This document shows positions 1 to 64,000 of a stretch of 64,000 bases of DNA, piece by piece. Every line of letters starts with the position of its first letter. The first letter of the stretch is position 1. The stretch comes from a virus. The position numbers and the translations under genes were made by a program. The stretch lies in IMG/VR virus record IMGVR_UViG_3300045539_000055, positions 1 through 64,000 of that record; one strand, given 5' to 3'. The notes under the pieces were generated by a model that had not been told where the DNA came from, ran no database searches, and was given only the letters and a program-made list of their open reading frames with translations.

Positions 1-1445
1 ACAACTTGAAGTTTTGATGTCGGAGCACCTGTGGTTCCTATTCCTACATTCCCTGAAGCTGCAATACGCATTTTTTCATCAATAACAGAGGCTGTTCCTC
101 CAATACCTGTTTCAAAAATAATATCAGAACCACCTGAAGCACCTGCTGATGCTCCTTGAAAAGAAGTAGCTTTTATTCTACCTGCAAGATACTTACCACT
201 AAAATTAGAAGAAGCAAATTCTATAGCTCCTAATATTTGCCCTGCTGATGTAGGTTCTGTACTATTACTTAATTGTATAGTAGCACCTGCCAAATCAGCT
301 ATTGCTAAATTAGGAACTGCTCCTCCAAGAATAGTTGCAAGAAAATTAGTAGTTCCTATTCCTACACTGTTTCTAAAATATCCTTTACCATCAAAATAAC
401 CACCCCATCCGTTCCCGGTTTGTGCATCGCCATATACAGCAAAGCCACCCGATGTGAGTACTCTTCCTGCTATTCCGACAGGATTATTAAAAACGGTTTC
501 TGTACTTGTATTATATCCAAACACAGCACAACGACTATCGTAAGAAATCGGACCGGCTAAAGATGCAACAGAGTGTAATTTTGATGTTGGAACAGTTGTT
601 CCTATGCCTACTTTACCTTCTTGGTCAATTCGCATACGTTCAGTAGGAGAGCCACCGGTTTGCTGCGGAGCAGTCATAAACTTTAATATTCCACCACCTC
701 CATTTCCTGAACTTGCAAAAGTTTGTGATACAGCTTCGATAGCTGCGGTAGCATAAGCAACCGATGCATCATCTTTTCCTGAAAATTGTAATCTACCAAG
801 TACAGAACCGGGTGCTATGTTTGTATCAAGATTTCTTAATTCCATAACACCGCCTGTAACATCTGCAACTACAAGTTTTGGTGTAATACCAAAAGTAGGC
901 GTACCGAAAGTATCTGTACCAACTAACACTTGAGTGTTTCCTACAATAAATATTGGAGAGTCAGAAACCGGAGATGTAGTTATTTTTCTAAATTCTAAGA
1001 AGTTACCACTATGGGAATCTTGACTATAAATTTTAACACCTACTGAAGAACCTGAGTCTGAAAACAAATCTGCATAATAACATACATTATCAAGAAGATG
1101 TGCTTGAACATTGACCCCACCAATAGAACCGGGGGTACTTGATGGGTTTTGACCATTTATTTGAATCAATAATGCATCAGGAGAAAATGCAGGTTGTGTT
1201 TGATTTGGCAAATTGATTATTACAGGAGCCAATACACCTGTCGAAGTACCGTAGTCAAATGTTTTTGAACCGGTTATTGTCTGTGCTCCAACAATTGTTA
1301 CAAATTGATTTGTAGTTGTAGCAAGAGTGATGATGTCTGACAAAAGAAAATTCTTTGTCATTAACAAATCACTAATATCTGTTCCAATAACATAGTCCGA
1401 CAACTGCGGAGGTGTTGGTTGTGGGTATGTACTAATCTTTGCCAT
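1..1445 (-). CDS. Tail fibre / receptor-binding protein, C-terminus cut by window edge
   Basis: The reading frame starts at an ATG on the minus strand at 1445 and stays open to base 1, so about 481 residues are visible and the C-terminus is missing. The N-terminus reads MAKISTYP, the same opening as the fibre gene at 61104-63923, which suggests a shared virion-attachment peptide. The body has repeated blocks of the form KVGIGTT-P-SKLH, separated by stretches on 'rank of fit' data such as MRI and FNNPVG segments. Such VGIGTT repeats are common in beta-rich phage fibres and Bacteroidota surface proteins, often followed by a C-terminal S74 chaperone, which cannot be seen here. A role in host attachment is inferred. 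It begins the late minus-strand run that continues into the small structural and lysis genes. Confidence 0.75.
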   Translation of the reverse strand, partial: MAKISTYPQPTPPQLSDYVIGTDISDLLMTKNFLLSDIITLATTTNQFVTIVGAQTITGSKTFDYGTSTGVLAPVIINLPNQTQPAFSPDALLIQINGQNPSSTPGSIGGVNVQAHLLDNVCYYADLFSDSGSSVGVKIYSQDSHSGNFLEFRKITTSPVSDSPIFIVGNTQVLVGTDTFGTPTFGITPKLVVADVTGGVMELRNLDTNIAPGSVLGRLQFSGKDDASVAYATAAIEAVSQTFASSGNGGGGILKFMTAPQQTGGSPTERMRIDQEGKVGIGTTVPTSKLHSVASLAGPISYDSRCAVFGYNTSTETVFNNPVGIAGRVLTSGGFAVYGDAQTGNGWGGYFDGKGYFRNSVGIGTTNFLATILGGAVPNLAIADLAGATIQLSNSTEPTSAGQILGAIEFASSNFSGKYLAGRIKATSFQGASAGASGGSDIIFETGIGGTASVIDEKMRIAASGNVGIGTTGAPTSKLQV

Positions 1446-1450
1446 TTCTT

Positions 1451-1687
1451 TTAGTCTGTTTTATGAGTTACTTCTCCGGTTTGAATGTTAATGATTGCAT
1501 CTGCACCATACTTTTCAATTAATTCTTTTTCGTGTGCTGCAAATTCTACTTTTAATTCATCAATATGACGAATGATTTGTTGCTTTTGTAATTCAACATC
1601 TCCAATTGCCATTTTTGCTTTGTTAAACTCAGAGTTTAATTCTTGAATTTTTGTTAATTCTTCTTGTGTTACTTGCTCGTTTGCCAT
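1451..1687 (-). CDS. Small coiled-coil protein of the late operon
   Basis: A 78-residue acidic protein dominated by charged heptad-like helices (about residues 5-60), ending in a segment with IINIQTGEV. Coiled-coil proteins of this size and ending are recurrent in structural modules of Bacteroidota phages, but I know no assigned function. It lies 5 bp before the tail fibre gene and 33 bp downstream of a minus-strand promoter-like box, so it may open a fibre transcription unit. A fibre chaperone or a minor virion component are both possible; neither is shown by the sequence. Confidence 0.7.
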   Translation of the reverse strand: MANEQVTQEELTKIQELNSEFNKAKMAIGDVELQKQQIIRHIDELKVEFAAHEKELIEKYGADAIINIQTGEVTHKTD

Positions 1688-1720
1688 TTTAATTTGATTT
1701 TTATTTGATTATTAATTATA

Positions 1721-1728
1721 CAAAGATA
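1721..1728 (-). promoter_or_regulatory. Bacteroidota-type -7 box upstream of the coiled-coil and fibre genes
   Basis: On the minus strand the bases read TATCTTTG, a match to the Bacteroidota housekeeping -7 consensus TAnnTTTG, about 33 bp before the start codon at 1687. No clear TTTG -33 element is seen at the usual distance, so this is a partial promoter call. Confidence 0.45.
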
Positions 1729-1736
1729 TGAAAAAA

Positions 1737-2099
1737 TTACATTTCATTTCGTCTTAATACTCTTTCGAGTTTTCTTTCTATTTTTTTAGGGTTTGTAATA
1801 ACCCTCGTTCTATCGGTTCCTTTATTTGTTTTCACATCAATTTGCATTGTACTCTTGCCATCTTTGTCTTTAATGACATTATACTGCTTGAATTTTTGCT
1901 TACCATTTTCTTTGTCAGTTTGTTTTGTAAACTGAGTAGAACTTGAGCCATCCGAAGAATCTATAGTTACCTTTTCTTTGTTCAACGCAGAATACTTACC
2001 ATTGCTTTGTTTTTCTTTTGATGTCATAACGCTTTTTACTCTATCGTAATTAGGGTCAGGCGTAGGTGCTAACGGAGTATCAGGTCTTTTAATTGCCAT
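1737..2099 (-). CDS. Basic disordered protein with N-terminal RPDTPLAPTP motif
   Basis: A 120-residue lysine-rich protein with little hydrophobic core. Residues 5-14 carry RPDTPLAPTP, a motif found in three more small proteins of this block (at 5938, 6387 and 6626), followed by NYDRVKSV, similar to the RYNKVKKV that follows the motif in the 5938 gene. The two are probably paralogous. Function is unknown. The shared proline-rich tag suggests a docking or packaging peptide recognised by one virion partner, which is inference. It precedes the spanin gene's downstream end by a few bases within the late operon. Confidence 0.65.
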   Translation of the reverse strand: MAIKRPDTPLAPTPDPNYDRVKSVMTSKEKQSNGKYSALNKEKVTIDSSDGSSSTQFTKQTDKENGKQKFKQYNVIKDKDGKSTMQIDVKTNKGTDRTRVITNPKKIERKLERVLRRNEM

Positions 2100-2104
2100 A
2101 ATTT

Positions 2105-2572
2105 TTAAAATAAAGTTCGATTAATTCTTTTATAAGTATAGAACCCCAAAGCAATAAGCAACAGGATTAAAAGCCACCAAAAATAAATTGTATAGTTTGC
2201 TTTCTTGTCAATGTCTTTTTTGAATGTTTTAACAGCAACAGCTTTTTTTACCTTGGCTTTAATTAAGACCTTTTCAGACACTTTTATTTTCGTGTTATCT
2301 ACTAACACCTTTTTTGTTTTTTTATACCTGAGCTTTACGTTCTTGTACTTCTTGCCATCAACTTCAATAACTTTTGCAGTGTCAATTGGAGTTATCTCCA
2401 ATTCATCAGTATCTGTTGTAATTTTAACATTGTTGTCCTGAGTAGCTACAGTTTCCTGTTTAGTTACAGAAGTACTATCTGTCTTTACCACAGTATCGAC
2501 CTTATCTACATTAACTTTTCTTGCAGCACAAGAAGTAAGTATTAAAAAACAAAGTATTAGTATCTTTTTCAT
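2105..2572 (-). CDS. Unimolecular spanin (lipoprotein with C-terminal membrane anchor)
   Basis: Predicted to fuse inner and outer membranes in the last step of Gram-negative lysis. The start at 2572 is preferred over 2584 because it forms a TAATG overlap with the upstream gene, as elsewhere in this operon. The 155-residue product starts MKKILILCF and has a lipobox LTSC with the acylated Cys at residue 15. A charged, threonine- and lysine-rich periplasmic stretch follows, then one C-terminal transmembrane helix (about 128-148, rich in W, L and I). An outer-membrane lipoprotein that also has an inner-membrane anchor is the u-spanin architecture known from phage T1 gp11. The endolysin and holin genes lie immediately upstream in the same operon, which supports the call. 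Confidence 0.75.
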   Translation of the reverse strand: MKKILILCFLILTSCAARKVNVDKVDTVVKTDSTSVTKQETVATQDNNVKITTDTDELEITPIDTAKVIEVDGKKYKNVKLRYKKTKKVLVDNTKIKVSEKVLIKAKVKKAVAVKTFKKDIDKKANYTIYFWWLLILLLIALGFYTYKRINRTLF

Positions 2573-2844
2573 TAACAGTTCCATTTTTTTAAAGCTAATG
2601 CTTTTCTTGTTGGTTCTCCATTTGGTTTTTTCATAGCACCCGGCATTCCTCCCATACGAGCACAGAATGACTTTCGTCTATTGGCATCTTTGCTTCCTGC
2701 CTTTAATTTAGATGGCTTTGTTGTTACAGCCATTTTTAATTTGCTTCCCGGATTAGCAGCTCTATAACTTGCCACTCCTTTAGCATTTAATCCTCCTGAT
2801 TCAGACTTTCCTTCTTTTCTTGTCCAAGCTGCTGTCTTTGCCAT
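2572..2844 (-). CDS. DUF6321-like small basic protein
   Basis: A 90-residue basic protein that I recognise as the conserved family containing WTRKEGK near the N-terminus, SGGLNAKGVASY, RRKSFCARM and a C-terminal PTRKALALKKWNC. The family is widespread in phages and also found in cellular genomes, under the name DUF6321. Two conserved cysteines (in FCARM and at the C-terminus) are retained. Function is unknown; the charge suggests nucleic-acid binding or a minor virion component. It overlaps the spanin start by TAATG and sits between spanin and endolysin. Confidence 0.75.
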   Translation of the reverse strand: MAKTAAWTRKEGKSESGGLNAKGVASYRAANPGSKLKMAVTTKPSKLKAGSKDANRRKSFCARMGGMPGAMKKPNGEPTRKALALKKWNC

Positions 2845-2849
2845 TTTAA

Positions 2850-3353
2850 TTATATTTTTGGATAAGTAATTCCATTATCAGTAATAATAATTCCTTTGTC
2901 AACTCTTGCTTTTAGAGTCTTCCAATCGAATCCATAATCGTATTGAAAATGTGGTGGGTCTATAAACTTTTTCCAATCTGCTCCACATTCCCAACCTTTT
3001 GATTTAAAAAAATCAGTTACCTCTTTCCAATCAGCAATAGTGTCTTTGTCAAAATCTCTGATTTGAGAATAACTTGCTTCTTCAAAGGTTCCATTTCCAT
3101 CATTATCATAAAGCAATACAATGTCAAATGCCAACCCATAATTATGAATTGACTGACCTCCTTTTGCATTAGTAACTTTTGGTTTTTGATTATATAACTT
3201 GTCTTGAAGAGCATTGCTTCTAAAAACATAAGCAAATCTTAAACGAGCTCCTTTTCCTAATAGATTATTAGCTTCTCTATAGTCTTTAAGCATTTTATCC
3301 CTAAGTTTGGGATGTGCTTCTTTGATTCTATCGATTGTTATTTTATCCTCCAT
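2850..3353 (-). CDS. M15-family peptidase endolysin
   Basis: A 167-residue zinc peptidase of the M15 (VanY / T5 endolysin) type that would cleave peptide cross-links or stem peptides of the host cell wall. Zinc ligands are visible in SIHNYGLAFD (His70 and Asp77) and DPPHF (His135). The catalytic acid is likely Asp126 in GADWK, in the usual position just before the last His. No signal peptide is present, so release would depend on the holin encoded directly upstream, whose stop overlaps this gene's start (ATG/TAA at 3353). Length matches single-domain phage endolysins and no separate wall-binding domain is seen. Confidence 0.88.
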   Translation of the reverse strand: MEDKITIDRIKEAHPKLRDKMLKDYREANNLLGKGARLRFAYVFRSNALQDKLYNQKPKVTNAKGGQSIHNYGLAFDIVLLYDNDGNGTFEEASYSQIRDFDKDTIADWKEVTDFFKSKGWECGADWKKFIDPPHFQYDYGFDWKTLKARVDKGIIITDNGITYPKI

Positions 3354-3784
3354 TACGTTATATGGTCAATATTGTTTTTAACATCTTTAGCTCTTGCAAA
3401 TGCTTTCTTTAAAATTTTCCAAACATCAATATTGAATGTCTCTTCAACATTCTCTTTAATTGAAACTAATTCGATAAAGATTAATACAATAGCACATATC
3501 TTCGTAAACATATACTGTATATTGAATGCTCTAATCACAAATTCATTTAAAAGATATTTGTCCATTGCAAAAAGAAACAATATACATACCTCGTACAAAA
3601 ACATTTTTGAAATTATATTAGAAAGAGTTCTACTTCTAATACTTGAAAGACCTTTTAGTTTTATGCTTTTAAAAACACCTGTTATGGTATCAAGCATTAT
3701 TGCACAACCAACTGCAATTAAAAGCCCCTGTATAGGAACAAATAATAATATCAAAGATGACATTATATAGTTTAAATATTTCAT
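3353..3784 (-). CDS. Holin of the phage_holin_4 / toxin-secretion family
   Basis: A 143-residue membrane protein with about four hydrophobic segments (roughly 6-30, 55-75, 85-105 and a shorter one between). It contains the family-typical stretch around MLDTITGVFKSIKLKGL and the later SIKENVEE. Members of this holin family permeabilise the inner membrane and are usually encoded next to an endolysin, as here. The gene overlaps its upstream neighbour by the TAATG arrangement and the endolysin by the reverse overlap, so the three lysis proteins are translationally linked in the order holin, endolysin, (DUF6321), spanin. Confidence 0.82.
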   Translation of the reverse strand: MKYLNYIMSSLILLFVPIQGLLIAVGCAIMLDTITGVFKSIKLKGLSSIRSRTLSNIISKMFLYEVCILFLFAMDKYLLNEFVIRAFNIQYMFTKICAIVLIFIELVSIKENVEETFNIDVWKILKKAFARAKDVKNNIDHIT

Positions 3785-3918
3785 TATCTTCCCTGTCCTC
3801 TGTACGCTTTCACGTAATTCTTACTCGTTTTTAATGTGCTTGTTTTTGTCTTAGCAGCCACTCCCGACTTCTTAGGCTTAGGTTGATAAGCAGACTCTTG
3901 TTGTTTTACTTTTGCCAT
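3784..3918 (-). CDS. 44-residue basic protein upstream of holin
   Basis: A short lysine-rich protein opening MAKVKQQES, like the MAKxK openings of other small late proteins here, and ending in YRGQGR. It is TAATG-coupled to the holin start. No domain is recognisable and no membrane segment is present. It is kept as a gene because spacing is tight on both sides and base use matches the neighbours. Confidence 0.55.
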   Translation of the reverse strand: MAKVKQQESAYQPKPKKSGVAAKTKTSTLKTSKNYVKAYRGQGR

Positions 3919-3919
3919 C

Positions 3920-4402
3920 TTACCAAAGAGCTATTACCAATGTTGCTGTTGATGGTTCTTCTAATTTAAGAACCTGAACAGGAAGAACGGTTCCGGCTGC
4001 AACTCCTGCAAAAGTTACAGAATCTCCACCTATCGTAGTTACCACTAAAGTTCCTGTTCCTCCAACATACAAGTAGCATCCTTGATTGCCTAATCCTGAC
4101 ATAGCAGATTGCTGATAAATTACAAAGGACCAATCTACAGCTATAGGGTTAGCAACTTGAGCTTCTGATTCGCTAATAATTCCTGTAACTTGTGTTATAC
4201 TGTTAAAATTTCCTCCATCATCATATACATAAATAACATCTCCCGGAGATACTCCATTAGTTATAAAATTTGAACTTGGAGACACTAAAATAGAGCTTTC
4301 GTCTGTTTGAACACCTGTTGTTAAAACAAAAGGGTTTGGTATAGGGTACTGTGAAGGATATACCTGTAGTGCTCTTGAAAATGTTGTTTTGAATACTGAC
4401 AT
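3920..4402 (-). CDS. Beta-rich virion protein (head fibre or decoration type)
   Basis: A 160-residue protein of low charge. The C-terminal half (about 105-150) contains GCYLYVGGTGTLVVTTIGG, VTFAGV and GTVLPVQV. This pattern recurs in small surface proteins of many podo- and siphophage virions, where each copy forms a beta-sandwich on the capsid or tail. The N-terminal half is a separate beta domain with GVSPGDVIYVYDDGG. A decoration or head-fibre role is a family-level inference. It is an isolated morphogenesis gene among small hypothetical genes rather than next to the capsid gene. Confidence 0.6.
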   Translation of the reverse strand: MSVFKTTFSRALQVYPSQYPIPNPFVLTTGVQTDESSILVSPSSNFITNGVSPGDVIYVYDDGGNFNSITQVTGIISESEAQVANPIAVDWSFVIYQQSAMSGLGNQGCYLYVGGTGTLVVTTIGGDSVTFAGVAAGTVLPVQVLKLEEPSTATLVIALW

Positions 4403-4407
4403 AATTT

Positions 4408-4590
4408 CTAATTTTTATTTATTTTATAAAATGTTTTATTAATCAATAGCTTCGGATTATTCATAGCAGCTTTTCTATCACTACACCCACAATCTTTTCC
4501 TGTTGCTTCCGCAATAGTCTCTACCACATACTTAATTCCTGTAGCGGCAGTTATCTTTTCAATTGTATCTCCGAATCCTTGCGATTTCAT
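4408..4590 (-). CDS. Small CGC-motif protein conserved in Bacteroidota phages
   Basis: 60 residues opening with GFGDTIEKITAATGIK, then KDCGCSDRKAAMN and a basic tail. I recognise this layout, an amphipathic GDTIEKIT helix followed by DCGC-x2-RK, as recurrent in phages of Bacteroidota. The function is not known; the clustered cysteines could bind metal but a full zinc site is not present. It is placed 6 bp before the beta-rich virion protein. Confidence 0.65.
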   Translation of the reverse strand: MKSQGFGDTIEKITAATGIKYVVETIAEATGKDCGCSDRKAAMNNPKLLINKTFYKINKN

Positions 4591-4602
4591 TTTGTAAAGA
4601 TA

Positions 4603-4833
4603 TTAATTTTTTTTATTTTTTTGAACAGGCAGTTTGCTGACATTTCCTTTTAGGAATTTCATCTTTCCATCCAATGATTTTTTTGACTCGTACTGCTTTG
4701 CTTTTTCAATTATCTTTTCTTGCTTTAGCATTTTTGGAGTTGGTTTTTTACCTGAGCCTTTTGCCGCTCTGATATTATCATAAAGACCTCTCTGAGATAC
4801 AGAACCATCTTTTCTTTTTATCATTTCTTTCAT
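4603..4833 (-). CDS. Small basic phage protein (SQRGLYDNIRAAKGSGKKP type)
   Basis: About 76 residues from the ATG at 4833. The longer in-frame extension to 4905 is rejected because it runs into the structured RNA at 4857-5137. The core reads SQRGLYDNIRAAKGSGKKP followed by a lysine-rich helix. Short proteins with this GLxDNIxAxxGSG pattern are frequent next to structural genes in marine and Bacteroidota phages, usually unnamed. The function is unknown. It is the first coding sequence downstream of the RNA. Confidence 0.65.
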   Translation of the reverse strand: MKEMIKRKDGSVSQRGLYDNIRAAKGSGKKPTPKMLKQEKIIEKAKQYESKKSLDGKMKFLKGNVSKLPVQKNKKN

Positions 4834-4856
4834 CTCTAATAGTTTTAAAATATAAA

Positions 4857-5137
4857 AAACCAAGGTCCTAACAAAAAATCGGGCACGTTTCCGTGGAGCC
4901 CCCACTTATAATCTCTAACCTACCCATTAAGTGGGCGATACGGTTTGCTATTATTAAGATAGACAGTTGACTCTTGTCTAAAGATTTTGTCAGGGTAACT
5001 CATTCAAATCACTCAGGTCTTGCAACCTTACGCTACGGGGCGAACCCCATAGTGCCACTAAAGGTCATACAATGATTACTTATGCTCATTGCCGACAATT
5101 AGTAATGTAATTTTAGCGAATTACTTTACCTTGGTTT
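4857..5137 (-). ncRNA. Multi-helix structured non-coding RNA in the late operon
   Basis: A 281-nt stretch without a reading frame, read on the minus strand. The ends form a perfect 10-bp helix (AAACCAAGGT at 5137-5128 with ACCTTGGTTT at 4866-4857). Inside are, in order, GTAAT/ATTAC (5124-5120 with 5111-5107), CAATGA/TCATTG (5091-5086 with 5075-5070), an 8-bp hairpin capped by TTCG (5052-5033), AGACA/TGTCT (4979-4975 with 4965-4961), CCCACTTA/TAAGTGGG (4935-4928 with 4908-4901), and CACG-GAAA-CGTG (4895-4884) inside a GGGC/GCCC helix. Stable tetraloops plus a closing helix are typical of ornate structured RNAs. No group I intron, tmRNA or RNase P core was recognised. Confidence 0.6.
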
Positions 5138-5145
5138 ATTTTTTA

Positions 5146-5304
5146 TTAAACAGGACTATGAAAGTCTCTACTTCCGTGTCCGGCAGGAGTTGCATCAGGT
5201 ACAATCTCTGTGTCCGGGTTTAACGGAACTTCTTGTACTACTGTGTTCTCTACTGTAGTTTCAGGTGCTGTATCTTCAGTACCTGTAGTTTTAGCTTTTG
5301 CCAT
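5146..5304 (-). CDS. 52-residue acidic, threonine-rich small protein
   Basis: Starts MAKAKTTGTEDTAPETT and ends GHGSRDFHSPV. It has no hydrophobic core and is probably disordered. It ends 8 bp before the closing helix of the structured RNA, so the RNA would be its 3' untranslated region. No family is recognised. The MAKxK opening is shared with the next two upstream genes. Confidence 0.5.
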   Translation of the reverse strand: MAKAKTTGTEDTAPETTVENTVVQEVPLNPDTEIVPDATPAGHGSRDFHSPV

Positions 5305-5322
5305 CTCTACTTAATTTAATGA

Positions 5323-5496
5323 TTAACAATATGGGTTTTTACCACCCATTCCTTTTCCTGAGGCAGCTTTTGTAACTTTACGAGTTACGCCATTACCATC
5401 AGCTTTGATTTTAAGCGGAGTATTATTTCCACTTGACATAGGCATCTGCATACGAGATGAACCCGGTAAATTCGGAGTGTCTTTTTCTTTAGCCAT
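5323..5496 (-). CDS. Small protein with PNLPGSSRMQMPM motif
   Basis: 57 residues, opening MAKEKDTPNLPGSSRMQMPM and ending in a glycine-rich GMGGKNPYC. Its first 20 residues are clearly paralogous to the next upstream gene (PGLPASSRMKMPM), with which it is coupled through TAATG at 5496-5498. The function is unknown. The duplicated motif suggests a binding peptide presented by two small proteins. Confidence 0.6.
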   Translation of the reverse strand: MAKEKDTPNLPGSSRMQMPMSSGNNTPLKIKADGNGVTRKVTKAASGKGMGGKNPYC

Positions 5497-5639
5497 TATT
5501 TCTTTTTAATATTTGTTTTTACATTACCTGTTTTTGCAGGTTTTTTTAATGCATTTTTAATAGCAGGTTTATCTGCTGCCATAGGCATCTTCATTCTTGA
5601 CGATGCAGGTAATCCCGGTGTTGCTTTTGCTTTTGCCAT
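5496..5639 (-). CDS. Small lysine-rich protein with PGLPASSRMKMPM motif
   Basis: 47 residues, MAKAKATPGLPASSRMKMPM followed by a tail of lysine, asparagine and threonine. It is the paralogue of the gene directly downstream. Its stop codon overlaps the neighbour's start. No known domain; base composition and start context match the other late genes. Confidence 0.58.
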   Translation of the reverse strand: MAKAKATPGLPASSRMKMPMAADKPAIKNALKKPAKTGNVKTNIKKK

Positions 5640-5659
5640 TTTTTCTTAAATTTAGTTGT

Positions 5660-5935
5660 TTATGTTTCTTTTAAATATTGAGTTCCCAAAGTGTTCTTTA
5701 AACTTGCCAATCCTTGAAGTTTGCCTGAACCGGTTTGAGTACGACCTCTTTCCTTTGAGGCTCTTCGTGCATCATTAAGTTTCTTTTGACCTTCGTCAAC
5801 CAATTTTTTTCTTGCATCTGCTCTTTTTTGAATATCAGCTAATGCAGTACCTACATCAGTAACTTTGGACTGAACTGTTTCAGATGATTTTACCTTAGGT
5901 TTTTCTTCTTTTTTTGTAGTTTTATCTGTTGGCAT
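5660..5935 (-). CDS. 91-residue charged helical protein
   Basis: A lysine- and glutamate-rich protein with a long predicted helix (about 25-65, including DIQKRADARKKLVDEGQKKL) and a C-terminal GSGKLQGLASLKNTLG segment. No family is recognised. It sits in a tight run of small late genes, so a minor virion or packaging-associated role is likely but unproven. Confidence 0.6.
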   Translation of the reverse strand: MPTDKTTKKEEKPKVKSSETVQSKVTDVGTALADIQKRADARKKLVDEGQKKLNDARRASKERGRTQTGSGKLQGLASLKNTLGTQYLKET

Positions 5936-5937
5936 AA

Positions 5938-6381
5938 CTATGAATTTTTTGCTTTTCCCTGTTTTACTAATGCTTTCTTTTCAGCATCAGTCAAAACTTT
6001 TTTACTGCCTGATGTTATATTATAGTAGTTTGCATTTTTGTTTCTACGGTCCATTGTATTAGTACTATCTTTTACAAAAGAAGTTCTCAAATCCTCTCTA
6101 CTTTTTTTAGAACCTGAAATAGAAGTTTTGGTAGTCTTTCCTCCTCCATCTACTATAGAAGCATTACTTCTTTTATCAGAAGCAGGAATGAATTTTTTCT
6201 CGTATGGTTTAGCTTTAGCTACACCATCTTTTACATCCAATCCTGATGGAGTTTTACCTGATTTCTCATTTACATCTTGAACTTTTTTTACTTTATTATA
6301 TCTTGGTGTTAAAGAAAAAGGAGTTTCAGGAGTACTTGCTAACGGAGTATCGGGTCTATTTATTTTTTTAGGGTCCGGCAT
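5938..6381 (-). CDS. Basic disordered protein with RPDTPLASTP motif
   Basis: 147 residues. After MPDPKKIN comes RPDTPLASTPETPF, then RYNKVKKV, and a long serine- and lysine-rich low-complexity region. It is probably paralogous to the 1737-2099 gene: motif, spacing and the following basic block agree. The codons of the motif are also nearly the same as in the other copies (GCTAACGGAGTATC on the plus strand), which points to recent duplication or constraint. Function unknown. Confidence 0.62.
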   Translation of the reverse strand: MPDPKKINRPDTPLASTPETPFSLTPRYNKVKKVQDVNEKSGKTPSGLDVKDGVAKAKPYEKKFIPASDKRSNASIVDGGGKTTKTSISGSKKSREDLRTSFVKDSTNTMDRRNKNANYYNITSGSKKVLTDAEKKALVKQGKAKNS

Positions 6382-6386
6382 AATTT

Positions 6387-6623
6387 CTATTGTTTTGTGT
6401 TAGGAATTTCAGGAGCCGGAGCCGGAGCATTTTGAGCCATCTTCATTTGACCTAACATACTAACTTGCTCTATAGCAGTATTAGCTGTTTGTTCATATTT
6501 ACTTGCAACTCTTTGCTGAGGCATTCCACCCATTTGCGGTGCAGACTGTAATCCTGAACTAACAGGTTGTGGTTCCGGTGTAGCCGCTAACGGAGTATCA
6601 GGTCTTTGTGCTTGCTGTTTCAT
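6387..6623 (-). CDS. Proline- and glutamine-rich protein with RPDTPLAATPEP motif
   Basis: 78 residues with the shared motif at positions 7-18 and a following PQMGGMPQQR region. It then has a helix (about 45-65) that may be amphipathic, and a proline- and alanine-rich tail. It is one of four proteins in this block with the motif. No domain is known. It lies 3 bp downstream of the next gene. Confidence 0.6.
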   Translation of the reverse strand: MKQQAQRPDTPLAATPEPQPVSSGLQSAPQMGGMPQQRVASKYEQTANTAIEQVSMLGQMKMAQNAPAPAPEIPNTKQ

Positions 6624-6625
6624 AA

Positions 6626-6928
6626 TTATCTTCTACTAAATAATGGTTCAGGAGTTGGAGCTAATGGAATGTCTCTGCTTGTAATTTTTTTAACAGCATC
6701 TTTTTTTGCACGAGGATTTTCTTCTCCTCTATCGTATAGTCGAGCTACACCTCTTGCGATGTCTCTTCCACCTGTTCTTTTTTCTTCAGCATTAGCTGCT
6801 ATTTCTGCTCCTCTCTCTGTACGAGATGCTCTTTTATCCATTCTCTCAGCAACTCTTTCTGCTCTTTCAGGATTCTTTTCGGATATTCTTCCAAGTCTTT
6901 TGTACTGTCCTTTTCTTAAATCAGGCAT
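6626..6928 (-). CDS. Arg-rich helical protein ending in IPLAPTPEP motif
   Basis: 100 residues, strongly basic and helical in the first two thirds (RAERVAERMDKRASRTERG). It ends SRDIPLAPTPEPLFSRR, so the motif that is N-terminal in three neighbours is C-terminal here. Placement at either end of otherwise different proteins fits a linear docking peptide rather than a folded domain. The basic helix could bind DNA. Function is unknown. Confidence 0.6.
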   Translation of the reverse strand: MPDLRKGQYKRLGRISEKNPERAERVAERMDKRASRTERGAEIAANAEEKRTGGRDIARGVARLYDRGEENPRAKKDAVKKITSRDIPLAPTPEPLFSRR

Positions 6929-6946
6929 AATTTCTATTTTTTAAAG

Positions 6947-7165
6947 TTAGTCTAATAAATTTGTGAAGAACCCTTTTTCAGTAAGGTCCTCAGGATTTCT
7001 TTTTGCTCTTTCTTTAGCTTTTGCAATCTCTGCATCTGTAAATAATAAACATCTCTCATCTCCTCCATCAGCATCCTCTACTTGAATAGCAATATAGCTA
7101 TCAGCAGACCCGAATGTTCTGTTGGTATTATCAACGGGAATTAATCTTCCTTTAACTACTTTCAT
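6947..7165 (-). CDS. Small conserved phage protein, function unknown
   Basis: 72 residues, with a beta-like N-terminal half (VVKGRLIPVDNTN, SYIAIQVEDADGGDERCLLFT) and a C-terminal helix of charged residues. The pattern resembles small phage proteins found beside structural genes but I cannot assign a family. It is the first gene after the minus-strand promoter box at 7197-7204 and is probably the head of this late transcription unit. Confidence 0.6.
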   Translation of the reverse strand: MKVVKGRLIPVDNTNRTFGSADSYIAIQVEDADGGDERCLLFTDAEIAKAKERAKRNPEDLTEKGFFTNLLD

Positions 7166-7186
7166 TATTATTTGTATTTTAATTAA

Positions 7187-7194
7187 TAACTTTG
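7187..7194 (+). promoter_or_regulatory. Promoter -7 box for the plus-strand regulator gene
   Basis: TAACTTTG lies 26 bp before the ATG at 7220 and fits TAnnTTTG. The nearest upstream TTTG (7171-7174) is only 12 bp away, so the -33 element is poor. The box forms part of TTTGTACAAA, so it is intertwined with the opposing promoter box at 7197-7204. Confidence 0.45.
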
Positions 7195-7196
7195 TA

Positions 7197-7204
7197 CAAA
7201 TGTA
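7197..7204 (-). promoter_or_regulatory. Divergent promoter -7 box for the small late genes
   Basis: On the minus strand this is TACATTTG, with CAAA (minus-strand TTTG) at 7227-7230, a spacing of 22 bp. It would drive the genes from 7165 downwards. It shares TTTGTACAAA with the plus-strand box, so one bound protein could control both directions. Confidence 0.5.
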
Positions 7205-7219
7205 ATAAAAAAAAATTAA

Positions 7220-7666
7220 ATGAAATCAAATCAAAATGATTACCTAAAATATTGGAGAGTAATTCGCCAATTCGTAAAGATAAAATATGAACTAACTCAG
7301 GCTGATTTAGATATGCTTCTGTTCTTATACTCAGAAAAATATTTTGACAGAGATAAGTTTGAAGAGTTTGACACCCTACTTGGTTGGGATAAACAAAGAT
7401 TTGAAAGACTTAGAAAGGAAGGATGGATTCAAGTTTTCAGAAGTCCTATGACTCCGGGAGGAAGAAGAGCTATGTATCAATTATCAATCAAGTCAACCCG
7501 AATGATTCAGTCGATATATAGAAAACTAAACGGGGAAGAAATCCCCGTTAGTGAAACTCACAATAAAATGTTTCAGAGAAACGTATCTTACTCAGATAAA
7601 GTTTATCGTGATATGATTACTGAAATGAACAAGATTATAAAACAACAACGACATCCCTCTCTGTGA
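7220..7666 (+). CDS. Winged-helix-like regulator, isolated plus-strand gene
   Basis: A 148-residue basic protein. Residues 15-95 look like a winged helix of the MarR/replication-initiator type: helices around ELTQADLDMLLFLYSEKYF and FEEFDTLLGWDKQRFERLRKEG, then a strand-wing WIQVFRSPMTPGGRRAMYQLS. It is the only plus-strand gene within the 1-10.8 kb minus-strand block. It starts from a promoter intertwined with the opposing late promoter and ends inside the groES gene, overlapping it by 32 bp tail to tail. The position suggests a switch protein acting on the late promoter. This is inference; a structural role is less likely. Confidence 0.65.
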   Translation: MKSNQNDYLKYWRVIRQFVKIKYELTQADLDMLLFLYSEKYFDRDKFEEFDTLLGWDKQRFERLRKEGWIQVFRSPMTPGGRRAMYQLSIKSTRMIQSIYRKLNGEEIPVSETHNKMFQRNVSYSDKVYRDMITEMNKIIKQQRHPSL

Positions 7667-7892
7667 TAATCGTGTACTGCTTGTCGTCAATTATCATTGT
7701 AAATCCGTGAGCCTTATCGTAGTAGATGTCGTCATCTTTCTTGATATGTGGAACATCTGTTCCCGCCTCAATTACTAATCCACGTTTGTAACGCATCTGA
7801 TTCATATCTTCTCCTGAGAGAAACAATCCTGATTCTGTTTTCAACTCTTCATCAATAGTCTTGATGACAATGTATTTACCTATTGGTTTCAT
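7635..7892 (-). CDS. groES: GroES-like co-chaperonin
   Basis: An 85-residue protein from the ATG at 7892 (the in-frame extension to 7949 overlaps the upstream gene and adds unrelated residues). It reads as a single GroES beta-barrel: MKPIGKYIVIKTIDEE opening, a SGLFLSGEDMNQMRYKRG mobile-loop region, GLVIEAG, DDIYYDKAHG and a final YTIITERDVVVVL strand, as in Cpn10 proteins. The mobile loop lacks the usual Gly-Gly-Ile-Val-Leu, so affinity for host GroEL cannot be assumed. A phage GroEL gene lies 660 bp upstream in the same direction. Together they would form a phage-specific folding chamber for virion proteins. Confidence 0.75.
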   Translation of the reverse strand: MKPIGKYIVIKTIDEELKTESGLFLSGEDMNQMRYKRGLVIEAGTDVPHIKKDDDIYYDKAHGFTMIIDDKQYTIITERDVVVVL

Positions 7893-7897
7893 TTGAT

Positions 7898-8143
7898 TTA
7901 ATTTATTAGTTTGATAAAAATAGGTGTTCGCTCCCCAACGTATGCACATTCAATATTGAACTCATAGAACTCAATAGCTTCTTGCTCGTTCATATCCTGA
8001 GTCATCAGTATCTCGATAACCTTGTCAACAGAATACACAAGCCTTCCTTCGGACCATACTCCAATGATGGCATCATCTAATCCATCTGCTTTTAAGAATC
8101 CCTCTTCCGGGTACTCGTCTAATATTTTGCTTAGTATGCTCAT
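7898..8143 (-). CDS. Small acidic protein between groES and groEL
   Basis: 81 residues, mixed alpha/beta, with MSILSKILDEYPEEGFLKADGLDDAIIGVW and a later NEQEAIEFYEFNIECAYVGE. The A-I-x-F-Y-E-F-N-x-x-x-A-Y-x-G pattern is common in small phage proteins of unknown function. Its start overlaps the previous stop by 4 bp (ATGA), so it is translationally coupled within the chaperonin operon. Confidence 0.62.
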   Translation of the reverse strand: MSILSKILDEYPEEGFLKADGLDDAIIGVWSEGRLVYSVDKVIEILMTQDMNEQEAIEFYEFNIECAYVGERTPIFIKLIN

Positions 8144-8370
8144 AGTCCAAACTTTTTTATGTCTTCTATAAATTTTCTTTTATCCCCATCCTTAGGGTAC
8201 AATGCTACATCTACATATCCGGTTCCCCTTCTATGATTCAATGCCTCAGTTCTGAAATCCTTAAACCTTGGACTTTCATCCAACAATCCTTGACACTCTT
8301 CTAAGTCTGCCATCCCGGATTGGTTTAAGCCATAAACTTCTATCGTAACGTAATCAATCCCTCTTATCAT
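8140..8370 (-). CDS. Small protein in chaperonin operon
   Basis: 76 residues without membrane segments. It contains IDYVTIEVYGLNQSG and a C-terminal YVDVALYPKDGDKRKFIEDI, suggesting a small alpha/beta fold. No family is recognised. It overlaps both neighbours by a few bases, which supports it as a real gene of the groES-groEL operon. Confidence 0.6.
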   Translation of the reverse strand: MIRGIDYVTIEVYGLNQSGMADLEECQGLLDESPRFKDFRTEALNHRRGTGYVDVALYPKDGDKRKFIEDIKKFGL

Positions 8371-8575
8371 AATTTTTAGATTCGTCTTTCCAATTTAACC
8401 AAAAACCAATAGCAACAATTACATTCATTCCCATTGATGTTACTATCTCAGTCAAGTCCTCATAGATATTTACTGTTAGGTGTACGTGTCCTACCATCCA
8501 AAATGGTATTGATAGGTTACACGCCACCCATATCACAGTAAATCTTATGAACTTTTTAGTCTTCTGCCTGCACAT
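8354..8575 (-). CDS. Two-helix membrane protein
   Basis: 73 residues with two hydrophobic segments (about 11-30 and 45-62) separated by a loop with HVHLTVNIYED, and basic residues at the N-terminus. It overlaps the 3' end of groEL by 20 bp and the next gene by 17 bp. A small two-helix protein could be an auxiliary holin or a superinfection-exclusion factor; the sequence does not decide. Confidence 0.6.
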   Translation of the reverse strand: MCRQKTKKFIRFTVIWVACNLSIPFWMVGHVHLTVNIYEDLTEIVTSMGMNVIVAIGFWLNWKDESKNYDKRD

Positions 8576-10172
8576 AAGTACGAGCTAACGTAATTATCGC
8601 ATCAGTACTTAAAATGGTTACAGCTACACTCACTGCATTCTGCAATGCTGAACGTGTTACTTTAAGCGGGTCAATTACTCCCATCTTAATCAAGTCTCCA
8701 AACTCTCTTGTCTTCAAGTTGTAACCTTGACCTTCAGCTATACCATCTTTGTAAATGTCAGATGCCTTCAGTCCTGCATTAGCAAGTATCTGCAAGAACG
8801 GAGCCATAAGTGCACTCTTTAAAATCATAACTGCTGCATTATACTCAGGACTTTTGTCTCCATCAATCTCTAAAGCTGCCGATTCTTCAAGCAAAGCCTT
8901 TCCTGCACCCGGTAGAATCCCTTCCTCAAGTGCGGAACGTACTGCACAAACAGCATCATCAACCCTGTCGAACAACTCTTTTTGCTCCAAATCTGTCTGT
9001 CCACCAACGAAAATTACCCCAATTCCACCTGTTAAAGATGCAATTCTCTCCAAAATAAAGTCCCTATCGTTCTTCTTTGTGGCATTTCTATGGGCATCCC
9101 ACAGCTGATTTACTCTTTCCAAGATAGCATCTTGGTCTAATCTCAAGTCTGACTTGATGATTACGGTCTTATCCTTGCTAACAATCACTTTTGCAGCGTG
9201 CCCAAGGTCTCCAAAGTTGATAATACTTAGGTCATCCCCGGTCTTCTCACTGAAATAAGTAGCCCCAACACTGATAGCGATGTCTTGCATCAGCTCGTGC
9301 TGCTTGTACCCGAAGCTCGGAGGAGGAACTGCACATACTTTGATGTTACCTTTCATCACATTTGCCGCCAAACTATTAATCAAGTTACCTCCACAAGGAG
9401 AAATGATTAGCAACTTCTTACCTTCACTAACAATTGGTTTCAATACGTTCTCAATCTGTAGGATATTTGTAATCTCCATATCAGCAACCAATACCATAGT
9501 GTCTTCAAAGACACACTCGTCTTTCTTTTGGTCGTTCACAAACATAGGACTCAAATAACCCCTGTCGAACTTCAAACCTAATGTGGTCTCAGCATAGGTC
9601 TCATCGTTTTGACTCTTCTCAACTGTAACAATTCCGGTTTTACCCACATCCTTGTACACCTCAGCAATAATCTTCCCAATCTCACGGTCATTGTTCGCTG
9701 ATATACTCGCCACATCTGCCAACATTGTACTCGTAACTCTCTTGCTTCGTCTGCGTAACTTGTCCACCACCTTGTCGCTGATGTCCACCATACTTCTCAA
9801 GACCTCTGTCCGATTCAATTTCTCGTCAATAAGCTCAAGTCCACTAAGAACTAACCCTTCAGTAAGTACAATAGCGGTAGTAGTACCATCTCCTGCTGCG
9901 GTAGCAGTTCTCTCGGCAGCTTCCTTCATCATCTTAACCGCAAGGTTCTCCGATGGGTCCATTAAGTCTATTGATTTAGCAACAGTTACACCATCTTTGG
10001 TTACAGTAATCCCGTGTGTGTGGTTTGGGGATTCAATTAGCACAGGATTTCCTCCCGGACCCAATGTACTTTTCACAGCTTTGGACATTTTCTTAACGCC
10101 ACTAACTAATTTTTTTCTACCTACTTCCCCAAAACATAAATCTTTTGGAGAATAACCTTGATTTTCTAACAT
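8556..10172 (-). CDS. groEL: GroEL-type group I chaperonin
   Basis: A 538-residue protein close to the usual 545. Equatorial ATP-site motifs are present: LGPGGNPV at 37-44 (normally LGPKGRNV), GDGTTTA at 94-100, and RVDDA at 403-407 with Asp406 equivalent to the catalytic Asp398 of E. coli GroEL. The motif usually reading GVVAGGG is GILPGAG here. The apical RGYLSPMFV is retained. The C-terminal GGM tail is absent; the protein ends TYVQAED. It is well diverged from bacterial GroEL, fitting a long phage history. It starts after AATCAAATCAAATG and a promoter box at 10199. The 16-bp palindrome lies inside the gene at codons 220-225. Confidence 0.95.
   Translation of the reverse strand: MLENQGYSPKDLCFGEVGRKKLVSGVKKMSKAVKSTLGPGGNPVLIESPNHTHGITVTKDGVTVAKSIDLMDPSENLAVKMMKEAAERTATAAGDGTTTAIVLTEGLVLSGLELIDEKLNRTEVLRSMVDISDKVVDKLRRRSKRVTSTMLADVASISANNDREIGKIIAEVYKDVGKTGIVTVEKSQNDETYAETTLGLKFDRGYLSPMFVNDQKKDECVFEDTMVLVADMEITNILQIENVLKPIVSEGKKLLIISPCGGNLINSLAANVMKGNIKVCAVPPPSFGYKQHELMQDIAISVGATYFSEKTGDDLSIINFGDLGHAAKVIVSKDKTVIIKSDLRLDQDAILERVNQLWDAHRNATKKNDRDFILERIASLTGGIGVIFVGGQTDLEQKELFDRVDDAVCAVRSALEEGILPGAGKALLEESAALEIDGDKSPEYNAAVMILKSALMAPFLQILANAGLKASDIYKDGIAEGQGYNLKTREFGDLIKMGVIDPLKVTRSALQNAVSVAVTILSTDAIITLARTYVQAED
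9499..9514. repeat. Dispersed 16-bp palindrome, copy in groEL
   Basis: GTGTCTTCAAAGACAC on the plus strand, thus GTGTCTTTGAAGACAC in the sense of groEL, where it encodes the C-V-F-E-D-T segment. The 7-base arms are intact. Confidence 0.9.
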
Positions 10173-10198
10173 TTGATTTGATTTTTAATTGTTATGTG

Positions 10199-10206
10199 CA
10201 AATATA
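10199..10206 (-). promoter_or_regulatory. Promoter -7 box for the groEL-groES operon
   Basis: Minus-strand TATATTTG, 27 bp before the groEL ATG, fits TAnnTTTG. No clear -33 TTTG is visible about 20 bp upstream. The leader between box and gene is AT-rich and carries AATCAAATC instead of a Shine-Dalgarno sequence. Confidence 0.5.
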
Positions 10207-10529
10207 GTACATTAATTTCTAATTAAGACCCCTTTTGAAGAAAATATGCGATAGCAAAACAATAATTATGTACAAAACTACCGCAATTATTATATTGGTG
10301 TTGTTGTTTGGTGGTTGGTCTGAATGTGTCATCGTGTCGGAATGTCGTTTTTTGGTTTTCCCTACTCTCTCTTAGAAAATACTACTATATATATTTTTTT
10401 TCTGACTATAAAACTTACTCTTTTTCGACATTATCGACATTAAAAGAATAAAGAGTTAATAATCAATAAGTTATAAAAATTAAGTTGTCGCAAAAACAAC
10501 AGAAAATATAACCGGTTCTGTCGATTATC
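10207..10529. promoter_or_regulatory. Intergenic region with CGACA repeats
   Basis: A gene-free, AT-rich tract between groEL and the small gene at 10584. It holds several copies of a short word: AAAACGACATT on the minus strand at 10341-10351, CGACATT on the plus strand at 10426-10432 and 10435-10441, and GTCG words near 10334 and 10485. The 11-mer AAAACGACATT also occurs in the iteron array before the primase gene (22802-22812). It may be a binding site for a phage initiator or regulator. I see no reading frame or other structure. Confidence 0.45.
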
Positions 10530-10561
10530 AAAAAAAAAAGAGAGAAACTTACGAATCTCTC
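10530..10561 (-). terminator. Rho-independent terminator after the 10584 gene
   Basis: On the minus strand a 6-bp GAGAGA/TCTCTC stem with a 10-nt loop is followed by a run of ten T. It lies 22 bp beyond the stop of the gene at 10584-10820 and would insulate groEL from that transcript. Confidence 0.7.
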
Positions 10562-10583
10562 TGTTTCTTAGATTGAGTTTTGA

Positions 10584-10820
10584 CTACATATCACAGCTGT
10601 CTTCACTCTCCATCATCTCAGCCATAGCATTTCCTCTTGCTATAATTGAAATCTTCTCAGCTGTCTTAATAGACTTTTTCATCTGAGCAAGTTGGGCAAT
10701 ACCGGTTTGTCCATCAGGTCTGTCGTTAATCAACATACCATCCTTTACAGTAAGTCCACTAAAACCTCCTGAGGTCTTTTGTTGGTAGATACTGTTCTTC
10801 AAATTTAAAGGTTGTTTCAT
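10584..10820 (-). CDS. Small protein, single-gene transcription unit
   Basis: 78 residues from the ATG at 10820; the longer in-frame start at 10877 is rejected because the promoter box lies at 10846-10853. It opens MKQPLNLKNSIYQQKTSGGFSG and has a helix LAQMKKSIKTAEKISIIARG and an acidic tail ending EDSCDM. No family is recognised. It has its own promoter and terminator, so it may be expressed separately from the other late genes. Confidence 0.62.
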   Translation of the reverse strand: MKQPLNLKNSIYQQKTSGGFSGLTVKDGMLINDRPDGQTGIAQLAQMKKSIKTAEKISIIARGNAMAEMMESEDSCDM

Positions 10821-10845
10821 TTTGCGAAATTTTAAAAGTTCACTA

Positions 10846-10853
10846 CAAAGATA
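10846..10853 (-). promoter_or_regulatory. Promoter -7 box for the 10584 gene
   Basis: Minus-strand TATCTTTG, 25 bp upstream of the ATG at 10820, a full match to TAnnTTTG. Confidence 0.55.
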
Positions 10854-10884
10854 GGTTTTTTTTATTATCAGGTTCATATAGTGT

Positions 10885-11163
10885 TTGGGTAGTATAGCGG
10901 TTTGGCGAGCCGACCCCCGGCAGGAAAGTCGGATTTTTTTTGAGGGGTGGGGGGGCGTTTCCCAAAAAGTTCTCGGATTTTTTAGGCTTTTTGCTACAGC
11001 CTACAGCCCCCCGCTCCCGCTACAGCCTACAGCTACAGCCCCGCTCCCGCATACATTACAGCCCCGCTACAGCGACCCGCTCCCGCTCCGCTCCGCTACA
11101 GCCTCCCGCTCCCATAGTGTGCAAATGTAAACATCAACAGCCCCGCTATGAGCTCCCCGCTTT
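10885..11163. repeat. GC-rich low-complexity tract of CTACAGCC and CCGCTCCC units
   Basis: About 280 bp of strongly C-rich plus-strand sequence in an otherwise AT-rich genome. Short units recur imperfectly: CTACAGCC, TACAGCCC, CCCGCTCCCGC and CCGCTCCGCT. Reading frames across it give proline- and arginine-rich nonsense, so I treat it as non-coding. It marks the left edge of the G+C-richer accessory island and separates divergent early and late units. Whether it is an origin, a packaging-related tract or a recombination scar cannot be told from sequence. Confidence 0.6.
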
Positions 11164-11179
11164 GTGTCTTTAAAGACAC
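11164..11179. repeat. Dispersed 16-bp palindrome, fully symmetric copy
   Basis: GTGTCTTTAAAGACAC, the only copy that is a perfect palindrome through its centre. It is intergenic, at the right edge of the GC-rich tract. Confidence 0.9.
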
Positions 11180-11323
11180 TATAAAAAACGTGTGAGCCCC
11201 CGCAAACAAAGGGTTAACGCCCTCCGATGAATAAACAGCCATATAAACCGCATAAAATTGCCCTTTGCGAAGCCCCGCAAACATTGAGAAAATGAACTTT
11301 TATTGAAAAAATATCAAAAAACA

Positions 11324-11355
11324 TTTGCATACTATATAGAAATAGACTAATATTG
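11324..11355 (+). promoter_or_regulatory. Early promoter for the accessory island
   Basis: TTTG at 11324-11327, a 20-bp spacer, and TAATATTG at 11348-11355 (7 of 8 with the usual TAnnTTTG). The same 20-bp spacing is found at two other island promoters. It lies 81 bp before the first island gene. Confidence 0.6.
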
Positions 11356-11436
11356 TACAAGGAATGAGCGAGTAATTGACATCGAAATCACCTAACTTAC
11401 TGAAAATCAATTAATTAACATTAAATTTTAGAAATT

Positions 11437-12075
11437 ATGAGTACACTTTTAACAATCGAGGCGGCTTTTTTAAGTCAAACAAATGTAACAACCGCAATAA
11501 ATTTGCGTGAAATTAGAGGGCTTCAAAGAACTTTAGCCAATGGGCAAAAAAAGAAATTTCAACAGACTTTGGAATTATCCGCTAAGGTGGTGGAGGCTGT
11601 AAATTGGTTTGCATCCGAAGAGGGCAAAACAGCTACAGCCGAAGCGGGCATTTATTGGACTAATGAGCAAATCGGAAATAAGGTTTTTGGATGGCAAAAA
11701 AGCTACTTTTACAAAGTAGTTAAGGCGGGCAAATTGGAGGCTACAAAGGTGGAGCAATTCAACAGCCTATGCGATGAAGCCGAAGCGAGAGGCGAAGAGC
11801 CAAACAGAACTTTAGAGGGCTTGCTTAAATTTGCCCGCTTAGGTGGTGGAACTACAGCCGAAGAGGGTGGAGCATCCGAAGAGGGCGAAGAGACCGAAGA
11901 GAGCGGGGAAATCGGGGTTGAAATTCGCATCCCGACAATTTTCACGATGACCTACAAAGGTGGAGCGAAAAACGTATCAATTCGCATCAATGAGGCGGGA
12001 GCAATAGCCACCACAAACAGCACTGAGGAAATCCTTGAGGCTATAGCATTTTTAACTAATTCAATCAATCAATAA
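11437..12075 (+). CDS. First gene of early island, unknown function
   Basis: A 212-residue protein. The N-terminal 130 residues are helical and basic (RGLQRTLANGQKKKFQQTLELSAK; GNKVFGWQKSYFYKVVKAGKL) and resemble a DNA-binding helix-turn-helix region in layout, but no family is recognised. An acidic, glycine-rich linker follows (about 132-157) and then a small beta domain (VEIRIPTIFTMTYKGG...VSIRINEAGAIATT). The gene is first after the early promoter and precedes the amidoligase by one palindrome. A regulatory role is possible but not shown. Confidence 0.65.
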   Translation: MSTLLTIEAAFLSQTNVTTAINLREIRGLQRTLANGQKKKFQQTLELSAKVVEAVNWFASEEGKTATAEAGIYWTNEQIGNKVFGWQKSYFYKVVKAGKLEATKVEQFNSLCDEAEARGEEPNRTLEGLLKFARLGGGTTAEEGGASEEGEETEESGEIGVEIRIPTIFTMTYKGGAKNVSIRINEAGAIATTNSTEEILEAIAFLTNSINQ

Positions 12076-12078
12076 TTT

Positions 12079-12094
12079 GTGTCTTCAAAGACAC
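12079..12094. repeat. Dispersed 16-bp palindrome after the 11437 gene
   Basis: GTGTCTTCAAAGACAC, 3 nt after a stop codon and 18 nt before the amidoligase start, in the position of an intergenic mRNA hairpin. Confidence 0.9.
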
Positions 12095-12112
12095 TTTAAA
12101 ACCAATTTTTTT

Positions 12113-13033
12113 ATGAGAGCAACAGCATCAACAGGCGTAATTTACACCACTACAGGAGAATCAAGAAGAGGCAATGTTTCAGGCTACCACCAAAAGCCAA
12201 GCCCGAATTTTTTAAACAAAACAGCCCACCGCATCGATGTTGCGGGGCTTAAAGCAATCGAGCAAAGAACCGCCATAAAATTCGATGGTAGAGAGTACGA
12301 GAGCAAATTTACAATCGGTTTTGAGGTTGAAAAAAATCAATTGAGCCGTAACGCTGTGAGAGAGTACGAACTTTTTTGCGGGTTTGAAACCGACTCAAGC
12401 TGTGGCTATGAGGCTGTAACCCATATTTTACCGCTGTTACCTGCGGGGCAATGGCGAACAAAAGTTTACGATATGATGCATAAAGCCGAGAAAATCATCG
12501 ATGACAACTACAGCCCAAGCGATAGAAGATGCGGGGGGCACATTACAATCGGATGCGATGGATTGAATGGCGAAGAGTTAAACGCCTTAGTTCGCAAAAA
12601 TGCGGGCATCGTTTTAGCCCTATTCAGAAGACGATTAAAAAACACCTATTGCGGGGCTAATCGTAGAATGCAACCCGAGACCGACAGCCGATTTAATTCT
12701 ACTGATGGCTATCACTACAGCAACAGCGGATGGCACGGAAAATATCAAACAGCCCTTGTAAAAGGTCATTGTTTAGAGTTTAGAATCCCGAGCAAATTCG
12801 AGAGCGTTAAACAGATGATGAGACGATACGAATTGTTTTACGAGATGGTTAACTACAGCGTGAACAACCCGAGAGGCACACACGAAAAGTTTTTGAAAAG
12901 CATCACGCCAATCATAGTTTCAATGTACAATGGCGACACCGCCAAGGCTGAGGAAATTTTGAAATTTGCGAGACACTTCCAAAAGTTCATCAACAAGGGC
13001 GAAATTCATCAAGACATCGCAATGTACCTTTAG
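12113..13033 (+). CDS. Amidoligase-family enzyme (carboxylate-amine ligase)
   Basis: 306 residues from the ATG at 12113; the TTG-initiated extension would translate the palindrome and is rejected. The motifs fit the amidoligase family related to glutamine synthetase and ATP-grasp ligases: TIGFEVEK at 67-74 (two acidic metal ligands), DSSCGYEAVTHI at 94-105, CGGHITIG at 140-147, and CLEFRIPS at 220-227. These correspond to the family's G-x-E-x-E, D-S-x-x-x-E, G-x-H and E-F-R motifs. Such enzymes form amide bonds using ATP. The island also encodes a glutamine amidotransferase-cyclotransferase fusion, the partner set predicted for this family in published comparative genomics. The substrate is unknown. 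Confidence 0.72.
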   Translation: MRATASTGVIYTTTGESRRGNVSGYHQKPSPNFLNKTAHRIDVAGLKAIEQRTAIKFDGREYESKFTIGFEVEKNQLSRNAVREYELFCGFETDSSCGYEAVTHILPLLPAGQWRTKVYDMMHKAEKIIDDNYSPSDRRCGGHITIGCDGLNGEELNALVRKNAGIVLALFRRRLKNTYCGANRRMQPETDSRFNSTDGYHYSNSGWHGKYQTALVKGHCLEFRIPSKFESVKQMMRRYELFYEMVNYSVNNPRGTHEKFLKSITPIIVSMYNGDTAKAEEILKFARHFQKFINKGEIHQDIAMYL

Positions 13034-13041
13034 CAAGCAAA

Positions 13042-13059
13042 GGAGCGGGAAACCGCTCC
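13042..13059 (+). ncRNA. GAAA-loop hairpin abutting hammerhead ribozyme 1
   Basis: GGAGCGG-GAAA-CCGCTCC forms a 7-bp stem with a GAAA tetraloop, 8 nt after the amidoligase stop and directly before the ribozyme. There is no T run, so it is not a normal terminator. After ribozyme cleavage it would lie 6 nt from the new 3' end. Confidence 0.7.
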
Positions 13060-13110
13060 GCTGTATGCGGATGAGTGTCCGCACTGATGAGCCCAAGAGG
13101 GCGAAACAGC
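13060..13110 (+). ncRNA. Type III hammerhead ribozyme 1
   Basis: All conserved elements are present. Stem III is GCTG (13060-13063) with CAGC (13107-13110), and the cleavage triplet GTA ends at 13065. Stem I is TGCGGA-loop TGAGTG-TCCGCA (13066-13083). CTGATGA (13084-13090) is followed by stem II GCCC-AAGA-GGGC and GAAA (13103-13106). Predicted cleavage is after A13065. The next gene starts 20 nt downstream. Cleavage would separate amidoligase mRNA from the membrane-protein mRNA. Confidence 0.88.
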
Positions 13111-13129
13111 AACCTAAAATTTATGAGTT

Positions 13130-13321
13130 ATGAAATTAGAAATTTGTTTAAAATCGTTTGCCTTAGCGGTAGTTTATTTGTCCTTAGCTGTAGCCCTTAC
13201 AAGCGGGAAAGTTCAGGAGTTGATTAAATTCAATTCAGTTGACAGCGAGATTTTTATGTGTGTCCTTTGCGGGAGTGCGGGCTTGCTTTGTCTAATCGCT
13301 TCAATCAAAGTAAAGCGATGA
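13130..13321 (+). CDS. Small two-helix membrane protein
   Basis: 63 residues with hydrophobic segments at about 6-25 and 42-60, separated by a short polar loop (KVQELIKFNSVDSEIF), and a basic KVKR end. It resembles small early phage membrane proteins, but no family can be named. It lies directly behind hammerhead 1 and before hammerhead 2, so its mRNA may be excised as a separate message. Confidence 0.6.
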   Translation: MKLEICLKSFALAVVYLSLAVALTSGKVQELIKFNSVDSEIFMCVLCGSAGLLCLIASIKVKR

Positions 13322-13353
13322 TAGTGCGAGAGGGTGGCGATTAAATGCGGGGA

Positions 13354-13369
13354 GTGTCTTCAAAGACAC
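13354..13369. repeat. Dispersed 16-bp palindrome abutting hammerhead 2
   Basis: GTGTCTTCAAAGACAC ends exactly one base before ribozyme 2. It takes the place of the GAAA-loop hairpin seen before ribozyme 1. Confidence 0.9.
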
Positions 13370-13418
13370 CCGTACAAGGATGAGTGTCCTTGCTGATGAG
13401 TTCAAAAGAACGAAACGG
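13370..13418 (+). ncRNA. Type III hammerhead ribozyme 2
   Basis: Stem III is CCG/CGG (13370-13372 with 13416-13418). The GTA cleavage triplet ends at 13374. Stem I is CAAGGA-TGAGTG-TCCTTG (13375-13392), with the same TGAGTG loop as ribozyme 1. CTGATGA is at 13393-13399, stem II is GTTC-AAAA-GAAC, and GAAA is at 13412-13415. The next start codon is 24 nt downstream, after a CTAATCTAATCTAATC leader. Confidence 0.88.
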
Positions 13419-13441
13419 AAACCTAATCTAATCTAATCAAG

Positions 13442-13588
13442 ATGAGTAAACAAGACAAGGCGAAAGCCAAAGAACAGCACAGAAGAGCCACAGATTTTTA
13501 TGCGTGGTTGGAAAAAATGGGGAATGTTTATATGGCAGACACCCGCAGAATGGACAGAGCAATTTTAATCGTGATTGAAAATGTGTAG
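13442..13588 (+). CDS. 48-residue basic protein behind hammerhead 2
   Basis: Reads MSKQDKAKAKEQHRRATDFY and continues through a short helix to ILIVIENV. It is basic at the start, with no known domain. It overlaps the next gene by 8 bp (ATGTGTAG), suggesting coupled translation. Confidence 0.55.
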   Translation: MSKQDKAKAKEQHRRATDFYAWLEKMGNVYMADTRRMDRAILIVIENV

Positions 13589-13823
13589 CGTGGAGCAAAT
13601 TCAGGAGGCAATACTTCGGGATGGAGTAGCCTTCATAAATGTGTGGTCGCAAGATTGCGATGGAGTTCAGGCACAATACCACAAAGAGTTTCAATCGGTG
13701 GAGGATTTTTTAGCGTGGGAGGTGGATTTTTACGAGTGGGCAGAGGGTAGCCAAGGCTATAGCCTAACAGACAAAGACAACCTCGATGAGTCGGTTACGT
13801 GGGGTGGATGGGGCGATTACTAA
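13581..13823 (+). CDS. 80-residue acidic protein
   Basis: The ATG at 13581 is chosen over an upstream TTG. The protein is strongly acidic (pI low by inspection) with many aromatic residues: FLAWEVDFYEWAEGSQGY and a VTWGGWGDY end. It has no recognisable family. High negative charge and small size are typical of early host-takeover or DNA-mimic proteins, but that is speculation. It is translationally coupled to the basic gene before it. Confidence 0.55.
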   Translation: MCSVEQIQEAILRDGVAFINVWSQDCDGVQAQYHKEFQSVEDFLAWEVDFYEWAEGSQGYSLTDKDNLDESVTWGGWGDY

Positions 13824-13874
13824 GCCCCGCCAAGCCCCATAAACAAAGGGAAAATGAAAATAAATGAAATTTTA

Positions 13875-13906
13875 TTTGGTAGTGTCGATTACTCGTTCTA
13901 TCTTTG
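13875..13906 (+). promoter_or_regulatory. Early promoter, first copy of a duplicated element
   Basis: TTTG at 13875, a 20-bp spacer, and TATCTTTG at 13899-13906. The sequence AGTGTCGATTACT in the spacer and TCGAA after the box are repeated in the promoter at 15863-15894. The next ATG is 35 bp downstream. Confidence 0.7.
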
Positions 13907-13940
13907 TCGAAATTTAGTTCATTAATCTAATCTAATCACT

Positions 13941-14132
13941 ATGAAAATTATCACAGACCGCAGAGTTTTGAATGCAGTAGCAAAGAAACACGATTTAAGT
14001 TTTTGCCCAAAGTATAAGTATTACGATGGCGATGACTATGACTTGCCTCGAGAGTTTATCTTAAATGGCAGAGTTTACATTTTAAAATATTACGATGGAT
14101 GTTTCAATCCGTTTTTAACTTTAATTAATTAG
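13941..14132 (+). CDS. Small tyrosine-rich protein
   Basis: 63 residues, MKIITDRRVLNAVAKKHDL followed by YKYYDGDDYDLP and a YILKYYDGCF repeat-like block ending LTLIN. Compact alpha/beta layout, no family known. It is the first gene after a strong promoter, and its stop codon overlaps the first base of a palindrome copy. Confidence 0.58.
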   Translation: MKIITDRRVLNAVAKKHDLSFCPKYKYYDGDDYDLPREFILNGRVYILKYYDGCFNPFLTLIN

Positions 14133-14147
14133 TGTCTTCAAAGACAC
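14132..14147. repeat. Dispersed 16-bp palindrome overlapping a stop codon
   Basis: GTGTCTTCAAAGACAC whose first G is the last base of the TAG of the preceding gene. It lies 17 nt before the next start codon. Confidence 0.9.
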
Positions 14148-14163
14148 ACAAAACCAATTTATT

Positions 14164-14721
14164 ATGAGACAAATCACAGAAAGAATTTGCACAGCCTTCG
14201 AGCAACGCAGAACATTAAAAATTGACAACACCGAAACAGATGGCACAAGCCTTTGGTTGTTCGGGAATGAAATTGCCCAATGGCGAGAGGATGGAATTTG
14301 GATAACCGATGCGGGTTGGAAAAGCAAAACCACCAAGGAGCGTTTGAACGGGTTAACGGGAGTCAACATCACGCAGAGAGCGGGCAGTTGGTACATAAAC
14401 GGGAACCTTTGGCAAGGCGAGTGGACAAGCGTGAATGAGAATAACGGAATAACACAGACCCCGCAAGAGGTAGTGCAATTTGACATCACAAGCGAGTGGA
14501 AAGGTAACTACAGCAAGCCAATCTATTCAGTGTATCACACACACACAGAGGCAGAAATTCTACAGATTGAGTTTATGCTAAGTGCTATCGGAATACCTAC
14601 CACAAAAACGTATTCAGATACCGATGGAGAGTACAAGCCTAATCACTTTATCGTTGTGCCCGTAGCAGAGTTTGAGAGAGCAAAACAATTTTTAACCAAA
14701 GTGTCTTTGGAGACACTATAA
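14164..14721 (+). CDS. Two-part conserved phage protein, function unknown
   Basis: 185 residues. The N-terminal 85 have a beta pattern common in small phage proteins: LWLFGNEIAQW, GIWITDAGWKSKTTKERLNGL, WYINGNLWQGEW. The C-terminal part (about 115-180) contains YHTHTEAEILQIEFMLSAIGIP and FIVVPVAEFERAKQFL. These look like an ACT- or ferredoxin-like helix-strand module. The last six codons before TAA carry a variant palindrome. No function can be assigned. Confidence 0.62.
   Translation: MRQITERICTAFEQRRTLKIDNTETDGTSLWLFGNEIAQWREDGIWITDAGWKSKTTKERLNGLTGVNITQRAGSWYINGNLWQGEWTSVNENNGITQTPQEVVQFDITSEWKGNYSKPIYSVYHTHTEAEILQIEFMLSAIGIPTTKTYSDTDGEYKPNHFIVVPVAEFERAKQFLTKVSLETL
14701..14716. repeat. 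Dispersed 16-bp palindrome, variant at gene end
   Basis: GTGTCTTTGGAGACAC (one base off the usual arm, giving a G-T type mismatch). It encodes V-S-L-E-T at the end of the 14164 gene, ending 5 nt before its last base. Confidence 0.8.
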
Positions 14722-14733
14722 AACCTAATCAAA

Positions 14734-14862
14734 ATGAAAAATTCAAAATCGTATGCAGTTTACATTATCTACATTATTCTAATGACATCAATGCTTGTTT
14801 CAAGTTGTGCCTCAAGGTGCAAGCAACAGCGAAGATATTGGAATACACATAGAGCAGTTTAA
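14734..14862 (+). CDS. Small lipoprotein
   Basis: 42 residues: a short N-terminus, a hydrophobic segment (8-23), then the lipobox VSSC with Cys25 and a short basic mature part (ASRCKQQRRYW). Early phage lipoproteins of this size often block superinfection at the outer membrane, while a spanin role is less likely because a u-spanin is encoded in the late operon. This functional reading is inference. Confidence 0.65.
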   Translation: MKNSKSYAVYIIYIILMTSMLVSSCASRCKQQRRYWNTHRAV

Positions 14863-14890
14863 AAATTATTAATCAATAAATCAAATCAAA

Positions 14891-14962
14891 ATGAAAAAAG
14901 TTGTAGCGATATTTTTAATATCAATAGTAATATCATTTATTTTAGCCCCATACCAAGGCTAA
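14891..14962 (+). CDS. 23-residue single-helix membrane peptide
   Basis: MKKVVAIFLISIVISFILAPYQG: two lysines followed by a hydrophobic helix. It is preceded by the leader AAATCAAATCAAA, which is the typical start context here, so translation is plausible despite the size. Function is unknown. Confidence 0.42.
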   Translation: MKKVVAIFLISIVISFILAPYQG

Positions 14963-14973
14963 AAAAGAGGGGA

Positions 14974-14989
14974 GTGTCTTCAAAGACAC
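14974..14989. repeat. Dispersed 16-bp palindrome before hammerhead 3
   Basis: GTGTCTTCAAAGACAC, extended by flanking GA/TC to an 8-bp RNA stem with a TCAA loop. It ends 5 nt before ribozyme 3. Confidence 0.9.
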
Positions 14990-14993
14990 TCTC

Positions 14994-15044
14994 GCTGTCT
15001 CAAGGTAATTGCCTTGACTGACGAGCCTATCAAGGCGAAACAGC
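14994..15044 (+). ncRNA. Type III hammerhead ribozyme 3
   Basis: Stem III is GCTG/CAGC (14994-14997 with 15041-15044). The GTC cleavage triplet ends at 14999. Stem I is TCAAGG-TAATTG-CCTTGA (15000-15017). CTGACGA is at 15018-15024, stem II is GCC-TATCAA-GGC, and GAAA is at 15037-15040. The next ATG is 21 nt after the ribozyme. Confidence 0.88.
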
Positions 15045-15064
15045 AAATTTAAAAACAAAAAAAA

Positions 15065-15442
15065 ATGAGCAATCTAACAAAAGTTGTCGATGGCTTTTTA
15101 TGGCTAATCGTAACGGACAAAGCAAAAGAAATTTTTATCAGCGGGCTATTCGACTTGTACATCCTACACGATGATAGTTCAGAGAGCTTAATCGAAGGCT
15201 TCGGGCAGTTGGTTGAGGCACTTGAAAACGGAATGGACATCGGAATTGAAGGCGGGCATTTGCCTAAGAAGGAGACCCAAGCAGACCTACAGAAAGAGCT
15301 TGTACAGAAGTCAGGCATCAACATCGTAACGTGTGGAGAGTGTGCAGAGGTTATGTTACACAGAGTTACAGACGAGGTTGTAGTTTGTCCTTTTTGCGAG
15401 TTTTCTAACGACCCTTGTCATTTTCCCGACTTATATTATTAA
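15065..15442 (+). CDS. Zinc-ribbon protein
   Basis: 125 residues. An N-terminal helical region (to about 85) is followed by a C-terminal zinc ribbon with CGEC (about 90-93) and CPFC (about 108-111), ending HFPDLYY. Proteins of this size with an N-terminal helical part and C-terminal ribbon are common and unnamed in Bacteroidota phages. A nucleic-acid or protein contact through the ribbon is likely. It follows hammerhead 3 directly. Confidence 0.62.
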   Translation: MSNLTKVVDGFLWLIVTDKAKEIFISGLFDLYILHDDSSESLIEGFGQLVEALENGMDIGIEGGHLPKKETQADLQKELVQKSGINIVTCGECAEVMLHRVTDEVVVCPFCEFSNDPCHFPDLYY

Positions 15443-15460
15443 TCACTAAATCAAATAAAA

Positions 15461-15709
15461 ATGAGCATTATCAAAATCACAAAGCAAGATTGGAAAACGA
15501 TTAACCCGACAAAAACGGGAATTGATAACCAAAAATTAGACAGAGAGTACACTATTTTATTCAACACGAATGAAATGATTACAGCAAAAGAAAGCGAGCA
15601 CGGAGGCACATACATAACCTACAAAAAGGCTATGGTGGATGGAATGACTTGCAAAGAAACATTAGACGAAGTTTACGCCCTTATTTGTGCATCAGATGGA
15701 AGCAACTAA
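15461..15709 (+). CDS. Small mixed alpha/beta protein
   Basis: 82 residues, with IIKITKQDWKTINP opening, a TILFNTNEMITAKESEHGGTY segment and a C-terminal helix. The ATG follows the leader AAATCAAATAAAA. No family is recognised. It overlaps the next start by 14 bp. Confidence 0.55.
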   Translation: MSIIKITKQDWKTINPTKTGIDNQKLDREYTILFNTNEMITAKESEHGGTYITYKKAMVDGMTCKETLDEVYALICASDGSN

Positions 15710-15851
15710 ATCATTCAGCGTGTATTACGATGGAGTGTACGTTCAGAACGTAACAGCCCACAGCGGGTTCGAGGCAATAGACAAAGTTTTCTATTTGTAC
15801 ATAGAGAAACACCCGACCCTCGAAAGAAAAAAATTCAGTACTAAAAAATAA
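15696..15851 (+). CDS. 51-residue small protein
   Basis: Reads MEATKSFSVYYDGVYVQNVT, then a helix FEAIDKVFYLYIEKHP and a basic tail. It overlaps the preceding gene by 14 bp in another frame. Base use is like its neighbours. Function unknown. Confidence 0.5.
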   Translation: MEATKSFSVYYDGVYVQNVTAHSGFEAIDKVFYLYIEKHPTLERKKFSTKK

Positions 15852-15862
15852 TTCAAAATAAA

Positions 15863-15894
15863 TTTGGCAGTGTCGATTACTTGTCGTACCTTTG
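15863..15894 (+). promoter_or_regulatory. Early promoter, second copy of the duplicated element
   Basis: TTTG at 15863, a 20-bp spacer, and TACCTTTG at 15887-15894. It shares AGTGTCGATTACT and TTTGTCGAA with the promoter at 13875. It drives the amidotransferase-cyclotransferase gene. A palindrome copy lies between the promoter and the start codon, in the 5' leader. Confidence 0.7.
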
Positions 15895-15923
15895 TCGAAT
15901 ATTAGTTTATTAATCAGGATTCT

Positions 15924-15939
15924 GTGTCTTCAAAGACAC
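15924..15939. repeat. Dispersed 16-bp palindrome in a 5' leader
   Basis: GTGTCTTCAAAGACAC, 29 nt downstream of a promoter -7 box and 22 nt before the ATG at 15962. It is the only copy located in the operator/leader position just behind a promoter. Confidence 0.9.
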
Positions 15940-15961
15940 TATCCGCAAATCAAATCAAATT

Positions 15962-17092
15962 ATGTGTGTTATCATTATCAAACAAAAAGGTTATCAAGTG
16001 TCTCAGGAAATTGCAAAAACATCCGCAAGGATTAACCCTCACGGATTGGGGATTGTGTGGCTCGATACTTTTGATGTTACTTACCACAAGTCAGCAGAAT
16101 ACAAATTGCTTGACACAGACCGCCCATTTATTGCTCATTTTAGATACGCTACTGTTGGGGCTATAGGCAGACAAAACACCCACCCATTTCAGTGTGGCAA
16201 TAACAAAAACGAGTACCTAATGATGAATGGTACAATCAAGGGGCTTGGCAATATGAAGCAAAGCGATTCAAAGGTATTAGCCGACAAACTTGGAGGCATA
16301 CCTCGACCACAATGGAAGTCAGAGTTGGCTCAATACGATTGCCGATTCACTACGATTAACGTGCAAAACAAATCGTTTCAGATATACAACCGAGAGGATT
16401 GGATTCAGAAAGATGGCGTTTGGTACAGCAAGGAGAATGTACTTGAAGATAACTATGTTGCAGTGTATGGTACACTAAAGAAAGGTTACTCAAACTATTG
16501 GCACTACCTATCAGGAACTAACTTTGTAGGCAGTGGAACGACCACAGACAAATACCCGCTTGTAGTTAGCGGATTGCCTTACCTCATCGAAGATAAAGGT
16601 TTAGGGCACAATGTGGATGTAGATGTGTTTAGAGTTACGGATTCAAAGATAAAGAGTTTAGACCAATTAGAGGGGCATCCGAGATGGTATTGCAGAAAGC
16701 AAATCAATATCACAATCAAGGGAAAGCAAGTCCTTTGTTGGATTTACTTTAACCTCAAGGAAGTTGCAGATAACAAAGTGTTTCACAAGTCCTACGTTCA
16801 GGCTAAGCCAAAATTTCAGACCTTTGGTAATTACGGAACAAGTCCATACCGCTATGTTAAAAGTTCATACCCAAAAAGATATGATACCATACCCGCTAAG
16901 GCACAGCCTCAGAAAAAAATGTTTCAGGATTGGTTCTCCGATGTGGATGATACACCCGAGTTTGATGTGCAGAATGAGACACCTATGTGTGTTGCTTGCT
17001 ACAATGACTTAGTGTTTGATGGGTTCAATAATTACCATTGCAGTAGCTGTAACACGTGGCACTCAGAGGCAGATGTATTGAGAAAGTTTTAG
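15962..17092 (+). CDS. Class II glutamine amidotransferase / gamma-glutamylcyclotransferase fusion with zinc ribbon
   Basis: 376 residues in three parts. Residues 2-150 form a class II glutamine amidotransferase (Ntn hydrolase): nucleophile Cys2 after Met1, HFRYATVG at 59-66, a MNGT turn at 88-91 and SDSK at 101-104. Residues 165-285 form a gamma-glutamylcyclotransferase-like domain: VYGTLKKGYSNYWHYL with the substrate loop YGTL at 169-172 and a catalytic-type Glu237 in LDQLEGHP. Residues 343-363 are a zinc ribbon (CVAC and CSSC). The first domain releases ammonia from glutamine, and the second opens gamma-glutamyl bonds. With the amidoligase upstream this suggests a system that attaches and trims an amide-linked group. 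Confidence 0.82.
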   Translation: MCVIIIKQKGYQVSQEIAKTSARINPHGLGIVWLDTFDVTYHKSAEYKLLDTDRPFIAHFRYATVGAIGRQNTHPFQCGNNKNEYLMMNGTIKGLGNMKQSDSKVLADKLGGIPRPQWKSELAQYDCRFTTINVQNKSFQIYNREDWIQKDGVWYSKENVLEDNYVAVYGTLKKGYSNYWHYLSGTNFVGSGTTTDKYPLVVSGLPYLIEDKGLGHNVDVDVFRVTDSKIKSLDQLEGHPRWYCRKQINITIKGKQVLCWIYFNLKEVADNKVFHKSYVQAKPKFQTFGNYGTSPYRYVKSSYPKRYDTIPAKAQPQKKMFQDWFSDVDDTPEFDVQNETPMCVACYNDLVFDGFNNYHCSSCNTWHSEADVLRKF

Positions 17093-17103
17093 TACCTTAG
17101 GGA

Positions 17104-17119
17104 GTGTCTTCAAAGACAC
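17104..17119. repeat. Dispersed 16-bp palindrome before hammerhead 4
   Basis: GTGTCTTCAAAGACAC with flanking GA/TC, 12 nt after the amidotransferase stop and 6 nt before ribozyme 4. Confidence 0.9.
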
Positions 17120-17124
17120 TCTCT

Positions 17125-17173
17125 CCGTATCGAGATAGTTGTCTCGACTGACGATTCCAAAAGGATGAAACGG
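17125..17173 (+). ncRNA. Type III hammerhead ribozyme 4
   Basis: Stem III is CCG/CGG (17125-17127 with 17171-17173). The GTA cleavage triplet ends at 17129. Stem I is TCGAGA-TAGTTG-TCTCGA (17130-17147). CTGACGA is at 17148-17154 and GAAA at 17167-17170. Stem II is TTCC-AAAA-GGAT, three pairs plus a T-T mismatch at its base, so this copy may be slower than the others. The next ATG is 20 nt on. Confidence 0.85.
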
Positions 17174-17192
17174 AAACTAAAATCTAAAGATT

Positions 17193-17486
17193 ATGAAAAT
17201 CTATTTAAAATTTGACCACAACGAAGACGATTCCCTTAAAGCGATTGGTTGTGAACACAATGGGAAAGAAGTTAGTGAAAGAGTTTTTGATGTTATCAAG
17301 TGGTACAGCGATGATGATAGTTTGAGTAGAGCGAGTCATTTGTCGGAGTTGATTCACAAAACACTTGACTACGAGGAAATTTTATTCCTTGCCACTAAGT
17401 CCGTAGAGAATAAGATGGAGCAAATGATGTTTGAAAGAATGAAGGACAGACTAAGAGAAGATTTAAGAGACTTTTTAAACGAATAA
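17193..17486 (+). CDS. 97-residue acidic helical protein
   Basis: Opens MKIYLKFDHNEDDSLKAIG, with a helical C-terminal half (MEQMMFERMKDRLREDL). No membrane segment and no family recognised. It follows hammerhead 4 and is 3 bp before the next gene. Confidence 0.58.
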   Translation: MKIYLKFDHNEDDSLKAIGCEHNGKEVSERVFDVIKWYSDDDSLSRASHLSELIHKTLDYEEILFLATKSVENKMEQMMFERMKDRLREDLRDFLNE

Positions 17487-17489
17487 GCT

Positions 17490-17714
17490 ATGCAAGTATT
17501 TAGAGTTAACACCACAGCGTACAGCGAGGAAGACTTTTACCTCCTTACAGACCTTACCGAACAAGATATTGTAGAGGTAGTAATGCCAATCGTAAATGCA
17601 GAGCGAGATGGCTACGAAGACTATGACAATGAGATGCTTTTAGATGCACTCAAAAAGCGTTACCCGAGAAAGAAAATTGACTTGTACTCGGAGTTTGAAC
17701 TTATCACGATTTAA
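17490..17714 (+). CDS. 74-residue acidic small protein
   Basis: Opens MQVFRVNTTAYSEEDFYLLTDL, acidic throughout, ending in a beta strand EFELITI. Function unknown. It is co-transcribed with the preceding gene and ends where a structured leader region begins. Confidence 0.58.
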   Translation: MQVFRVNTTAYSEEDFYLLTDLTEQDIVEVVMPIVNAERDGYEDYDNEMLLDALKKRYPRKKIDLYSEFELITI

Positions 17715-17715
17715 T

Positions 17716-17882
17716 AGGGTGGCACTCGGAAATCCTTACTTGTCGGTAATGTAGGCAGTTGCAATGCTAATGGTTAATTTGGTTGCCACCTTGTATCAGA
17801 GTTTTTTTATTTTTGTCCTCCGATACACTCATAAAACTGAAATTGCAATAAGACTGACAGCTCGGAAAGACGAGCTTATTTT
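17716..17882 (+). ncRNA. Structured intergenic RNA region
   Basis: There is no reading frame between the genes at 17714 and 17896. A 9-pair helix closes a first domain (17716-17724, AGGGTGGCA, with 17784-17792, TGCCACCTT, including one G-T pair). Next comes GTATC-x-GAG (17793-17801) with CTC-x-GATAC (17818-17826) around a T-rich loop. A third hairpin near 17850-17880 pairs AATAAG with CTTATT and CTCG with CGAG. A leader or processed RNA is suggested. It does not match a hammerhead core. Confidence 0.45.
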
Positions 17883-17895
17883 TAAAACCTAAGCT

Positions 17896-18300
17896 ATGAA
17901 AAAAATCAAAGAGTTTATTTATGTTTTCTTTTTTTGCATACCACTTGCAATAGTAGTTTATATAGGTTGTATGATAGGAATTTTAATTTTTAATTTAATC
18001 AAATTTATGGACACAAAAAAAATCAATGACATCGAGGTTCACGACTTCGTTGACCTAAGCCCATCGAAAGAAACGATGAGAGCTATCGAAATCGCACAAG
18101 CAAAAGAATTATTAAGAAGCGAGGGCTACTTCGTGGACAACCTTTGGCAGACTTGCGATGTAACGCTAAACTATGATTGTACCGAAGAGGAGGCTCAAAG
18201 AGTATTGAATAGTGCGTTAACCAACGATGCTACCTACCAACAAATTTGGGAGGCTATCAGTTACAAAGCAGAGAGTATTAACTTAAAACGTAGAGACTAA
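17896..18300 (+). CDS. Membrane-anchored phage protein of unknown function
   Basis: 134 residues. An N-terminal transmembrane helix (about 7-37) is joined to a soluble acidic domain beginning near MDTKKINDIE. That domain contains DFVDLSPSKETMR, LRSEGYFVDNLW and YDCTEEEAQRVL. The soluble part alone resembles a widespread small phage protein, so translation could also begin at the internal ATG near 18007. It overlaps the next gene by TAATG. Confidence 0.6.
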   Translation: MKKIKEFIYVFFFCIPLAIVVYIGCMIGILIFNLIKFMDTKKINDIEVHDFVDLSPSKETMRAIEIAQAKELLRSEGYFVDNLWQTCDVTLNYDCTEEEAQRVLNSALTNDATYQQIWEAISYKAESINLKRRD

Positions 18301-18488
18301 TGTGCACACAACTTAAACCATTTACAAACAGACTAACTATTCAGCCCGTACAAAATGGGTTTTTAGTTTACATAAATGATGACTTTAGTCAAGGAACAGC
18401 AAGACCCGTACCATTCGTTTTTGAAACGATGGATAACTTATTAGAATTTGTAAAACTTAGATTTGAAGAAGATGGAAATCAAAATTGA
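18300..18488 (+). CDS. 62-residue small protein
   Basis: Opens MCTQLKPFTNRLTIQPVQNG, a beta pattern with FLVYINDDF and a helix NLLEFVKLRFEED. TAATG overlap with the previous gene and a 17-bp overlap with the next. Function unknown. Confidence 0.58.
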   Translation: MCTQLKPFTNRLTIQPVQNGFLVYINDDFSQGTARPVPFVFETMDNLLEFVKLRFEEDGNQN

Positions 18489-18870
18489 GACCATAGTACC
18501 GAGAGAGGTGCTTGAGAATGTTTGCGTTACAGCCCTTGAGGGCGGTAGTAATTATTGGTATTACTTATCAGATGGAGCAGTAAAGCTAATCAGGAAAGCA
18601 GTGCCTAAGAACGAAGACCCTTACTTGAGTACAGCGATACTCAAGGCGATACTCGACCACAATGTTGAAGTACCTATCAACGATGCAGAAGATGAGAATG
18701 AGGTGCTTGGTTACATAAGCAAGAAAACTATTCAGGAACGCATACAAAAGCTATCGGAGGATGATAGTTCAAAGTGGGCATTGGAAAGGGAAATCAGAGG
18801 CGAAGGCGATGCAGACAGCAGTGATGTAGTTTTTCAGTGGATGGCGATGGGGGAGGTCGTGTTTGGATAA
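18472..18870 (+). CDS. Conserved phage protein with ALEGGSNYWYYL motif
   Basis: 132 residues from the ATG at 18472. It contains CVTALEGGSNYWYYL (about 19-33), a signature I have seen in many phage proteins of unknown role, and a helical C-terminal half. TAATG coupling to the HNH gene follows. It is probably an early accessory protein. Confidence 0.62.
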   Translation: MEIKIETIVPREVLENVCVTALEGGSNYWYYLSDGAVKLIRKAVPKNEDPYLSTAILKAILDHNVEVPINDAEDENEVLGYISKKTIQERIQKLSEDDSSKWALEREIRGEGDADSSDVVFQWMAMGEVVFG

Positions 18871-19280
18871 TGAACAGCGGGTGCTTTAAGAAAGGACAAA
18901 AACCTTGGAATGCGGGAGTTAAGGGCATACACCTTAGCCCCGCCACCGAGTTCAAGAAAGGCGAGATGGTAGGTTCAGACCATTATAGTTGGAAAGGTGG
19001 CGAGCAGTTAAATAAAAAAGATTGTGCGTATCTTTACGATGGGATAAACAAACGAATCAGAAGACCCAAAAAAATGTATGAGGATGCTAACGGAGAAGTT
19101 CCTAAGGGGTGGATAATCTACCATTTAGATGGAGACAAAGACAATGACCATTTGGACAATTTAATAGCAATCCCGAGAGTGGTTCTGTTGAGGATAAATT
19201 CCGGCAGAATGAATGCAAATTATCACGAGATAAAAGAAGCAGTTGAACAATTTAAAAAATCAAAAGATGGCAACATTTGA
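18870..19280 (+). CDS. HNH endonuclease with N-terminal zinc module
   Basis: 136 residues from the ATG at 18870. The N-terminal CFKKGQKPWNAGVKG and SPATEFKKG repeats resemble the KGxKPWNxG modules at the start of phage HNH proteins. The catalytic core is IIYHLDGDKDNDHLDNLIAI, with the first His in YHLDG and the Asn of D-N-L, as in HNH_3-type nucleases. HNH genes in phages may be homing elements or packaging nickases. No intron or split gene is seen nearby, so this looks like a free-standing homing-type nuclease. It is TAATG-coupled to the preceding gene. Confidence 0.78.
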   Translation: MNSGCFKKGQKPWNAGVKGIHLSPATEFKKGEMVGSDHYSWKGGEQLNKKDCAYLYDGINKRIRRPKKMYEDANGEVPKGWIIYHLDGDKDNDHLDNLIAIPRVVLLRINSGRMNANYHEIKEAVEQFKKSKDGNI

Positions 19281-19623
19281 CAACCTTAGCTATGAAGCTA
19301 ATGAAGAAGCGAAAAGGGAAAAACAAGACCCAATCGTACAGAAAGTAATCGAATCGTACAATAACCGTTCTGAAATAGGGCAAGAAAAATACGGAACGAC
19401 ATTAGAAAAAAACGACCTAACCCTTATTGAGTGGATGAAACACCTACAAGAAGAGTTGATGGATGCTACACTTTATTTAGAGAAGCTAAAATCAGAGTTG
19501 GAATCGAACCCTAACTTCCCCGAGGGGCATATTATAACCAAAGAGAGTTGGGATAAAGCAGACAAAATAACCCACGAGGGATTTATCTATGTTAAATACA
19601 CAGACCTTGTAGTTTATAAGTAA
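19267..19623 (+). CDS. MazG-like or related helical phage protein
   Basis: 118 residues from the ATG at 19267. The middle reads IESYNNRSEIGQEKYGTTL and then WMKHLQEELMDATLYLEKLKSEL. A helix with E-E-x-x-D-A-x-x-Y-x-E resembles the metal-binding E-x-x-E/D helix of MazG/dUTPase-like NTP pyrophosphohydrolases. The second acidic helix is not clearly visible, so the assignment is tentative. It overlaps the HNH gene by 14 bp. Confidence 0.5.
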   Translation: MATFDNLSYEANEEAKREKQDPIVQKVIESYNNRSEIGQEKYGTTLEKNDLTLIEWMKHLQEELMDATLYLEKLKSELESNPNFPEGHIITKESWDKADKITHEGFIYVKYTDLVVYK

Positions 19624-19632
19624 AAAATGTAC

Positions 19633-19640
19633 TATCTTTG
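19633..19640 (+). promoter_or_regulatory. Promoter -7 box before the 19673 gene
   Basis: TATCTTTG, 33 bp upstream of the ATG at 19673, a full match to TAnnTTTG. Confidence 0.55.
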
Positions 19641-19672
19641 TACGAGTATTAATCATATTAACAATAGAAAAA

Positions 19673-20020
19673 ATGGTAACAATCCAAAAACATTACGACA
19701 TTGAGATGGAAAAAGAAAAACCAAATCAAGTATTACTGACACAACTTTCAAAAGTATTAATCAGAAAAACACTTACGCTTAGTGAGTGGAGACTATCGGG
19801 TAAATTTATACCTAAAGCAGATTTTCTTTTAGAGAATCCTACAGCAGAGCTACTTACTACTTGCTCTGAGGTTATCGAGTACTTTGGTAAAAGTTACATT
19901 CAGGTAATGAGTTCAGGAACATTCAGATATACCTCAGCAATCAAGGGAAAAGTCCTTGATGAGATAGAAGATGAAATGTGGCAAGAAATTGCAGAGAAAT
20001 TATTTTGCGATAATTGTTAA
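19673..20020 (+). CDS. 115-residue protein of unknown function
   Basis: Helical protein, MVTIQKHYDIEMEKEKPNQV, then LTLSEWRLSGKFIPKADFLL and CSEVIEYFGKSYIQVMSSGTF. It ends FCDNC. No family is recognised. It has its own promoter box and is followed by another. Confidence 0.58.
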   Translation: MVTIQKHYDIEMEKEKPNQVLLTQLSKVLIRKTLTLSEWRLSGKFIPKADFLLENPTAELLTTCSEVIEYFGKSYIQVMSSGTFRYTSAIKGKVLDEIEDEMWQEIAEKLFCDNC

Positions 20021-20063
20021 TAAAAAAAGTTAAAAAAAATGAACAAGATATAAACATATTTAT

Positions 20064-20071
20064 TATCTTTG
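20064..20071 (+). promoter_or_regulatory. Promoter -7 box before the replication block
   Basis: TATCTTTG, 29 bp before the DnaA-domain gene at 20100. It probably drives the recombination and SSB genes up to the terminator at 22628. Confidence 0.55.
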
Positions 20072-20099
20072 TTTTTTAATCTATTAAAAATCTAATAAA

Positions 20100-20402
20100 A
20101 TGAAATCAGATGTTTTCAATCAGTATGTTGACCGAGTGTCAGAGCTGTACAATATAAAAAAGAAAGACTTATTTTCTAAGTCAAAGAAGAGGGAATTTGT
20201 AGATGCTCGACACCTAATCTATTACCTATGCTCGAAGAGACCAATCCAAATTTCGTACATTCAAAAGTATATGGCAGATAACGGATATAAAATCCAACAC
20301 TCATCAGTCATTCACGGAATCAACAGCATTCAAAATAAAGTAAACGAAGACAGAGATTATCAGACGATAATCAAAGACATCGACAAAGCAGTTTTTATAT
20401 AA
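20100..20402 (+). CDS. DnaA domain IV-like DNA-binding protein
   Basis: 100 residues that match only the C-terminal DNA-binding domain of DnaA: KKREFVDARHLIYYL, then a helix with ISYIQKYMADNG, then HSSVIHGINSIQNK, corresponding to the DnaA signature D-H-S/T-T-V-I-H. No AAA+ domain is present. A stand-alone domain IV could bind DnaA-box-like sites as an origin factor or act as a transcription factor. A second such protein is encoded at 28611. Confidence 0.78.
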   Translation: MKSDVFNQYVDRVSELYNIKKKDLFSKSKKREFVDARHLIYYLCSKRPIQISYIQKYMADNGYKIQHSSVIHGINSIQNKVNEDRDYQTIIKDIDKAVFI

Positions 20403-20421
20403 TCAATTTTAATTTAATCAA

Positions 20422-21072
20422 ATGGAATCAAAAAAATCGACATTCGAGAAATTGTCAGCTATCAATGTGAACGCTCACGTTGAAAAGAAAAGTAACTTGA
20501 CCTACCTATCTTGGGCTTGGGCTTGGAGTGAAACTAAAAAGGCTTGCCCCGATGCAACCTATAAAATCGGGCAAACAGACTACGATGAAGTCCTTGGGTT
20601 TATGTGCCACACTGAGGTAACAATCGAGGGAGAGACATTAGAGATGTGGCTTCCCGTAATGGATGGAGCAAACAAATCGATGCTTAAAACATCCTACAAG
20701 TACACCACTAAGTACGGAGAGAAGACTGTTGAAGCAGCCACTTCATTCGACATTAACAAAACTATTATGCGATGCTTGGTTAAGAACCTTGCTATGTTCG
20801 GTATGGGTATTTATATCTATGCGGGAGAAGACTTGCCTGAGACTAAGACCGAGACAGCACCTACACCACCCCCATCAGCAATCAATCTTAAAAAAGAAGA
20901 GACTGCCGAACTTCCTGACCTTAAAAAAGGCTCAGAGAATTGGGATAAAGTAGTTGCTTACGTTACAGCAAACAAGGAGTTGGGAATGGAGAAAATTGGA
21001 AAGCAATTGAACCGCAAGTACAAAATCAGTCCGACACTTAAAAAAGAAATCGCTAAAATAATAACACAATAA
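20422..21072 (+). CDS. Single-strand annealing protein, DUF1071 / Sak3 type
   Basis: 216 residues. Residues 6-140 match the DUF1071 (Sak3) annealing family: FEKLSAINVNAHVEKK, LTYLSWAWAWSETKK, TVEGE-like strands, MWLPVMDGANKSM, and NKTIMRCLVKNLAMFGMG. It would pair single-stranded DNA during phage recombination. A proline-rich linker (about 147-153) leads to a lysine-rich C-terminal tail. A RecE-like exonuclease gene follows 1 bp later, giving the classic exonuclease-annealing pair. Confidence 0.85.
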   Translation: MESKKSTFEKLSAINVNAHVEKKSNLTYLSWAWAWSETKKACPDATYKIGQTDYDEVLGFMCHTEVTIEGETLEMWLPVMDGANKSMLKTSYKYTTKYGEKTVEAATSFDINKTIMRCLVKNLAMFGMGIYIYAGEDLPETKTETAPTPPPSAINLKKEETAELPDLKKGSENWDKVVAYVTANKELGMEKIGKQLNRKYKISPTLKKEIAKIITQ

Positions 21073-21073
21073 T

Positions 21074-21820
21074 ATGGCATCAGTAAACAATCAAGTACTT
21101 GAGTTATTAAAAGATGATAATCAGTACTACTCGGGCATAGGTAAAAATTATCTATCAAATTCAGACATCGGTACGTTGTTGGAGAATCCAAAAGAGTTTG
21201 GAAAACAGCGTGAGGATAACAAGGCATTTGCAGAGGGAAGATACTTCCATCAGTCAATCCTTGAGCCTGAGAAAGTGAAGGATGTAAAATTTGTAGATGT
21301 GAGCACACGTACTACGAAGGAGTACAAAGCATTCTGTGAGGAGCATAAGCTACCGTTCTGTTTGCTTAAAAAAGAAATCGATGAGGTTAAGAACCTTGTT
21401 AAGATTATCAATAGCAACATCTTCTTCTTCGAGGAAATCTACAAAGATGGAAATCAGTTTGAGGTTCCCGCTGTAGGAGAGATACAAGGTATGATGTGGA
21501 AAGGTAAAGCAGATATTGTAACAGCAGATTGTGTTATAGACTTGAAGACCACAAGCGACATCCAAAAGTTCAAGTGGAACGCTAAGAAGTACAACTATGA
21601 CTCTCAGTGTTACATATACCAAATCTTATTCGGTAAGCCTTTAGTATTCTATGTAATAGATAAAGTTACCGGAATCCTTGCGGTATTCAAACCTACTCAA
21701 GAGTTCGTGGATGGTGGAGCACACAAGGTTGCAAGAGCAATTGATATGTATCAGAGATACTTCTCTGAGAATCCATCAGACGACATCGATAACTATTTCA
21801 TTGACGAATTTTTATACTAA
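21074..21820 (+). CDS. RecE-like PD-(D/E)XK exonuclease
   Basis: 248 residues. The nuclease core shows GRYFHQSILEPE (His59, as in the RecE/Cas4-like GxxxH), E130, GKADIV with Asp147, VIDLKTT with Asp156 and Lys158, and the C-terminal YNYDSQCYIYQ helix. It would resect double-stranded ends 5' to 3' so the adjacent annealing protein can load. Start 1 bp after the annealing protein gene. Confidence 0.85.
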   Translation: MASVNNQVLELLKDDNQYYSGIGKNYLSNSDIGTLLENPKEFGKQREDNKAFAEGRYFHQSILEPEKVKDVKFVDVSTRTTKEYKAFCEEHKLPFCLLKKEIDEVKNLVKIINSNIFFFEEIYKDGNQFEVPAVGEIQGMMWKGKADIVTADCVIDLKTTSDIQKFKWNAKKYNYDSQCYIYQILFGKPLVFYVIDKVTGILAVFKPTQEFVDGGAHKVARAIDMYQRYFSENPSDDIDNYFIDEFLY

Positions 21821-21825
21821 GAGAT

Positions 21826-22176
21826 ATGCACGTAGTTATAGATAGAAAGAATCCTTTAGAATATTTTGATGAGGATTTTTACGACTTCATTCATAAAGCA
21901 ATAGAGAAGCAAGTTTTGGTAGAAAACCCCGATATGAAATCTTTAAAGGAAGGTTCAAATAAAGTTGGTGGGATGATATACGAAGATTTATTAGTCAATG
22001 ATGAGAACTTAAAGCATATATGGATTGAATACGATGCTAATGTTTTAAAAAAAGGTATTATTTTAATACAAGTAGTTGACTTGATAATTTATGATGAAAT
22101 CCCTGACTTAGTATTGGATAGAATAAATAAATTAAAAGGAGCAGGAGCTACAGTGTCTTCAAAGACACAAGAGTAA
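21826..22176 (+). CDS. 116-residue protein in the recombination operon
   Basis: Acidic alpha/beta protein with EYFDEDFYDFIHKAIEKQ, MIYEDLLVNDENLKHIWIEY and two C-terminal strand/helix pairs. No family recognised. The end of the coding sequence, GATVSSKTQE, contains a palindrome copy. Confidence 0.6.
   Translation: MHVVIDRKNPLEYFDEDFYDFIHKAIEKQVLVENPDMKSLKEGSNKVGGMIYEDLLVNDENLKHIWIEYDANVLKKGIILIQVVDLIIYDEIPDLVLDRINKLKGAGATVSSKTQE
22153..22168. repeat. Dispersed 16-bp palindrome at end of the 21826 gene
   Basis: GTGTCTTCAAAGACAC, encoding V-S-S-K-T eight codons or fewer from the stop. It lies just before the pseudoknot-like leader of the SSB gene. Confidence 0.9.
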
Positions 22177-22231
22177 ACTAAGCAGTAACCTCAGCCTCAG
22201 GGGGTTATGCTTAGTTCAAATAGACTGAGGC
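22176..22231 (+). promoter_or_regulatory. Hairpin/pseudoknot leader of the SSB-like gene
   Basis: A 14-bp stem, AACTAAGCA (22176-22184), one bulged G, TAACC (22186-22190), pairs with GGTTA and TGCTTAGTT (22203-22216). The 12-nt loop contains GCCTCAG (22194-22200), which is complementary to CTGAGGC at 22225-22231. This could give an H-type pseudoknot, or two exclusive pairings. It ends 21 nt before the SSB start codon and begins at the stop of the previous gene. Autoregulation of SSB translation is a reasonable guess. Confidence 0.6.
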
Positions 22232-22252
22232 ACAATTAAAAAATCATTTACA

Positions 22253-22606
22253 ATGGCAGACCAAGAAAAGATTTTCGCAGATGGTTTCTTATTCAAAAGA
22301 AACGAAAAAGCCCCTGACTTCGTGGTAGGGAGAATTAGTATTAAAGTTGAAGAGGCTATTGCCTTTATGAAGCAACACCAAAAGAATGGTTGGGTTAACC
22401 TTGGGGTTAAGACAGCCCGAAGTGGAAACTACTACATTGACCTTGATACGTTTGAGGCAAAGAATGATAGTTCTCCTAAAGAAAGTGCAGTTGACAAGTA
22501 CGAAGCTAAAGCTAAGCCACCTCCATCAGTTCCGCAGATGAACGGAGATATGGCAAACCAATTCAACGAAGCTCAAGAAGAAGAGGATGATGACCTTCCA
22601 TTCTAA
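22253..22606 (+). CDS. SSB-like single-stranded DNA-binding protein
   Basis: 117 residues. A small N-terminal beta-rich domain (FLFKRNEKAPDFVVGRISIK, WVNLGVKTARSGNYYIDLDTF) is followed by a disordered linker and the acidic tail EEEDDDLPF. That tail mimics the SSB C-terminal protein-interaction peptide (DDDIPF). The position between recombination genes and the primase supports the role. The terminator at 22628 closes the operon. Confidence 0.72.
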   Translation: MADQEKIFADGFLFKRNEKAPDFVVGRISIKVEEAIAFMKQHQKNGWVNLGVKTARSGNYYIDLDTFEAKNDSSPKESAVDKYEAKAKPPPSVPQMNGDMANQFNEAQEEEDDDLPF

Positions 22607-22627
22607 GAAGCCAAGCCTATGTAAAAT

Positions 22628-22651
22628 GGGGGATTCATTCCCCCTTTTTTT
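22628..22651 (+). terminator. Rho-independent terminator after the SSB gene
   Basis: GGGGGA, a 5-nt loop and TCCCCC are followed by seven T. It lies 22 bp after the SSB stop and separates this operon from the primase-helicase unit. Confidence 0.85.
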
Positions 22652-22801
22652 ACCTTTAAGGCGTGTCGGAAACACCATTTTCAACACTTCTATTACTACT
22701 CTATGTAAAATCTATATTATTATTATTTTTTATTTTAGTATTTTAGTAAAAAAATTGACATAAAAGACAGTAGTATTGATTATCAATTAGTTAGATATTT
22801 A

Positions 22802-22832
22802 AAAACGACATTAAAACGACATAAAAACGACA
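22802..22832. repeat. Iteron-like repeats before the primase gene (candidate origin)
   Basis: AAAACGACA occurs three times at exactly 11-bp spacing (22802, 22813, 22824), about one helical turn apart. A degenerate partner, GACATAAAAGACAG, lies about 30 bp upstream. The array ends 5 bp before the primase-helicase ATG, inside very AT-rich sequence. An identical AAAACGACATT is present in the intergenic region at 10341-10351. Iterons beside a replication gene suggest an origin or an operator of the replication unit. Confidence 0.6.
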
Positions 22833-22836
22833 GATA

Positions 22837-25260
22837 ATGACACATAACGTAACAATATTTCAAAACATACGTGATACGGACACTCCTTTCTTTCGGGATG
22901 TACACGTTATCCTTGAGAGAATTAAGGATGGAGCAGGAGCTACCAAAGACATTGTAAAGCGTATCAGACAAGAAAAGAATAAAGCAGAGAGAAACGAGAT
23001 TAAGAAACTACTTCCCGCTATTTGTTTCAGCGGTACTTTCAAGAAGAGATTAGATTCAGCACTCGACAAACACTCAGGGCTTATTTGTTTAGACTTTGAT
23101 GGCTACCAAAAACAAAAAGAATTATTACAAGACAAAGAGACTATATCAAAAAACAAATATGTATTCTCAGTCTTTATTTCCCCATCAGGAAATGGATTAA
23201 AAGTATTGGTTAAGATTCCCGCAGATGAGGACAACCATACAAACTACTTCAATAGCTTAGAAAAGCACTTTAACAGCCCTTATTTCGATAAAACGAGTAA
23301 GAACATCAGTCGAGTTTGTTATGAGTCTTACGACCCCTTAATTCACGTTAATGAGAACTCATCGATTTGGGATTTGATTGAAGAGCCTGAGTACACCGAA
23401 ATAAATAGAGTACGAGACCAAGCTACTATTCCAATTTCAGATGAGAATAAGATTGTAGAGATACTCGTTAAGTGGTGGGAGAAGAAATACCCAATGCAAG
23501 AGGGTCAAAGAAACCACAACGCATACATACTTGCTATGGCATTCAATGACTTTGGAGTAAACAAAAGTCTTGCGGGTTATATCTTAAATCAGTTTGCTAC
23601 TTCTGACTTCTCAATAAGTGAGATAGCAACAACGATTGATTCAGCCTACAGACATACAGCAAACTTCGGAACCAAGTATTACGAAGACGAAGAGCGTATT
23701 AATCAGATTCGTGCAAAGCTAAGAAGAGGCGTATCAAAAAAAGAGATTCGCTACCAACTACAAGATTCCAATTTGGATAGCGACACTATCGAAGCAGTCT
23801 TAAATAAAGTCGAAGATGAAAATTCTAAGATGACATTTTGGACTAAGAACGATAAAGGGGTCATCAAGATTGAACATATCTTATTCAAAACTTTCTTAGA
23901 GGATTCAGGATTCTATAAATTCTGTCCTGAGGGGAGCAGGAACTATGTGTTTGTAAAGGTTACTAACAACCTAATAGACCATACTTCTGAGAAAGAAATT
24001 AAAGACTTTGTACTTGCTCACTTATTAGAGTTAGATGATTACAGCGTTTACAATTACTTCGCAGACAATACGAGATTCTTTAGAGATGATTTCCTTTCAA
24101 TGATTTCAACCATTGAGATATACTTTATAGCAGACACCAAGGATTCAGCGTACTTGTATTATAAAAATTGTGCTGTTAAGATTATGAAAGACAGCATCCT
24201 TACCATTGACTATGTTGATTTGGGAGGTTACGTTTGGAAAGACCACGTGATTGATAGAAACTTTAATATTTGTGAGGTTACGGGAGACTGTGATTTCAGA
24301 AAGTTTATTGGCAATATCAACGGAGGAGATGAGAATAGAATTAAGACTATGGAGAGTACTCTCGGATTCCTTCAACACGGATATAAGAACTTATCATTTT
24401 GTCCGGCAGTGATTCTAAATGATGAGGTTATCAGCGATAATCCTGAGGGAGGAACCGGAAAGGGATTAGTTATGAATGCCCTTAGCAATATGAAGAAACT
24501 CGTAGTGATTGATGGTAAATCTTTCAACTTTGAAAAGTCATTCCCTTATCAGTTAGTATCAGCAGATACTCAGATACTTTGCTTTGATGATGTTAAGAAA
24601 CATTTTGATTTCGAGAGACTATTCAGCGTGATTACAGAGGGTTTGACATTGGAGAAGAAGAACAAAGATGCTATCAAGATTCCTTTCAGCAAGTCTCCTA
24701 AGGTTACAATAACAACCAACTATGCTATCAAGGGAGCAGGTAATTCATTTGCTCGTAGAAAGTGGGAACTTGAACTACATCAGTACTACAATATGAACTT
24801 CACACCGAGAGATGATTTTGGTAAGATGATGTTCGGGGATTGGAACGATGATGAGTGGTGCGAGTTTGATAACTATATGATTGGATGCTTGAGATTCTAC
24901 CTTGCAAATGGATTGGTTAAATCTAAGTTTGTGAACTTAAAGATTCGTCAGTTATCAGCAGAGAGTTGCCACGAATTTATCGAGTGGTGCGGATTGGTTG
25001 ATAACAACGATAGAAGCAATGTGCTACCTACAAACGTAAGGCTTTACAAAAACGAGCTGTACAGCAATTTTGTTGATGAATACCCTGACTATGGTGCGAG
25101 AGGTAGAATGAGTATCAGCCGAACTAAATTCTACAAATGGTTAGTAGCTTACGCTATTTACAAAGAGGGTATTATGCCTGAGGAAGACAGAGACCATATC
25201 GGTAGATGGATAATCATCAAGAAGAGAGCAGATAACGATACACAAATTCAATTAAATTAA
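22837..25260 (+). CDS. Primase-SF3-type helicase fusion
   Basis: 807 residues. The N-terminus (1-190) resembles the VirE/BT4734-like domain of Bacteroidota mobile elements, with FFRDVHVILERIKDG, LICLDFDGY and FSVFISPSGNGLKVLVKI, and is probably a primase fold. Residues about 205-270 carry a PriCT-like helical segment (MQEGQRNHNAYILAMAFNDF). The C-terminal helicase has Walker A GGTGKG at 538-543, Walker B ILCFDD near 579-584, and VTITTNYAIKG near 630, as in D5/SF3 replicative helicases. It would prime and unwind phage DNA. It starts just after the iteron array. Confidence 0.85.
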   Translation: MTHNVTIFQNIRDTDTPFFRDVHVILERIKDGAGATKDIVKRIRQEKNKAERNEIKKLLPAICFSGTFKKRLDSALDKHSGLICLDFDGYQKQKELLQDKETISKNKYVFSVFISPSGNGLKVLVKIPADEDNHTNYFNSLEKHFNSPYFDKTSKNISRVCYESYDPLIHVNENSSIWDLIEEPEYTEINRVRDQATIPISDENKIVEILVKWWEKKYPMQEGQRNHNAYILAMAFNDFGVNKSLAGYILNQFATSDFSISEIATTIDSAYRHTANFGTKYYEDEERINQIRAKLRRGVSKKEIRYQLQDSNLDSDTIEAVLNKVEDENSKMTFWTKNDKGVIKIEHILFKTFLEDSGFYKFCPEGSRNYVFVKVTNNLIDHTSEKEIKDFVLAHLLELDDYSVYNYFADNTRFFRDDFLSMISTIEIYFIADTKDSAYLYYKNCAVKIMKDSILTIDYVDLGGYVWKDHVIDRNFNICEVTGDCDFRKFIGNINGGDENRIKTMESTLGFLQHGYKNLSFCPAVILNDEVISDNPEGGTGKGLVMNALSNMKKLVVIDGKSFNFEKSFPYQLVSADTQILCFDDVKKHFDFERLFSVITEGLTLEKKNKDAIKIPFSKSPKVTITTNYAIKGAGNSFARRKWELELHQYYNMNFTPRDDFGKMMFGDWNDDEWCEFDNYMIGCLRFYLANGLVKSKFVNLKIRQLSAESCHEFIEWCGLVDNNDRSNVLPTNVRLYKNELYSNFVDEYPDYGARGRMSISRTKFYKWLVAYAIYKEGIMPEEDRDHIGRWIIIKKRADNDTQIQLN

Positions 25261-25261
25261 T

Positions 25262-25360
25262 ATGACACCAAAACAAGAAAGAATAGTAGTAGAAATAATC
25301 GCTTGGGTATGCGTAATAATACTTGTTGCTACAGCAATTATTGCAGTTCGTTTATGGTAG
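25262..25360 (+). CDS. 32-residue membrane peptide upstream of SF2 helicase
   Basis: MTPKQERIVVEIIAWVCVII followed by a hydrophobic run ending VRLW. It starts 1 bp after the primase stop and overlaps the helicase start by 7 bp (ATGGTAG), so it is likely translated for coupling if nothing else. Function unknown. Confidence 0.45.
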   Translation: MTPKQERIVVEIIAWVCVIILVATAIIAVRLW

Positions 25361-26817
25361 ATATACTCGAAAGAAATTCAGGATTCAATAACTACGAAAT
25401 GTGGAAGCAGTGCGAGTTATTAAGAGGCGTTGTATTTCAAACTGTAGAGTCTAAGATTGGAAGAGGTAAAAATGTTAGAGTTGTTCAGAACTTCAAGCAC
25501 GACACACCTAAAGAGGTTAGAGAACGAATAGCTAATAGCTGTGAGTACTATAAACAATTACACCTAAAAGATATGGAAAGAAATAATCAAATTAAATTTA
25601 GAGATTATCAGTTCGACATTATCAGAAAAGGCACAGAGATACTAACTAAAAGTGGATTTGTTTACCTTGCTATGGAAGTTCGTACAGGTAAGACATTAAC
25701 AAGCCTTGGAATAGCAGAAAAGATTTGCAGCAGCAATGTTTTGTTTTTAACAAAAAAGAAAGCGATAGGCAGTATTCAGAAGGATTACGAGCTACTTAAT
25801 CCTCCTTATCATTTAACAGTTACCAATTACGAGAGTTTACATAAGATAGAAGATACCGATTGGGATTTAATTGTTTGTGATGAGGCTCACTCGATGGGTG
25901 CATTTGCCAAGCCGAGCAAGAGAGCAGTTCAGGTAAAAGACCTCATAAACTTGACAAAAGCTAATGTTATATTGCTATCAGGAACCCCAACTCCTGAGTC
26001 ATACTCTCAGATGTATCATCAGGTTTATGGAATACCAAATAATCCATTTAAAGAGTTCAAAACTTTTTATAAATTTTGTAGTAAATTTGTAGTTGTTAAG
26101 ACTAAAATGATAAATGGCTTAGTGATGAATGACTATTCCAATGGTATGTACACCATACTTGAGGAAATGGAACCTTTTATGATAAACTATACTCAAGCAG
26201 AAGCAGGTTTTATAGCCGAAACTATTGAAGAGGTATTTGAAGTTGAGCTAAAAGAATCAACCTATAAGTTGATTAAGAAGTTGAGTAGAGATTTAATTGT
26301 TCAAGGAAAGGAAGAAGTTATCTTAGGAGACACTCCCGTAAAACTAATGAGTAAGATGCATCAGCTATACTCAGGAACTGTGAAGTTTGAAAGCGGGAAG
26401 TCTATGGTAATAGATACCACCAAAGCAGAGTTTATTAAGTCTCAATGGATGGGATGTCAAATTGGAATCTTCTATAAGTTTAAAGAAGAGCTTGAGGCTT
26501 TGAAGCAGGTATTCGGAGATGAGCTTACTACAGAGCTTAGTGTCTTTGAAGACACTTATAAAAACATAGCATTGCAGATTGTATCAGGGCGTGAGGGAAT
26601 ATCGCTAAAGAAAGCAGAGTACCTCGTGTATTACAATATTGATTTTAGTGCTACGAGCTATTGGCAATCTAAGGATAGAATGACTACCAAGGACAGACCA
26701 AAGAACGAAGTGTTTTGGATTTTCTCCAAGGGAGGGATTGAAGAGCAGATTTATAAAGCAGTAACAAAAAAGAAAGACTATACATTAGCACACTTTAAAA
26801 AAGATTTTTACTTATGA
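25354..26817 (+). CDS. SNF2-like SF2 helicase / translocase
   Basis: 487 residues from the ATG at 25354; the longer frame start at 25303 lies in the membrane peptide gene. Helicase motifs: Q-like KFRDYQFDII, Walker A VRTGKTL at about 109-115, DEAH at 176-179, SGTPTPES at 209-216, and a C-terminal RecA lobe with VSGREGISLKKAEYLVYYNID and QSKDRMTTKDR. The short second lobe is typical of phage SF2 helicases involved in replication fork or recombination remodelling. A palindrome copy lies in the coding sequence at 26540. Confidence 0.85.
   Translation: MVDILERNSGFNNYEMWKQCELLRGVVFQTVESKIGRGKNVRVVQNFKHDTPKEVRERIANSCEYYKQLHLKDMERNNQIKFRDYQFDIIRKGTEILTKSGFVYLAMEVRTGKTLTSLGIAEKICSSNVLFLTKKKAIGSIQKDYELLNPPYHLTVTNYESLHKIEDTDWDLIVCDEAHSMGAFAKPSKRAVQVKDLINLTKANVILLSGTPTPESYSQMYHQVYGIPNNPFKEFKTFYKFCSKFVVVKTKMINGLVMNDYSNGMYTILEEMEPFMINYTQAEAGFIAETIEEVFEVELKESTYKLIKKLSRDLIVQGKEEVILGDTPVKLMSKMHQLYSGTVKFESGKSMVIDTTKAEFIKSQWMGCQIGIFYKFKEELEALKQVFGDELTTELSVFEDTYKNIALQIVSGREGISLKKAEYLVYYNIDFSATSYWQSKDRMTTKDRPKNEVFWIFSKGGIEEQIYKAVTKKKDYTLAHFKKDFYL
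26540..26555. repeat. Dispersed 16-bp palindrome in the SF2 helicase gene
   Basis: GTGTCTTTGAAGACAC on the plus (sense) strand, read as S-V-F-E-D-T. It shows the TG-centred orientation, as in groEL. Confidence 0.9.
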
Positions 26818-27566
26818 AAAAAATATATTTAGACAAGAAAGAGTTTCGATACAATAAGATTGAAGACTTAAAAGAGGAACTTGAAAAAAGAAGTATCTCT
26901 ATTGGAGAAGGTTCTACAATTGGAGAAGGAACATTTTTAGGAAATAATATTTCTATTGGAAAGAATGTTGCAATTGGAGACTATTGTGGTATCGGAAACC
27001 ACACGGTATTACAGACAAATGCAAAAGTAAGTAACCGCTCATCAATAGGTAATCATTGTCTTGTATCTACAGATGCATCAATAGGTTATCGTTCTTTTAT
27101 TGGGAACTATGTAAACGTAATGTCCAATGCTCAAATCAAAAACAGATGTACAATTGGCAACAACTCTATCGTTGGAAATTCTACCGTAATCGGGTCAAAT
27201 ACATTTACAAGAAATAACGCTTCAATAGGCAATAGCGTAGTTATTGGAAATGATGTGTCTATTAGTTACGGAGTGTCTATTAGAGACCAAGCGTTTGTAT
27301 GTAATGGCTCTACCATAGGAGACTACTCGTCTGTAAAAGAAAAAGTAAAACTTCAAAACAACATTTATATCGTTGGGTCATTAGGTCCGGCATCAGCTGT
27401 TACATACACGGGAAATAGAAATATGTCTATAGGTTGTAAACACTATACTATTGATGAGTTACTTAAAAATTTTCAACAAATTGGGGAGTTAGAAGGTCTA
27501 AATCCTGAGCAAATAGTTGAGTACAAAGATTATCTTTTAATCATTGATAAATTCAGTAAAATATGA
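26814..27566 (+). CDS. Left-handed beta-helix (hexapeptide repeat) protein
   Basis: 250 residues. From about 28 to 185 there are more than twenty imperfect hexapeptides of the [I/V]-G-x-x-x-x type (ISIGEGSTIGEGTFLGNN, VAIGDYCGIGNH, and so on). These form a left-handed parallel beta-helix. A C-terminal domain follows with VGSLGPASAVTYTG and IGCKHYTIDELL, ending in a helix. Hexapeptide folds occur in acyltransferases and polymer-forming proteins. The usual catalytic His is not evident, so enzymatic activity is doubtful. The gene overlaps the helicase by 4 bp. Confidence 0.8.
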   Translation: MKKIYLDKKEFRYNKIEDLKEELEKRSISIGEGSTIGEGTFLGNNISIGKNVAIGDYCGIGNHTVLQTNAKVSNRSSIGNHCLVSTDASIGYRSFIGNYVNVMSNAQIKNRCTIGNNSIVGNSTVIGSNTFTRNNASIGNSVVIGNDVSISYGVSIRDQAFVCNGSTIGDYSSVKEKVKLQNNIYIVGSLGPASAVTYTGNRNMSIGCKHYTIDELLKNFQQIGELEGLNPEQIVEYKDYLLIIDKFSKI

Positions 27567-27646
27567 TAAATAAAATTATTGACAAATTTTTTTGGGTAGC
27601 AGTTTTTGCTGCCTTATATGGTTGCTTATTATTAATTTTAAACTAA
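27563..27646 (+). CDS. 27-residue membrane peptide
   Basis: MINKIIDKFFWVAVFAALYG followed by a hydrophobic tail. It overlaps the beta-helix gene by 4 bp (ATGA). Together with similar peptides at 14891 and 25262 it forms a set of tiny single-helix proteins. Function unknown. Confidence 0.42.
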   Translation: MINKIIDKFFWVAVFAALYGCLLLILN

Positions 27647-27653
27647 AACAATT

Positions 27654-27770
27654 ATGAATTGGGATTATCCACCTGAAGAAAAAGAGTGTACTTGCAGATA
27701 CTGCGGAGAGGACTCAGAAAAAGAATTTTGTAACAGAGAGTGTGCTAAAGCATACGAAGGAGATAACTAA
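27654..27770 (+). CDS. 38-residue zinc-finger-like peptide
   Basis: MNWDYPPEEKECTCRYCGED followed by FCNRECAKAYEG. The CRYC and CNREC pairs give a C-x2-C / C-x3-C treble-clef-like zinc site. It is 5 bp upstream of the next gene and well spaced from the membrane peptide. Such miniature zinc proteins are common in phage early regions. Confidence 0.55.
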   Translation: MNWDYPPEEKECTCRYCGEDSEKEFCNRECAKAYEGDN

Positions 27771-27774
27771 AGAT

Positions 27775-28062
27775 ATGGCAAGTAAAAGAAACAAGATGGC
27801 AGGAGACCATCCATCTTATGACAAATTAAATATGTCAGAAGAAAGAAAGAGAAAAAAATTAGCTTACGATACCAAGTATCAATCTTCTCCAAAAAGAGTT
27901 AACTACCGAGAAAAGTTAAACAAAGCTAATCGTGATGCCGGAACTTATGGCAATGGAGACAACTTAGATATGAGTCATACCAAAGCCGGAAGTATGGTAA
28001 CTGAGAATATGAAATCCAATAGGGGTAGAAATGGTCATAACGGTAAATCAACTAAGAAATGA
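27775..28062 (+). CDS. Basic phage protein of the KLAYDTKYQSSPKR type
   Basis: 95 residues from the ATG at 27775. It contains RKKLAYDTKYQSSPKRVNYREKLNKANRDAGTYGNGD and DMSHTKAGSMVTENMKSNRGRNG in separate blocks (each recognised as a conserved pattern of small phage proteins). The S-H-T/S-x-x-G and E-N-x-x-x-N-R-x-R-N motifs recall HNH-like folds, but no complete active site is present. Overlaps the next gene by 4 bp. Confidence 0.62.
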   Translation: MASKRNKMAGDHPSYDKLNMSEERKRKKLAYDTKYQSSPKRVNYREKLNKANRDAGTYGNGDNLDMSHTKAGSMVTENMKSNRGRNGHNGKSTKK

Positions 28063-28391
28063 TAAAGTGTTTATGTGTTGACGATAGCAACAAGCCAAAT
28101 CAAATACCGCAAGACAAATGGATAGAAAAAGGTACTGAATATACTATTCTATTCAGTATGACTGTGCTTCCTCAAAAGCAATTAGCGTTTCAATTGTATG
28201 AGATTGACCTTGATGATAGTTGTTCTCCCTACACGTGGTTCCTCGCAAATCGTTTTTCTTTTAGAAAGGAAGACCTTGAGGCGTTGATAGCCTTTATACA
28301 AGAGTGCAATCGAATCAATTTCACAATGAATGAATTGAAAAAAACCATAAACATAGATGAAAGAGAGCCAAGTACAATCGAAAAAGATTAA
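28059..28391 (+). CDS. Conserved phage protein of unknown function
   Basis: 110 residues, beta-rich start KCLCVDDSNKPNQIP, GTEYTILFSM, LAFQLYEIDLDD, then FLANRFSFRKEDLEAL and a charged tail. The layout K-C-L/I-x-x-D-x-x-x-K-P-x-x-I-P is shared by many Bacteroidota phage proteins without known function. The C-terminal 35 bases overlap the nuclease gene in another frame. Confidence 0.65.
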   Translation: MIKCLCVDDSNKPNQIPQDKWIEKGTEYTILFSMTVLPQKQLAFQLYEIDLDDSCSPYTWFLANRFSFRKEDLEALIAFIQECNRINFTMNELKKTINIDEREPSTIEKD

Positions 28392-28599
28392 GGAGCTCGA
28401 GGCTCAGGGATATTACGTTATCAAGTTGATTAAGACCAACAAGAACGGTATTCCTGACCTTATAGCTATTCCTCCTAATTCAGATGTTGAGTTCTATGAG
28501 GTTAAAGCCCCAAATGGGAAAACATCTCCCCTACAGGAGTGGAGATTAAAAGAACTTACTGAACACGGAGTAAAAGCAGAGGTCTATAAACCATTATAA
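28357..28599 (+). CDS. VRR-NUC domain nuclease
   Basis: 80 residues, the length of stand-alone phage VRR-NUC proteins. The core is GIPDLIAIPPNSDVEFYEVK with the catalytic Asp of P-D-L and the E-x-K of EVK, followed by SPLQEWRLKEL. The family cleaves branched DNA such as Holliday junctions. It starts within the end of the preceding gene. Confidence 0.82.
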   Translation: MKESQVQSKKIKELEAQGYYVIKLIKTNKNGIPDLIAIPPNSDVEFYEVKAPNGKTSPLQEWRLKELTEHGVKAEVYKPL

Positions 28600-28610
28600 A
28601 ATTAAATTAA

Positions 28611-29105
28611 ATGCAATCAAAACAAGAAGAAATAGACGAACTCAAGAAAATAGTTAACGATGTTTTTTTAGTTGACATAGATATTAAAAACAGCAAAAGA
28701 GGAGTAGTTGATGCTCGTAAAGTTTACTCTAAAATTCTAAGAGATAGCGGATATAACTATGAGTTGATAGGAGAAACAATAAGCAAAGACCACGCTACTA
28801 TAATTCACTATGTAAAAAACATAGAATATTTATTGTCTTACGACAAAGGATTAAGAGATAAATATGTTGCTTGTAAAAATGTGTTTGTTAAAAAAAAGAA
28901 GTCTATTTCAGACCAAGTAAAAAAAGATGTAGATATATATGTTACCGTAGTGAGATTAACAAATGAACTTCAAGAAGCTGTAGCAATTAAAGAAAAACTT
29001 TTAGATGAGTTTTTTGATTATATTGAAGACTATGAAAAAAGAACAGGTCATTTGCCAAATTCTCACGAATGCAAACATCATATACTACCATTGTTTAACA
29101 CATAA
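28611..29105 (+). CDS. Second DnaA domain IV-like protein
   Basis: 164 residues. The N-terminal 85 resemble DnaA domain IV, with KRGVVDARKVYSKILRD, YELIGETISKDHATIIHYVKN, matching the D-H-x-T-I/V-I-H signature better than the 20100 protein. The C-terminal half is a long charged helix that may dimerise, ending in CKHHILPLF. Two stand-alone domain IV proteins in one phage suggest a division between origin binding and regulation. Confidence 0.75.
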   Translation: MQSKQEEIDELKKIVNDVFLVDIDIKNSKRGVVDARKVYSKILRDSGYNYELIGETISKDHATIIHYVKNIEYLLSYDKGLRDKYVACKNVFVKKKKSISDQVKKDVDIYVTVVRLTNELQEAVAIKEKLLDEFFDYIEDYEKRTGHLPNSHECKHHILPLFNT

Positions 29106-29114
29106 GAGTAATGT

Positions 29115-29309
29115 ATGGACCAAGAGAAAGATAGCGAAGACGAGAGAGCTTCCCGAATTGCGTATAGGATTAATGAATACCATTCGCTATTAGATAGTAT
29201 CTATGAAGGCTTGGTTGACCGTGATTTTAAATTAGTTAGAAAAGAAGCACAGTTTCTAATTATGGAATTAAGATGCATACTAAAATCAACAGAAGAAGAT
29301 GACTTTTGA
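29115..29309 (+). CDS. 64-residue acidic helical protein
   Basis: Helical, charged (MDQEKDSEDERASRIAYRIN, then SLLDSIYEGLVDRDF). No family recognised. It overlaps the nuclease start at 29299 by 11 bp. Confidence 0.58.
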   Translation: MDQEKDSEDERASRIAYRINEYHSLLDSIYEGLVDRDFKLVRKEAQFLIMELRCILKSTEEDDF

Positions 29310-29712
29310 AACAGAACAAGATTTAAAAAGAGAACACAAGGCAATAACTACATTTGTAAATACGTTCAAGGGTTCGTTCCAAAAACTTGACCCACACGAT
29401 ATAGATTACAAAGTGTTTGATAAAGATGGAAAACTAATCGCTTACGTTGAGGTTAAAGGTAGAATAAGAACTATGCATAATGCATATCCTTTACCGGTAG
29501 CAGCGAGAAAGATTGTAAAGTTGACAGATAAAAGATTGACTCCCGTAGTAATATGGGCTTGCGAAGATGGTATAATCTATGGTAAAGTTGATAAATTAAA
29601 AGGAGAAATCAAGTGGGGTGGTCGTGCCCCACGTGATAACTCCTTCAATGATGCTGAACTTATGGTTTATTATGAGAAACAAAAAGCTCTAAAGTATGTT
29701 AGGTTTGTTTAA
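29299..29712 (+). CDS. PD-(D/E)XK-type nuclease, last early gene
   Basis: 137 residues with YKVFDKDGKLIAYVEVKGR, a typical D...E-x-K restriction-endonuclease-like core, then YPLPVAARKIVKL and VVIWACEDGIIYGKV. Small nucleases of this type are frequent in phages and may act in recombination or host DNA breakdown. It ends directly at the end of the convergent giant virion protein gene, with no base between the two stop codons. Confidence 0.7.
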   Translation: MTFETEQDLKREHKAITTFVNTFKGSFQKLDPHDIDYKVFDKDGKLIAYVEVKGRIRTMHNAYPLPVAARKIVKLTDKRLTPVVIWACEDGIIYGKVDKLKGEIKWGGRAPRDNSFNDAELMVYYEKQKALKYVRFV

Positions 29713-32700
29713 TTATTGACCAAACTTTTTACTTCCAAAACTACCCTTCGATGATTTACTTCCTCCAAATTCTTTGCCTCCAAACTCTTTTGAGCCAAAT
29801 CCTTTCTTGTCTTTTGGAACGTAATTATTTATGTCATCCTTAGCATCTCTTTCTTGAGCTTTTTCTAAAGCCTTAGCTTCTTTTTGGTCAAGATGATTTT
29901 CGTACCAATCTGAGCCCTCTCCAAAAGTCTCTTCGTATAACTTAGGGTCGTATCGTTTCATATCTTCTCTATTCTCATATCCTTGAAGAAGCTCTTTACC
30001 TAACTCTCTATCTTCCTTGGCTAATTTTTCATCTCTTGATGTTTGTTTCTTCTTAGCCATTTTTATAGAGCCTCTGATAGCACCTGCTACTTCAGGAGGT
30101 AATATCCCAATATTCGTTAAGAAAGCAGGACCTAATAAAACACCTAATGCTTTTCTGTCTTTTTCAGATATTTCGTGTTCTTTATTGAAATCATCTTTGT
30201 ATTTTCCTGTAGCCCATAATTTTATCATTCCAAAGAACTGCATAGCTCTATCAGGAGCTATACCATACATACCAAGGAATTTTATAAACTCCTCAGGTTT
30301 GGCTGAGTACAAAGCTAATCTATCTTCTTCATCCATATCTAAAGCATCTTGAACTCCTGCTAAGAAATTTGCAGCTCCGGTCTGAACAAGTTTGTCAAGA
30401 ATAGGTAGTGGAGATAAAATATCCGTAACTACAGATGTAGCTTGACCTTTTAATACACCATCAATTCTTTTATCTTCTTCGTCATCAGTCTCTCCTTTAC
30501 CCATCATAGATGCAGCGGCATAACCCGTTAGTATAGTAATTCCTGCTGACATCATTCTAAAAGTAGCCATCTCCGCTGCATATCCCGCTAAAGACCTTGC
30601 AGCAACAATTTTATCTTCTTTTGTTGAAACGCCCCAATACCCTAATGTTGAAAGGTCAGCACCTAATCTTGATGCTTGATTCATTCTGAAACTTGCAAAA
30701 GCCATAAATACTTTAGTAAGCACTTGCTTTCCTGTTTCTTTAGAAGAAAACAAACTTCCTGCTAAATCACTGTCAGATACGTTTTGCTGTCTATCCACCA
30801 TTCTTTGAGCATAGTTTGCTGCTGTTTCATTTATTGGATGATTTGAGTAATCAATATTCTTATAATCTTTACCTTGTTGTTTTAATGACTTCTCATAGTA
30901 AGCCTTAAAGGAAGCTCTCGCTACAGCAACATCGGGTCTAACTAAGAATGTTTTTAACCATTTTCTATTTGCCTCTTCAATAAGCTCCATTGCTTTTTTT
31001 GCATTAGAGTTTGCTGCTTCTTCAATTAGTTTATTGATTGATTCAACTTCTGCTTGAGACTCAATACCTCTGTTAGCGATGGCATATCCTGATTGAGAAA
31101 TCCAATTGTTAAAATCAGAGTTATAAGATGCTGTTAAACTAAAAGTTCCCGCATTTACCCAAGTGTTCATAGCTACCGGAACAAACTGTTTCAATATCTG
31201 AGTTGGTCCTCCTAATGCTTGTCCAACACCAAGGGTTGCTATTTTATTTAATCTTCTAACTGCCTTAGAAAGCTCATCGTTTGAATAAGGATTTTTGTTT
31301 CTTGTGTTAGCAACATACAATTGAACTCTATTCGTAAGTAGTTTTGCATCCTCAGGATTTGGAACTATTTTACTAAAGCTATCAGAATTTAAAAACGCTT
31401 GAACCTGTCTAATTGGGGCTGCGGTTTCAATATCCACAAGTGCATCATACATAGAGTTAGAGTTGTTTCTATCAAAAGATAAATCAATATAGCTCAACAC
31501 ATCTTTCTTCGCATTCATTGGAAGATTTTTTGTGCCTGTCGTATCTTCTAATACTCCTGTTTTTTTGTTGTATAATACACCGTTTGTATTATTTATAAAA
31601 GCTGAATCACTATTGGTTAAGTCAACATCTTGAGGAGCACTTTCCATTCTAACATACTTATCAGGAGAGTAGTTTAAGTCTCTGTCTAAAGTTTTATTAT
31701 AAACATTAAGAGCTACATCTGATAATCTATCGAATTGGTTATCCCATTGCTTATGCCAAAAATCAATAGCTTCTAAGTTTATAGCATCAGTATTGTCTTT
31801 TATGTCTTGAATATCCGCTGAATTACCAATTACCTTATCATACACCTTTTGGTATAGCTCTGCTTTCTTTTGCTCTTGTTCGTTTCCTTTTCTTAAAGCT
31901 GCGATAGACTGCTCTATTAATCCCTTTCTTCTTCCGAACTCGATTTGCATTTCTTGCTCAGTTCCAATCACATTTCTAAGCATAAACGCAGCCATACCTC
32001 TTTCGGTATTATTCTCTGCTGTATTGAACTTCTGCCCGTTTGGTCTTACATCTTTATTATAAAACTGTTTAACGTAGTCGTTTATGATATTATTAGATTG
32101 CGTTTGTGCGTATGCTTTTTTATTAATCAATTTTGTTAAGCCCATTAAGTCCTGAACTACACCACCACGATTAAATCCTTTGAACATTTTTTCAAAAACA
32201 ATATTTAAGTTGGTAGTTTGTTCTGCGAAAGTTCTACCAAGTTGCTTAGAGAAATATTTTTTAAGCTGAATAGCTTTTATTCCTTTTCTTAAAACAATCT
32301 TAGCGTTTTGGTCTCCTTCGTATATAGATGTAACAGCATCCATAGAAGCTGTTGATTTGTTCTCTATAAAATTAGCAAGTGCATCAACTGCTGCAAGAGC
32401 ATTTTGAGTCCTCATCTTGTTTGGGTCCATAGCCATAAACTTAGAGATGATTTCCTTTTCTCTCTTAGTGTATTCAACATCTTCTCCTGTAAACGCATCT
32501 ATTCCGCTGTCTATACTGTTTTGTATCATTGCAGAATAAATTTCAAAAGCGGTATTAATAGTGTCTCTTACTATACCTTCGTTTTTATCTGTCATTGGTT
32601 TATCCTCCTCCAACAGAGCCATCATTTCAGCTTCAGTAAATGTAGAAGCATCTACACCCATCAACTCTTGCAAATCAGCAATTCTTTCAGCTCGAACTAT

Positions 32701-35700
32701 ATCTGCTTGAGATTTCTCTTCTACATTAATATATTCAGTGGCATCTTGAATGTTTACTGTATTTGCAAACCTTACTTTTTGACCGCTTATTTTAGAGCCA
32801 TCTACAGCCTCTTTTATCTTAGCTGCCATATCATTATAGACTTCAATACTTTTTACGATTGATGGGTCTAATTTTCCGAATTTAGAAGCTAAATCACGTA
32901 GGTTAGCATCTTTTGTTTTATCACGAGATAAACTTCTGATTTTCTTTCTTAATTTTTGAGCATCAGTTAATTTTTGAGCATAGTCAGCATTATCATAGAC
33001 CTTAGTTACATACTCAATAAATCTTCTTGTAGATTTTTCACTAAGTACATTTGTATTTCCTAATCTATTTAAAATAGCTTGCTCTTGAATCTTGTTTATT
33101 TTGCCTGACTTTCTTAATTCTTTTACTTCTTTTATTAAGGCTTGAGTAGCTTCTTTAATAGCTTTTACAGCATATCTACCACCCCTGTCTTGGTCTTTAA
33201 GTTGCTTGTTACGTGCAACTCTTTCGGTCATTACTATTTTTCTAATGTCTTTCAATGTTCCAAGAAGTCTTGCTACTGATGGAGCTCTTTTCTCTTTAAG
33301 ACCAAAGTCTTTACGAATCTTACGCACTATAGCCTCTCTCTGTACATCTGTGGCATCTTCATAAACTTTTGACCCCATAACATAACCCATAACATTATCA
33401 TAGGTTTTCTCATCACTAACGCCTCGTTTTTTAGATTTTGCTACAATACCCTTAACTTCTTCCAACATTCTGTTGAATCCCGGAATATCAAACTCAGAAA
33501 TACCTTCACTTACGTTTTGAGTAGCTTGAGCCACAAGAGTCAATGCCTCGTTTATTTGTTCAGGAGTTACATCTTGGATTTCAGATACTTGCTGTATAGC
33601 ATTCTGAAGAGTGATACCTGCGTTCACTAAAGCCTTTAATGTCTTAACTATGACCTTAGCTGTAGCTATAGCCATAACTCTTGTTACATCGTTAAGCTCA
33701 TTAGGGTCTAAGTCTAATGCAGTATCTAATCTATCCAAGAACTCAGATACCTTTTGAAGATTTGTTTTATCAGTGGTATCTAAATCAAGTAGGCTGTCAA
33801 TTTCATTTACCTCTTGAGCAGCTTCTCTAATATTTATTCCTTCAGGTTGTAATCCAATGTCTCCTGCATCTTCTTCGTCAAATTCACTAAATTCTTCAGC
33901 AACAAGACCAACTCTCTGAGGACCAAACATTCCTTCTTTGTAGATTTGTTCTACAATTTTTTTAGCACCTTCTTCATCTCCTTCTTCACGTAATTTTCTT
34001 GCCTGCTCTCTTAAACCTTCTATCTTATCGTTTATTCCTGAGAAATTTACAAATGCATTTTGAGCACGAGTCTCCATTGTCATTGCTCTTCTTGCAAGTG
34101 GAGAGTACATTCTTGCGTGTACTTGCCAAGCATTCTCTTCTCCTTTAGGTCCAAAAGAATTTCCTAACTCAGCGTGTCCATAAAAATCGTGAGTAGCACG
34201 AAACACATCATTTATTAATAATGGTTTACCGTTAACATCTTTAAATCCTGAATCTCTAAGTAAAGGGTTTTCTTCTCTTTGTTGAGCTGTAATTGGTTCA
34301 TTACCAAACTCGGCTTCCGTAGATAGAATAACTAATCGCTTATTATTTCTCAAGTCATCAATCATTTCTTGAGAGTTAGCATAAGGCTCTGTGTCTTTAA
34401 ACTCAAATGTATATCCCTCGTTTATTAGCTCTTGATATTGCTCAATAGTTTCTTTAGCCATAGCTGCATAAGCGGCTTTGACTGTAGGGTCATTTGGATT
34501 ATTTTCCATTGCAAGAAAAGCATCCTTCAGCCTTTTTAATTTGGCTTCATCTATTTTTCTTGTTCCTGAGTATTTTGGTCTTTCAGTTCCGAAAACTCTT
34601 TTGTAATATCTATCCGCAATTGTCTTAACTGCCGAAAGCGGCTTGTTGAAGAGTCTGTTTCCTGCGACAGGTCCGGCTGTTTGCTGCTCTGTTGTTGCTT
34701 GTCCATTTTCTTGTGTTTGAGTTGTTATTTGTGTCTTTGAAGACACTTTAGGAATTTTTCTATTTAAAATAGTTATTGCTTGTTCTTTAGTTAGGTTTAC
34801 TTTTTTTGTAATACCATCTTTCGCTCTCTTGTCAGGGAATGATATACTATAAGTATCTCCTACTTTAGAGATATAAGTTTTTTCAGCAATTTGAATAGGA
34901 GTTGCAATTCCATTCACATCTGATGTAGCTTTCTCATCTATTGCAGCTATAAAATCTTCAGAAGTCTTAGGTCCTTCAACAGTTACTGTTTCTGTAGTAG
35001 CTACTTCAGGTTGTTCTAATTGAGCTTGAATCTCAGAGTATCTTTGACCATCCTCTGTAGCTAACCATTTTTGCTCTGTTATATCATCAACTTCTTCTTT
35101 AGTTCTTCCCTCAGCCATAAGAGCTTGTCTTTCTTCTCGGAAAGATTCCACTCCTTTATCCATCAAAGCGTTTGCTTCTTCCTCAAGAGTTACTCTTTGC
35201 TCAGTAGTTATTTCTTGCGGTTTCGCATTGATGATAGTTTCTTCGGTAATTCCTTCGGGTTGGGCGTTTCTTTCGACCACTTCTTGCAATCCCAAGCCGG
35301 TTTGTTCTGTGCGTAGCACGCTTTCATCTGTTGTTTGCTCTTGAATGGCATCTTCTTCTTCGTTTAAAAGGTTACTTAATTCATTTTCTGACAACTGAGT
35401 ACTTGTCTTTTCTTCTATAATAGCTTTCAATTTAGCTCCTGTCTCTTCGTCATTTTTTACACCAAGTGCTGAACGCAAAAGTCTTCTTGCGGTCATACCC
35501 TCAGTCTTCTCAACAAATTGTTCTTTGGTATATCTTACACCATCAATCATATATTGAGCTACTCCTTTCTTAGTTGTTCCTAAAGTTTTGCTTAGGTCAA
35601 CTGAAGACTCTTCAGGTGCTAATTCTTTTGTATCTGCAATAACTGCTAACTCTTCGTTTATTTCTTTTATCTTATCTGAATAGATTTCTCTTCTATTTGT

Positions 35701-38571
35701 TGATGAAGTAAGCTCTTCTTTAGCGGACATCAACTCCATAGTCCTTGCTAAAACAGCAGGCTTAATTTTGTTTTTGTTTTCTCCTACAGACAAAGCCTCT
35801 CTTGCATCTCTTTTCAATCCTACGTTCTCTTGTATTCTTTGATTGGTATCAGCATCAATTTTACCAAGTTGGTGCATATTGTTAGCCCAAGATGATATTC
35901 TTGAATCAGAAGCAGATTCTGTACCTACAAAACTTGCATCAGTAAGTTTGTTTGCTATTTCTATGTTTGAGTTGTTTTTAATCCCTCTGTAGGTATTAAT
36001 AGCCATATTGGAACTGTTATTTCCTATACCTCCTAATGCCTCAGCAGAAATCTCTTTCCAATTAATTTCCTGACCTGAGTTCATTTGTGCGGCAAGTTCT
36101 CCCGTAGCTTCTGCTAAAGGGTCAAATACAGCACGCTCAGCTATCTGAGTACCTACTTTTCTTGTTGTACTTGCAAGTACACTTGTTGGTTTAAATACTT
36201 TACCTGCAAGACCTGCTGATAAATAATCAACTATTGCAATTGGAATACCTCTTTCAAAACCTCTTTTTCCACCTTCATCCCAAACAGTGTCATCACTAAG
36301 AGCTTCTGCAACTTGATTAGGGTCATTTACATCATAACCTCTTTCTCTCATCACATCAAGTACTGAGTTGGTATATTCCATAGCTAAACTTGTAGCAGCC
36401 ATACCTGTTCTAAAACCTTGAACACCTCCCGCAATAGCTCCTCCCGGAGTAGATACTATACCTGTCGGACCTGCAAGAAAACCTGTTGCTCCAATAGCTG
36501 CACCTGTACCGGCTCCTGCCGCTGTAGTACCCGCTACTATCTTCATCCCATAAGGTAATATTTGACTAAGACTTGTTCCTGCCATAGTCAAAGCCAATTC
36601 AAATGGATTATCTAAGAACACATCGAATCCTTCGCTAAATCCTGAGGCTTGTTGCCAACGAGACATAACTCTACTCTGTTTTCCTGATTGATTAGTTAGA
36701 TTATCAACAATAATTCGAGAAGCCTCTTCTTTATCTGTTTTGCTATTTACATCTTTTATTCCTAAAGCAAAAGCTAATATCTGCTGTGCGGCATTTCCAT
36801 TCTTATAGGCATCGCTTACAGAGTTAGAGAATCCTGACCAATTGTCTTCAAAATCTCCTTGTATTTGTTTATTTGCCTTGGCATCAAAATAAGTCTTAGC
36901 ATCCTCGTATTTTTTTGCAGCGTAGTTTTGAGTTAATTTTAAATCTTCATAGTTTTTAACTAACTCATTTTTTAAAGCCAAATCAGCAGAGTTCTTAGGA
37001 ACTACCGTAGATATTTTGTCAATAGAAACTCCAAATGAATTTAAAGATTGCACATCAATATCTTCTTTCTTTTTCTTTGCTTCTGCATTTATTTTCGCAG
37101 CTTCTTGTGCTACTACTTTTGATTTTTTATCTAAATAAAGGTCAAAGTCTTCTCTTGCTTTTTCAACTTTTCCTTCAGTAATAAATCCTGAATCAAAAAC
37201 TTGACCTCGCAATGCTTCTTCTTGCTTCTTGTACTTTGCTATTAATTTGTCAGTATCTGAACGCATTTTACCATTAACCACAAGGTTAGGGTATTTTTTT
37301 GCCTCAGGACCTCCTCCATATCCTTCTTCTAAGAAGTCAACCATATCTCTAACCTTGATGTACTCATCGTATGTCTTTTTATTAGACATATAGTCAACAC
37401 CACGAGCTTTGTAGAACTTATCAGCTTCTACATCGATTGGGTTTACATCTTTCCAAGAGCCTTTAGCAAAAGCCTTTGCTTCTTTATCTGTGTTGAAGTC
37501 AAAAACTTCTCCTCTTTCTCTTGCTCTTTTAATGGCTTCTTTAAATGGAAGTTCTTCCCAAGTTTTTGGGTCCGAAGAATAATTGTTTGGGTCTTTAGGA
37601 AATAAAGTAGGTATAACTTTGTATTTACCATCTTCTTCAAAAGAGGTAAACTTAACAGTAGATAAAGTTCCATCAGGATTCAATCTACCATTTTTACGAA
37701 GTTTTTGTGCTTGAACTGATTTCGTTAATAAATCTCCTGTTATAGGTGCGTTTACAGGAACAGCGTTATCGTTTATAAAGGATTTTAATTTATTTGATTC
37801 TTCTGAATTTATTTCAGAAATGTTTTGTAAATTAATCTCTATAGACTTTTTCCCATCTAAAGTTTTGGCAATAATCTTGTCAGTACCAAAACCGGTTTCT
37901 TCAAAGTTAATACCAAACTTAGAAAACTTAGTTCTTAATGTAACTATAGCATCTTCTTCAGTTTTTGATATAAGATTAGCATCTATTGCATTAAGAGATT
38001 TCAAGAACTCAGGAGCTGATTTTAAGCCCTTGTTTATAGCCTTTTTTTCTTTCTGTTGATTAGCTTCTTCTACAGCCTCTATCCCTTGTCTTCTTTTGGT
38101 TTCCTTAGAGATTGCTACAGCTTCTTTGAATTTTTTCTGTTGCTCTTCAATAAATCTCTCTTGGTCTGTTTTCTTGAAGTTTACACCTTTTAAATCAGCC
38201 GCAGTAAAGGTTTTCATTTGAGGCATTGCCTCTCTTACCTCATCTCCAAAAGTTGAGGCTGTTCTTTTAGTAGGAGTAGTAGCCGATGAACCATCTTCCG
38301 AAGACGAACCCGTAGTAATTTTTTGGTCCTTTTGAGGCGTGCCTGATACCGAAAAAACTTTTTTTTTTGAAGCAACAGCTTGCCCACTAACACCCATTAA
38401 TGTTTTGTAATCGTCAATGGTTTTAGTATATCCATCATTTACAAATGCATCATAAGAATCCTTTAGTGCATTTGGATTTGTGGCTAATAATTTTTTATAT
38501 TCTTCAAGGCTTTTAGTATATCCTTGAGAAACAAATAAATCATACGAGTCTTGGATTGCTTGTTCGTTCAT
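29713..38571 (-). CDS. Giant internal virion / ejection protein (2952 residues)
   Basis: The largest gene of the window. The N-terminus has two tandem copies of a helical unit (SYDLFVSQGYTKSLEEYKKL and SYDAFVNDGYTKTIDDYKTL). A Gly/Ala-rich hydrophobic stretch lies near 690-740. Around 1440-1480 is a conserved block seen in giant phage proteins, with NDVFRATHDFYGHAELG and MYSPLARRAMTMETRAQN. Membrane-like segments occur near 2650-2700, and a repetitive GFGSKEFGGKEFGG-type tail ends the protein. It is first in a run of three proteins in ejection-protein order, as with gp14/15/16 of T7-like phages. It likely enters the cell with the DNA. A palindrome copy lies at 34731. Confidence 0.75.
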   Translation of the reverse strand: MNEQAIQDSYDLFVSQGYTKSLEEYKKLLATNPNALKDSYDAFVNDGYTKTIDDYKTLMGVSGQAVASKKKVFSVSGTPQKDQKITTGSSSEDGSSATTPTKRTASTFGDEVREAMPQMKTFTAADLKGVNFKKTDQERFIEEQQKKFKEAVAISKETKRRQGIEAVEEANQQKEKKAINKGLKSAPEFLKSLNAIDANLISKTEEDAIVTLRTKFSKFGINFEETGFGTDKIIAKTLDGKKSIEINLQNISEINSEESNKLKSFINDNAVPVNAPITGDLLTKSVQAQKLRKNGRLNPDGTLSTVKFTSFEEDGKYKVIPTLFPKDPNNYSSDPKTWEELPFKEAIKRARERGEVFDFNTDKEAKAFAKGSWKDVNPIDVEADKFYKARGVDYMSNKKTYDEYIKVRDMVDFLEEGYGGGPEAKKYPNLVVNGKMRSDTDKLIAKYKKQEEALRGQVFDSGFITEGKVEKAREDFDLYLDKKSKVVAQEAAKINAEAKKKKEDIDVQSLNSFGVSIDKISTVVPKNSADLALKNELVKNYEDLKLTQNYAAKKYEDAKTYFDAKANKQIQGDFEDNWSGFSNSVSDAYKNGNAAQQILAFALGIKDVNSKTDKEEASRIIVDNLTNQSGKQSRVMSRWQQASGFSEGFDVFLDNPFELALTMAGTSLSQILPYGMKIVAGTTAAGAGTGAAIGATGFLAGPTGIVSTPGGAIAGGVQGFRTGMAATSLAMEYTNSVLDVMRERGYDVNDPNQVAEALSDDTVWDEGGKRGFERGIPIAIVDYLSAGLAGKVFKPTSVLASTTRKVGTQIAERAVFDPLAEATGELAAQMNSGQEINWKEISAEALGGIGNNSSNMAINTYRGIKNNSNIEIANKLTDASFVGTESASDSRISSWANNMHQLGKIDADTNQRIQENVGLKRDAREALSVGENKNKIKPAVLARTMELMSAKEELTSSTNRREIYSDKIKEINEELAVIADTKELAPEESSVDLSKTLGTTKKGVAQYMIDGVRYTKEQFVEKTEGMTARRLLRSALGVKNDEETGAKLKAIIEEKTSTQLSENELSNLLNEEEDAIQEQTTDESVLRTEQTGLGLQEVVERNAQPEGITEETIINAKPQEITTEQRVTLEEEANALMDKGVESFREERQALMAEGRTKEEVDDITEQKWLATEDGQRYSEIQAQLEQPEVATTETVTVEGPKTSEDFIAAIDEKATSDVNGIATPIQIAEKTYISKVGDTYSISFPDKRAKDGITKKVNLTKEQAITILNRKIPKVSSKTQITTQTQENGQATTEQQTAGPVAGNRLFNKPLSAVKTIADRYYKRVFGTERPKYSGTRKIDEAKLKRLKDAFLAMENNPNDPTVKAAYAAMAKETIEQYQELINEGYTFEFKDTEPYANSQEMIDDLRNNKRLVILSTEAEFGNEPITAQQREENPLLRDSGFKDVNGKPLLINDVFRATHDFYGHAELGNSFGPKGEENAWQVHARMYSPLARRAMTMETRAQNAFVNFSGINDKIEGLREQARKLREEGDEEGAKKIVEQIYKEGMFGPQRVGLVAEEFSEFDEEDAGDIGLQPEGINIREAAQEVNEIDSLLDLDTTDKTNLQKVSEFLDRLDTALDLDPNELNDVTRVMAIATAKVIVKTLKALVNAGITLQNAIQQVSEIQDVTPEQINEALTLVAQATQNVSEGISEFDIPGFNRMLEEVKGIVAKSKKRGVSDEKTYDNVMGYVMGSKVYEDATDVQREAIVRKIRKDFGLKEKRAPSVARLLGTLKDIRKIVMTERVARNKQLKDQDRGGRYAVKAIKEATQALIKEVKELRKSGKINKIQEQAILNRLGNTNVLSEKSTRRFIEYVTKVYDNADYAQKLTDAQKLRKKIRSLSRDKTKDANLRDLASKFGKLDPSIVKSIEVYNDMAAKIKEAVDGSKISGQKVRFANTVNIQDATEYINVEEKSQADIVRAERIADLQELMGVDASTFTEAEMMALLEEDKPMTDKNEGIVRDTINTAFEIYSAMIQNSIDSGIDAFTGEDVEYTKREKEIISKFMAMDPNKMRTQNALAAVDALANFIENKSTASMDAVTSIYEGDQNAKIVLRKGIKAIQLKKYFSKQLGRTFAEQTTNLNIVFEKMFKGFNRGGVVQDLMGLTKLINKKAYAQTQSNNIINDYVKQFYNKDVRPNGQKFNTAENNTERGMAAFMLRNVIGTEQEMQIEFGRRKGLIEQSIAALRKGNEQEQKKAELYQKVYDKVIGNSADIQDIKDNTDAINLEAIDFWHKQWDNQFDRLSDVALNVYNKTLDRDLNYSPDKYVRMESAPQDVDLTNSDSAFINNTNGVLYNKKTGVLEDTTGTKNLPMNAKKDVLSYIDLSFDRNNSNSMYDALVDIETAAPIRQVQAFLNSDSFSKIVPNPEDAKLLTNRVQLYVANTRNKNPYSNDELSKAVRRLNKIATLGVGQALGGPTQILKQFVPVAMNTWVNAGTFSLTASYNSDFNNWISQSGYAIANRGIESQAEVESINKLIEEAANSNAKKAMELIEEANRKWLKTFLVRPDVAVARASFKAYYEKSLKQQGKDYKNIDYSNHPINETAANYAQRMVDRQQNVSDSDLAGSLFSSKETGKQVLTKVFMAFASFRMNQASRLGADLSTLGYWGVSTKEDKIVAARSLAGYAAEMATFRMMSAGITILTGYAAASMMGKGETDDEEDKRIDGVLKGQATSVVTDILSPLPILDKLVQTGAANFLAGVQDALDMDEEDRLALYSAKPEEFIKFLGMYGIAPDRAMQFFGMIKLWATGKYKDDFNKEHEISEKDRKALGVLLGPAFLTNIGILPPEVAGAIRGSIKMAKKKQTSRDEKLAKEDRELGKELLQGYENREDMKRYDPKLYEETFGEGSDWYENHLDQKEAKALEKAQERDAKDDINNYVPKDKKGFGSKEFGGKEFGGSKSSKGSFGSKKFGQ
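34731..34746. repeat. Dispersed 16-bp palindrome in the giant virion protein gene
   Basis: GTGTCTTTGAAGACAC on the plus strand, GTGTCTTCAAAGACAC in sense, encoding V-S-S-K-T in a glutamine- and threonine-rich linker, in the same frame as the copy at 22153. Confidence 0.9.
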
Positions 38572-38585
38572 TTTTTTTATTTTTA

Positions 38586-40427
38586 TTAGTATTGAGCTGC
38601 GTTACCTTTTCCTTTTTCTAATAGTGTCTTTTTAGTTGCGGCAGGTGTATTTGCTTCTATCCATTCTATTACGTTTCCTGCTGCTGTATCAGCATCTTCT
38701 TGCTCATCCATATCATAACCTACAGGGAATCTATATGTTTTGTCTCCTATTTGTAAAGTTACAGCATTAAATGGATTATACTTAGAATTTTTTATAATTT
38801 CAATTCCTGTTCCTTGAATAAGTTTTCTCATTTCAGCAGCAGCTTGTGTGTCTTTCATATAAGCCATACCTACGCCTGCTGTACCATCCCCCTTAATTAC
38901 AGAAACTTTATTACTAAATTCAATTACAGGGTCTTTGACAGCAGTTCTTCCGGCTTTAACACCTGCGAAGTTTTTCTGAGAAGCACCCATCTTCATATTA
39001 GGGTCTCCACCTTTATTACGTTTCATTGTCTCAGCTACGTTGTCAACACCGTGAACCTCATTACCAAGTTCATTCCATTGTCCTAATGTAATCGTGTTAG
39101 GGTCATAATCTACTGTACGGTTTTTAACCTCATCAGCATATTTGAATGTTAATTTACCCGGAACACTTGTATCAATATCTAACAATCCTCTTGATTGAGA
39201 TAATTGAGAACCAAGTATAGTTTCAATTGCGGCTTTCTTATCGGCAGGCGTTCCTGCTTTAAATACATCTCCCCAAGTTCCAAGAGCATTGTCTTTCTCT
39301 TTCTTCTCTTCTCTTGCTTTAACAGCATCTTGAGACTCTTCATCTCTTGATACAGCACCTACAGCACTTGCCTCTTCTTTGTAATCGTATTGTGCTCTCA
39401 TTTGTGCTCTAATAAACTCTTGAGCATCTTTGTCTTGCTCTTTAGAGAACTGCATAGCTCCCTGACCTGTGTTAGGGTCTATAACCTCTAATACTAAGTT
39501 TGAATTAGCGGCAGCTTCTTTCGGGTCATTAGTTATATCATAAGGCTTACCATTTGGTGCTACTTTTGCGTGGTCTAAAAGTACAGATAATTTATCAAAA
39601 GGAGTACCTAATACTGCTTGAATAGCATCATTTTCTGCTGTTATAAACTTAAATAATTCTTGTTTTGTTGCAGGGTCTATATCTACTCTACTTGTAATAT
39701 CTTCAACGCTTGTTATTTTACCTTGTCTTGTAATTCCTCCAAGTTTAATAGCTGTTTTCTTTTCTTCTCCTAAATTATCTACGAAAGTTTTTATAGGAGC
39801 AACATAATCATATTTATCCCATTCCCCGATAAGCATACCATTTACCCAATCAACACTTGCTGTTTTCCCGGGAGCATCATCCATAGTAAAAACTTTTTTA
39901 CCATCAATTTCTTTTTCAGTCTTCATACCTGACATTACTTTACCGTTTGGTGCGATAAATAAACCTGCCTTATTCCAATTCCCAAATCCTTCTCCTTGTT
40001 CTCTTTTACGAGTTTCATACAAAGATGCTTTACCATCTCTATATCTCTGCATTGTATTGGCGTAATTTTCTTGGTAAACTTTAAGTGCATTGAAAGCCAA
40101 ATCAGTACCATCATTAATATTTTGTCTATTAATGGTATATTCTTTTAGAGTTATTTGTCCTCTTTTTAAAAGGTTTTCTTGTATTCTAACGTAGTTTGAT
40201 GCTTGGTCTGCATATTCTAATGCGGCTGTTCTCGCTCCTTTATGTTCTCCATTAGGCGATTTAGCCAACTCGTTCATTGTCTCACGAGTAGCTTGGTCAA
40301 TTGCGGCTTTCTTTTCTTCCCGAACACGGTTAGTTTCGGCAAGCATATCACTCATATTCTTACCGACCTCTGCCCAATTTACTTGCGAGTCTGCTTCCCG
40401 TTCTGCATATTTATAGTATGTTGCCAT
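38586..40427 (-). CDS. Internal virion protein (ejection type), 613 residues
   Basis: A largely helical protein with an N-terminal coiled region (SQVNWAEVGKNMSDMLAETN and following) and mixed charged segments throughout. No enzymatic domain is seen. Size, helical content and position next to the giant protein fit the second of the podophage ejection or cargo proteins. A structural minor role is an alternative. Confidence 0.65.
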   Translation of the reverse strand: MATYYKYAEREADSQVNWAEVGKNMSDMLAETNRVREEKKAAIDQATRETMNELAKSPNGEHKGARTAALEYADQASNYVRIQENLLKRGQITLKEYTINRQNINDGTDLAFNALKVYQENYANTMQRYRDGKASLYETRKREQGEGFGNWNKAGLFIAPNGKVMSGMKTEKEIDGKKVFTMDDAPGKTASVDWVNGMLIGEWDKYDYVAPIKTFVDNLGEEKKTAIKLGGITRQGKITSVEDITSRVDIDPATKQELFKFITAENDAIQAVLGTPFDKLSVLLDHAKVAPNGKPYDITNDPKEAAANSNLVLEVIDPNTGQGAMQFSKEQDKDAQEFIRAQMRAQYDYKEEASAVGAVSRDEESQDAVKAREEKKEKDNALGTWGDVFKAGTPADKKAAIETILGSQLSQSRGLLDIDTSVPGKLTFKYADEVKNRTVDYDPNTITLGQWNELGNEVHGVDNVAETMKRNKGGDPNMKMGASQKNFAGVKAGRTAVKDPVIEFSNKVSVIKGDGTAGVGMAYMKDTQAAAEMRKLIQGTGIEIIKNSKYNPFNAVTLQIGDKTYRFPVGYDMDEQEDADTAAGNVIEWIEANTPAATKKTLLEKGKGNAAQY

Positions 40428-40429
40428 TT

Positions 40430-41209
40430 TTAACGTGTTTTAGGGAATAATTGTCCATAGATGTCATTTAATTGTGATTTTGGAAGTCCTGACATATAAT
40501 CAGTAAACGCATCCCCTTTAAGTCCTCCAACACTTGATAAATTACCAAACCCTGATTGCGTAGATAATCCCTGAACTTTATTTTGAAAATCAGTCTGAGT
40601 TAATCCCGCTCCTTTAGCACCTTCTTCAATCTTTCCAAACGCTTTAGCTGAACCTGTCTTTGCAAACAATGGAACCATAGCTAAACCTTGTTGAAGAGTT
40701 GATGATAATCCCTGAAAGCCTTCTGATGTTGATTGAGCTGCTGCTCTTTCTGCATCTGCTGCGGCTTGTTGAGCACCCTCTACTTCTCCTAAGTCTAACT
40801 GAACACCTAAGTCTCTTAAACGACTTTGTTCTGCTATCTGTTTGTTTTCGATGTCTGTCATTTCTTGACCCATAGCTGTACGAATACCCGCTTGAGCTTC
40901 GTTCTGAGCCATTAAAACTTTACCTGCTGTGGTTACTGCTCCTCTTTCTGATTCAACTCCGGCTTGAATAGCTTGAGCCCCCGCTGAGAGCATAGCATCT
41001 CTTTGAAGTTCATAAGGCTCTTTCTTTACCGCCATTTTATCAGTAAAATTTATTTCAAGTTTTCTACGTGCCTCTGCCATTGCAGCTGCTGCTTTTGCTT
41101 CTGCTTGTCTTTGCTTAGATTTTTGCTCTCCCGCTTGTATAAATGACATAGTTGTCGTTGCTGCCGAGATTGCTAATCCACCGACTGCTATTGCTGTTGC
41201 TACTCCCAT
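40430..41209 (-). CDS. Small internal virion protein with N-terminal hydrophobic segment
   Basis: 259 residues. It opens MGVATAIAVGGLAISAATTT, a glycine/alanine hydrophobic helix, then a long alanine- and glutamate-rich coiled coil (about 25-170) and a C-terminal SGLPKSQLNDIYGQLFP. The pattern equals the T7 gp14-type ejection protein that forms the outer-membrane part of the channel. It is 2 bp before the next virion gene. Confidence 0.7.
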   Translation of the reverse strand: MGVATAIAVGGLAISAATTTMSFIQAGEQKSKQRQAEAKAAAAMAEARRKLEINFTDKMAVKKEPYELQRDAMLSAGAQAIQAGVESERGAVTTAGKVLMAQNEAQAGIRTAMGQEMTDIENKQIAEQSRLRDLGVQLDLGEVEGAQQAAADAERAAAQSTSEGFQGLSSTLQQGLAMVPLFAKTGSAKAFGKIEEGAKGAGLTQTDFQNKVQGLSTQSGFGNLSSVGGLKGDAFTDYMSGLPKSQLNDIYGQLFPKTR

Positions 41210-41210
41210 T

Positions 41211-41621
41211 TTATAGTATTTTTATCATTTCACTTGTATATCCTTCTCCTTTTGACCAACCAAGTTCTTTATAGGTTTGAACTAAACTTGGATTTTTAAT
41301 CAATGCATAACCATATTTACTTCCTGTTTGCTCGCAAATATTTGTAAGCGATTCTATCAGTAATTTAATTGCTTCTGTTCTTCTACCTTTTACTCGGTAT
41401 TCCTTATTAGATATAATCCAATCTACCCAAGCAACTTTTGAGTTTGTCATATAGATAAATCCTGCACAAATTGGAATGTCTCCATCGCAAACAATTATAC
41501 CACCTTTCCCATCTTCAGGTAAAAAATCCTTAGCGGGTGGTTCCCAATTCCACTGTTTCCACCATCCTACAAGGATTTCTTCATAATCTGTGTCGTAAAG
41601 AGGTCTAATTTCTAATTCCAT
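41211..41621 (-). CDS. GNAT-like acetyltransferase-fold protein of phage structural modules
   Basis: 136 residues with an acetyltransferase-like layout: EIRPLYDTDYEEILVGWWKQW, DFLPEDGKGGIIV, ICAGFIYMTNSKVAWVDWIISN, a helix IKLLIESLTNICEQTG, and KNPSLVQTYKELGW. I recognise this W-W-K-x-W and F-I-Y-x-T-N-S-K pattern from many Bacteroidota and marine phage structural operons. The acetyl-CoA loop is not canonical, so activity is uncertain. A promoter box lies just upstream. Confidence 0.7.
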   Translation of the reverse strand: MELEIRPLYDTDYEEILVGWWKQWNWEPPAKDFLPEDGKGGIIVCDGDIPICAGFIYMTNSKVAWVDWIISNKEYRVKGRRTEAIKLLIESLTNICEQTGSKYGYALIKNPSLVQTYKELGWSKGEGYTSEMIKIL

Positions 41622-41628
41622 ATTGATA

Positions 41629-41636
41629 CAAAGATA
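41629..41636 (-). promoter_or_regulatory. Promoter -7 box for the acetyltransferase and ejection genes
   Basis: Minus-strand TATCTTTG, 7 bp before the ATG at 41621. Transcription would begin at or next to the start codon, giving a leaderless or very short leader message. Confidence 0.4.
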
Positions 41637-41642
41637 TTAAAT

Positions 41643-42455
41643 TTAAGGGAAACTTTTCATTACATTAGATTCAACAGCAAATAATTCAACTTTACTATTA
41701 TAATTGTTGGAAAGTGTAGTTGTACAATAATGTCCTAAAACTCCGTGAGATTCAGCTACAGAATTTTTAATGTATAAGAAATATGCATTTTGTGTAGTTA
41801 TCGGAACCGTTATAGCTCCCGGAACTACAGTTGTTATTGTGATTTGGTTTAAGTTATTTGGATAATCAACCGTAACTGCTGTTACCTTTCCTGCAAGTAA
41901 AGGCGTATTAGATGGTGGATTAAAGAAATAAACTAAATCTCCAATACTAATTATGTTTCCTACAGATATTAATGGATTAATAGAAAACTTGATGATAGTG
42001 CCTCCCGTAACTTGAAAACTTCTTCCAATTCCATTTAAACTTCTAAGTGCAAATTCTCCAATACTATTGTTTCTAACAAATGCAAAGTAAGCCGCTTCTT
42101 TTTTCTCAAACCAAGATTGGTCAATAAATCCTGAGAATTGCAAATCAGTTTCTAAGACAGCTCCCCAAGGAGCATCTCCTTCTATGTTAATGGTCTTAAA
42201 TAGTTTATTCTCAAGAGCAGCACTATTAAATACTGTTTGAATAGATGTTGGTGTAAATGCATTTGCAGGCTGACCCAACTTAGTCCACCAAGGTTGATAA
42301 AATGTATTTCTTAAATTATTTACATTATGCTTATAAAGATTCCCACCCTTAAAGGTATAAAAATAATTGTTCATTCCAATCATCCAATCAGGATAATAAG
42401 AATAGAAAGATACCCAACCGGCAACTCCTTCGCTATATGATAATGTATAATTCAT
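41643..42455 (-). CDS. Tail protein matching the C-terminal part of muzzle/stabilisation proteins
   Basis: 270 residues from the ATG at 42455 (chosen over 42497 because it lies after the stop of the upstream gene). The start reads MNYTLSYSEGVAGWVSFYSY, then GMNNYFYTFKGGNLYKHN and RNTFY. This F-S-Y-S-E-x-x-x-G-W-V-S-F block is the one I know from the C-terminal part of podophage and crAss-like tail stabilisation proteins. Here it is a separate gene, following a receptor-binding-type gene. A tail-hub or tail-tip component is likely. Confidence 0.68.
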   Translation of the reverse strand: MNYTLSYSEGVAGWVSFYSYYPDWMIGMNNYFYTFKGGNLYKHNVNNLRNTFYQPWWTKLGQPANAFTPTSIQTVFNSAALENKLFKTINIEGDAPWGAVLETDLQFSGFIDQSWFEKKEAAYFAFVRNNSIGEFALRSLNGIGRSFQVTGGTIIKFSINPLISVGNIISIGDLVYFFNPPSNTPLLAGKVTAVTVDYPNNLNQITITTVVPGAITVPITTQNAYFLYIKNSVAESHGVLGHYCTTTLSNNYNSKVELFAVESNVMKSFP

Positions 42456-42468
42456 AATCTTATTAATT

Positions 42469-44358
42469 TTATAAGCAAATATTTGTACATTGTGCAAATG
42501 TATCTAAAGTTAAGATTGTTCCTACATCTCCACTTGTTACTGTATAACCGGAATAATTATTAATACTCGCACTAATAGATACACAAGCGAGGTCATTTAT
42601 TATTCCTGTGCAAGATACGTTTGCTTTATCATTCGGAGCGGAACAAGCTGTACAACTTACAGTTACACCTATTACATCTCCTACATTAACAAAGTATGTA
42701 CCAATGTCTGAAACATTTCTTGTTATAACAGAATTACCCTCTACATATATAACCATTACGCCATTTGCTGAAGTTTCTACAAAACTCCAATCTAACTGCA
42801 CAAGAGGAGTTGTGTCTTGTATTAATCTTACTGAGAATCCATAATTTGGAGTGTATGAACCGCTGTTTAATACGCCATTAAAGGAGTTTAGATAGCGAAT
42901 ATAATTAAGTCCTACTCCATTATTGGTTCTGCTCCACCAATCTCCGTTAGCACCAAGATGTACGAACAAACCAAAATCGCCACGACAACCTCCCGGAAGA
43001 GCTGTAAAACCACTTAAATTAGTAGCATCTGTATTAGGGCTATCCCAATGACACAGACCTGTTTCTTTCATTTTACCACCAACATTTCCTATAGGTACTA
43101 AAGCATTTACTGTATTAGCTAATGTTGTCCATTCTGCATCTGTTGGAATATGATACCCAATAGGTGCTAACCCTCTTGGGTCATTTACAGCATATCCATT
43201 ATATAATTTACCATAGGTCGGACCATTTAGAGGGTCATTATCGTAATAACACCAAGCCCCGGTTGTTAGATTATCCCAAGTAGTTGCATCAGTAACTTGT
43301 GGTATTGGGTCTCCGTTACTATAAGTTGTTACATCTAAATTACAAACAGTCCATTCTTGAGTTCCAATTGTGATTTCTGTACCCGGTACACAATCTAAAC
43401 AGGCAGTATTACAAGCTGTTATTGCTACTATTACTCCGTTATCTACCTCTATTACTTTATTTGGAGAAGCTACGTTGCTCGTAAGGTAGAATCCATCAGG
43501 TAGCGGGAATTGACCATTTACATCTACAAAAACATAATCAAATAACCCTACGAAAGTATCTACAGCTGTGTGAACTTTTGCAAAATAAAAAGTATTAGGA
43601 AACGGTGTAGAGCAAGGAATAGATGCCGATGCAAACACATTAGAAGCAGGAAAAGTTGGTAATGCTTCCGGACAAGCGGCTGTAAAATCCCAACCTGTTC
43701 CCGAACAAGGACCTATTATCTCAATAAGTAAAGCACTTGGAGTTGCAGTAGGTTTTGGTATTACCATTACGCAAAATCCTGCTGAACCTGATTGTACAAA
43801 AAAATCAGCACTTGGAGGAGGAGATATTGTATCTGTTTGGAATGTTCCTGTATTATCAAATAAACCCGTTGAAGGGTTATATAAAAATACTGTATTAGTC
43901 TGTACCTGTCCTCCTGTGTACCAAGATGTACAAGCTCCTGTTGCACCTGTACTTCCTACAATTGTAAAATGCCCCGGATTTGGACTTTGAATAGCACCAA
44001 AAACAGGAGAAGATAACTTATTGTACACTACTCCATTATATGTAACTCTCATTCCATCAGGTACTGATTGAGGATTCATTGAAACTATTATTGCTCCTGT
44101 TTCTGTACTTCCTACATCTAAATTTATTTGATAAACACCTTGACCTCCTGAACCTCCAATAGCAGTTCCGCAAGGTGCAGGACAAGGAGATACACAAGGC
44201 TCAGAAGTCAAAAGTATTCCCGATGACTGCTCTCTTGTTATTGTTCCATCTCCATAGAATCCATCAGGAGCTATGTTAGTTAAACCAAGGTCTAAATATA
44301 CCGCTGTAGCTGTAGCTAAATCAGCGGCATCTAAATAGAATGTTGAATTTATTGCCAT
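42469..44358 (-). CDS. Tail protein with Fibrobacter major paralogous (FISUMP-like) domain
   Basis: 629 residues. Residues about 325-512 match the Fibrobacter succinogenes major paralogous domain: IGTQEWTVCNLDVTTYSNGD, a W-x-N-L-T-T-G-A-W-C-Y-Y segment, GYHIPTDAEWTTL, GGKMKETG, FTALPGGCRGDFG and WWSRT. This fold, related to C-type lectin-like modules, is common on Bacteroidota cell surfaces and in their phage receptor proteins. The first 55 residues repeat a unit found near the C-terminus of the neighbouring tail protein (TNIAPDGFYGDG versus TNVAPDGMYSTG). A receptor-binding role is inferred. Confidence 0.72.
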   Translation of the reverse strand: MAINSTFYLDAADLATATAVYLDLGLTNIAPDGFYGDGTITREQSSGILLTSEPCVSPCPAPCGTAIGGSGGQGVYQINLDVGSTETGAIIVSMNPQSVPDGMRVTYNGVVYNKLSSPVFGAIQSPNPGHFTIVGSTGATGACTSWYTGGQVQTNTVFLYNPSTGLFDNTGTFQTDTISPPPSADFFVQSGSAGFCVMVIPKPTATPSALLIEIIGPCSGTGWDFTAACPEALPTFPASNVFASASIPCSTPFPNTFYFAKVHTAVDTFVGLFDYVFVDVNGQFPLPDGFYLTSNVASPNKVIEVDNGVIVAITACNTACLDCVPGTEITIGTQEWTVCNLDVTTYSNGDPIPQVTDATTWDNLTTGAWCYYDNDPLNGPTYGKLYNGYAVNDPRGLAPIGYHIPTDAEWTTLANTVNALVPIGNVGGKMKETGLCHWDSPNTDATNLSGFTALPGGCRGDFGLFVHLGANGDWWSRTNNGVGLNYIRYLNSFNGVLNSGSYTPNYGFSVRLIQDTTPLVQLDWSFVETSANGVMVIYVEGNSVITRNVSDIGTYFVNVGDVIGVTVSCTACSAPNDKANVSCTGIINDLACVSISASINNYSGYTVTSGDVGTILTLDTFAQCTNICL

Positions 44359-44371
44359 ATTCTTAATTAAA

Positions 44372-47300
44372 TTATGTTACACAGTCGCATAGGACATTTG
44401 TAATAGTTATACTTGTTTCAGCGTAAGGCTTTCCAATAGAACAATACACCACTCCTACTGCCGAAGCTAATAAAGGTAAACTTGACAGTATTCCTTGCTC
44501 GTTATAGAAGTAAATTGTTGTGTCAAAAGTCTCATTATTGGTTACTTCATAATAATTATATGGTGTTGTACACGTTAAATCACAATTACAACATACATCT
44601 ACAGCACTTGTTCCAAAACACAAAGATACTTCAACGCCACAAGAATTACAAGGTTGTTGTGGGAGTAAAACTCCATCTACTAACTCTCTCATAACGCCTC
44701 CTGTAGAATACATTCCATCGGGAGCTACATTTGTTAGGTTAATATCTTCAAAAATAGAAGTTGCTGTAGAGAAAGATGCATTTAAGTAAACATTTACAAG
44801 TACACAATCGCAACATCCGTTTCCAATTGCTTCTCCTGAATAACATAGTTCAGCCGGTATAGCATCTCTTAAATCCCAAATTAAATAAAGGTACTCTCCA
44901 AGTGAACTTGCAGGAACTGTAAAGTCTGCATAATACAATGGAGCTGAGCCTGAATTAGGAGTAGCAACCGTAGAAGCTATCAATAATGCATTCATATCTA
45001 CATTGGTATTATTGTACAACGTAGAACTTCTAAAGTATCTAAATTTGTCCTGAGCTATGTCGAATACATAATTATCAGGAACAATAGCATTTGTAGCTAA
45101 TCTCATAGTACTTCCCTCAGGAGGGAATCCACCTGACCCTACAAATCCTGATACGGTATTGTATCTTGATATAAGAGGACTTCCTGTTCCACCTGAGAAT
45201 AAAACCAAGTTTTGAAGAAGTGGTCCTATGAAAGCTCCATCAGTATATCTATATTGAGTATGTATAGTACTTCCTGACTCTGAATCGTTTGTTACAACAA
45301 CCTCAACAATAGTCATTGGCTCAGCTTGACAGCAATCTGCAAGTATATCCACAACCATATCTCCCGTATAGGTTAGAGTGATTTCTGCTGTTTCAATTAA
45401 AATGTTATTCTTATCAAAGAAAATACTTCCATCTACATTTGTTGCTCCTGATGTTACAACAGTTCCGTTATAATCAACACTCACAGTAAGTGTTTTGCCT
45501 ACTTCTATATCTGAGAACACCCAAGCAATCTCAGAGATGCCTACAAGAGGACCTAAGTCAACACAATACACGAAAGTTTTTGAAACTTCTGTATCAACGG
45601 ATAATGTAAATGTTTGACTGATTCCACAATTTAAACATTGAGCATTTATTGGCAATTGTTGGTCATTCATTGCTAACACATACTCATTCATATAAGGGTC
45701 AAAACCTCCAAGTTTTTGGAAATTAAAAGATGCGTTAAATTTATCTCTAAACCACGTTCTCATACTTTGTTCAGATATAGCTACTAACTGCTCGCTTTGG
45801 CTATCTCCTCCTTTTAATTGAAGAACTGCTCCACGTTTTGCATCAGCGAAAAATCTATCAAATCCCCATTGAACATAACTCTCAGGATTAAAACTAATGC
45901 CATACTTTTCAGTACGTGCTATTTGTGTTCCTAAGACCTCAGGAGTAGCTGTAATGATACCACCGGCACTTGCATCCGACAGTAAGTTTTTCTCAGCTAA
46001 AACGTAAGATATTTTATCTTCTTGTAAAGTAAGAATATCTGTGTTTCTTCCATCTAATAATTGGATTGGTCCAAATGAAGATTCGCAATGCTTAAAGTTT
46101 GATAAACCTGAGTTGAACTCATTTAGCTTATTTATATTTGACTCTCCATTGTAAACGCCACTATATGTAATATCTGAAAACCTATCAGCAGATTTGTAAT
46201 CTTGAGCAGCAACTGTAGTTACTCTTTCTCCAAAATTAAAAGACCTTCCTATAATAGAATCACGTATTTTATAGCTTTCAGCACCATTTCCAAAAGAGTA
46301 ACAGTTAAAAAACTGAGTGTCAATTATAGCAGGAGTTCCTGTTGAAATGTTTTGATTTTGAATATTTCCTGCGTGGTTTCCATCTATGTCAATAGGGAAA
46401 GATAATTCATTCTCAAAAAATACATCAGGTAATGAGTCAGAAGGTTCTGTTTCAAATATGATTGTATTTTCTGCACGATACACTTCAATGTTTGCAGTAA
46501 TATAAATTCTACGAGAATATTTATAGTTTTTACCTGTACAACTATTTGTACTACTCCAACTAATAGTAAGTTGATTAGTAGTTGGATTTCTATAAAATTG
46601 CCAATAATTTATATCTGTAGATACGTTAGTTAATTGAGTAGATGTACCCGGAACAAACTCATTTGTCTCTCCATCTCCTTTATCAATACCTGAATTTATA
46701 GTAAGTTGAATATTGTCTCCAACAAACCACTCATACATATTATCATAGTCTGATGTAGAAGTATAAACTTTTTCTAAAGTATAACCTCTTGGTTCACAAG
46801 CTCCCGCTACACCGGCTCTATTCCAATCTACATACCAATTTATTCTACTTCCGGCAGGTACATTGTAATCAATATACATACCCGGATTTGCAGGGTCTGC
46901 AATATTCATAGGATAAGTTAATATAAAATGGTCTCCTCCACTTCCCCAACCTTGTAGCTGACCCGGTGCTATAACAGCATTTTGAGTTTGTACTAAATTA
47001 AAACTATTAGGATTTAACTTTATATATAATCCCGCAGGAACATTAATATTCACTGTAGGGTCTGTATCGCTTGGTATCTCAAGAAAACCTTTTGGTTGAG
47101 GTTCTTTGTCAAGTACAGTTGTATAAACGCAATTTAAAGTCGGTCCTTGAGTATCTGCCTTAACAATAAGTCTATCTCCATTTTCAACTTTTCTCATATT
47201 CTCTCCTTCGAGTAAAAGAAATGCTTCATTTGTCTCAGGATTAATGAAAAATAAATTACTGTAAACAGTCTCATATCTTTCAGCATCAGGCTTAATCACA

Positions 47301-49249
47301 AACTTATATCTTGTAGCCCATTTAGGTGCTCTTTGAGTAGGAGGTATTATAGCTTGAATACTATTTTTATTTGGAGCATATCCACAAGGAACAAACTCTG
47401 CATTATTAGTACTAACTAAAGCGGTTGTAGCTCTATTAAATTCATCCATATAAACCAATCCTACTTCATATCCTCTATTGCTATGTAAACTTCGAGGGTT
47501 TGCAAGCTCTTGGAATATAGCTTGTGCATAAGTAACTTGATAATACTCATAAGCTCTTTTAGTTGGGGTAGTTATATCATCTACATATTCCATAGCAAGA
47601 AACTGAAAACCAATTACAGTACTTGCAGGAGATGTTATTATTTTTATAGGCTGTAATGCAGCTGTAAGCGTGTTAATTCCACTTGCTTTTTTTGTAAAAG
47701 TATTAGGTGCAAGACCTAAATTGTTTGGTAATAAACAGTTGAAAGAATCTGTAAACGTAACTCCATTACAAGAAGTATCTTGTCCTACTATAGTTGTTGA
47801 TACGGGAAGTATATTCAAAGCTGTACCTACTGCATTTTCAAACTGAGGACTTGTTGCTAATTCATATACAGAAGTATAGTTTTGAGTCAACAAAAAGCTA
47901 AAAACAAGAGATACTCCATCAGTTGTCTCATCAGGAAATGGTGTATATCCTGTCCATTGTTTGTGAGATATTGTAACATCTAAAGATATTGCAGCACCTT
48001 CAACTAAAGGAGAAGCTGCTAAATCAAAATTTACAATACAATCAGCTACAGTTAGACCTGTAGATGCAGGGTCTATATTATAGACACCACTTGCTGTTGT
48101 ATCTGTTAATGTTGTATTTCCAATTACTTCAGTTATTAATGTGGTCTGATATTCTATCTTAGTAGGTTGACCATTTTTATCAATCAAGTCATACCCTTCA
48201 ACATAATTACCAAACATAAGTCTATTACCCATTATTGTTTGGGCTTTAGCAAATCTTGGTACATTATCGTAAAGTCTTAGAATTTCAGCTTCATTTAATA
48301 CGGTAAATATTTTACTATTATTAAATGAATATTGCACAACTTGATTATTACCAAATCCTGCATTGGCTTTGTCTATTTGCTGAATAATTTTTATTACATT
48401 ATTCTCTGATTGTTTGAATAATAAATCAATACCAACCACAAGAGGACCTCCTGTATTGTAGTTTATAATTGCTGTGTTGCAGAAATTAGTCATACCCTCA
48501 TTTAGCATACTATTAACGCTAAATTGGAACTGATTAGGAACAAACGCAGGAGCAGACCATTGAGATGTAGCAGAGTACTCTCCATCTACATACTTGTATC
48601 TATAGGCAAAACAAATAAATCTTGTCTCTAAAAAGTTTTGTTGTCCACTTGTAGTAATTGGAGTTACTTCAGGTGCTTCAATAGGTGGTTTTTTTATAAC
48701 AAGAATTGCTTCAGGATTCAACACATCAAGATTTGCGACCGGATTAGGGTAGTTTCTATTTATGTTTATATTTCGTGGAGCATTATAATCATCTGTCCAA
48801 AATAAAAGGTCATCGATTAAATTTACTCCCGTAATTAAATACGTTGGATTAAAATTTAAAACGGTGTTGACACCGCTACCATCGTCAATACTAATAACGT
48901 GATATGTTAATATGTTTGTAAGTACATTGTAAGAAACGATTAAATCAAGTTTCCCCGTAGCTCCAACAGTAAATGCAGGGTCGTGAACAAACCAAAAGAT
49001 TGTTTCATTAGCACTGTCTTGTATAGCTCCAATACACCTTGCTTGAGTACTTAACTGAGTTCCGTTAAGATAAGCCAATGTAGTTAGATGTAAGTTACCT
49101 TTTGTATTAGTAACAACACCAACTTCGGCTAATTCTGTTGAACCCATTCTGACATTCATAGCATCAACATATTCGCCATCAGGAAGCAATCGTTGGTCAA
49201 CGATTTTATTCATTCTTCCTGCTAAAAAATTTCTTGTTACGTTTGCCAT
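44372..49249 (-). CDS. Large tail (muzzle / stabilisation-type) protein, 1625 residues
   Basis: The N-terminus reads NFLAGRMNKIVDQRLLPDGE, then YVDAMNVRMGSTE, the conserved opening of podophage tail stabilisation proteins and crAss-like muzzle proteins. Beta-propeller-like repeats follow (LIDDLLFWTDDYNAPRNI). The middle contains long beta-rich domains. The C-terminus has cysteine-rich modules, among them a unit shared with the next downstream tail protein. It would form the distal tail channel and close it before infection. Confidence 0.78.
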   Translation of the reverse strand: MANVTRNFLAGRMNKIVDQRLLPDGEYVDAMNVRMGSTELAEVGVVTNTKGNLHLTTLAYLNGTQLSTQARCIGAIQDSANETIFWFVHDPAFTVGATGKLDLIVSYNVLTNILTYHVISIDDGSGVNTVLNFNPTYLITGVNLIDDLLFWTDDYNAPRNININRNYPNPVANLDVLNPEAILVIKKPPIEAPEVTPITTSGQQNFLETRFICFAYRYKYVDGEYSATSQWSAPAFVPNQFQFSVNSMLNEGMTNFCNTAIINYNTGGPLVVGIDLLFKQSENNVIKIIQQIDKANAGFGNNQVVQYSFNNSKIFTVLNEAEILRLYDNVPRFAKAQTIMGNRLMFGNYVEGYDLIDKNGQPTKIEYQTTLITEVIGNTTLTDTTASGVYNIDPASTGLTVADCIVNFDLAASPLVEGAAISLDVTISHKQWTGYTPFPDETTDGVSLVFSFLLTQNYTSVYELATSPQFENAVGTALNILPVSTTIVGQDTSCNGVTFTDSFNCLLPNNLGLAPNTFTKKASGINTLTAALQPIKIITSPASTVIGFQFLAMEYVDDITTPTKRAYEYYQVTYAQAIFQELANPRSLHSNRGYEVGLVYMDEFNRATTALVSTNNAEFVPCGYAPNKNSIQAIIPPTQRAPKWATRYKFVIKPDAERYETVYSNLFFINPETNEAFLLLEGENMRKVENGDRLIVKADTQGPTLNCVYTTVLDKEPQPKGFLEIPSDTDPTVNINVPAGLYIKLNPNSFNLVQTQNAVIAPGQLQGWGSGGDHFILTYPMNIADPANPGMYIDYNVPAGSRINWYVDWNRAGVAGACEPRGYTLEKVYTSTSDYDNMYEWFVGDNIQLTINSGIDKGDGETNEFVPGTSTQLTNVSTDINYWQFYRNPTTNQLTISWSSTNSCTGKNYKYSRRIYITANIEVYRAENTIIFETEPSDSLPDVFFENELSFPIDIDGNHAGNIQNQNISTGTPAIIDTQFFNCYSFGNGAESYKIRDSIIGRSFNFGERVTTVAAQDYKSADRFSDITYSGVYNGESNINKLNEFNSGLSNFKHCESSFGPIQLLDGRNTDILTLQEDKISYVLAEKNLLSDASAGGIITATPEVLGTQIARTEKYGISFNPESYVQWGFDRFFADAKRGAVLQLKGGDSQSEQLVAISEQSMRTWFRDKFNASFNFQKLGGFDPYMNEYVLAMNDQQLPINAQCLNCGISQTFTLSVDTEVSKTFVYCVDLGPLVGISEIAWVFSDIEVGKTLTVSVDYNGTVVTSGATNVDGSIFFDKNNILIETAEITLTYTGDMVVDILADCCQAEPMTIVEVVVTNDSESGSTIHTQYRYTDGAFIGPLLQNLVLFSGGTGSPLISRYNTVSGFVGSGGFPPEGSTMRLATNAIVPDNYVFDIAQDKFRYFRSSTLYNNTNVDMNALLIASTVATPNSGSAPLYYADFTVPASSLGEYLYLIWDLRDAIPAELCYSGEAIGNGCCDCVLVNVYLNASFSTATSIFEDINLTNVAPDGMYSTGGVMRELVDGVLLPQQPCNSCGVEVSLCFGTSAVDVCCNCDLTCTTPYNYYEVTNNETFDTTIYFYNEQGILSSLPLLASAVGVVYCSIGKPYAETSITITNVLCDCVT

Positions 49250-49250
49250 A

Positions 49251-50174
49251 TTACTTAATTATCTTGTCCATACCTCTTAAATTCATTAAGAGTCTGCCCG
49301 GATGAATATTACTAATTCTTATTTTTGCATTTGACAATAAAGCCTTTCTTTTTTTACGACAACGATTAATAACATACTCTTGAACATTGAATTTAGAACT
49401 CAATATTTCATATTCAATTGCAGCGTACACGTAGGCTTCAAATAGTTTATTAACCGTGATTAATGAATTGTCTCCATTTTCCATACCATCAGACACATAC
49501 TCAAGAATACAAAGTTCTCCCGCCATACTTGAATCGAAATTTATTACTCCTGCTTTTTTGTCAATTTTAAAAGTAGGATTAAAGTTTGCAGTTTCAGTAT
49601 TTAATCCAAAAGGTGTGCCTACATTATAATCAAAATACCACATTCCATCCATATTCCAACCTGCCTGACCGTGAAATTGATTTCCTTGATTTAAGTAGAT
49701 GCTTTTCTTTAGTTTCATTAACCTATCATAATCAATATCTGAGTATTGTGGTTTAAGTACGTTTCCATTTTGGTCAAATAAAATATTTCCTTGTTGGTCC
49801 TGAAGATAAGCATTAGAAGATAATGCCTGAATATTTTCAGTCAAAGGTCTTAACCAACCATCTTTGTATAAAGAAATACGAACCCAATTCACATAGTCTG
49901 ATGGAAGTACATATCTTAGCGAATCTGCCACGCTTAACTCTAATACTTTTATTTCCTTGAACGCATCATAATTAAGCTCTTGTATGGCTCGTTTTGCGTG
50001 AAAGATTATTTTATACCTTTCTTCATTATTTACTAATGAGTGGTTTCCTGAATACATCAATAAGAAGTTATTGACTATATCATCTAAACTAACATATTGG
50101 TACGAACCCCAATTTGCATCTTGAGGTGTGTTACCATTATTGTCGTAATATTCATATTGCGATATATATGCCAT
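49251..50174 (-). CDS. Head-tail adaptor / ring protein
   Basis: 307 residues, with SLDDIVNNFLLMYSGNHSL, HAKRAIQELNYDAFKEIKVL, LPSDYVNWVRISLYKDG and a basic C-terminal helix (RCRKKRKALLS). This arrangement, a helical bundle then beta segment, is found in the adaptor or ring proteins below the portal in podophages and crAss-like phages. It is separated from the large tail gene by one base. Confidence 0.72.
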   Translation of the reverse strand: MAYISQYEYYDNNGNTPQDANWGSYQYVSLDDIVNNFLLMYSGNHSLVNNEERYKIIFHAKRAIQELNYDAFKEIKVLELSVADSLRYVLPSDYVNWVRISLYKDGWLRPLTENIQALSSNAYLQDQQGNILFDQNGNVLKPQYSDIDYDRLMKLKKSIYLNQGNQFHGQAGWNMDGMWYFDYNVGTPFGLNTETANFNPTFKIDKKAGVINFDSSMAGELCILEYVSDGMENGDNSLITVNKLFEAYVYAAIEYEILSSKFNVQEYVINRCRKKRKALLSNAKIRISNIHPGRLLMNLRGMDKIIK

Positions 50175-50189
50175 TTCTCGTTGTTTTTA

Positions 50190-51122
50190 TTATTGATTAT
50201 TTTGCTGTTCTTGAATCATACCAAATTGAGCAACTTCAGTTTCACGAATTGAAATACCACAATATTGAAGTATCTTCATTACTAATATATAAATATCTGA
50301 AAAAGGAAGTTCAAAATCTTGATAATCAGGTTGTGATTGGTCAAAAGCAGGCTCCCCACTTACTAATGTAATATATGTCCACTTTGGAGTTTTAGGGTAT
50401 CTAAAATAAACACATTCAACTTTTCCTTTAGCATCTATAGTGTCGGGAAACAACTTAATTGTCTCTTCCTCAAGAGTGTATGATGGATAAAATTCAGTTG
50501 GACTTGTTAGGCTCGATGCATTAAGCATTGTGATTTTTCCAACACTTACTTTATCTGCTTCTTTTACTGCTTTTGAGTAAATATTATAAACCTGTCCTAC
50601 TGCTGTAAAAAGATTAGCACTTAAAACCAATGTTGTGTTTGAAAATACATTTGTAATTGTAGCAACAGTACTTAAATTTGCATTAACAACAACATCTCCT
50701 ACAGACAAACCATCAGATAAAAATGTTGCAGCAGAATTTACAAGTAAATTTGAAGATACGCCTGTAGTGGCTCCTGATGTCAATTTTTTTGTATGACAAA
50801 GCATTTTAAGAATATAATAATCATCATCTCCTGTTGTAGTAAGAGATGGTGCTGAGTATCTATTTAAGCCTAAATGTGCTAAATAATTTGTAACTAAAAA
50901 ACCTTCAAGAGTTTCAGCTATAGGACCTTCAATTTCAGCATAATCACTCCCGGCTGTACGTGCATTTTCAGCATTTATAGCCTTGTTATAATTTTTGAAG
51001 TAATCTTCAAATATCTCCATCTGTGCATTTTCAGCAAATAAATTGAAGTCTGATGGAGAAATATACCCATAATTATTTTTATTTAATACGGATAGTACTG
51101 TATTTCTAACTTCGTTTATCAT
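50190..51122 (-). CDS. Head-tail connector protein
   Basis: 310 residues. It opens MINEVRNTVLSVLNKNNYGY, with ISPSDFNLFAENAQMEIFEDYF, the helical pattern of phage connector proteins (P22 gp4/T7 gp11-like position), followed by a beta region and VCVYFRYPKTPKW-like strand segments. It sits between head and tail genes as expected. A promoter and the preceding terminator separate it from the head genes. Confidence 0.68.
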   Translation of the reverse strand: MINEVRNTVLSVLNKNNYGYISPSDFNLFAENAQMEIFEDYFKNYNKAINAENARTAGSDYAEIEGPIAETLEGFLVTNYLAHLGLNRYSAPSLTTTGDDDYYILKMLCHTKKLTSGATTGVSSNLLVNSAATFLSDGLSVGDVVVNANLSTVATITNVFSNTTLVLSANLFTAVGQVYNIYSKAVKEADKVSVGKITMLNASSLTSPTEFYPSYTLEEETIKLFPDTIDAKGKVECVYFRYPKTPKWTYITLVSGEPAFDQSQPDYQDFELPFSDIYILVMKILQYCGISIRETEVAQFGMIQEQQNNQ

Positions 51123-51138
51123 TTTTCAAATCTTTTTA

Positions 51139-51146
51139 CAAATATA
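51139..51146 (-). promoter_or_regulatory. Promoter -7 box for the connector and tail genes
   Basis: Minus-strand TATATTTG, 17 bp upstream of the ATG at 51122, directly after a terminator, so it re-initiates transcription for the tail genes. Confidence 0.55.
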
Positions 51147-51148
51147 CA

Positions 51149-51178
51149 TAAAAAAAGCACAGAAATAAATCTGTGCTA
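51149..51178 (-). terminator. Rho-independent terminator between head and tail units
   Basis: Minus-strand AGCACAG, an 8-nt loop, CTGTGCT and a run of T (A run at 51149-51156 on the plus strand). It lies 34 bp after the stop at 51212. Confidence 0.82.
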
Positions 51179-51211
51179 ATTTTCGACCAAGGACACCTCA
51201 ATCCGGTTGTG

Positions 51212-51955
51212 TTATTGCGGCAAATTAGCCTCTAACATTTTAAGAGCATCAATCCCATCATCACTTGACAAGAAGTAAGCCACCATATCATAAGGGTCTT
51301 CTCCGTATGGTACTGACAACATTTTTTTCTTGTTCGTTGGTGTGTTGAACCAAACCTCTTTATCTCCGTTGCGTAATGCTAATAACTTCTCTTCAAAGAA
51401 TAATCTAACCTTAGCTTGAAACTGTAGTTCAGGGTCATTCAATGTAGCTAAGAAACCTTTTGGGTCATTTTTAGCAAATACCAATATATCTCTTTTTAAT
51501 TCCGCTGTCGAAATTGTAGAAGGGTCTTTTCCAAACATAACTCTTGTTAGAGTTTCAATTTGTTCAAGAGAAAGTTTTCTTGCTTCAACTAAAGCATCAA
51601 TCTCTAAATCTAAATCTTCTACTTCAGAAGCAGCATCTTTTTCATCATCTACTTCAACGAATATTCTTCCGTTTAAAGGATGATAGTGCAAGAACTCTTG
51701 CAATACAGGATTTGTTCTTGAAACAGATAAAAACCCATCTTCAAAAATAATAGGCTCAAGAATTGAGTTACCATCTTGCTCATCCTCGAAAGGAGACTTC
51801 TGATTAACTGCATATCTTAAAGCTCTGTTTTGATTCTTTTTTTCATCAAACCACATTAGTGGGAATCTTGGATGATTTCTTGATGCTAAACTATAGGAAA
51901 GTGGATTGCCTATTGTCAATTTGTAAACTTTGTTTACTGAAACTATTGTTGCCAT
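51212..51955 (-). CDS. Head protein downstream of capsid gene
   Basis: 247 residues. A beta domain opens the protein (IVSVNKVYKLTIGNPLSY, PRFPLMWFDE, LQEFLHYHPLNG), followed by a helical, acidic middle (DLEIDALVEARKLSLEQIETL) and a LEM/HeH-like C-terminal part with VMFGKDPSTISTAELKRDIL. Proteins of this layout accompany the capsid gene in Bacteroidota phages. A decoration or head-completion role is inferred. Confidence 0.6.
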   Translation of the reverse strand: MATIVSVNKVYKLTIGNPLSYSLASRNHPRFPLMWFDEKKNQNRALRYAVNQKSPFEDEQDGNSILEPIIFEDGFLSVSRTNPVLQEFLHYHPLNGRIFVEVDDEKDAASEVEDLDLEIDALVEARKLSLEQIETLTRVMFGKDPSTISTAELKRDILVFAKNDPKGFLATLNDPELQFQAKVRLFFEEKLLALRNGDKEVWFNTPTNKKKMLSVPYGEDPYDMVAYFLSSDDGIDALKMLEANLPQ

Positions 51956-51990
51956 TTTTAATATTGATTTAATTTAATTTAATTTTTTTT

Positions 51991-52183
51991 ACCTTTTAAA
52001 AAGGTCCGAGCCTCAGATTACGATTATTCAAAGAGACTAAACAAAAAGAGAAGTTACTCCTTCCTTGCCCTTCGACAATTCTTAGCTCCGTTTACTCAAA
52101 CAACTTTCATAAGCGGCTCATTCCTAATTAGGAACTCTATAGCCACCCCCGAAGGGGCGGCATCTAAAGTTCTTTACTATATA
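51991..52183 (-). ncRNA. Structured region after the capsid gene
   Basis: About 190 nt without a reading frame. Read on the minus strand: a very stable hairpin GCCGCCCC-TTCG-GGGGTGGC (52161-52142), TTCCTAATTAGGAA (52134-52121), GTTT/AAAC near 52095, GAAG/CTTC near 52055, a GAGCC/GGCTC long-range pair (52119-52115 with 52012-52008), and ACCTTTTTAAAAGGT (52005-51991). There is no T run after any stem in this direction, so it is not a simple terminator. It may protect or process the abundant capsid mRNA. Confidence 0.5.
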
Positions 52184-53602
52184 CTATCCGAAACGGAATA
52201 ATACGAAGTTGTTTGCACCTAAAGTACATACACATCTTTCAGACAAGAAGTTAACCTCCATTGCATCCAAGTCAGATGTTTGAGCACCACCGGCAGAACC
52301 TGTAATCCACGTTTTGTATCTACGGTCTTCAGCTTCTGAAGCACGGTATCTAACGTGTAAGAAAGGTCTCTTAGCGTTTTTACCCATAATTTGGTCGTAC
52401 ACTGAAGTAGAACCGGCAGGAACCATAAGACCTGTGATTGTACCTGTTGCTGTAGCAGCAGCATTGTTCAATCCACCTCTCATAGTTGGGTCATTTAGGT
52501 ATTTCCAATCAGACTTGTAGAAATCGTAACCTCTACGGAATCCTGTGAAACCTAAGTTTAATGCCATATCAACATCATTGTCGAATAAACCGAAAGATGC
52601 AGACTGAGCAACACCACCTGAAGTGTAACCGTTTAATGTTGCTAACATATTGTCGATGTCGAAAGACAATCCACGGTTAACAAACACTACGTTTTCTTCG
52701 ATAGCTCCTTGTTTGTCCAAACGAGAAACGATTGTGTCCCACTCTAACAAAGAAGTTGGAGAACCACCGCCCCATACGTTACCTCTATTGTTTACAACAT
52801 AGAAGATACCTTGAGAACCGATGAAACCTGCTGTAGCAGCACCTGAACCCGAAACAGCCGGAACCGCTTCAATCATTGCAGTTTCGATGTAGTCTTCAAA
52901 ACGTAAACGAGTTTCGTGCTCTGATTTCAAATACCACAAGTAACCTGTAGCACCGTTTTCAGTAGTAACTTCAACCCATCCGATTTGAGCCATATCAGAA
53001 CCATTAACCGCATATTTATCTTTTAAGATAATAGGGTTGTTGCTGTAGATGTCATCTTCTGACTCTAATGAACCAATCATCCCATTAGTTCCTTTTTTGA
53101 ACTCAGAACCATAAATGAATACAGTACATTGAGTAGATACAGCAAATGCTTGACCTGTTGCCTCATAGTAAGCTACTGTAAAAGTAGTTGCAGAAGGAAC
53201 AGCAGTTACGATTGCTTTGTTGAATACACCTGTAGTGTTGTTCTGAATCATAACCGTTTGACCAACTCTAATTGCGATGTAAGTAACACCTGTGTCAGCT
53301 ACTGTGAAAGTTGCTGTGTTGGAGTTAATTGCTGCCGCAGAAGTAATGTTGGTGTATTTAATGTGAAGACGACCTTGTTCTGCCCATTTGATTTGGTCAG
53401 AGTTAGAAGGCATCTCAGCACCTACCATTCTCAAGAATGATGCGATGGTTCTATTACCATAACGCTCAAATTCTTTCTCGTAAGTATCAGGAAGATACTG
53501 ATTCAAGAAGTTGAAGTTGGTAATATAGTTTGTCTGCAATGCTACTTGCTCAGCACTTGGCTGTAATGCAAAAGTAGGATTTGATAATAATGTACCTGCC
53601 AT
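52184..53602 (-). CDS. Major capsid protein
   Basis: 472 residues. It opens MAGTLLSNPTFALQPSAEQV, with FNFLNQYLPDTYEKEFERYGN and FLRMVGAEMPSNSDQIKWAE. This N-arm and E-loop-like pattern is typical of HK97-fold capsid proteins of crAss-like and related phages. Further HK97-like traits are mixed alpha/beta P-domain segments (ESEHETRLRFEDYIETAMIEA-type, written here in parts) and a C-terminal CVCTLGANNFVLFRFG. It follows the scaffold gene and is the only candidate in the right position. Confidence 0.85.
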   Translation of the reverse strand: MAGTLLSNPTFALQPSAEQVALQTNYITNFNFLNQYLPDTYEKEFERYGNRTIASFLRMVGAEMPSNSDQIKWAEQGRLHIKYTNITSAAAINSNTATFTVADTGVTYIAIRVGQTVMIQNNTTGVFNKAIVTAVPSATTFTVAYYEATGQAFAVSTQCTVFIYGSEFKKGTNGMIGSLESEDDIYSNNPIILKDKYAVNGSDMAQIGWVEVTTENGATGYLWYLKSEHETRLRFEDYIETAMIEAVPAVSGSGAATAGFIGSQGIFYVVNNRGNVWGGGSPTSLLEWDTIVSRLDKQGAIEENVVFVNRGLSFDIDNMLATLNGYTSGGVAQSASFGLFDNDVDMALNLGFTGFRRGYDFYKSDWKYLNDPTMRGGLNNAAATATGTITGLMVPAGSTSVYDQIMGKNAKRPFLHVRYRASEAEDRRYKTWITGSAGGAQTSDLDAMEVNFLSERCVCTLGANNFVLFRFG

Positions 53603-53621
53603 TTTGATTAATTTTTAAAAT

Positions 53622-54731
53622 TTATATTCTTTTTATACTACGGATTTTAAGGCTTTTACCGGAATCAGGGTTTACCGCTTTTACCTGCATTCCTCCCGTT
53701 GACTTTGTAACTTGAGGAACTTTGTTTTCAGACATTTGAATATTCTTAATGCCTTTCATTGTTCCATCAATTGCATCTGCTTGCCCTTGTTCGTAAAAGA
53801 ACTTTGCAAACTTCTCAGGGTTCATAGCAACAGCTAATGACCTATGATAACCTGCCGCATCCTTAACTAAGCCTTGCTCATCTAAAAACTTATTTATAAA
53901 GTTTGCAGGTGTAGCTTGTGCTTTTTTAAGCTCATTAGCATCTCCGGGATTGAAAGTGATTCGCTTGTCATTAACATTGAACTCAAAACCTTTGAACTCT
54001 CCGCTAAATACCTCCTCAGTCTTTTGGTTAAACCAATTCCTTTTTCTTTCATTCTCCTCTTCAATAGTCTTCGCTTGCTTGGTATATTGCTTGTAGCTTT
54101 CGTAAATTTCTTTTTCTTCATCAGAAACAAACGCAGCACTTGACTCAAGTGGCATTTTATACTGTTCTTTTTGATTATTAAAAAACTTTTTAGCTTCGGC
54201 AATTGCCTTTTTTGTTGATATTTTAATTCTTTTAATTTGCGATTCGTCATCAATATCTTCATCATAACGATAATCATCCATCAAAGAATCAATATCATCA
54301 GCATCAAGTCCTTCTTGAGTTGCTGATAAATAATTTCTAAGTAAACTTTCAGGTTCCATTGAGTCAAAATCTTTTCTAAGACTTAAAAAATCATCAAAAC
54401 CTCTTCCTGTTTCCTTTTTGTATTTCATATAAGCAGCAACATCTTCAGGTAAAGCCTCAGCTTCTTCTCTTTGTGCTGTTAATTCATCTAATGAATTAAT
54501 CTGCTTATTGTATCTTTTTCCAATATATGAAAGAACTTGTTCTTCTGATAATTCATCAGGCTCTCCACCTGTAGGCTCAATTACTTCATCAGCAATACGA
54601 GCTATTCCTTCAAATTTACCCGAACTTGACTCCCCTAAGATTTCTTGTTCGTGTTTCTCAAGTAATTCTTGTTCAACTTGAGCAGTTCCCTTCTCTTCTA
54701 TACCATCTAATAATCTTACTTTCATTTCCAT
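53622..54731 (-). CDS. Scaffolding protein
   Basis: 369 residues, highly acidic and helical (EEKGTAQVEQELLEKHEQE, DEDIDDESQIKRI), with a basic C-terminus ending KSLKIRSIKRI. An acidic helical rod with a basic C-terminal tail between portal and capsid genes is the standard picture of an internal scaffold. The start may be at the first or third codon (MEMKVRLLDG). Confidence 0.78.
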   Translation of the reverse strand: MEMKVRLLDGIEEKGTAQVEQELLEKHEQEILGESSSGKFEGIARIADEVIEPTGGEPDELSEEQVLSYIGKRYNKQINSLDELTAQREEAEALPEDVAAYMKYKKETGRGFDDFLSLRKDFDSMEPESLLRNYLSATQEGLDADDIDSLMDDYRYDEDIDDESQIKRIKISTKKAIAEAKKFFNNQKEQYKMPLESSAAFVSDEEKEIYESYKQYTKQAKTIEEENERKRNWFNQKTEEVFSGEFKGFEFNVNDKRITFNPGDANELKKAQATPANFINKFLDEQGLVKDAAGYHRSLAVAMNPEKFAKFFYEQGQADAIDGTMKGIKNIQMSENKVPQVTKSTGGMQVKAVNPDSGKSLKIRSIKRI

Positions 54732-54763
54732 TTGATTTGATTTTAATTTGATTTAATTTTTTA

Positions 54764-54771
54764 CAAAGCTA
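54764..54771 (-). promoter_or_regulatory. Promoter -7 box for scaffold and capsid genes
   Basis: Minus-strand TAGCTTTG, 33 bp before the scaffold ATG. The leader contains AATCAAATCAAATG before the start codon. Confidence 0.55.
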
Positions 54772-54789
54772 TACAATTTTTTTGATATT

Positions 54790-57225
54790 TTAACGAGGCT
54801 CAAATTCTCCTAAATCAAAACCATCTAAGCTATCCTCATTGGATTCAAAATCTAATGGAGGCAAGTTATTTTTTCTTTGATTTATGAGCTTAGACTGTTG
54901 AGTATTTTGAAGGCTAACACGCTTATCTTTAGCCTCTTCTTTTAATTGGTCTCTTTGAGATATTTTTCCAACCTCCATATTATTTAACTCTAAATTGTAA
55001 TTAAACTCTTCAGCCATTAAATGAGATTTTAGTTCAGCCTCTACTTGCATAGTCTTGATATTATACTCAGTCTCCATTTGTTTTAATTGCATTTTCATTT
55101 GCAATTGACCTTGCATATTCTGCATAGATGTTTGTGCGGCTAATTGCTGAGCTTGCATTTGCTGTTGAGAAATCATAGCTTGTTTCTGCATATCCAACTT
55201 CTCTTCTCTATCTTGCTTCTTAACTCTTTTTTGTTTCAATAGTTGATTTGCAAGTTTAATGTTTTTAAGCTCACGTATATCAATAGCATCTTCAAGATTA
55301 ATATCTCCTTTAGATAATGCCATATTGATATTAGCTTCAAGTTGTGCTTTTTGTTCTTCATCAGGTGCAACTTCAATAAAAATACCAAAATCATAAATAT
55401 AAAGGTCTGCGATGTCTCCTAATATAGATACATTGTATCTACCTATCTGATTAATAAACTCATCTTTGAAATCAGAATATTCTAAAATATCTGCAATTCT
55501 ATAAGTCAATGCTTCTGACATTGAACGGAAAATATATAATCCACCATCAAGTATGTGTCGAGTAGCTGTATTTGAGTTCAGAGCTGCTAACTTCTGCAAA
55601 CCAACTAATGAATTAGGGTCAGGAGTAGAGCCATCTCTCGCTTCATTAAGACCTGTTACCGTTCTAATCATATCCATATAGTGATTATAATTAGTAATAA
55701 GCATCTGAGTCTTGCCTGTTCCTGCATTTGAATTTAACTGAGTAATAGGAACTTTAGCATTATTAAAATCTCCATCTTGAGTAAAACTTCTACCTACAAC
55801 AGAACCTGTTTGGAAGTATAACCTCAAAGCATCTTCAGGATTATAAGCTGCACCATTACCTAAATCAACTTCATTAAGACCATCGGCATCAATGAATACA
55901 CCATCAGGTACAACTCGGTTAATTACTTGTTGCAATTTTAAATGCGTAATTTGGATAAGGTCTGCAAAAGGTATCATTCTACGAACTAAAGACTCTATAG
56001 CTCCTTTGTACATTCTTGGAGCACAAGCTATGTAGTTTGGTAATGCGTGTTGAGATGCAGACTTTGGTCTAACCATATTCTCTGACATTTTCCATTGTAG
56101 AAGAATATTAGTACCCATTACCATAATCCCCTCATACCACACATCAATAGTTTTTTCTATCTTTTCAAAATTACCTTCTTCCATCATTTCTGTTGGAGGA
56201 TTGAAGGTATCATCTTTTTCAATAACTCTTGAGCCACCATTATCAAGTATCTTCTTTTTATAAACTATTTTCTTAGTAGTTTTATAATTGAAATACATCA
56301 ACGTACACGTATCTCTTGAGAATACACTATTCTCATAAAACTGAGCTACATTGAAATAATCATACCATCCTTGGCTGTATTGTGTTATTTCTTGTAAATC
56401 TTCTTTGGTAAGACTTTGGTCAATTTTCATTAACTCAGTTATTGCCATAGTTTTAATTTCTCCCCAATAGAAACAATCTCTAAAATAAGGGTCTTCGGTA
56501 TAACTATAAACCATATTTGCAGGGTCAACATAAGATATTTTTACCCCTGCTCCTTGAAGAAATTCGTGCTTAGCGATAGATATACCAAGTACGGTAGCAT
56601 CATAGTCAAGCCTCTTACGAATATCATCGTAATGATTGACATCAAACATTGTATTTAGAGCCTCTTCTTCAGCTATTTCAATAGCCGGCTTGTAATTTAA
56701 TTGCATATACAATGCCAACTCTTCATCAGTGTTTGGTAACTCTTCAGGGTCCATAACAAAAGGGTCAACTCCTGATAGGTCTTTAATCTTTGTTAAGATT
56801 TCTTTACCTGCCATTTGAGACTCCATCATCTCCTGATATTTGTTTCTCTTAGCTTGAGACATAGCATCTTGTGCGTATGCCTTAACTTTAAACAATCGTT
56901 CAGACATCCCATTAACTACGATGTCAACAAACTTTGGTATAATAGGAACCGGAGTCCAATCTAAGTTTAAATACGATAAATCGCCATCAATAGCTAATTC
57001 GTTTTTATATTTACCAACTCCTTGTTCTCCTCTTGCATATAGTCTCAGCCTATGAAATTCTCTCCATTGACCATAATATCTGCAATTATTTCCATCTTTG
57101 CGGAACCACTCATATTGAATTGCTTGACCAACTTGAAGCCCAAATTGTTCAGTTGCTTTTTCTGCATCAGTAGCTAACTGACTTGGAAAAGCTGACGATG
57201 TAATATCTATTGTTACGTTTTTCAT
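54790..57225 (-). CDS. Portal protein
   Basis: 811 residues, the length of crAss-like and related portals. It contains NNCRYYGQWREFHRLRLYARG, WTPVPIIPKFVDIVVNGMSE, YDATVLGISIAKHEFLQG and VDPANMVYSYTEDPYF, all typical of this portal family. The long C-terminal glutamine- and methionine-rich coiled coil (MISQQQMQAQQLAAQTSMQN) would line the barrel. It overlaps the terminase gene by 4 bp. Confidence 0.88.
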   Translation of the reverse strand: MKNVTIDITSSAFPSQLATDAEKATEQFGLQVGQAIQYEWFRKDGNNCRYYGQWREFHRLRLYARGEQGVGKYKNELAIDGDLSYLNLDWTPVPIIPKFVDIVVNGMSERLFKVKAYAQDAMSQAKRNKYQEMMESQMAGKEILTKIKDLSGVDPFVMDPEELPNTDEELALYMQLNYKPAIEIAEEEALNTMFDVNHYDDIRKRLDYDATVLGISIAKHEFLQGAGVKISYVDPANMVYSYTEDPYFRDCFYWGEIKTMAITELMKIDQSLTKEDLQEITQYSQGWYDYFNVAQFYENSVFSRDTCTLMYFNYKTTKKIVYKKKILDNGGSRVIEKDDTFNPPTEMMEEGNFEKIEKTIDVWYEGIMVMGTNILLQWKMSENMVRPKSASQHALPNYIACAPRMYKGAIESLVRRMIPFADLIQITHLKLQQVINRVVPDGVFIDADGLNEVDLGNGAAYNPEDALRLYFQTGSVVGRSFTQDGDFNNAKVPITQLNSNAGTGKTQMLITNYNHYMDMIRTVTGLNEARDGSTPDPNSLVGLQKLAALNSNTATRHILDGGLYIFRSMSEALTYRIADILEYSDFKDEFINQIGRYNVSILGDIADLYIYDFGIFIEVAPDEEQKAQLEANINMALSKGDINLEDAIDIRELKNIKLANQLLKQKRVKKQDREEKLDMQKQAMISQQQMQAQQLAAQTSMQNMQGQLQMKMQLKQMETEYNIKTMQVEAELKSHLMAEEFNYNLELNNMEVGKISQRDQLKEEAKDKRVSLQNTQQSKLINQRKNNLPPLDFESNEDSLDGFDLGEFEPR

Positions 57226-59516
57226 TTGATTAATTGACTTGTTGAACCTTCATTAGAATACCTTGCGAAGTTAATACTTATTTTTGAATCTTTTTTCTCC
57301 GGCATATATAAATGCTTTTGGTTAGCCATAATAGCCAATCCCGAGCTAATAGATGCATCAAATTTAGTTCTATCGTTTATATCAAATTTCGCCCAATCCT
57401 CTAATGTACGTGTAAAAGGCATAGTACCCATATCTCCTCCATCTCTATAATCTCCTGTAAAATCTATTCCAACATATTTCTCTATGTAAGATTCAATTGC
57501 AGATGCGTGAGACTGTTTTACATCTTCGGATGAGTTTGGTATTCCTCCAAGTTCACGTTCAGTTTTAGTTAATTTATTATATTGCTTGTCAGGTCTATTT
57601 AGACAGTAGTGTCTATAGCCTCTGTTTTTGAAATGATAAAGCAATCGAGGTTTATTGTTCTCTATAAGGATTGGCATACCATAAAAAACGCAAGCCATAA
57701 GAACTTCTTCAAAGAATATCTCTGCGGTCTGAGGTCTTGCTATATACTCTAAGAAAAACTCATTTGAAGGAGCATCATCCATATTGAACTTAGTAAGACC
57801 GTGTAGAGAACCATTTGAACCTCTACCTCCTACTACTGCTGATATATCATAGCTATCGCATCCAAACGAACCAATGTGCTCATTTCCGGGATGCTTCATT
57901 CCATTTCGTAAATGAATATTGTTTTGCAAATGTTTTGCCGGGGTCCAACTAACTAAGAATCTACCCCTTGGGTCAGGAGTAAAAACAACCTGAGTATCTT
58001 TTATTCCATCTCTCCAATGAAGAGTACCTCTTGTTGTAAAGTGTTCTTTTATAAGACTGTCGTTATAGTCTATCTGTTGGTATATTTTTGTAAGGTTAAA
58101 TAAAGATTGTTTACTCTCATCTCTAAATGCGTGAGACTCAGTTCGTGGAAACTGACGATAGAACTCATTTAGTGCATCAGCATCGCTTTTAAGCGAATCA
58201 ACTTCAGCTTCCCAATAGTTTATTGCTCCATTTTTTATCATCATACCATCAACCCCTAAAATAGGTTCTTCAGGTTTATGAAAAACAGGCATACCATATC
58301 TATCTATAAATCCTTCCATATTCCATTCCATTGGAATAAACAAAGAGTACAATCCGCTTTTAGTTTGTCCGTTAGCATTACGATGTTTTACATCTGAATC
58401 CTCAAACATATCTTTGTAGTTCTGACCTCCTTTTGATAATGCATTTGAGGTTGACCCCATCATACACTTACCAATGATTTTAGAACCCAATCTTAAACAG
58501 GTTTTTGTTACTCGCCAATTCTCTTTGATATTGTTTGGCTTGGTCCATTTACCTGACTCATCGTGAGCCAAGAATAATAGTTTCTCCCCATCATAAGAGT
58601 TGTCTTCTGTATTCTTCCAATCTATTGATGTATCTAACCCCTCTATGATTTCATTTTCAGTGTCGTACATATTTTTCTTTGTAATCTTAGATGCCGGTAC
58701 ACGGAAAGCTAATTCTGTCTTTGGCTTATCCATACCATCCATAATTGGCTTGAAGAAAAATGGAAGTCTGCTATTTATAGGAACTACTTTGTCAGTAAAC
58801 ATTTTCTTAGCATCGGAACCCGTTTTTGATAAGATTCCAATCCTTGCATCACGAGCAAGTGTTCCTACGTTTACACATTCAGATGAAGACATAAATGAGA
58901 ATCCTGAACGCCTGATTTTCAAGTATATCATACCGAAACTTCTTGAGTCCGCCCTACAGGCTTCCCAAAAAATCCAATAGATTCTATTTGCTTCACGAAA
59001 GTCGGGATAACCAATGTCAATGCTTGACCACTGAAGGTACATATAATGAGAACCCGTTATATAAGTAGGGATTCCATTATTCATAAACCATACCCCGTTC
59101 TCTCTGCAATCAAATTCATTCTCAATATAATCAACCCATCTATTTTTAAAATCAGATGGCATTTCATTCCATTGGAATATTGATTGTATTCTTGAAAGTT
59201 GTTTTGGAAGTGGTTCTCTTTCCCAATATTGTTCAGAGTTTGAAGCGTGTCTTTGAAGACACTTTTTTGGAGCAGGTGGTAGTGCAATATGAAGTCCTGC
59301 TATATTTACAATTTCTCCTATCTGCCCTGTTTTGGAAATTACTATGACATCATATTGGTCATTATAGCCATATAGCCAAGACTTATTGCCATTCTTTTTA
59401 GTAATAGAATGGGCAGGTATGTAATCTTTAACTACATTGTATAAACTATTTAGACCTTCTTTCTGCAAACCCTTGTTTTGTATCAGTTTTACTTCCTCCG
59501 TTTTCGGCAATATCAA
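57222..59516 (-). CDS. terL: Terminase large subunit
   Basis: 764 residues. The ATPase has a Walker A-like KIRRSGFSF at 200-208, Walker B KLLFLAHDE at 312-320 with the catalytic Glu, and MGSTSNALSKGG (coupling motif) at 353-364. The RNase H-like nuclease has FGCDSYDIS near 552 as first metal ligand, ENNKP near 635 and a C-terminal Asp near 700. It cuts and pumps DNA into the prohead. The start lies inside the upstream gene with a 71-bp overlap. A palindrome copy lies at codons 85-90. Confidence 0.92.
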   Translation of the reverse strand: MILPKTEEVKLIQNKGLQKEGLNSLYNVVKDYIPAHSITKKNGNKSWLYGYNDQYDVIVISKTGQIGEIVNIAGLHIALPPAPKKCLQRHASNSEQYWEREPLPKQLSRIQSIFQWNEMPSDFKNRWVDYIENEFDCRENGVWFMNNGIPTYITGSHYMYLQWSSIDIGYPDFREANRIYWIFWEACRADSRSFGMIYLKIRRSGFSFMSSSECVNVGTLARDARIGILSKTGSDAKKMFTDKVVPINSRLPFFFKPIMDGMDKPKTELAFRVPASKITKKNMYDTENEIIEGLDTSIDWKNTEDNSYDGEKLLFLAHDESGKWTKPNNIKENWRVTKTCLRLGSKIIGKCMMGSTSNALSKGGQNYKDMFEDSDVKHRNANGQTKSGLYSLFIPMEWNMEGFIDRYGMPVFHKPEEPILGVDGMMIKNGAINYWEAEVDSLKSDADALNEFYRQFPRTESHAFRDESKQSLFNLTKIYQQIDYNDSLIKEHFTTRGTLHWRDGIKDTQVVFTPDPRGRFLVSWTPAKHLQNNIHLRNGMKHPGNEHIGSFGCDSYDISAVVGGRGSNGSLHGLTKFNMDDAPSNEFFLEYIARPQTAEIFFEEVLMACVFYGMPILIENNKPRLLYHFKNRGYRHYCLNRPDKQYNKLTKTERELGGIPNSSEDVKQSHASAIESYIEKYVGIDFTGDYRDGGDMGTMPFTRTLEDWAKFDINDRTKFDASISSGLAIMANQKHLYMPEKKDSKISINFARYSNEGSTSQLIK
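59247..59262. repeat. Dispersed 16-bp palindrome in terL
   Basis: GTGTCTTTGAAGACAC on the plus strand, sense GTGTCTTCAAAGACAC, read C-L-Q-R-H, a third reading frame compared with the other coding copies. Confidence 0.9.
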
Positions 59517-59730
59517 GACTTTCTTTTTCAGCTTCTATTCTGCTAAGAATCTCGAATGCATCAAATATAGCCAATTTTTTTGTAGCCGCTGCGTTCTTTA
59601 ACTTGTCAGCAGCTAAGTCATCTCCTTCCATATCAGGATTCAAGATAGATTCTTCGGCTACTTTTATAAGTTCTAATACTGCTTTATGACCGGCAGCAAT
59701 AATTTTTAATTTTGTTTCTTTAGCTGTCAT
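59446..59730 (-). CDS. Candidate small terminase subunit
   Basis: 94 residues, helical, with IIAAGHKAVLELIKVAEESIL and LKNAAATKKLAIFDAFEILSRIE. Position directly before terL and the helical, acidic/basic make-up fit a small terminase, but there is no evident DNA-binding helix-turn-helix. The 71-bp overlap with terL suggests translational coupling. Confidence 0.5.
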   Translation of the reverse strand: MTAKETKLKIIAAGHKAVLELIKVAEESILNPDMEGDDLAADKLKNAAATKKLAIFDAFEILSRIEAEKESLDIAENGGSKTDTKQGFAERRSK

Positions 59731-59734
59731 ATCG

Positions 59735-60301
59735 TTATCTATAAAACATTACATACACCATTCGCCCCTCTTTCCAACCTGTGTTTGGATATTTACTATG
59801 AAAGTAATTAGAAGGGTACATAAGAGCACGATTAGGTCTATATCCTACTACAGAATGCAAATCCCAATTATCCAAGTTATTTGCCTCTTCCGAAAGAAAC
59901 CTATCAGCTTCTTCGTTTGAAACATCTAAAGGCATTTCATATCCAACATTCCTATGTCTCCAAAAAGCGGTTCCGTGGAGTCCTTCTTTTGTCGATGGAG
60001 ATATATATAGCACGAGTGCTCTTTCAGGTCTAATATCGCCTACTTTTGAGTCTGCGTGTATTCTCCAATCAGTATCGAACTCCTCAGTTGCAACTCTAAA
60101 GAAACCTAACAAACATTCACGTTGTACTCCATCTATAACACTTAGTTTTTCAACAATATATTTATCAAATTCTTCATTGCTATATTGAACCCAAAACTTT
60201 TTATCTCCTAATTCAATTTCTTGAAATTCATTATTTGATAAAAGTTTATAAACAGAATCATAGACTCCTTGCCCTAAAAAATCATCTACAATATTTATCA
60301 T
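59735..60301 (-). CDS. 2OG-Fe(II) oxygenase
   Basis: 188 residues. Metal ligands are His82 and Asp84 (IHADSK) and His168 (YFHSKYP), and Arg180 for 2-oxoglutarate (GRMVYVMFY). The strand ALVLYISP and W-R-I-H are typical of phage 2OG dioxygenases. The enzyme would hydroxylate a protein, nucleotide or DNA base. It lies 4 bp from the next gene (ATGA overlap) in the packaging operon. Confidence 0.8.
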   Translation of the reverse strand: MINIVDDFLGQGVYDSVYKLLSNNEFQEIELGDKKFWVQYSNEEFDKYIVEKLSVIDGVQRECLLGFFRVATEEFDTDWRIHADSKVGDIRPERALVLYISPSTKEGLHGTAFWRHRNVGYEMPLDVSNEEADRFLSEEANNLDNWDLHSVVGYRPNRALMYPSNYFHSKYPNTGWKEGRMVYVMFYR

Positions 60302-60861
60302 AGCTTAATTGTTATTTGGTGGTCATACATACGATATAGCTTCTCTCCTTCAACAGTAAATTCATATTCACTATCGGGGGAAAAACAAACATAATCGCCT
60401 TGTTTTATTCCTTTGCTTAAAAGATACTCGTTTGGATATACCATCTGCCCCATTAAAGGTTCTTCAACACAAAATTTTTCTATGAAATAATCTGTAGCTG
60501 CGATTGGTCTAACAAAACAATACTTATCATAAGCATTCCAAGTAGAATCTTTCTTGTATAAAAAGAATTGGTCTGTCTCTATAAAGAATAAATCATCTTT
60601 GAAGAAACTCTTGCCGCTTTTTTGACGACCCTTCATATCGTTGTAAAACTTAAACGCATTGTGATGCACAAGAAGGGTGTCTCCTATTGTTATAGGACCG
60701 GAATAGCCTATTGGAAGCTCGACAACTTTAGCATATCTGTTTGAGAATTTATGGTCCTCTTCTGAAGTACTAACAATAAAGTCAGATACTCCTATGTCTT
60801 TTGTGTTGTCATACCGCTTTCCATTCATAGGCTTAACTATGAAGTAAAATGGAGATTTCAT
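60298..60861 (-). CDS. Conserved phage protein, possible GroES-like beta-barrel
   Basis: 187 residues with FYFIVKPMNGKRYDN, ISTSEEDHKFSNRYAKVVEL, IGDTLLVHHNAFKFY, SFFKDDLFFIETDQFF, and a second half repeating a KYCFVRPI strand and GIKQGDYVCFSPDSEYEF. I recognise it as a frequent protein next to terminase genes in Bacteroidota phages. Its G-D-x-L-L-V-H-H and strand layout recall GroES barrels, here in two copies; this is tentative. It may assist assembly. Confidence 0.55.
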   Translation of the reverse strand: MKSPFYFIVKPMNGKRYDNTKDIGVSDFIVSTSEEDHKFSNRYAKVVELPIGYSGPITIGDTLLVHHNAFKFYNDMKGRQKSGKSFFKDDLFFIETDQFFLYKKDSTWNAYDKYCFVRPIAATDYFIEKFCVEEPLMGQMVYPNEYLLSKGIKQGDYVCFSPDSEYEFTVEGEKLYRMYDHQITIKL

Positions 60862-61088
60862 TAAAAGTCTATATTAAATTCGATTGAAATTGGAATAGCA
60901 AAGGTAAACTCTTTCCACAGAACTACCTCTTCTTTTTTATTAATAATATAAATTAATACGTTTCCCGTTTCCGCTTGTCGTTTAATATGATGAATCTCGT
61001 TTGAATCTCCGAGAATTTTTTGACCTATTATGTAGTGCATTGCACCACTCTTATAGTCAGGTCCGATTGATATTTTTCTTATATCCAT
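60861..61088 (-). CDS. Small conserved phage protein
   Basis: 75 residues, MDIRKISIGPDYKSGAMHYI, GQKILGDSNEIHHIKR, and VVLWKEFTF followed by IEFNIDF. This pattern is repeated in many Bacteroidota phages upstream of the terminase. Function unknown, probably a small beta protein. Confidence 0.66.
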   Translation of the reverse strand: MDIRKISIGPDYKSGAMHYIIGQKILGDSNEIHHIKRQAETGNVLIYIINKKEEVVLWKEFTFAIPISIEFNIDF

Positions 61089-61103
61089 TTGATTAAATTT
61101 AAT

Positions 61104-63923
61104 TTATGCATTTATAATATTACGTTTCGATAATTCGCATCCGTAATTTTTAAATGATACCGCACCTGTTGCGGCAGTATTATTCCCCATCCATATTGCA
61201 GCGTGATGATTCACTCCTGTATTATAATCTGAGGTTATAGTCAGAACACTCGTAGTGGTAGTAACACCTGTTGAGTTTACAACTTTTGTTAATTGAATAT
61301 TTATTGCAGGAATACCTGATGTTTTCCAAATTCTTATTCTGTATGTACTCGCAGTGTCTGTTCCTAAGAAACCTGAGCCTAAATCAAGAGATGATGCAGT
61401 ACCTGTAGCATCGTTCCATATAAAGAATAAATTAGCACTTCCTTGCAATTTAGCTACTCCTATACTGTTTATCATAGCTGTAGGCTCTATGTTTGTTGGA
61501 GTTGCTGTAGCATACATCTGTGAAAGTCCTGCAAAAAATCTTTGAGCAGCATTATTTGTTCCAAATCTAAATCTATATGAAAAATCAAAATCAAAATTTG
61601 CCCCAAAAAAAGCTGTGCTACCAAAGTTAGTTCCAAAGAAACCTGTTACAGAGCTAACTGCTGTTGCTGTAGTGAATTGTATTCCCATTGGGTTCTCAGC
61701 TAATGCAGTAACTGTACCTGTAGTAAGAAGAGTTCCTCCAACTCTTAGTGTATCAAAAGTAATACTTGTATCTTTAGGAAGCATATACCCATACTGATTA
61801 ACCATAAACTTATTGTACATAAAGTTGGTGTCATCAATAGTAATCTGAGGTATTGTAGTAGGATTTGTTACAACTACAGTCTGACTTGGATTAGTCATCA
61901 CAGCACTTACATTTGTAACTCCTGTGCCTGCCATAATACCACTTTGCTGAGTAACTGTCAATACTACAGAAGCAGTTGATGGAGCAGGTGGTATTGGAGA
62001 CTCAAATGAAATAAAAACTGCTACATCTTGTGTGCTCCATACAAATTCATAATAATCTCCTGCTATTGCATCTAAAAGAAAATTCCAAGAAGGAAGATTA
62101 TGCCCATCAAAACTTCCGTGTTTTTTAGGAACTAATACTATTCCCGATGAGCCGGGCACATCCACGCCATTCTTTCTAAGCCATATTGTAACATCGTGTT
62201 CGTTTGCTGTTGGATTTCTAAATTGAGCAGACCATTGAATATTATATATTCCTGTATTTGCTATTGTAATTCTTGAGTTACTAACAACAGTAACACCGTT
62301 AGACAAATCAGTTATACCTAATAACATTGGATAACCTGTATTTATAACAGTCGCTAATTGGTCTGTTACATCAGAGAATGCTCCATAATATCCTAAAGGT
62401 GTAGCTGCGGTATTTGTACCCCACTTCAAACCTGTTGGTGTCGTGCTATCCGCTAAAAGAACTTGAGTGTCTAATCCAACCGGTAATCTTGCAGGAGCTG
62501 TATCAAAAGTATATAAATCCCCCTTAGTTGTAAGAGGAGATACAGTTACGGAACCATCTGCCATTAAAAATTGCAATCCTGTTCCTGCATCTTTTACAAA
62601 CGAACCACCTTTTACAGCACCTCTTAGTCGAGTAGATGTAATTGTAGTATGACCTATAGTAACGGTATTGTCTCCTTCTCCAACAGCATTTGCACCAATC
62701 ACAATTTCATTTATTGAAGATGTGTTTAGTGATTTTGAGTTGAATCCTATGAATATACTTTCACTTGCTGTGAGTAAGTTTCCTGCTGAAGAAAATCTTC
62801 CGGCATCTCTACCCAAAGCTGATACATAACTTGCCTCAGCATTTAATAATGAAAAATTACCAACAATAGAGTTATAGCTTCCTGCAACACTTGCTCTCAA
62901 TGCTTCCTGACCAACAACAGTATTAAATATACCTGTTTGATTGATAAACATAGTTTCAGCTCCAATTGCAGTGTTTTTATCTGCCTTGTTATTTAATAAG
63001 ACTCTATATCCTAATGCTGTATTAAAATTACCAATTACATTAGTTTGCAATGTTCCATATCCTAAAGATACATTTCCAATACCTGTTTGTGCAAGATATT
63101 GAGAGAACATACCAACAGAAGTGTTGTTATTTCCACTTATATTGGTATATAGTGAAGCATATCCAACAGCAGTATTTCTTGCAGCTGTTGTGTTAAAAGA
63201 TAAAGTGAAAGCTCCTACGCCTAAATTACCAAATCCTGATGAGTTTAATTCTAATGTTCTATATCCTAATGCTGTGTTATTGTTACTTCCGGGTCCTGTT
63301 CCTTTACCAAGCCTTAAAGTATTTATGAATATATCTTGATTAGCAGTGTCTCCCACAGCTACAACATCTCCTAAAGTTGGGGTTATTGCTACAGGAGCAT
63401 TTACCCATCTTATACCGGATGCTGTTTTAGAAAGGAATTGACCTGTAGTTCCAATAGCTGATGTATCGTCTTGTATGTTTCCGGGAATTATTTTTGTTGA
63501 GGTAATATCCCCAATAAGAGTAATGTTTTGAGTTGCAGTATTACCTGCATTCAATACAGCCTGAAGATTATCTATAGGAACATTAGCCCAAGTAATACTT
63601 ACAGCCCCTTTACTAAGAACTTGAAAAACAGTACCCTGACTTCCACTTGTATCTTCAATATTTACAGGTTTAATTAATGTGGAAGAAATAGTACCTGTTA
63701 AATTTATATTTTGAGTAGCTATATTCCCGGCATTAAGAACTGCCTGTAAATTAGTGGTAACAGTAATTTGACTTTGAAAAAATTGTAACAACTCCCCTAA
63801 CGAAAAATTCTTTGTCGCAAGGGGAGTAGCAGATGGTATAGGTCTAATAGCTTCTGTACCTATTAGCCTATCGCTTAGTAATAAAGGAACATCCGCTGAT
63901 GGATAAGTAGATATTTTTGCCAT
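61104..63923 (-). CDS. Tail fibre / collar-type protein with N-T-A-x-G repeats
   Basis: 939 residues. It opens MAKISTYP like the fibre at 1-1445. About residues 215-380 consist of 14-residue repeats of the type N-T-A-x-G-x-x-x-L/S (NNTALGYRTL, NTAVGYASL, NTSVGMFSQ, NVSLGYGTL), a left-handed beta-roll seen in YadA-like adhesins and phage fibres. The C-terminal half (about 520-930) is beta-rich with receptor-binding-like domains. It is expected to attach to the host surface. No intramolecular chaperone domain is visible. Confidence 0.8.
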   Translation of the reverse strand: MAKISTYPSADVPLLLSDRLIGTEAIRPIPSATPLATKNFSLGELLQFFQSQITVTTNLQAVLNAGNIATQNINLTGTISSTLIKPVNIEDTSGSQGTVFQVLSKGAVSITWANVPIDNLQAVLNAGNTATQNITLIGDITSTKIIPGNIQDDTSAIGTTGQFLSKTASGIRWVNAPVAITPTLGDVVAVGDTANQDIFINTLRLGKGTGPGSNNNTALGYRTLELNSSGFGNLGVGAFTLSFNTTAARNTAVGYASLYTNISGNNNTSVGMFSQYLAQTGIGNVSLGYGTLQTNVIGNFNTALGYRVLLNNKADKNTAIGAETMFINQTGIFNTVVGQEALRASVAGSYNSIVGNFSLLNAEASYVSALGRDAGRFSSAGNLLTASESIFIGFNSKSLNTSSINEIVIGANAVGEGDNTVTIGHTTITSTRLRGAVKGGSFVKDAGTGLQFLMADGSVTVSPLTTKGDLYTFDTAPARLPVGLDTQVLLADSTTPTGLKWGTNTAATPLGYYGAFSDVTDQLATVINTGYPMLLGITDLSNGVTVVSNSRITIANTGIYNIQWSAQFRNPTANEHDVTIWLRKNGVDVPGSSGIVLVPKKHGSFDGHNLPSWNFLLDAIAGDYYEFVWSTQDVAVFISFESPIPPAPSTASVVLTVTQQSGIMAGTGVTNVSAVMTNPSQTVVVTNPTTIPQITIDDTNFMYNKFMVNQYGYMLPKDTSITFDTLRVGGTLLTTGTVTALAENPMGIQFTTATAVSSVTGFFGTNFGSTAFFGANFDFDFSYRFRFGTNNAAQRFFAGLSQMYATATPTNIEPTAMINSIGVAKLQGSANLFFIWNDATGTASSLDLGSGFLGTDTASTYRIRIWKTSGIPAINIQLTKVVNSTGVTTTTSVLTITSDYNTGVNHHAAIWMGNNTAATGAVSFKNYGCELSKRNIINA

Positions 63924-63936
63924 TTCATTTTATTAA

Positions 63937-64000
63937 TTATATTACTACTTTTAAAATTCCATCTCCTGAGACATTTGTGTAATAAAAAGCTCCTACCGTT
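63937..64000 (-). CDS. C-terminus of a further virion gene, cut by window edge
   Basis: The minus-strand frame is open from base 64000 and ends with the stop at 63939-63937. The visible end reads TVGAFYYTNVSGDGILKVVI. The next ATG (fibre gene) is 13 bp on, with no promoter between, so both belong to the same late unit. Only the end is seen, so no family can be given. Confidence 0.5.
   Translation of the reverse strand, partial: TVGAFYYTNVSGDGILKVVI

Follow-up and report, generated by a model that had tools for sequence, protein, structure and literature searches.

A hammerhead ribozyme cassette at early-gene boundaries in a podovirus and its relatives: a candidate device for separating phage mRNAs

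The window analyzed here, 64,000 nucleotides of the IMG/VR virus record IMGVR_UViG_3300045539_000055, carries four hammerhead ribozymes in series (Table 1). They lie in the sense direction of the phage early region, with an annealing protein, an exonuclease and a primase encoded downstream. As the original prediction had stated, each is located just ahead of a small gene; this was confirmed by analysis of the open reading frames and of the downstream genes. The predicted spacing of 20-24 nt was close to that found, the start codons lying 18-23 nt past stem III. Pfam and PDB sequence searches with the gene ahead of copy 1 (12110-13033) gave no match, and an integrase was not seen among the proteins scanned, which represent part of the genes of the 64-kb virus contig. 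The series had been proposed to cut one early transcript into at least five mRNAs. However, two Bacteroidota-type promoter-like sites were found inside the series, so that it need not be a single transcript.

Table 1. Positions of the hammerheads, adjoining hairpins, genes and promoter-like sites in the window
Feature	Position	Strand	Details
Hammerhead ribozyme 1	13060..13110	+	type III; predicted cleavage after 13065 (GUA); RF00008 45.1 bits, E 8.4e-8; R1 73.1 bits
Hammerhead ribozyme 2	13369..13419	+	type III; predicted cleavage after 13374 (GUA); RF00008 34.1 bits; R1 73.6 bits
Hammerhead ribozyme 3	14994..15044	+	type III; predicted cleavage after 14999 (GUC); RF00008 45.1 bits; R1 59.6 bits
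Hammerhead ribozyme 4	17124..17174	+	type III; predicted cleavage after 17129 (GUA); RF00008 34.2 bits; R1 65.1 bits
Hairpin abutting hammerhead 1, GGAGCGGGAAACCGCTCC	13042..13059	+	folds alone; G020 ortholog GGGGCGGGAAACCGCCCC, compensatory A-T to G-C
Hairpin abutting hammerhead 2, AGTGTCTTCAAAGACAC	13353..13369	+	folding; G020 comparison
Hairpin abutting hammerhead 3, around GTGTCTTCAAAGACAC	14970..14993	+	folding
Hairpin abutting hammerhead 4, around GTGTCTTCAAAGACAC	17100..17123	+	folding
Same palindromic hairpin, no hammerhead	12079..12094	+	15 nt ahead of ATG
Small gene behind hammerhead 1, 63 aa	13130..13321	+	ORF; 76% identical in G020, same place
Small gene behind hammerhead 2, 48 aa	13442..13588	+	ORF; 90% identical in G020
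Gene behind hammerhead 3, 125 aa	15065..15442	+	ORF
Gene behind hammerhead 4, 97 aa	17193..17486	+	ORF; 70% identical in G020 behind same hammerhead
Bacteroidota-type promoter-like site, TTTG-N20-TATCTTTG	13875..13906	+	pattern match; between hammerheads 2 and 3; repeated at 15863
Bacteroidota-type promoter-like site	15863..15894	+	pattern match; between hammerheads 3 and 4
R1 is a model built from relatives and the window copies, so that its window scores (59.6-73.6 bits) are partly high by construction.

Each of the four elements is a complete type III hammerhead, as indicated by sequence, folding and alignment with Rfam RF00008. The window contains four exact matches to the core CTGANGA-N12-GAAA, and C3-U4-G5-A6-N7-G8-A9, G12-A13-A14-A15.1 and U16.1-H17, with the expected GTA or GTC triplet, are present in every copy. 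Folding, and covariation in 45 divergent copies, support three helices, with loops capping stems I and II and stem III left open. The predicted stems are all there, with two departures. Pair 10.1/11.1, at the start of stem II, is G-C in copies 1-3 but a U-U mismatch in copy 4. Copy 2 has a short stem III, of 3 bp plus U-A, with which an extended form of the upstream hairpin competes. Given more flanking sequence, RNAfold favored alternative folds for copies 1 and 2; loop-loop contacts are beyond its scoring. The loops, TGAGTG with AAAA, show strong conservation, which is consistent with, though not proof of, a tertiary contact between loops I and II. A strict structural finder returned four hits in the window and none in 40 random 64-kb sequences patterned on it; together with the covariation this rules out chance matches. 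One further proposal, that two classes of stem I loop imply amplification of the element, was not upheld: the copy 4 junction reads TAGTTG in the window and in the related record L032, and TGAGTG at the orthologous site of another relative, G020. The classes interconvert at one site, and the loop is therefore not a mark of lineage and amplification is not shown.

RF00008 aligned with all four copies over its full length (E 8.4e-8 to 1.1e-4), yet none reached the curated cut-off of 48.5 bits (34.1-45.1 bits), and a default Rfam scan of the window is silent for this reason. Scores below threshold for all copies had been named in advance as a result that would refute the prediction, and formally this is the result obtained. 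Every copy in 39 related records also scored below 48.5 bits, and the E-values, the covariation and the genomic context all speak against the threshold, which is too strict for this subclass of hammerheads.

Searching related records identified 178 distinct copies of the same design, one to five per record, in dozens of viruses that mostly belong to one clade of approximately 60-kb podoviruses, distant kin of the cultured Flavobacterium Elemoviruses. The order is stop codon, RNA hairpin, hammerhead, G-poor leader of about 20 nt (53% A, 2% G) and ATG. The ATG is found 15-30 nt downstream in 79% of the 178 copies and at 10% of random sites. Pairing is near-perfect across all 178 copies. Of the pair cells in the 45 divergent copies 96.3% can pair, compared with 36-49% when partners are slid, and 228 carry changes in both partners, where shuffles gave 63. 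G020 retains all four hammerheads at orthologous sites with compensatory changes, including substitutions in stem I of copy 2, and the copy 4 site is occupied in L032 as well. The cassette is absent from some members of the clade (MW202828, G053 and G063); in G063 a distant homolog of the 97-aa gene has no hammerhead in front of it. A blastn search against phages with a hybrid cassette query, composed of window and family consensus letters, gave no informative match.

The 32 nt upstream of the hammerheads fold with a mean energy of -13.1 kcal/mol, as against -5.5 for shuffled sequences. Folds of -9 or lower were found upstream of 78% of hammerheads, and in 39% of junctions lacking a hammerhead even when their best stretch was taken. 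A hairpin directly adjoins the ribozyme in 131 of 158 copies that follow a co-directional gene, and in only 4 of 16 that come first in their operon (p=3e-6). Its sequence often differs between copies, unrelated hairpins taking the place of the common palindrome. Where the palindrome does stand beside a hammerhead its loop is strand-specific (CA:TG = 71:2), and it probably acts there as RNA; a role as a plain DNA operator at these places is less likely given this bias and the substitution by unrelated hairpins. An intrinsic terminator was rejected, as no U-run follows the hairpin. The context rule, the varied sequences and the strand-specific loop together point to protection of a new mRNA 3′ end. 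The palindrome must have another role as well, since it also occurs as a hairpin without a hammerhead (at 11164, 14132, 14701, 15924 and 22153, besides the one in Table 1) and inside genes, for example at 9498 and 34731.

Based on these observations we propose that constitutive, self-cleaving type III hammerheads cut phage early mRNA at gene boundaries, in the middle of the cassette, and we put the probability of this reading at roughly two in three. Cleavage would separate the early mRNAs with no enzyme needed. The upstream mRNA would be left ending a few bases past a stable hairpin, with a 2′,3′-cyclic phosphate, and the hairpin would protect that mRNA against 3′ exonucleases. On the downstream mRNA a 5′-OH and the hairpin of stem I would come first, and then an open leader rich in A, fit for ribosomes that work without a Shine-Dalgarno sequence. 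Such an RNA cassette could replace the usual terminators, extra promoters and RNases, so that small early genes would gain mRNA ends of their own while RNA polymerase reads through. Cleavage of similar clustered hammerheads in vitro and in E. coli (PMC3088659) also favors this reading. Counting against it are the palindromes that lack a hammerhead, the alternative RNAfold structures of copies 1 and 2, the U-U mismatch of copy 4 and the clade members without the cassette.

An alternative, which we consider unlikely but the best of those weighed, is that the hammerheads act on behalf of the downstream gene. Cutting its 5′ leader would tune or delay its expression, like a decay or start switch built into the mRNA; the hairpin would be an insulator only, preventing neighboring RNA from interfering with the ribozyme. 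The constant distance to the ATG agrees with this, as do the combinations of A17 or U17 with a mismatch, suggestive of tuned speeds, and the hammerhead 13 nt ahead of a helicase gene in a halovirus, for which regulation was proposed (PMC3088659). Operon-first copies, having no gene upstream, also mean that 3′-end formation cannot be the sole role; no known Rfam RNA was found in their leaders at the gathering cut-off. An insulator should nevertheless be equally common at operon-first copies, contrary to the counts given above; moreover, an extra sensing domain is absent, and the whole leader and start codon stay on the downstream RNA after cleavage.

More doubtful still is the view that these units of hammerhead and hairpin are relics of gene-swapping modules, or passengers on them, which cleave with little selected function for the phage. 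Their surroundings are indeed hypervariable small early genes: behind copy 3 the window, L074 and G020 carry different genes, and the proteins downstream of 133 copies fall into 114 clusters. Their presence across the clade is also patchy. However, compensatory change at orthologous sites and the near-perfect pairing indicate selection on structure, and the dependence of the hairpin on upstream context is not expected of passengers. Excision of RNA segments between hammerheads, ligated into viroid-like circles, is very improbable: copies 1 and 2 are just 309 nt apart and the cleaved ends (5′-OH and 2′,3′-cyclic phosphate) are ligatable, but spacing ranges from approximately 0.3 to 3 kb, single-copy phages are common, and Perreault et al. 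sought circular or spliced products of such arrays and found none (PMC3088659).

The closest known counterparts of the proposed mRNA-cutting series are the clustered prophage hammerheads of Perreault et al., which border individual genes or short blocks of genes and cleave in vitro (three clusters) and in E. coli (one); a role in processing long phage RNA was suggested for them in 2011 (PMC3088659). Several hammerheads flanking genes within one phage operon are common to both. The arrangement is thus not new, although it had been presented as going beyond the single hammerheads known in phages. Here, by contrast, a single type III architecture, with a 6-bp stem I, a TGAGTG-like loop and a 4-bp stem II, is found clade-wide, together with an upstream hairpin, a fixed start-codon distance and a coupling between position 17 and pair 10.1/11.1. 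The new part appears to be the cassette and its spread. A search of the main text of PMC3088659 showed no mention of Bacteroidetes, and no publication on hammerheads in Bacteroidota phages was found in the literature searched, which was short of most subscription journals. The HHphage hammerhead of haloviruses HF1/HF2 lies similarly close to an early gene (13 nt upstream; PMC3088659), but is a single copy of other architecture in an archaeal virus. RF00008 (Hammerhead_3) resembles the present copies in full-length alignment, core and open stem III, and differs in the gathering score discussed above. The E. coli REP elements are likewise intergenic hairpins guarding the upstream cistron from 3′ exonucleases; there RNases make the cut, and here the hairpin-adjacent ribozyme would.

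Elemoviruses (Flavobacterium phages vB_FspP_elemoA-F, MT497078 and others) share GroEL, annealing protein, exonuclease and primase with the window virus. They carry one hammerhead only, operon-first and 14 nt ahead of the first early gene, and no palindrome; in MT497078 it occupies 28914-28966 on the minus strand. The window terminase is 48% identical to that of MT497078 and 73-95% identical to those of nearly all other hammerhead-bearing records; the window virus is a deeper relative of Elemovirus in another genus. It is water-dwelling, probably with Flavobacterium-like bacteria as hosts; the nearest annotated genome, MW202828, is environmental too, so that the closest relative offers no host in culture. 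The 178 copies with a clear context rule (a hairpin if a gene lies upstream, usually none if the copy is first), the natural controls offered by patchy presence among related phages, and the cultured relatives with a related hammerhead (Elemovirus on Flavobacterium sp. BAL314) make the function of bacterial and phage hammerheads directly testable. The Rfam cut-off, in turn, conceals a large natural group of hammerheads.

Within the family a mismatch at 10.1/11.1 is often present in copies with A17 or U17 and almost never in those with C17. This adds a statistical coupling within an RNA active site that is among the most thoroughly studied; to our knowledge it is not part of the known hammerhead consensus. 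We tentatively suggest that the cassette of 3′-protecting hairpin, hammerhead and leader without a Shine-Dalgarno sequence could be the clade-wide standard for early-gene mRNA ends, its cleavage speed set by two core states: C17 with G-C at 10.1/11.1, and either A17 or U17, where U-U or A-A is frequent at that pair. About a quarter of the family has U-U at this pair; such mismatches were already noted by Perreault et al. in 2011, U-U being the best tolerated there (PMC3088659). For copy 4, which carries it, lower activity is expected.

The Rfam type III model covers each of the four hammerheads in the window end to end (E 8e-8 to 1e-4). All of them have a full core and three stems with stem III open, and a strict structural hammerhead finder gave no matches in 40 random windows. 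The original prediction of four type III hammerheads was thus borne out; the model search proposed there gave these full-length alignments, with all scores under the curated cut-off. Positions 10.1/11.1 are U-U in copy 4. Stem III of copy 2 is short, and a lengthened upstream hairpin competes with it. RF00008 matches at E ≤0.01 were found in 34 of 39 related records, none above the curated cut-off. They do not represent background, since only Methanosarcina among 14 control genomes gave a match at this threshold.

The window covers 64,000 of the 64,175 bases of the virus record and has a podovirus-like gene set (terminase, portal, GroEL, Sak-like annealing protein, exonuclease VIII, primase-helicase). 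Its terminase is 73-95% identical to those of nearly all other hammerhead-bearing records, 78% to that of MW202828, the nearest annotated relative, and 48% to that of Flavobacterium phage elemoE 10-3D. Bacteroidota-type promoter-like sites, TTTG...TANNTTTG by pattern match, together with a G content of 2% in the leaders, point to a Bacteroidota host. One gene encodes an N-terminal class II glutamine amidotransferase-like part fused to a gamma-glutamyl cyclotransferase domain. A conserved early protein of 307 aa, with homologs in MW202828 and the related record G020, gave no match in Pfam and PDB searches and resembles amidoligases by eye only.

Positions of hammerheads, operon-first leaders, palindromes and two genes (L numbers are related sequence stretches)
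Feature	Record	Position	Strand
Hammerhead copy 1	window	13060-13110	plus
Hammerhead copy 2	window	13369-13419	plus
Hammerhead copy 3	window	14994-15044	plus
Hammerhead copy 4	window	17124-17174	plus
307-aa early protein	window	12110-13033	
Amidotransferase-cyclotransferase fusion	window	15962-17092	
16-bp palindrome	window	9498, 11164, 12079, 14132, 14701, 15924, 22153, 26540, 34731, 59247, and 13354, 14974, 17104	
Operon-first leader region	L006	~2850-3020	
Operon-first leader region	L038	~860-1010	minus
Operon-first leader region	L059	~1980-2130	
Operon-first leader region	L130	28966-29120	minus

A pattern derived from the window copies found 92 stretches in IMG/VR and a second, with the hairpin added, found 66, many of them new; combined they gave 178 distinct hammerheads. 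Trained on 45 of these, a covariance model found 1-5 copies in each of 46 records picked for having hammerheads, about 110 in total; ten records had at least four, and in most multi-copy records the copies were grouped in a span of a few kilobases. When records were sampled by terminase instead, hammerheads were present in 5/7 records of at least 50 kb and in 0/18 shorter ones, from which the early region is possibly missing. MW202828 and two related records (G053, G063) are without hammerheads. Cultured Elemoviruses have one copy; the 201 bases that contain it are ≥99% identical across 68 genomes. The same loop design occurs in cellular records (L097-L128), largely Patescibacteria, where 29/32 contigs have type III hammerheads and four (L098, L100, L110, L112) have two or three each.

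The 32 bases directly 5′ of the ribozyme have a mean folding energy of -13.1 kcal/mol versus -5.5 for shuffles. A GTGTCTTCAAAGACAC-type palindrome lies inside this hairpin region in 96/175 copies; in most others the region is unrelated or diverged in sequence, yet folds. The hairpin was detected in 131/158 copies behind a co-directional gene, versus 4/16 copies without such a gene (p=3e-6); some of the 27 others behind a gene were missed because their hairpin continues into stem III, e.g. in window copy 2. On the 3′ side follows an A-rich leader (median 22 nt).

The simplest reading of the cassette is constitutive cleavage at gene boundaries, which would give the upstream mRNA a 3′ end guarded by the hairpin and provide a clean leader for the mRNA downstream. 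The strongest clue to this is that the hairpin depends on a gene lying upstream; self-cleavage itself is presumed from the hammerhead class. One transcript cut into five, as first proposed, is not required, because two promoter-like sites lie within the series. Prophage hammerhead clusters with the same processing idea were published in 2011 (PMC3088659), and the system is therefore of a known kind, in a form that appears to be new: clade-wide, type III and hairpin-coupled. Default Rfam scans miss this form.

Selection on structure is evident from a covariation test, with 96.3% pairing at hammerhead pair positions versus 36-49% with slid partners, and 228 changes on both sides of pairs versus 63 in shuffles. 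In G020, a close relative, all four hammerheads occupy matching places and carry compensatory changes, e.g. in copy 2 stem I and the copy 1 hairpin. At copy 4, ahead of a clearly orthologous gene, the window and the related L032 have the loop TAGTTG and G020 has TGAGTG. Loop class is therefore not a mark of lineage, and the amplification originally read from it does not follow.

Position 17 is coupled with 10.1/11.1. Among the 178 hammerheads, C17 copies have G-C there in 89/92 and A-A in three, never U-U; A17 copies have U-U in 43/76; and all ten U17 copies have A-A or U-U. With one copy per downstream protein, an earlier set gave 0/53 versus 38/61 (p=1.5e-14). Once similar sequences had been removed, this coupling, at 0.59 bits (≤0.17 in shuffles), exceeded that of every other pair of columns that do not pair in a helix. 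Hammerheads with a U-U mismatch are known to be active (PMC3088659); no description of the coupling was found in the literature searched. The rule is partly clade-specific, since cellular U17 copies often have G-C. Either tuned speed or structural need could account for it.

The window holds about 13 copies of the near-perfect 16-bp palindrome GTGTCTT(CA/TA/TG)AAGACAC, some of them within groEL and structural genes. A count over 125 stretches of related phages gave 335 occurrences, where about 0.004 per Mb would be expected; in MW202828, GTGTCGTTAACGACAC is found 14 times, mostly at the junctions between genes. The palindrome resembles a recognition element that is spread over the whole genome and evolves fast. 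Next to hammerheads its sense-strand loop is CA in 71 cases and TG in 2, a bias that a DNA operator would not need.

Operon-first copies have a promoter-like site and a leader of 100-200 nt ahead of the hammerhead. Rfam scanning of these leaders found no fitting family in the loci scanned. They share the motif GGGTGTGgttACTCtG in distant phages, Elemovirus included, and are possibly small RNAs set free by the hammerhead.
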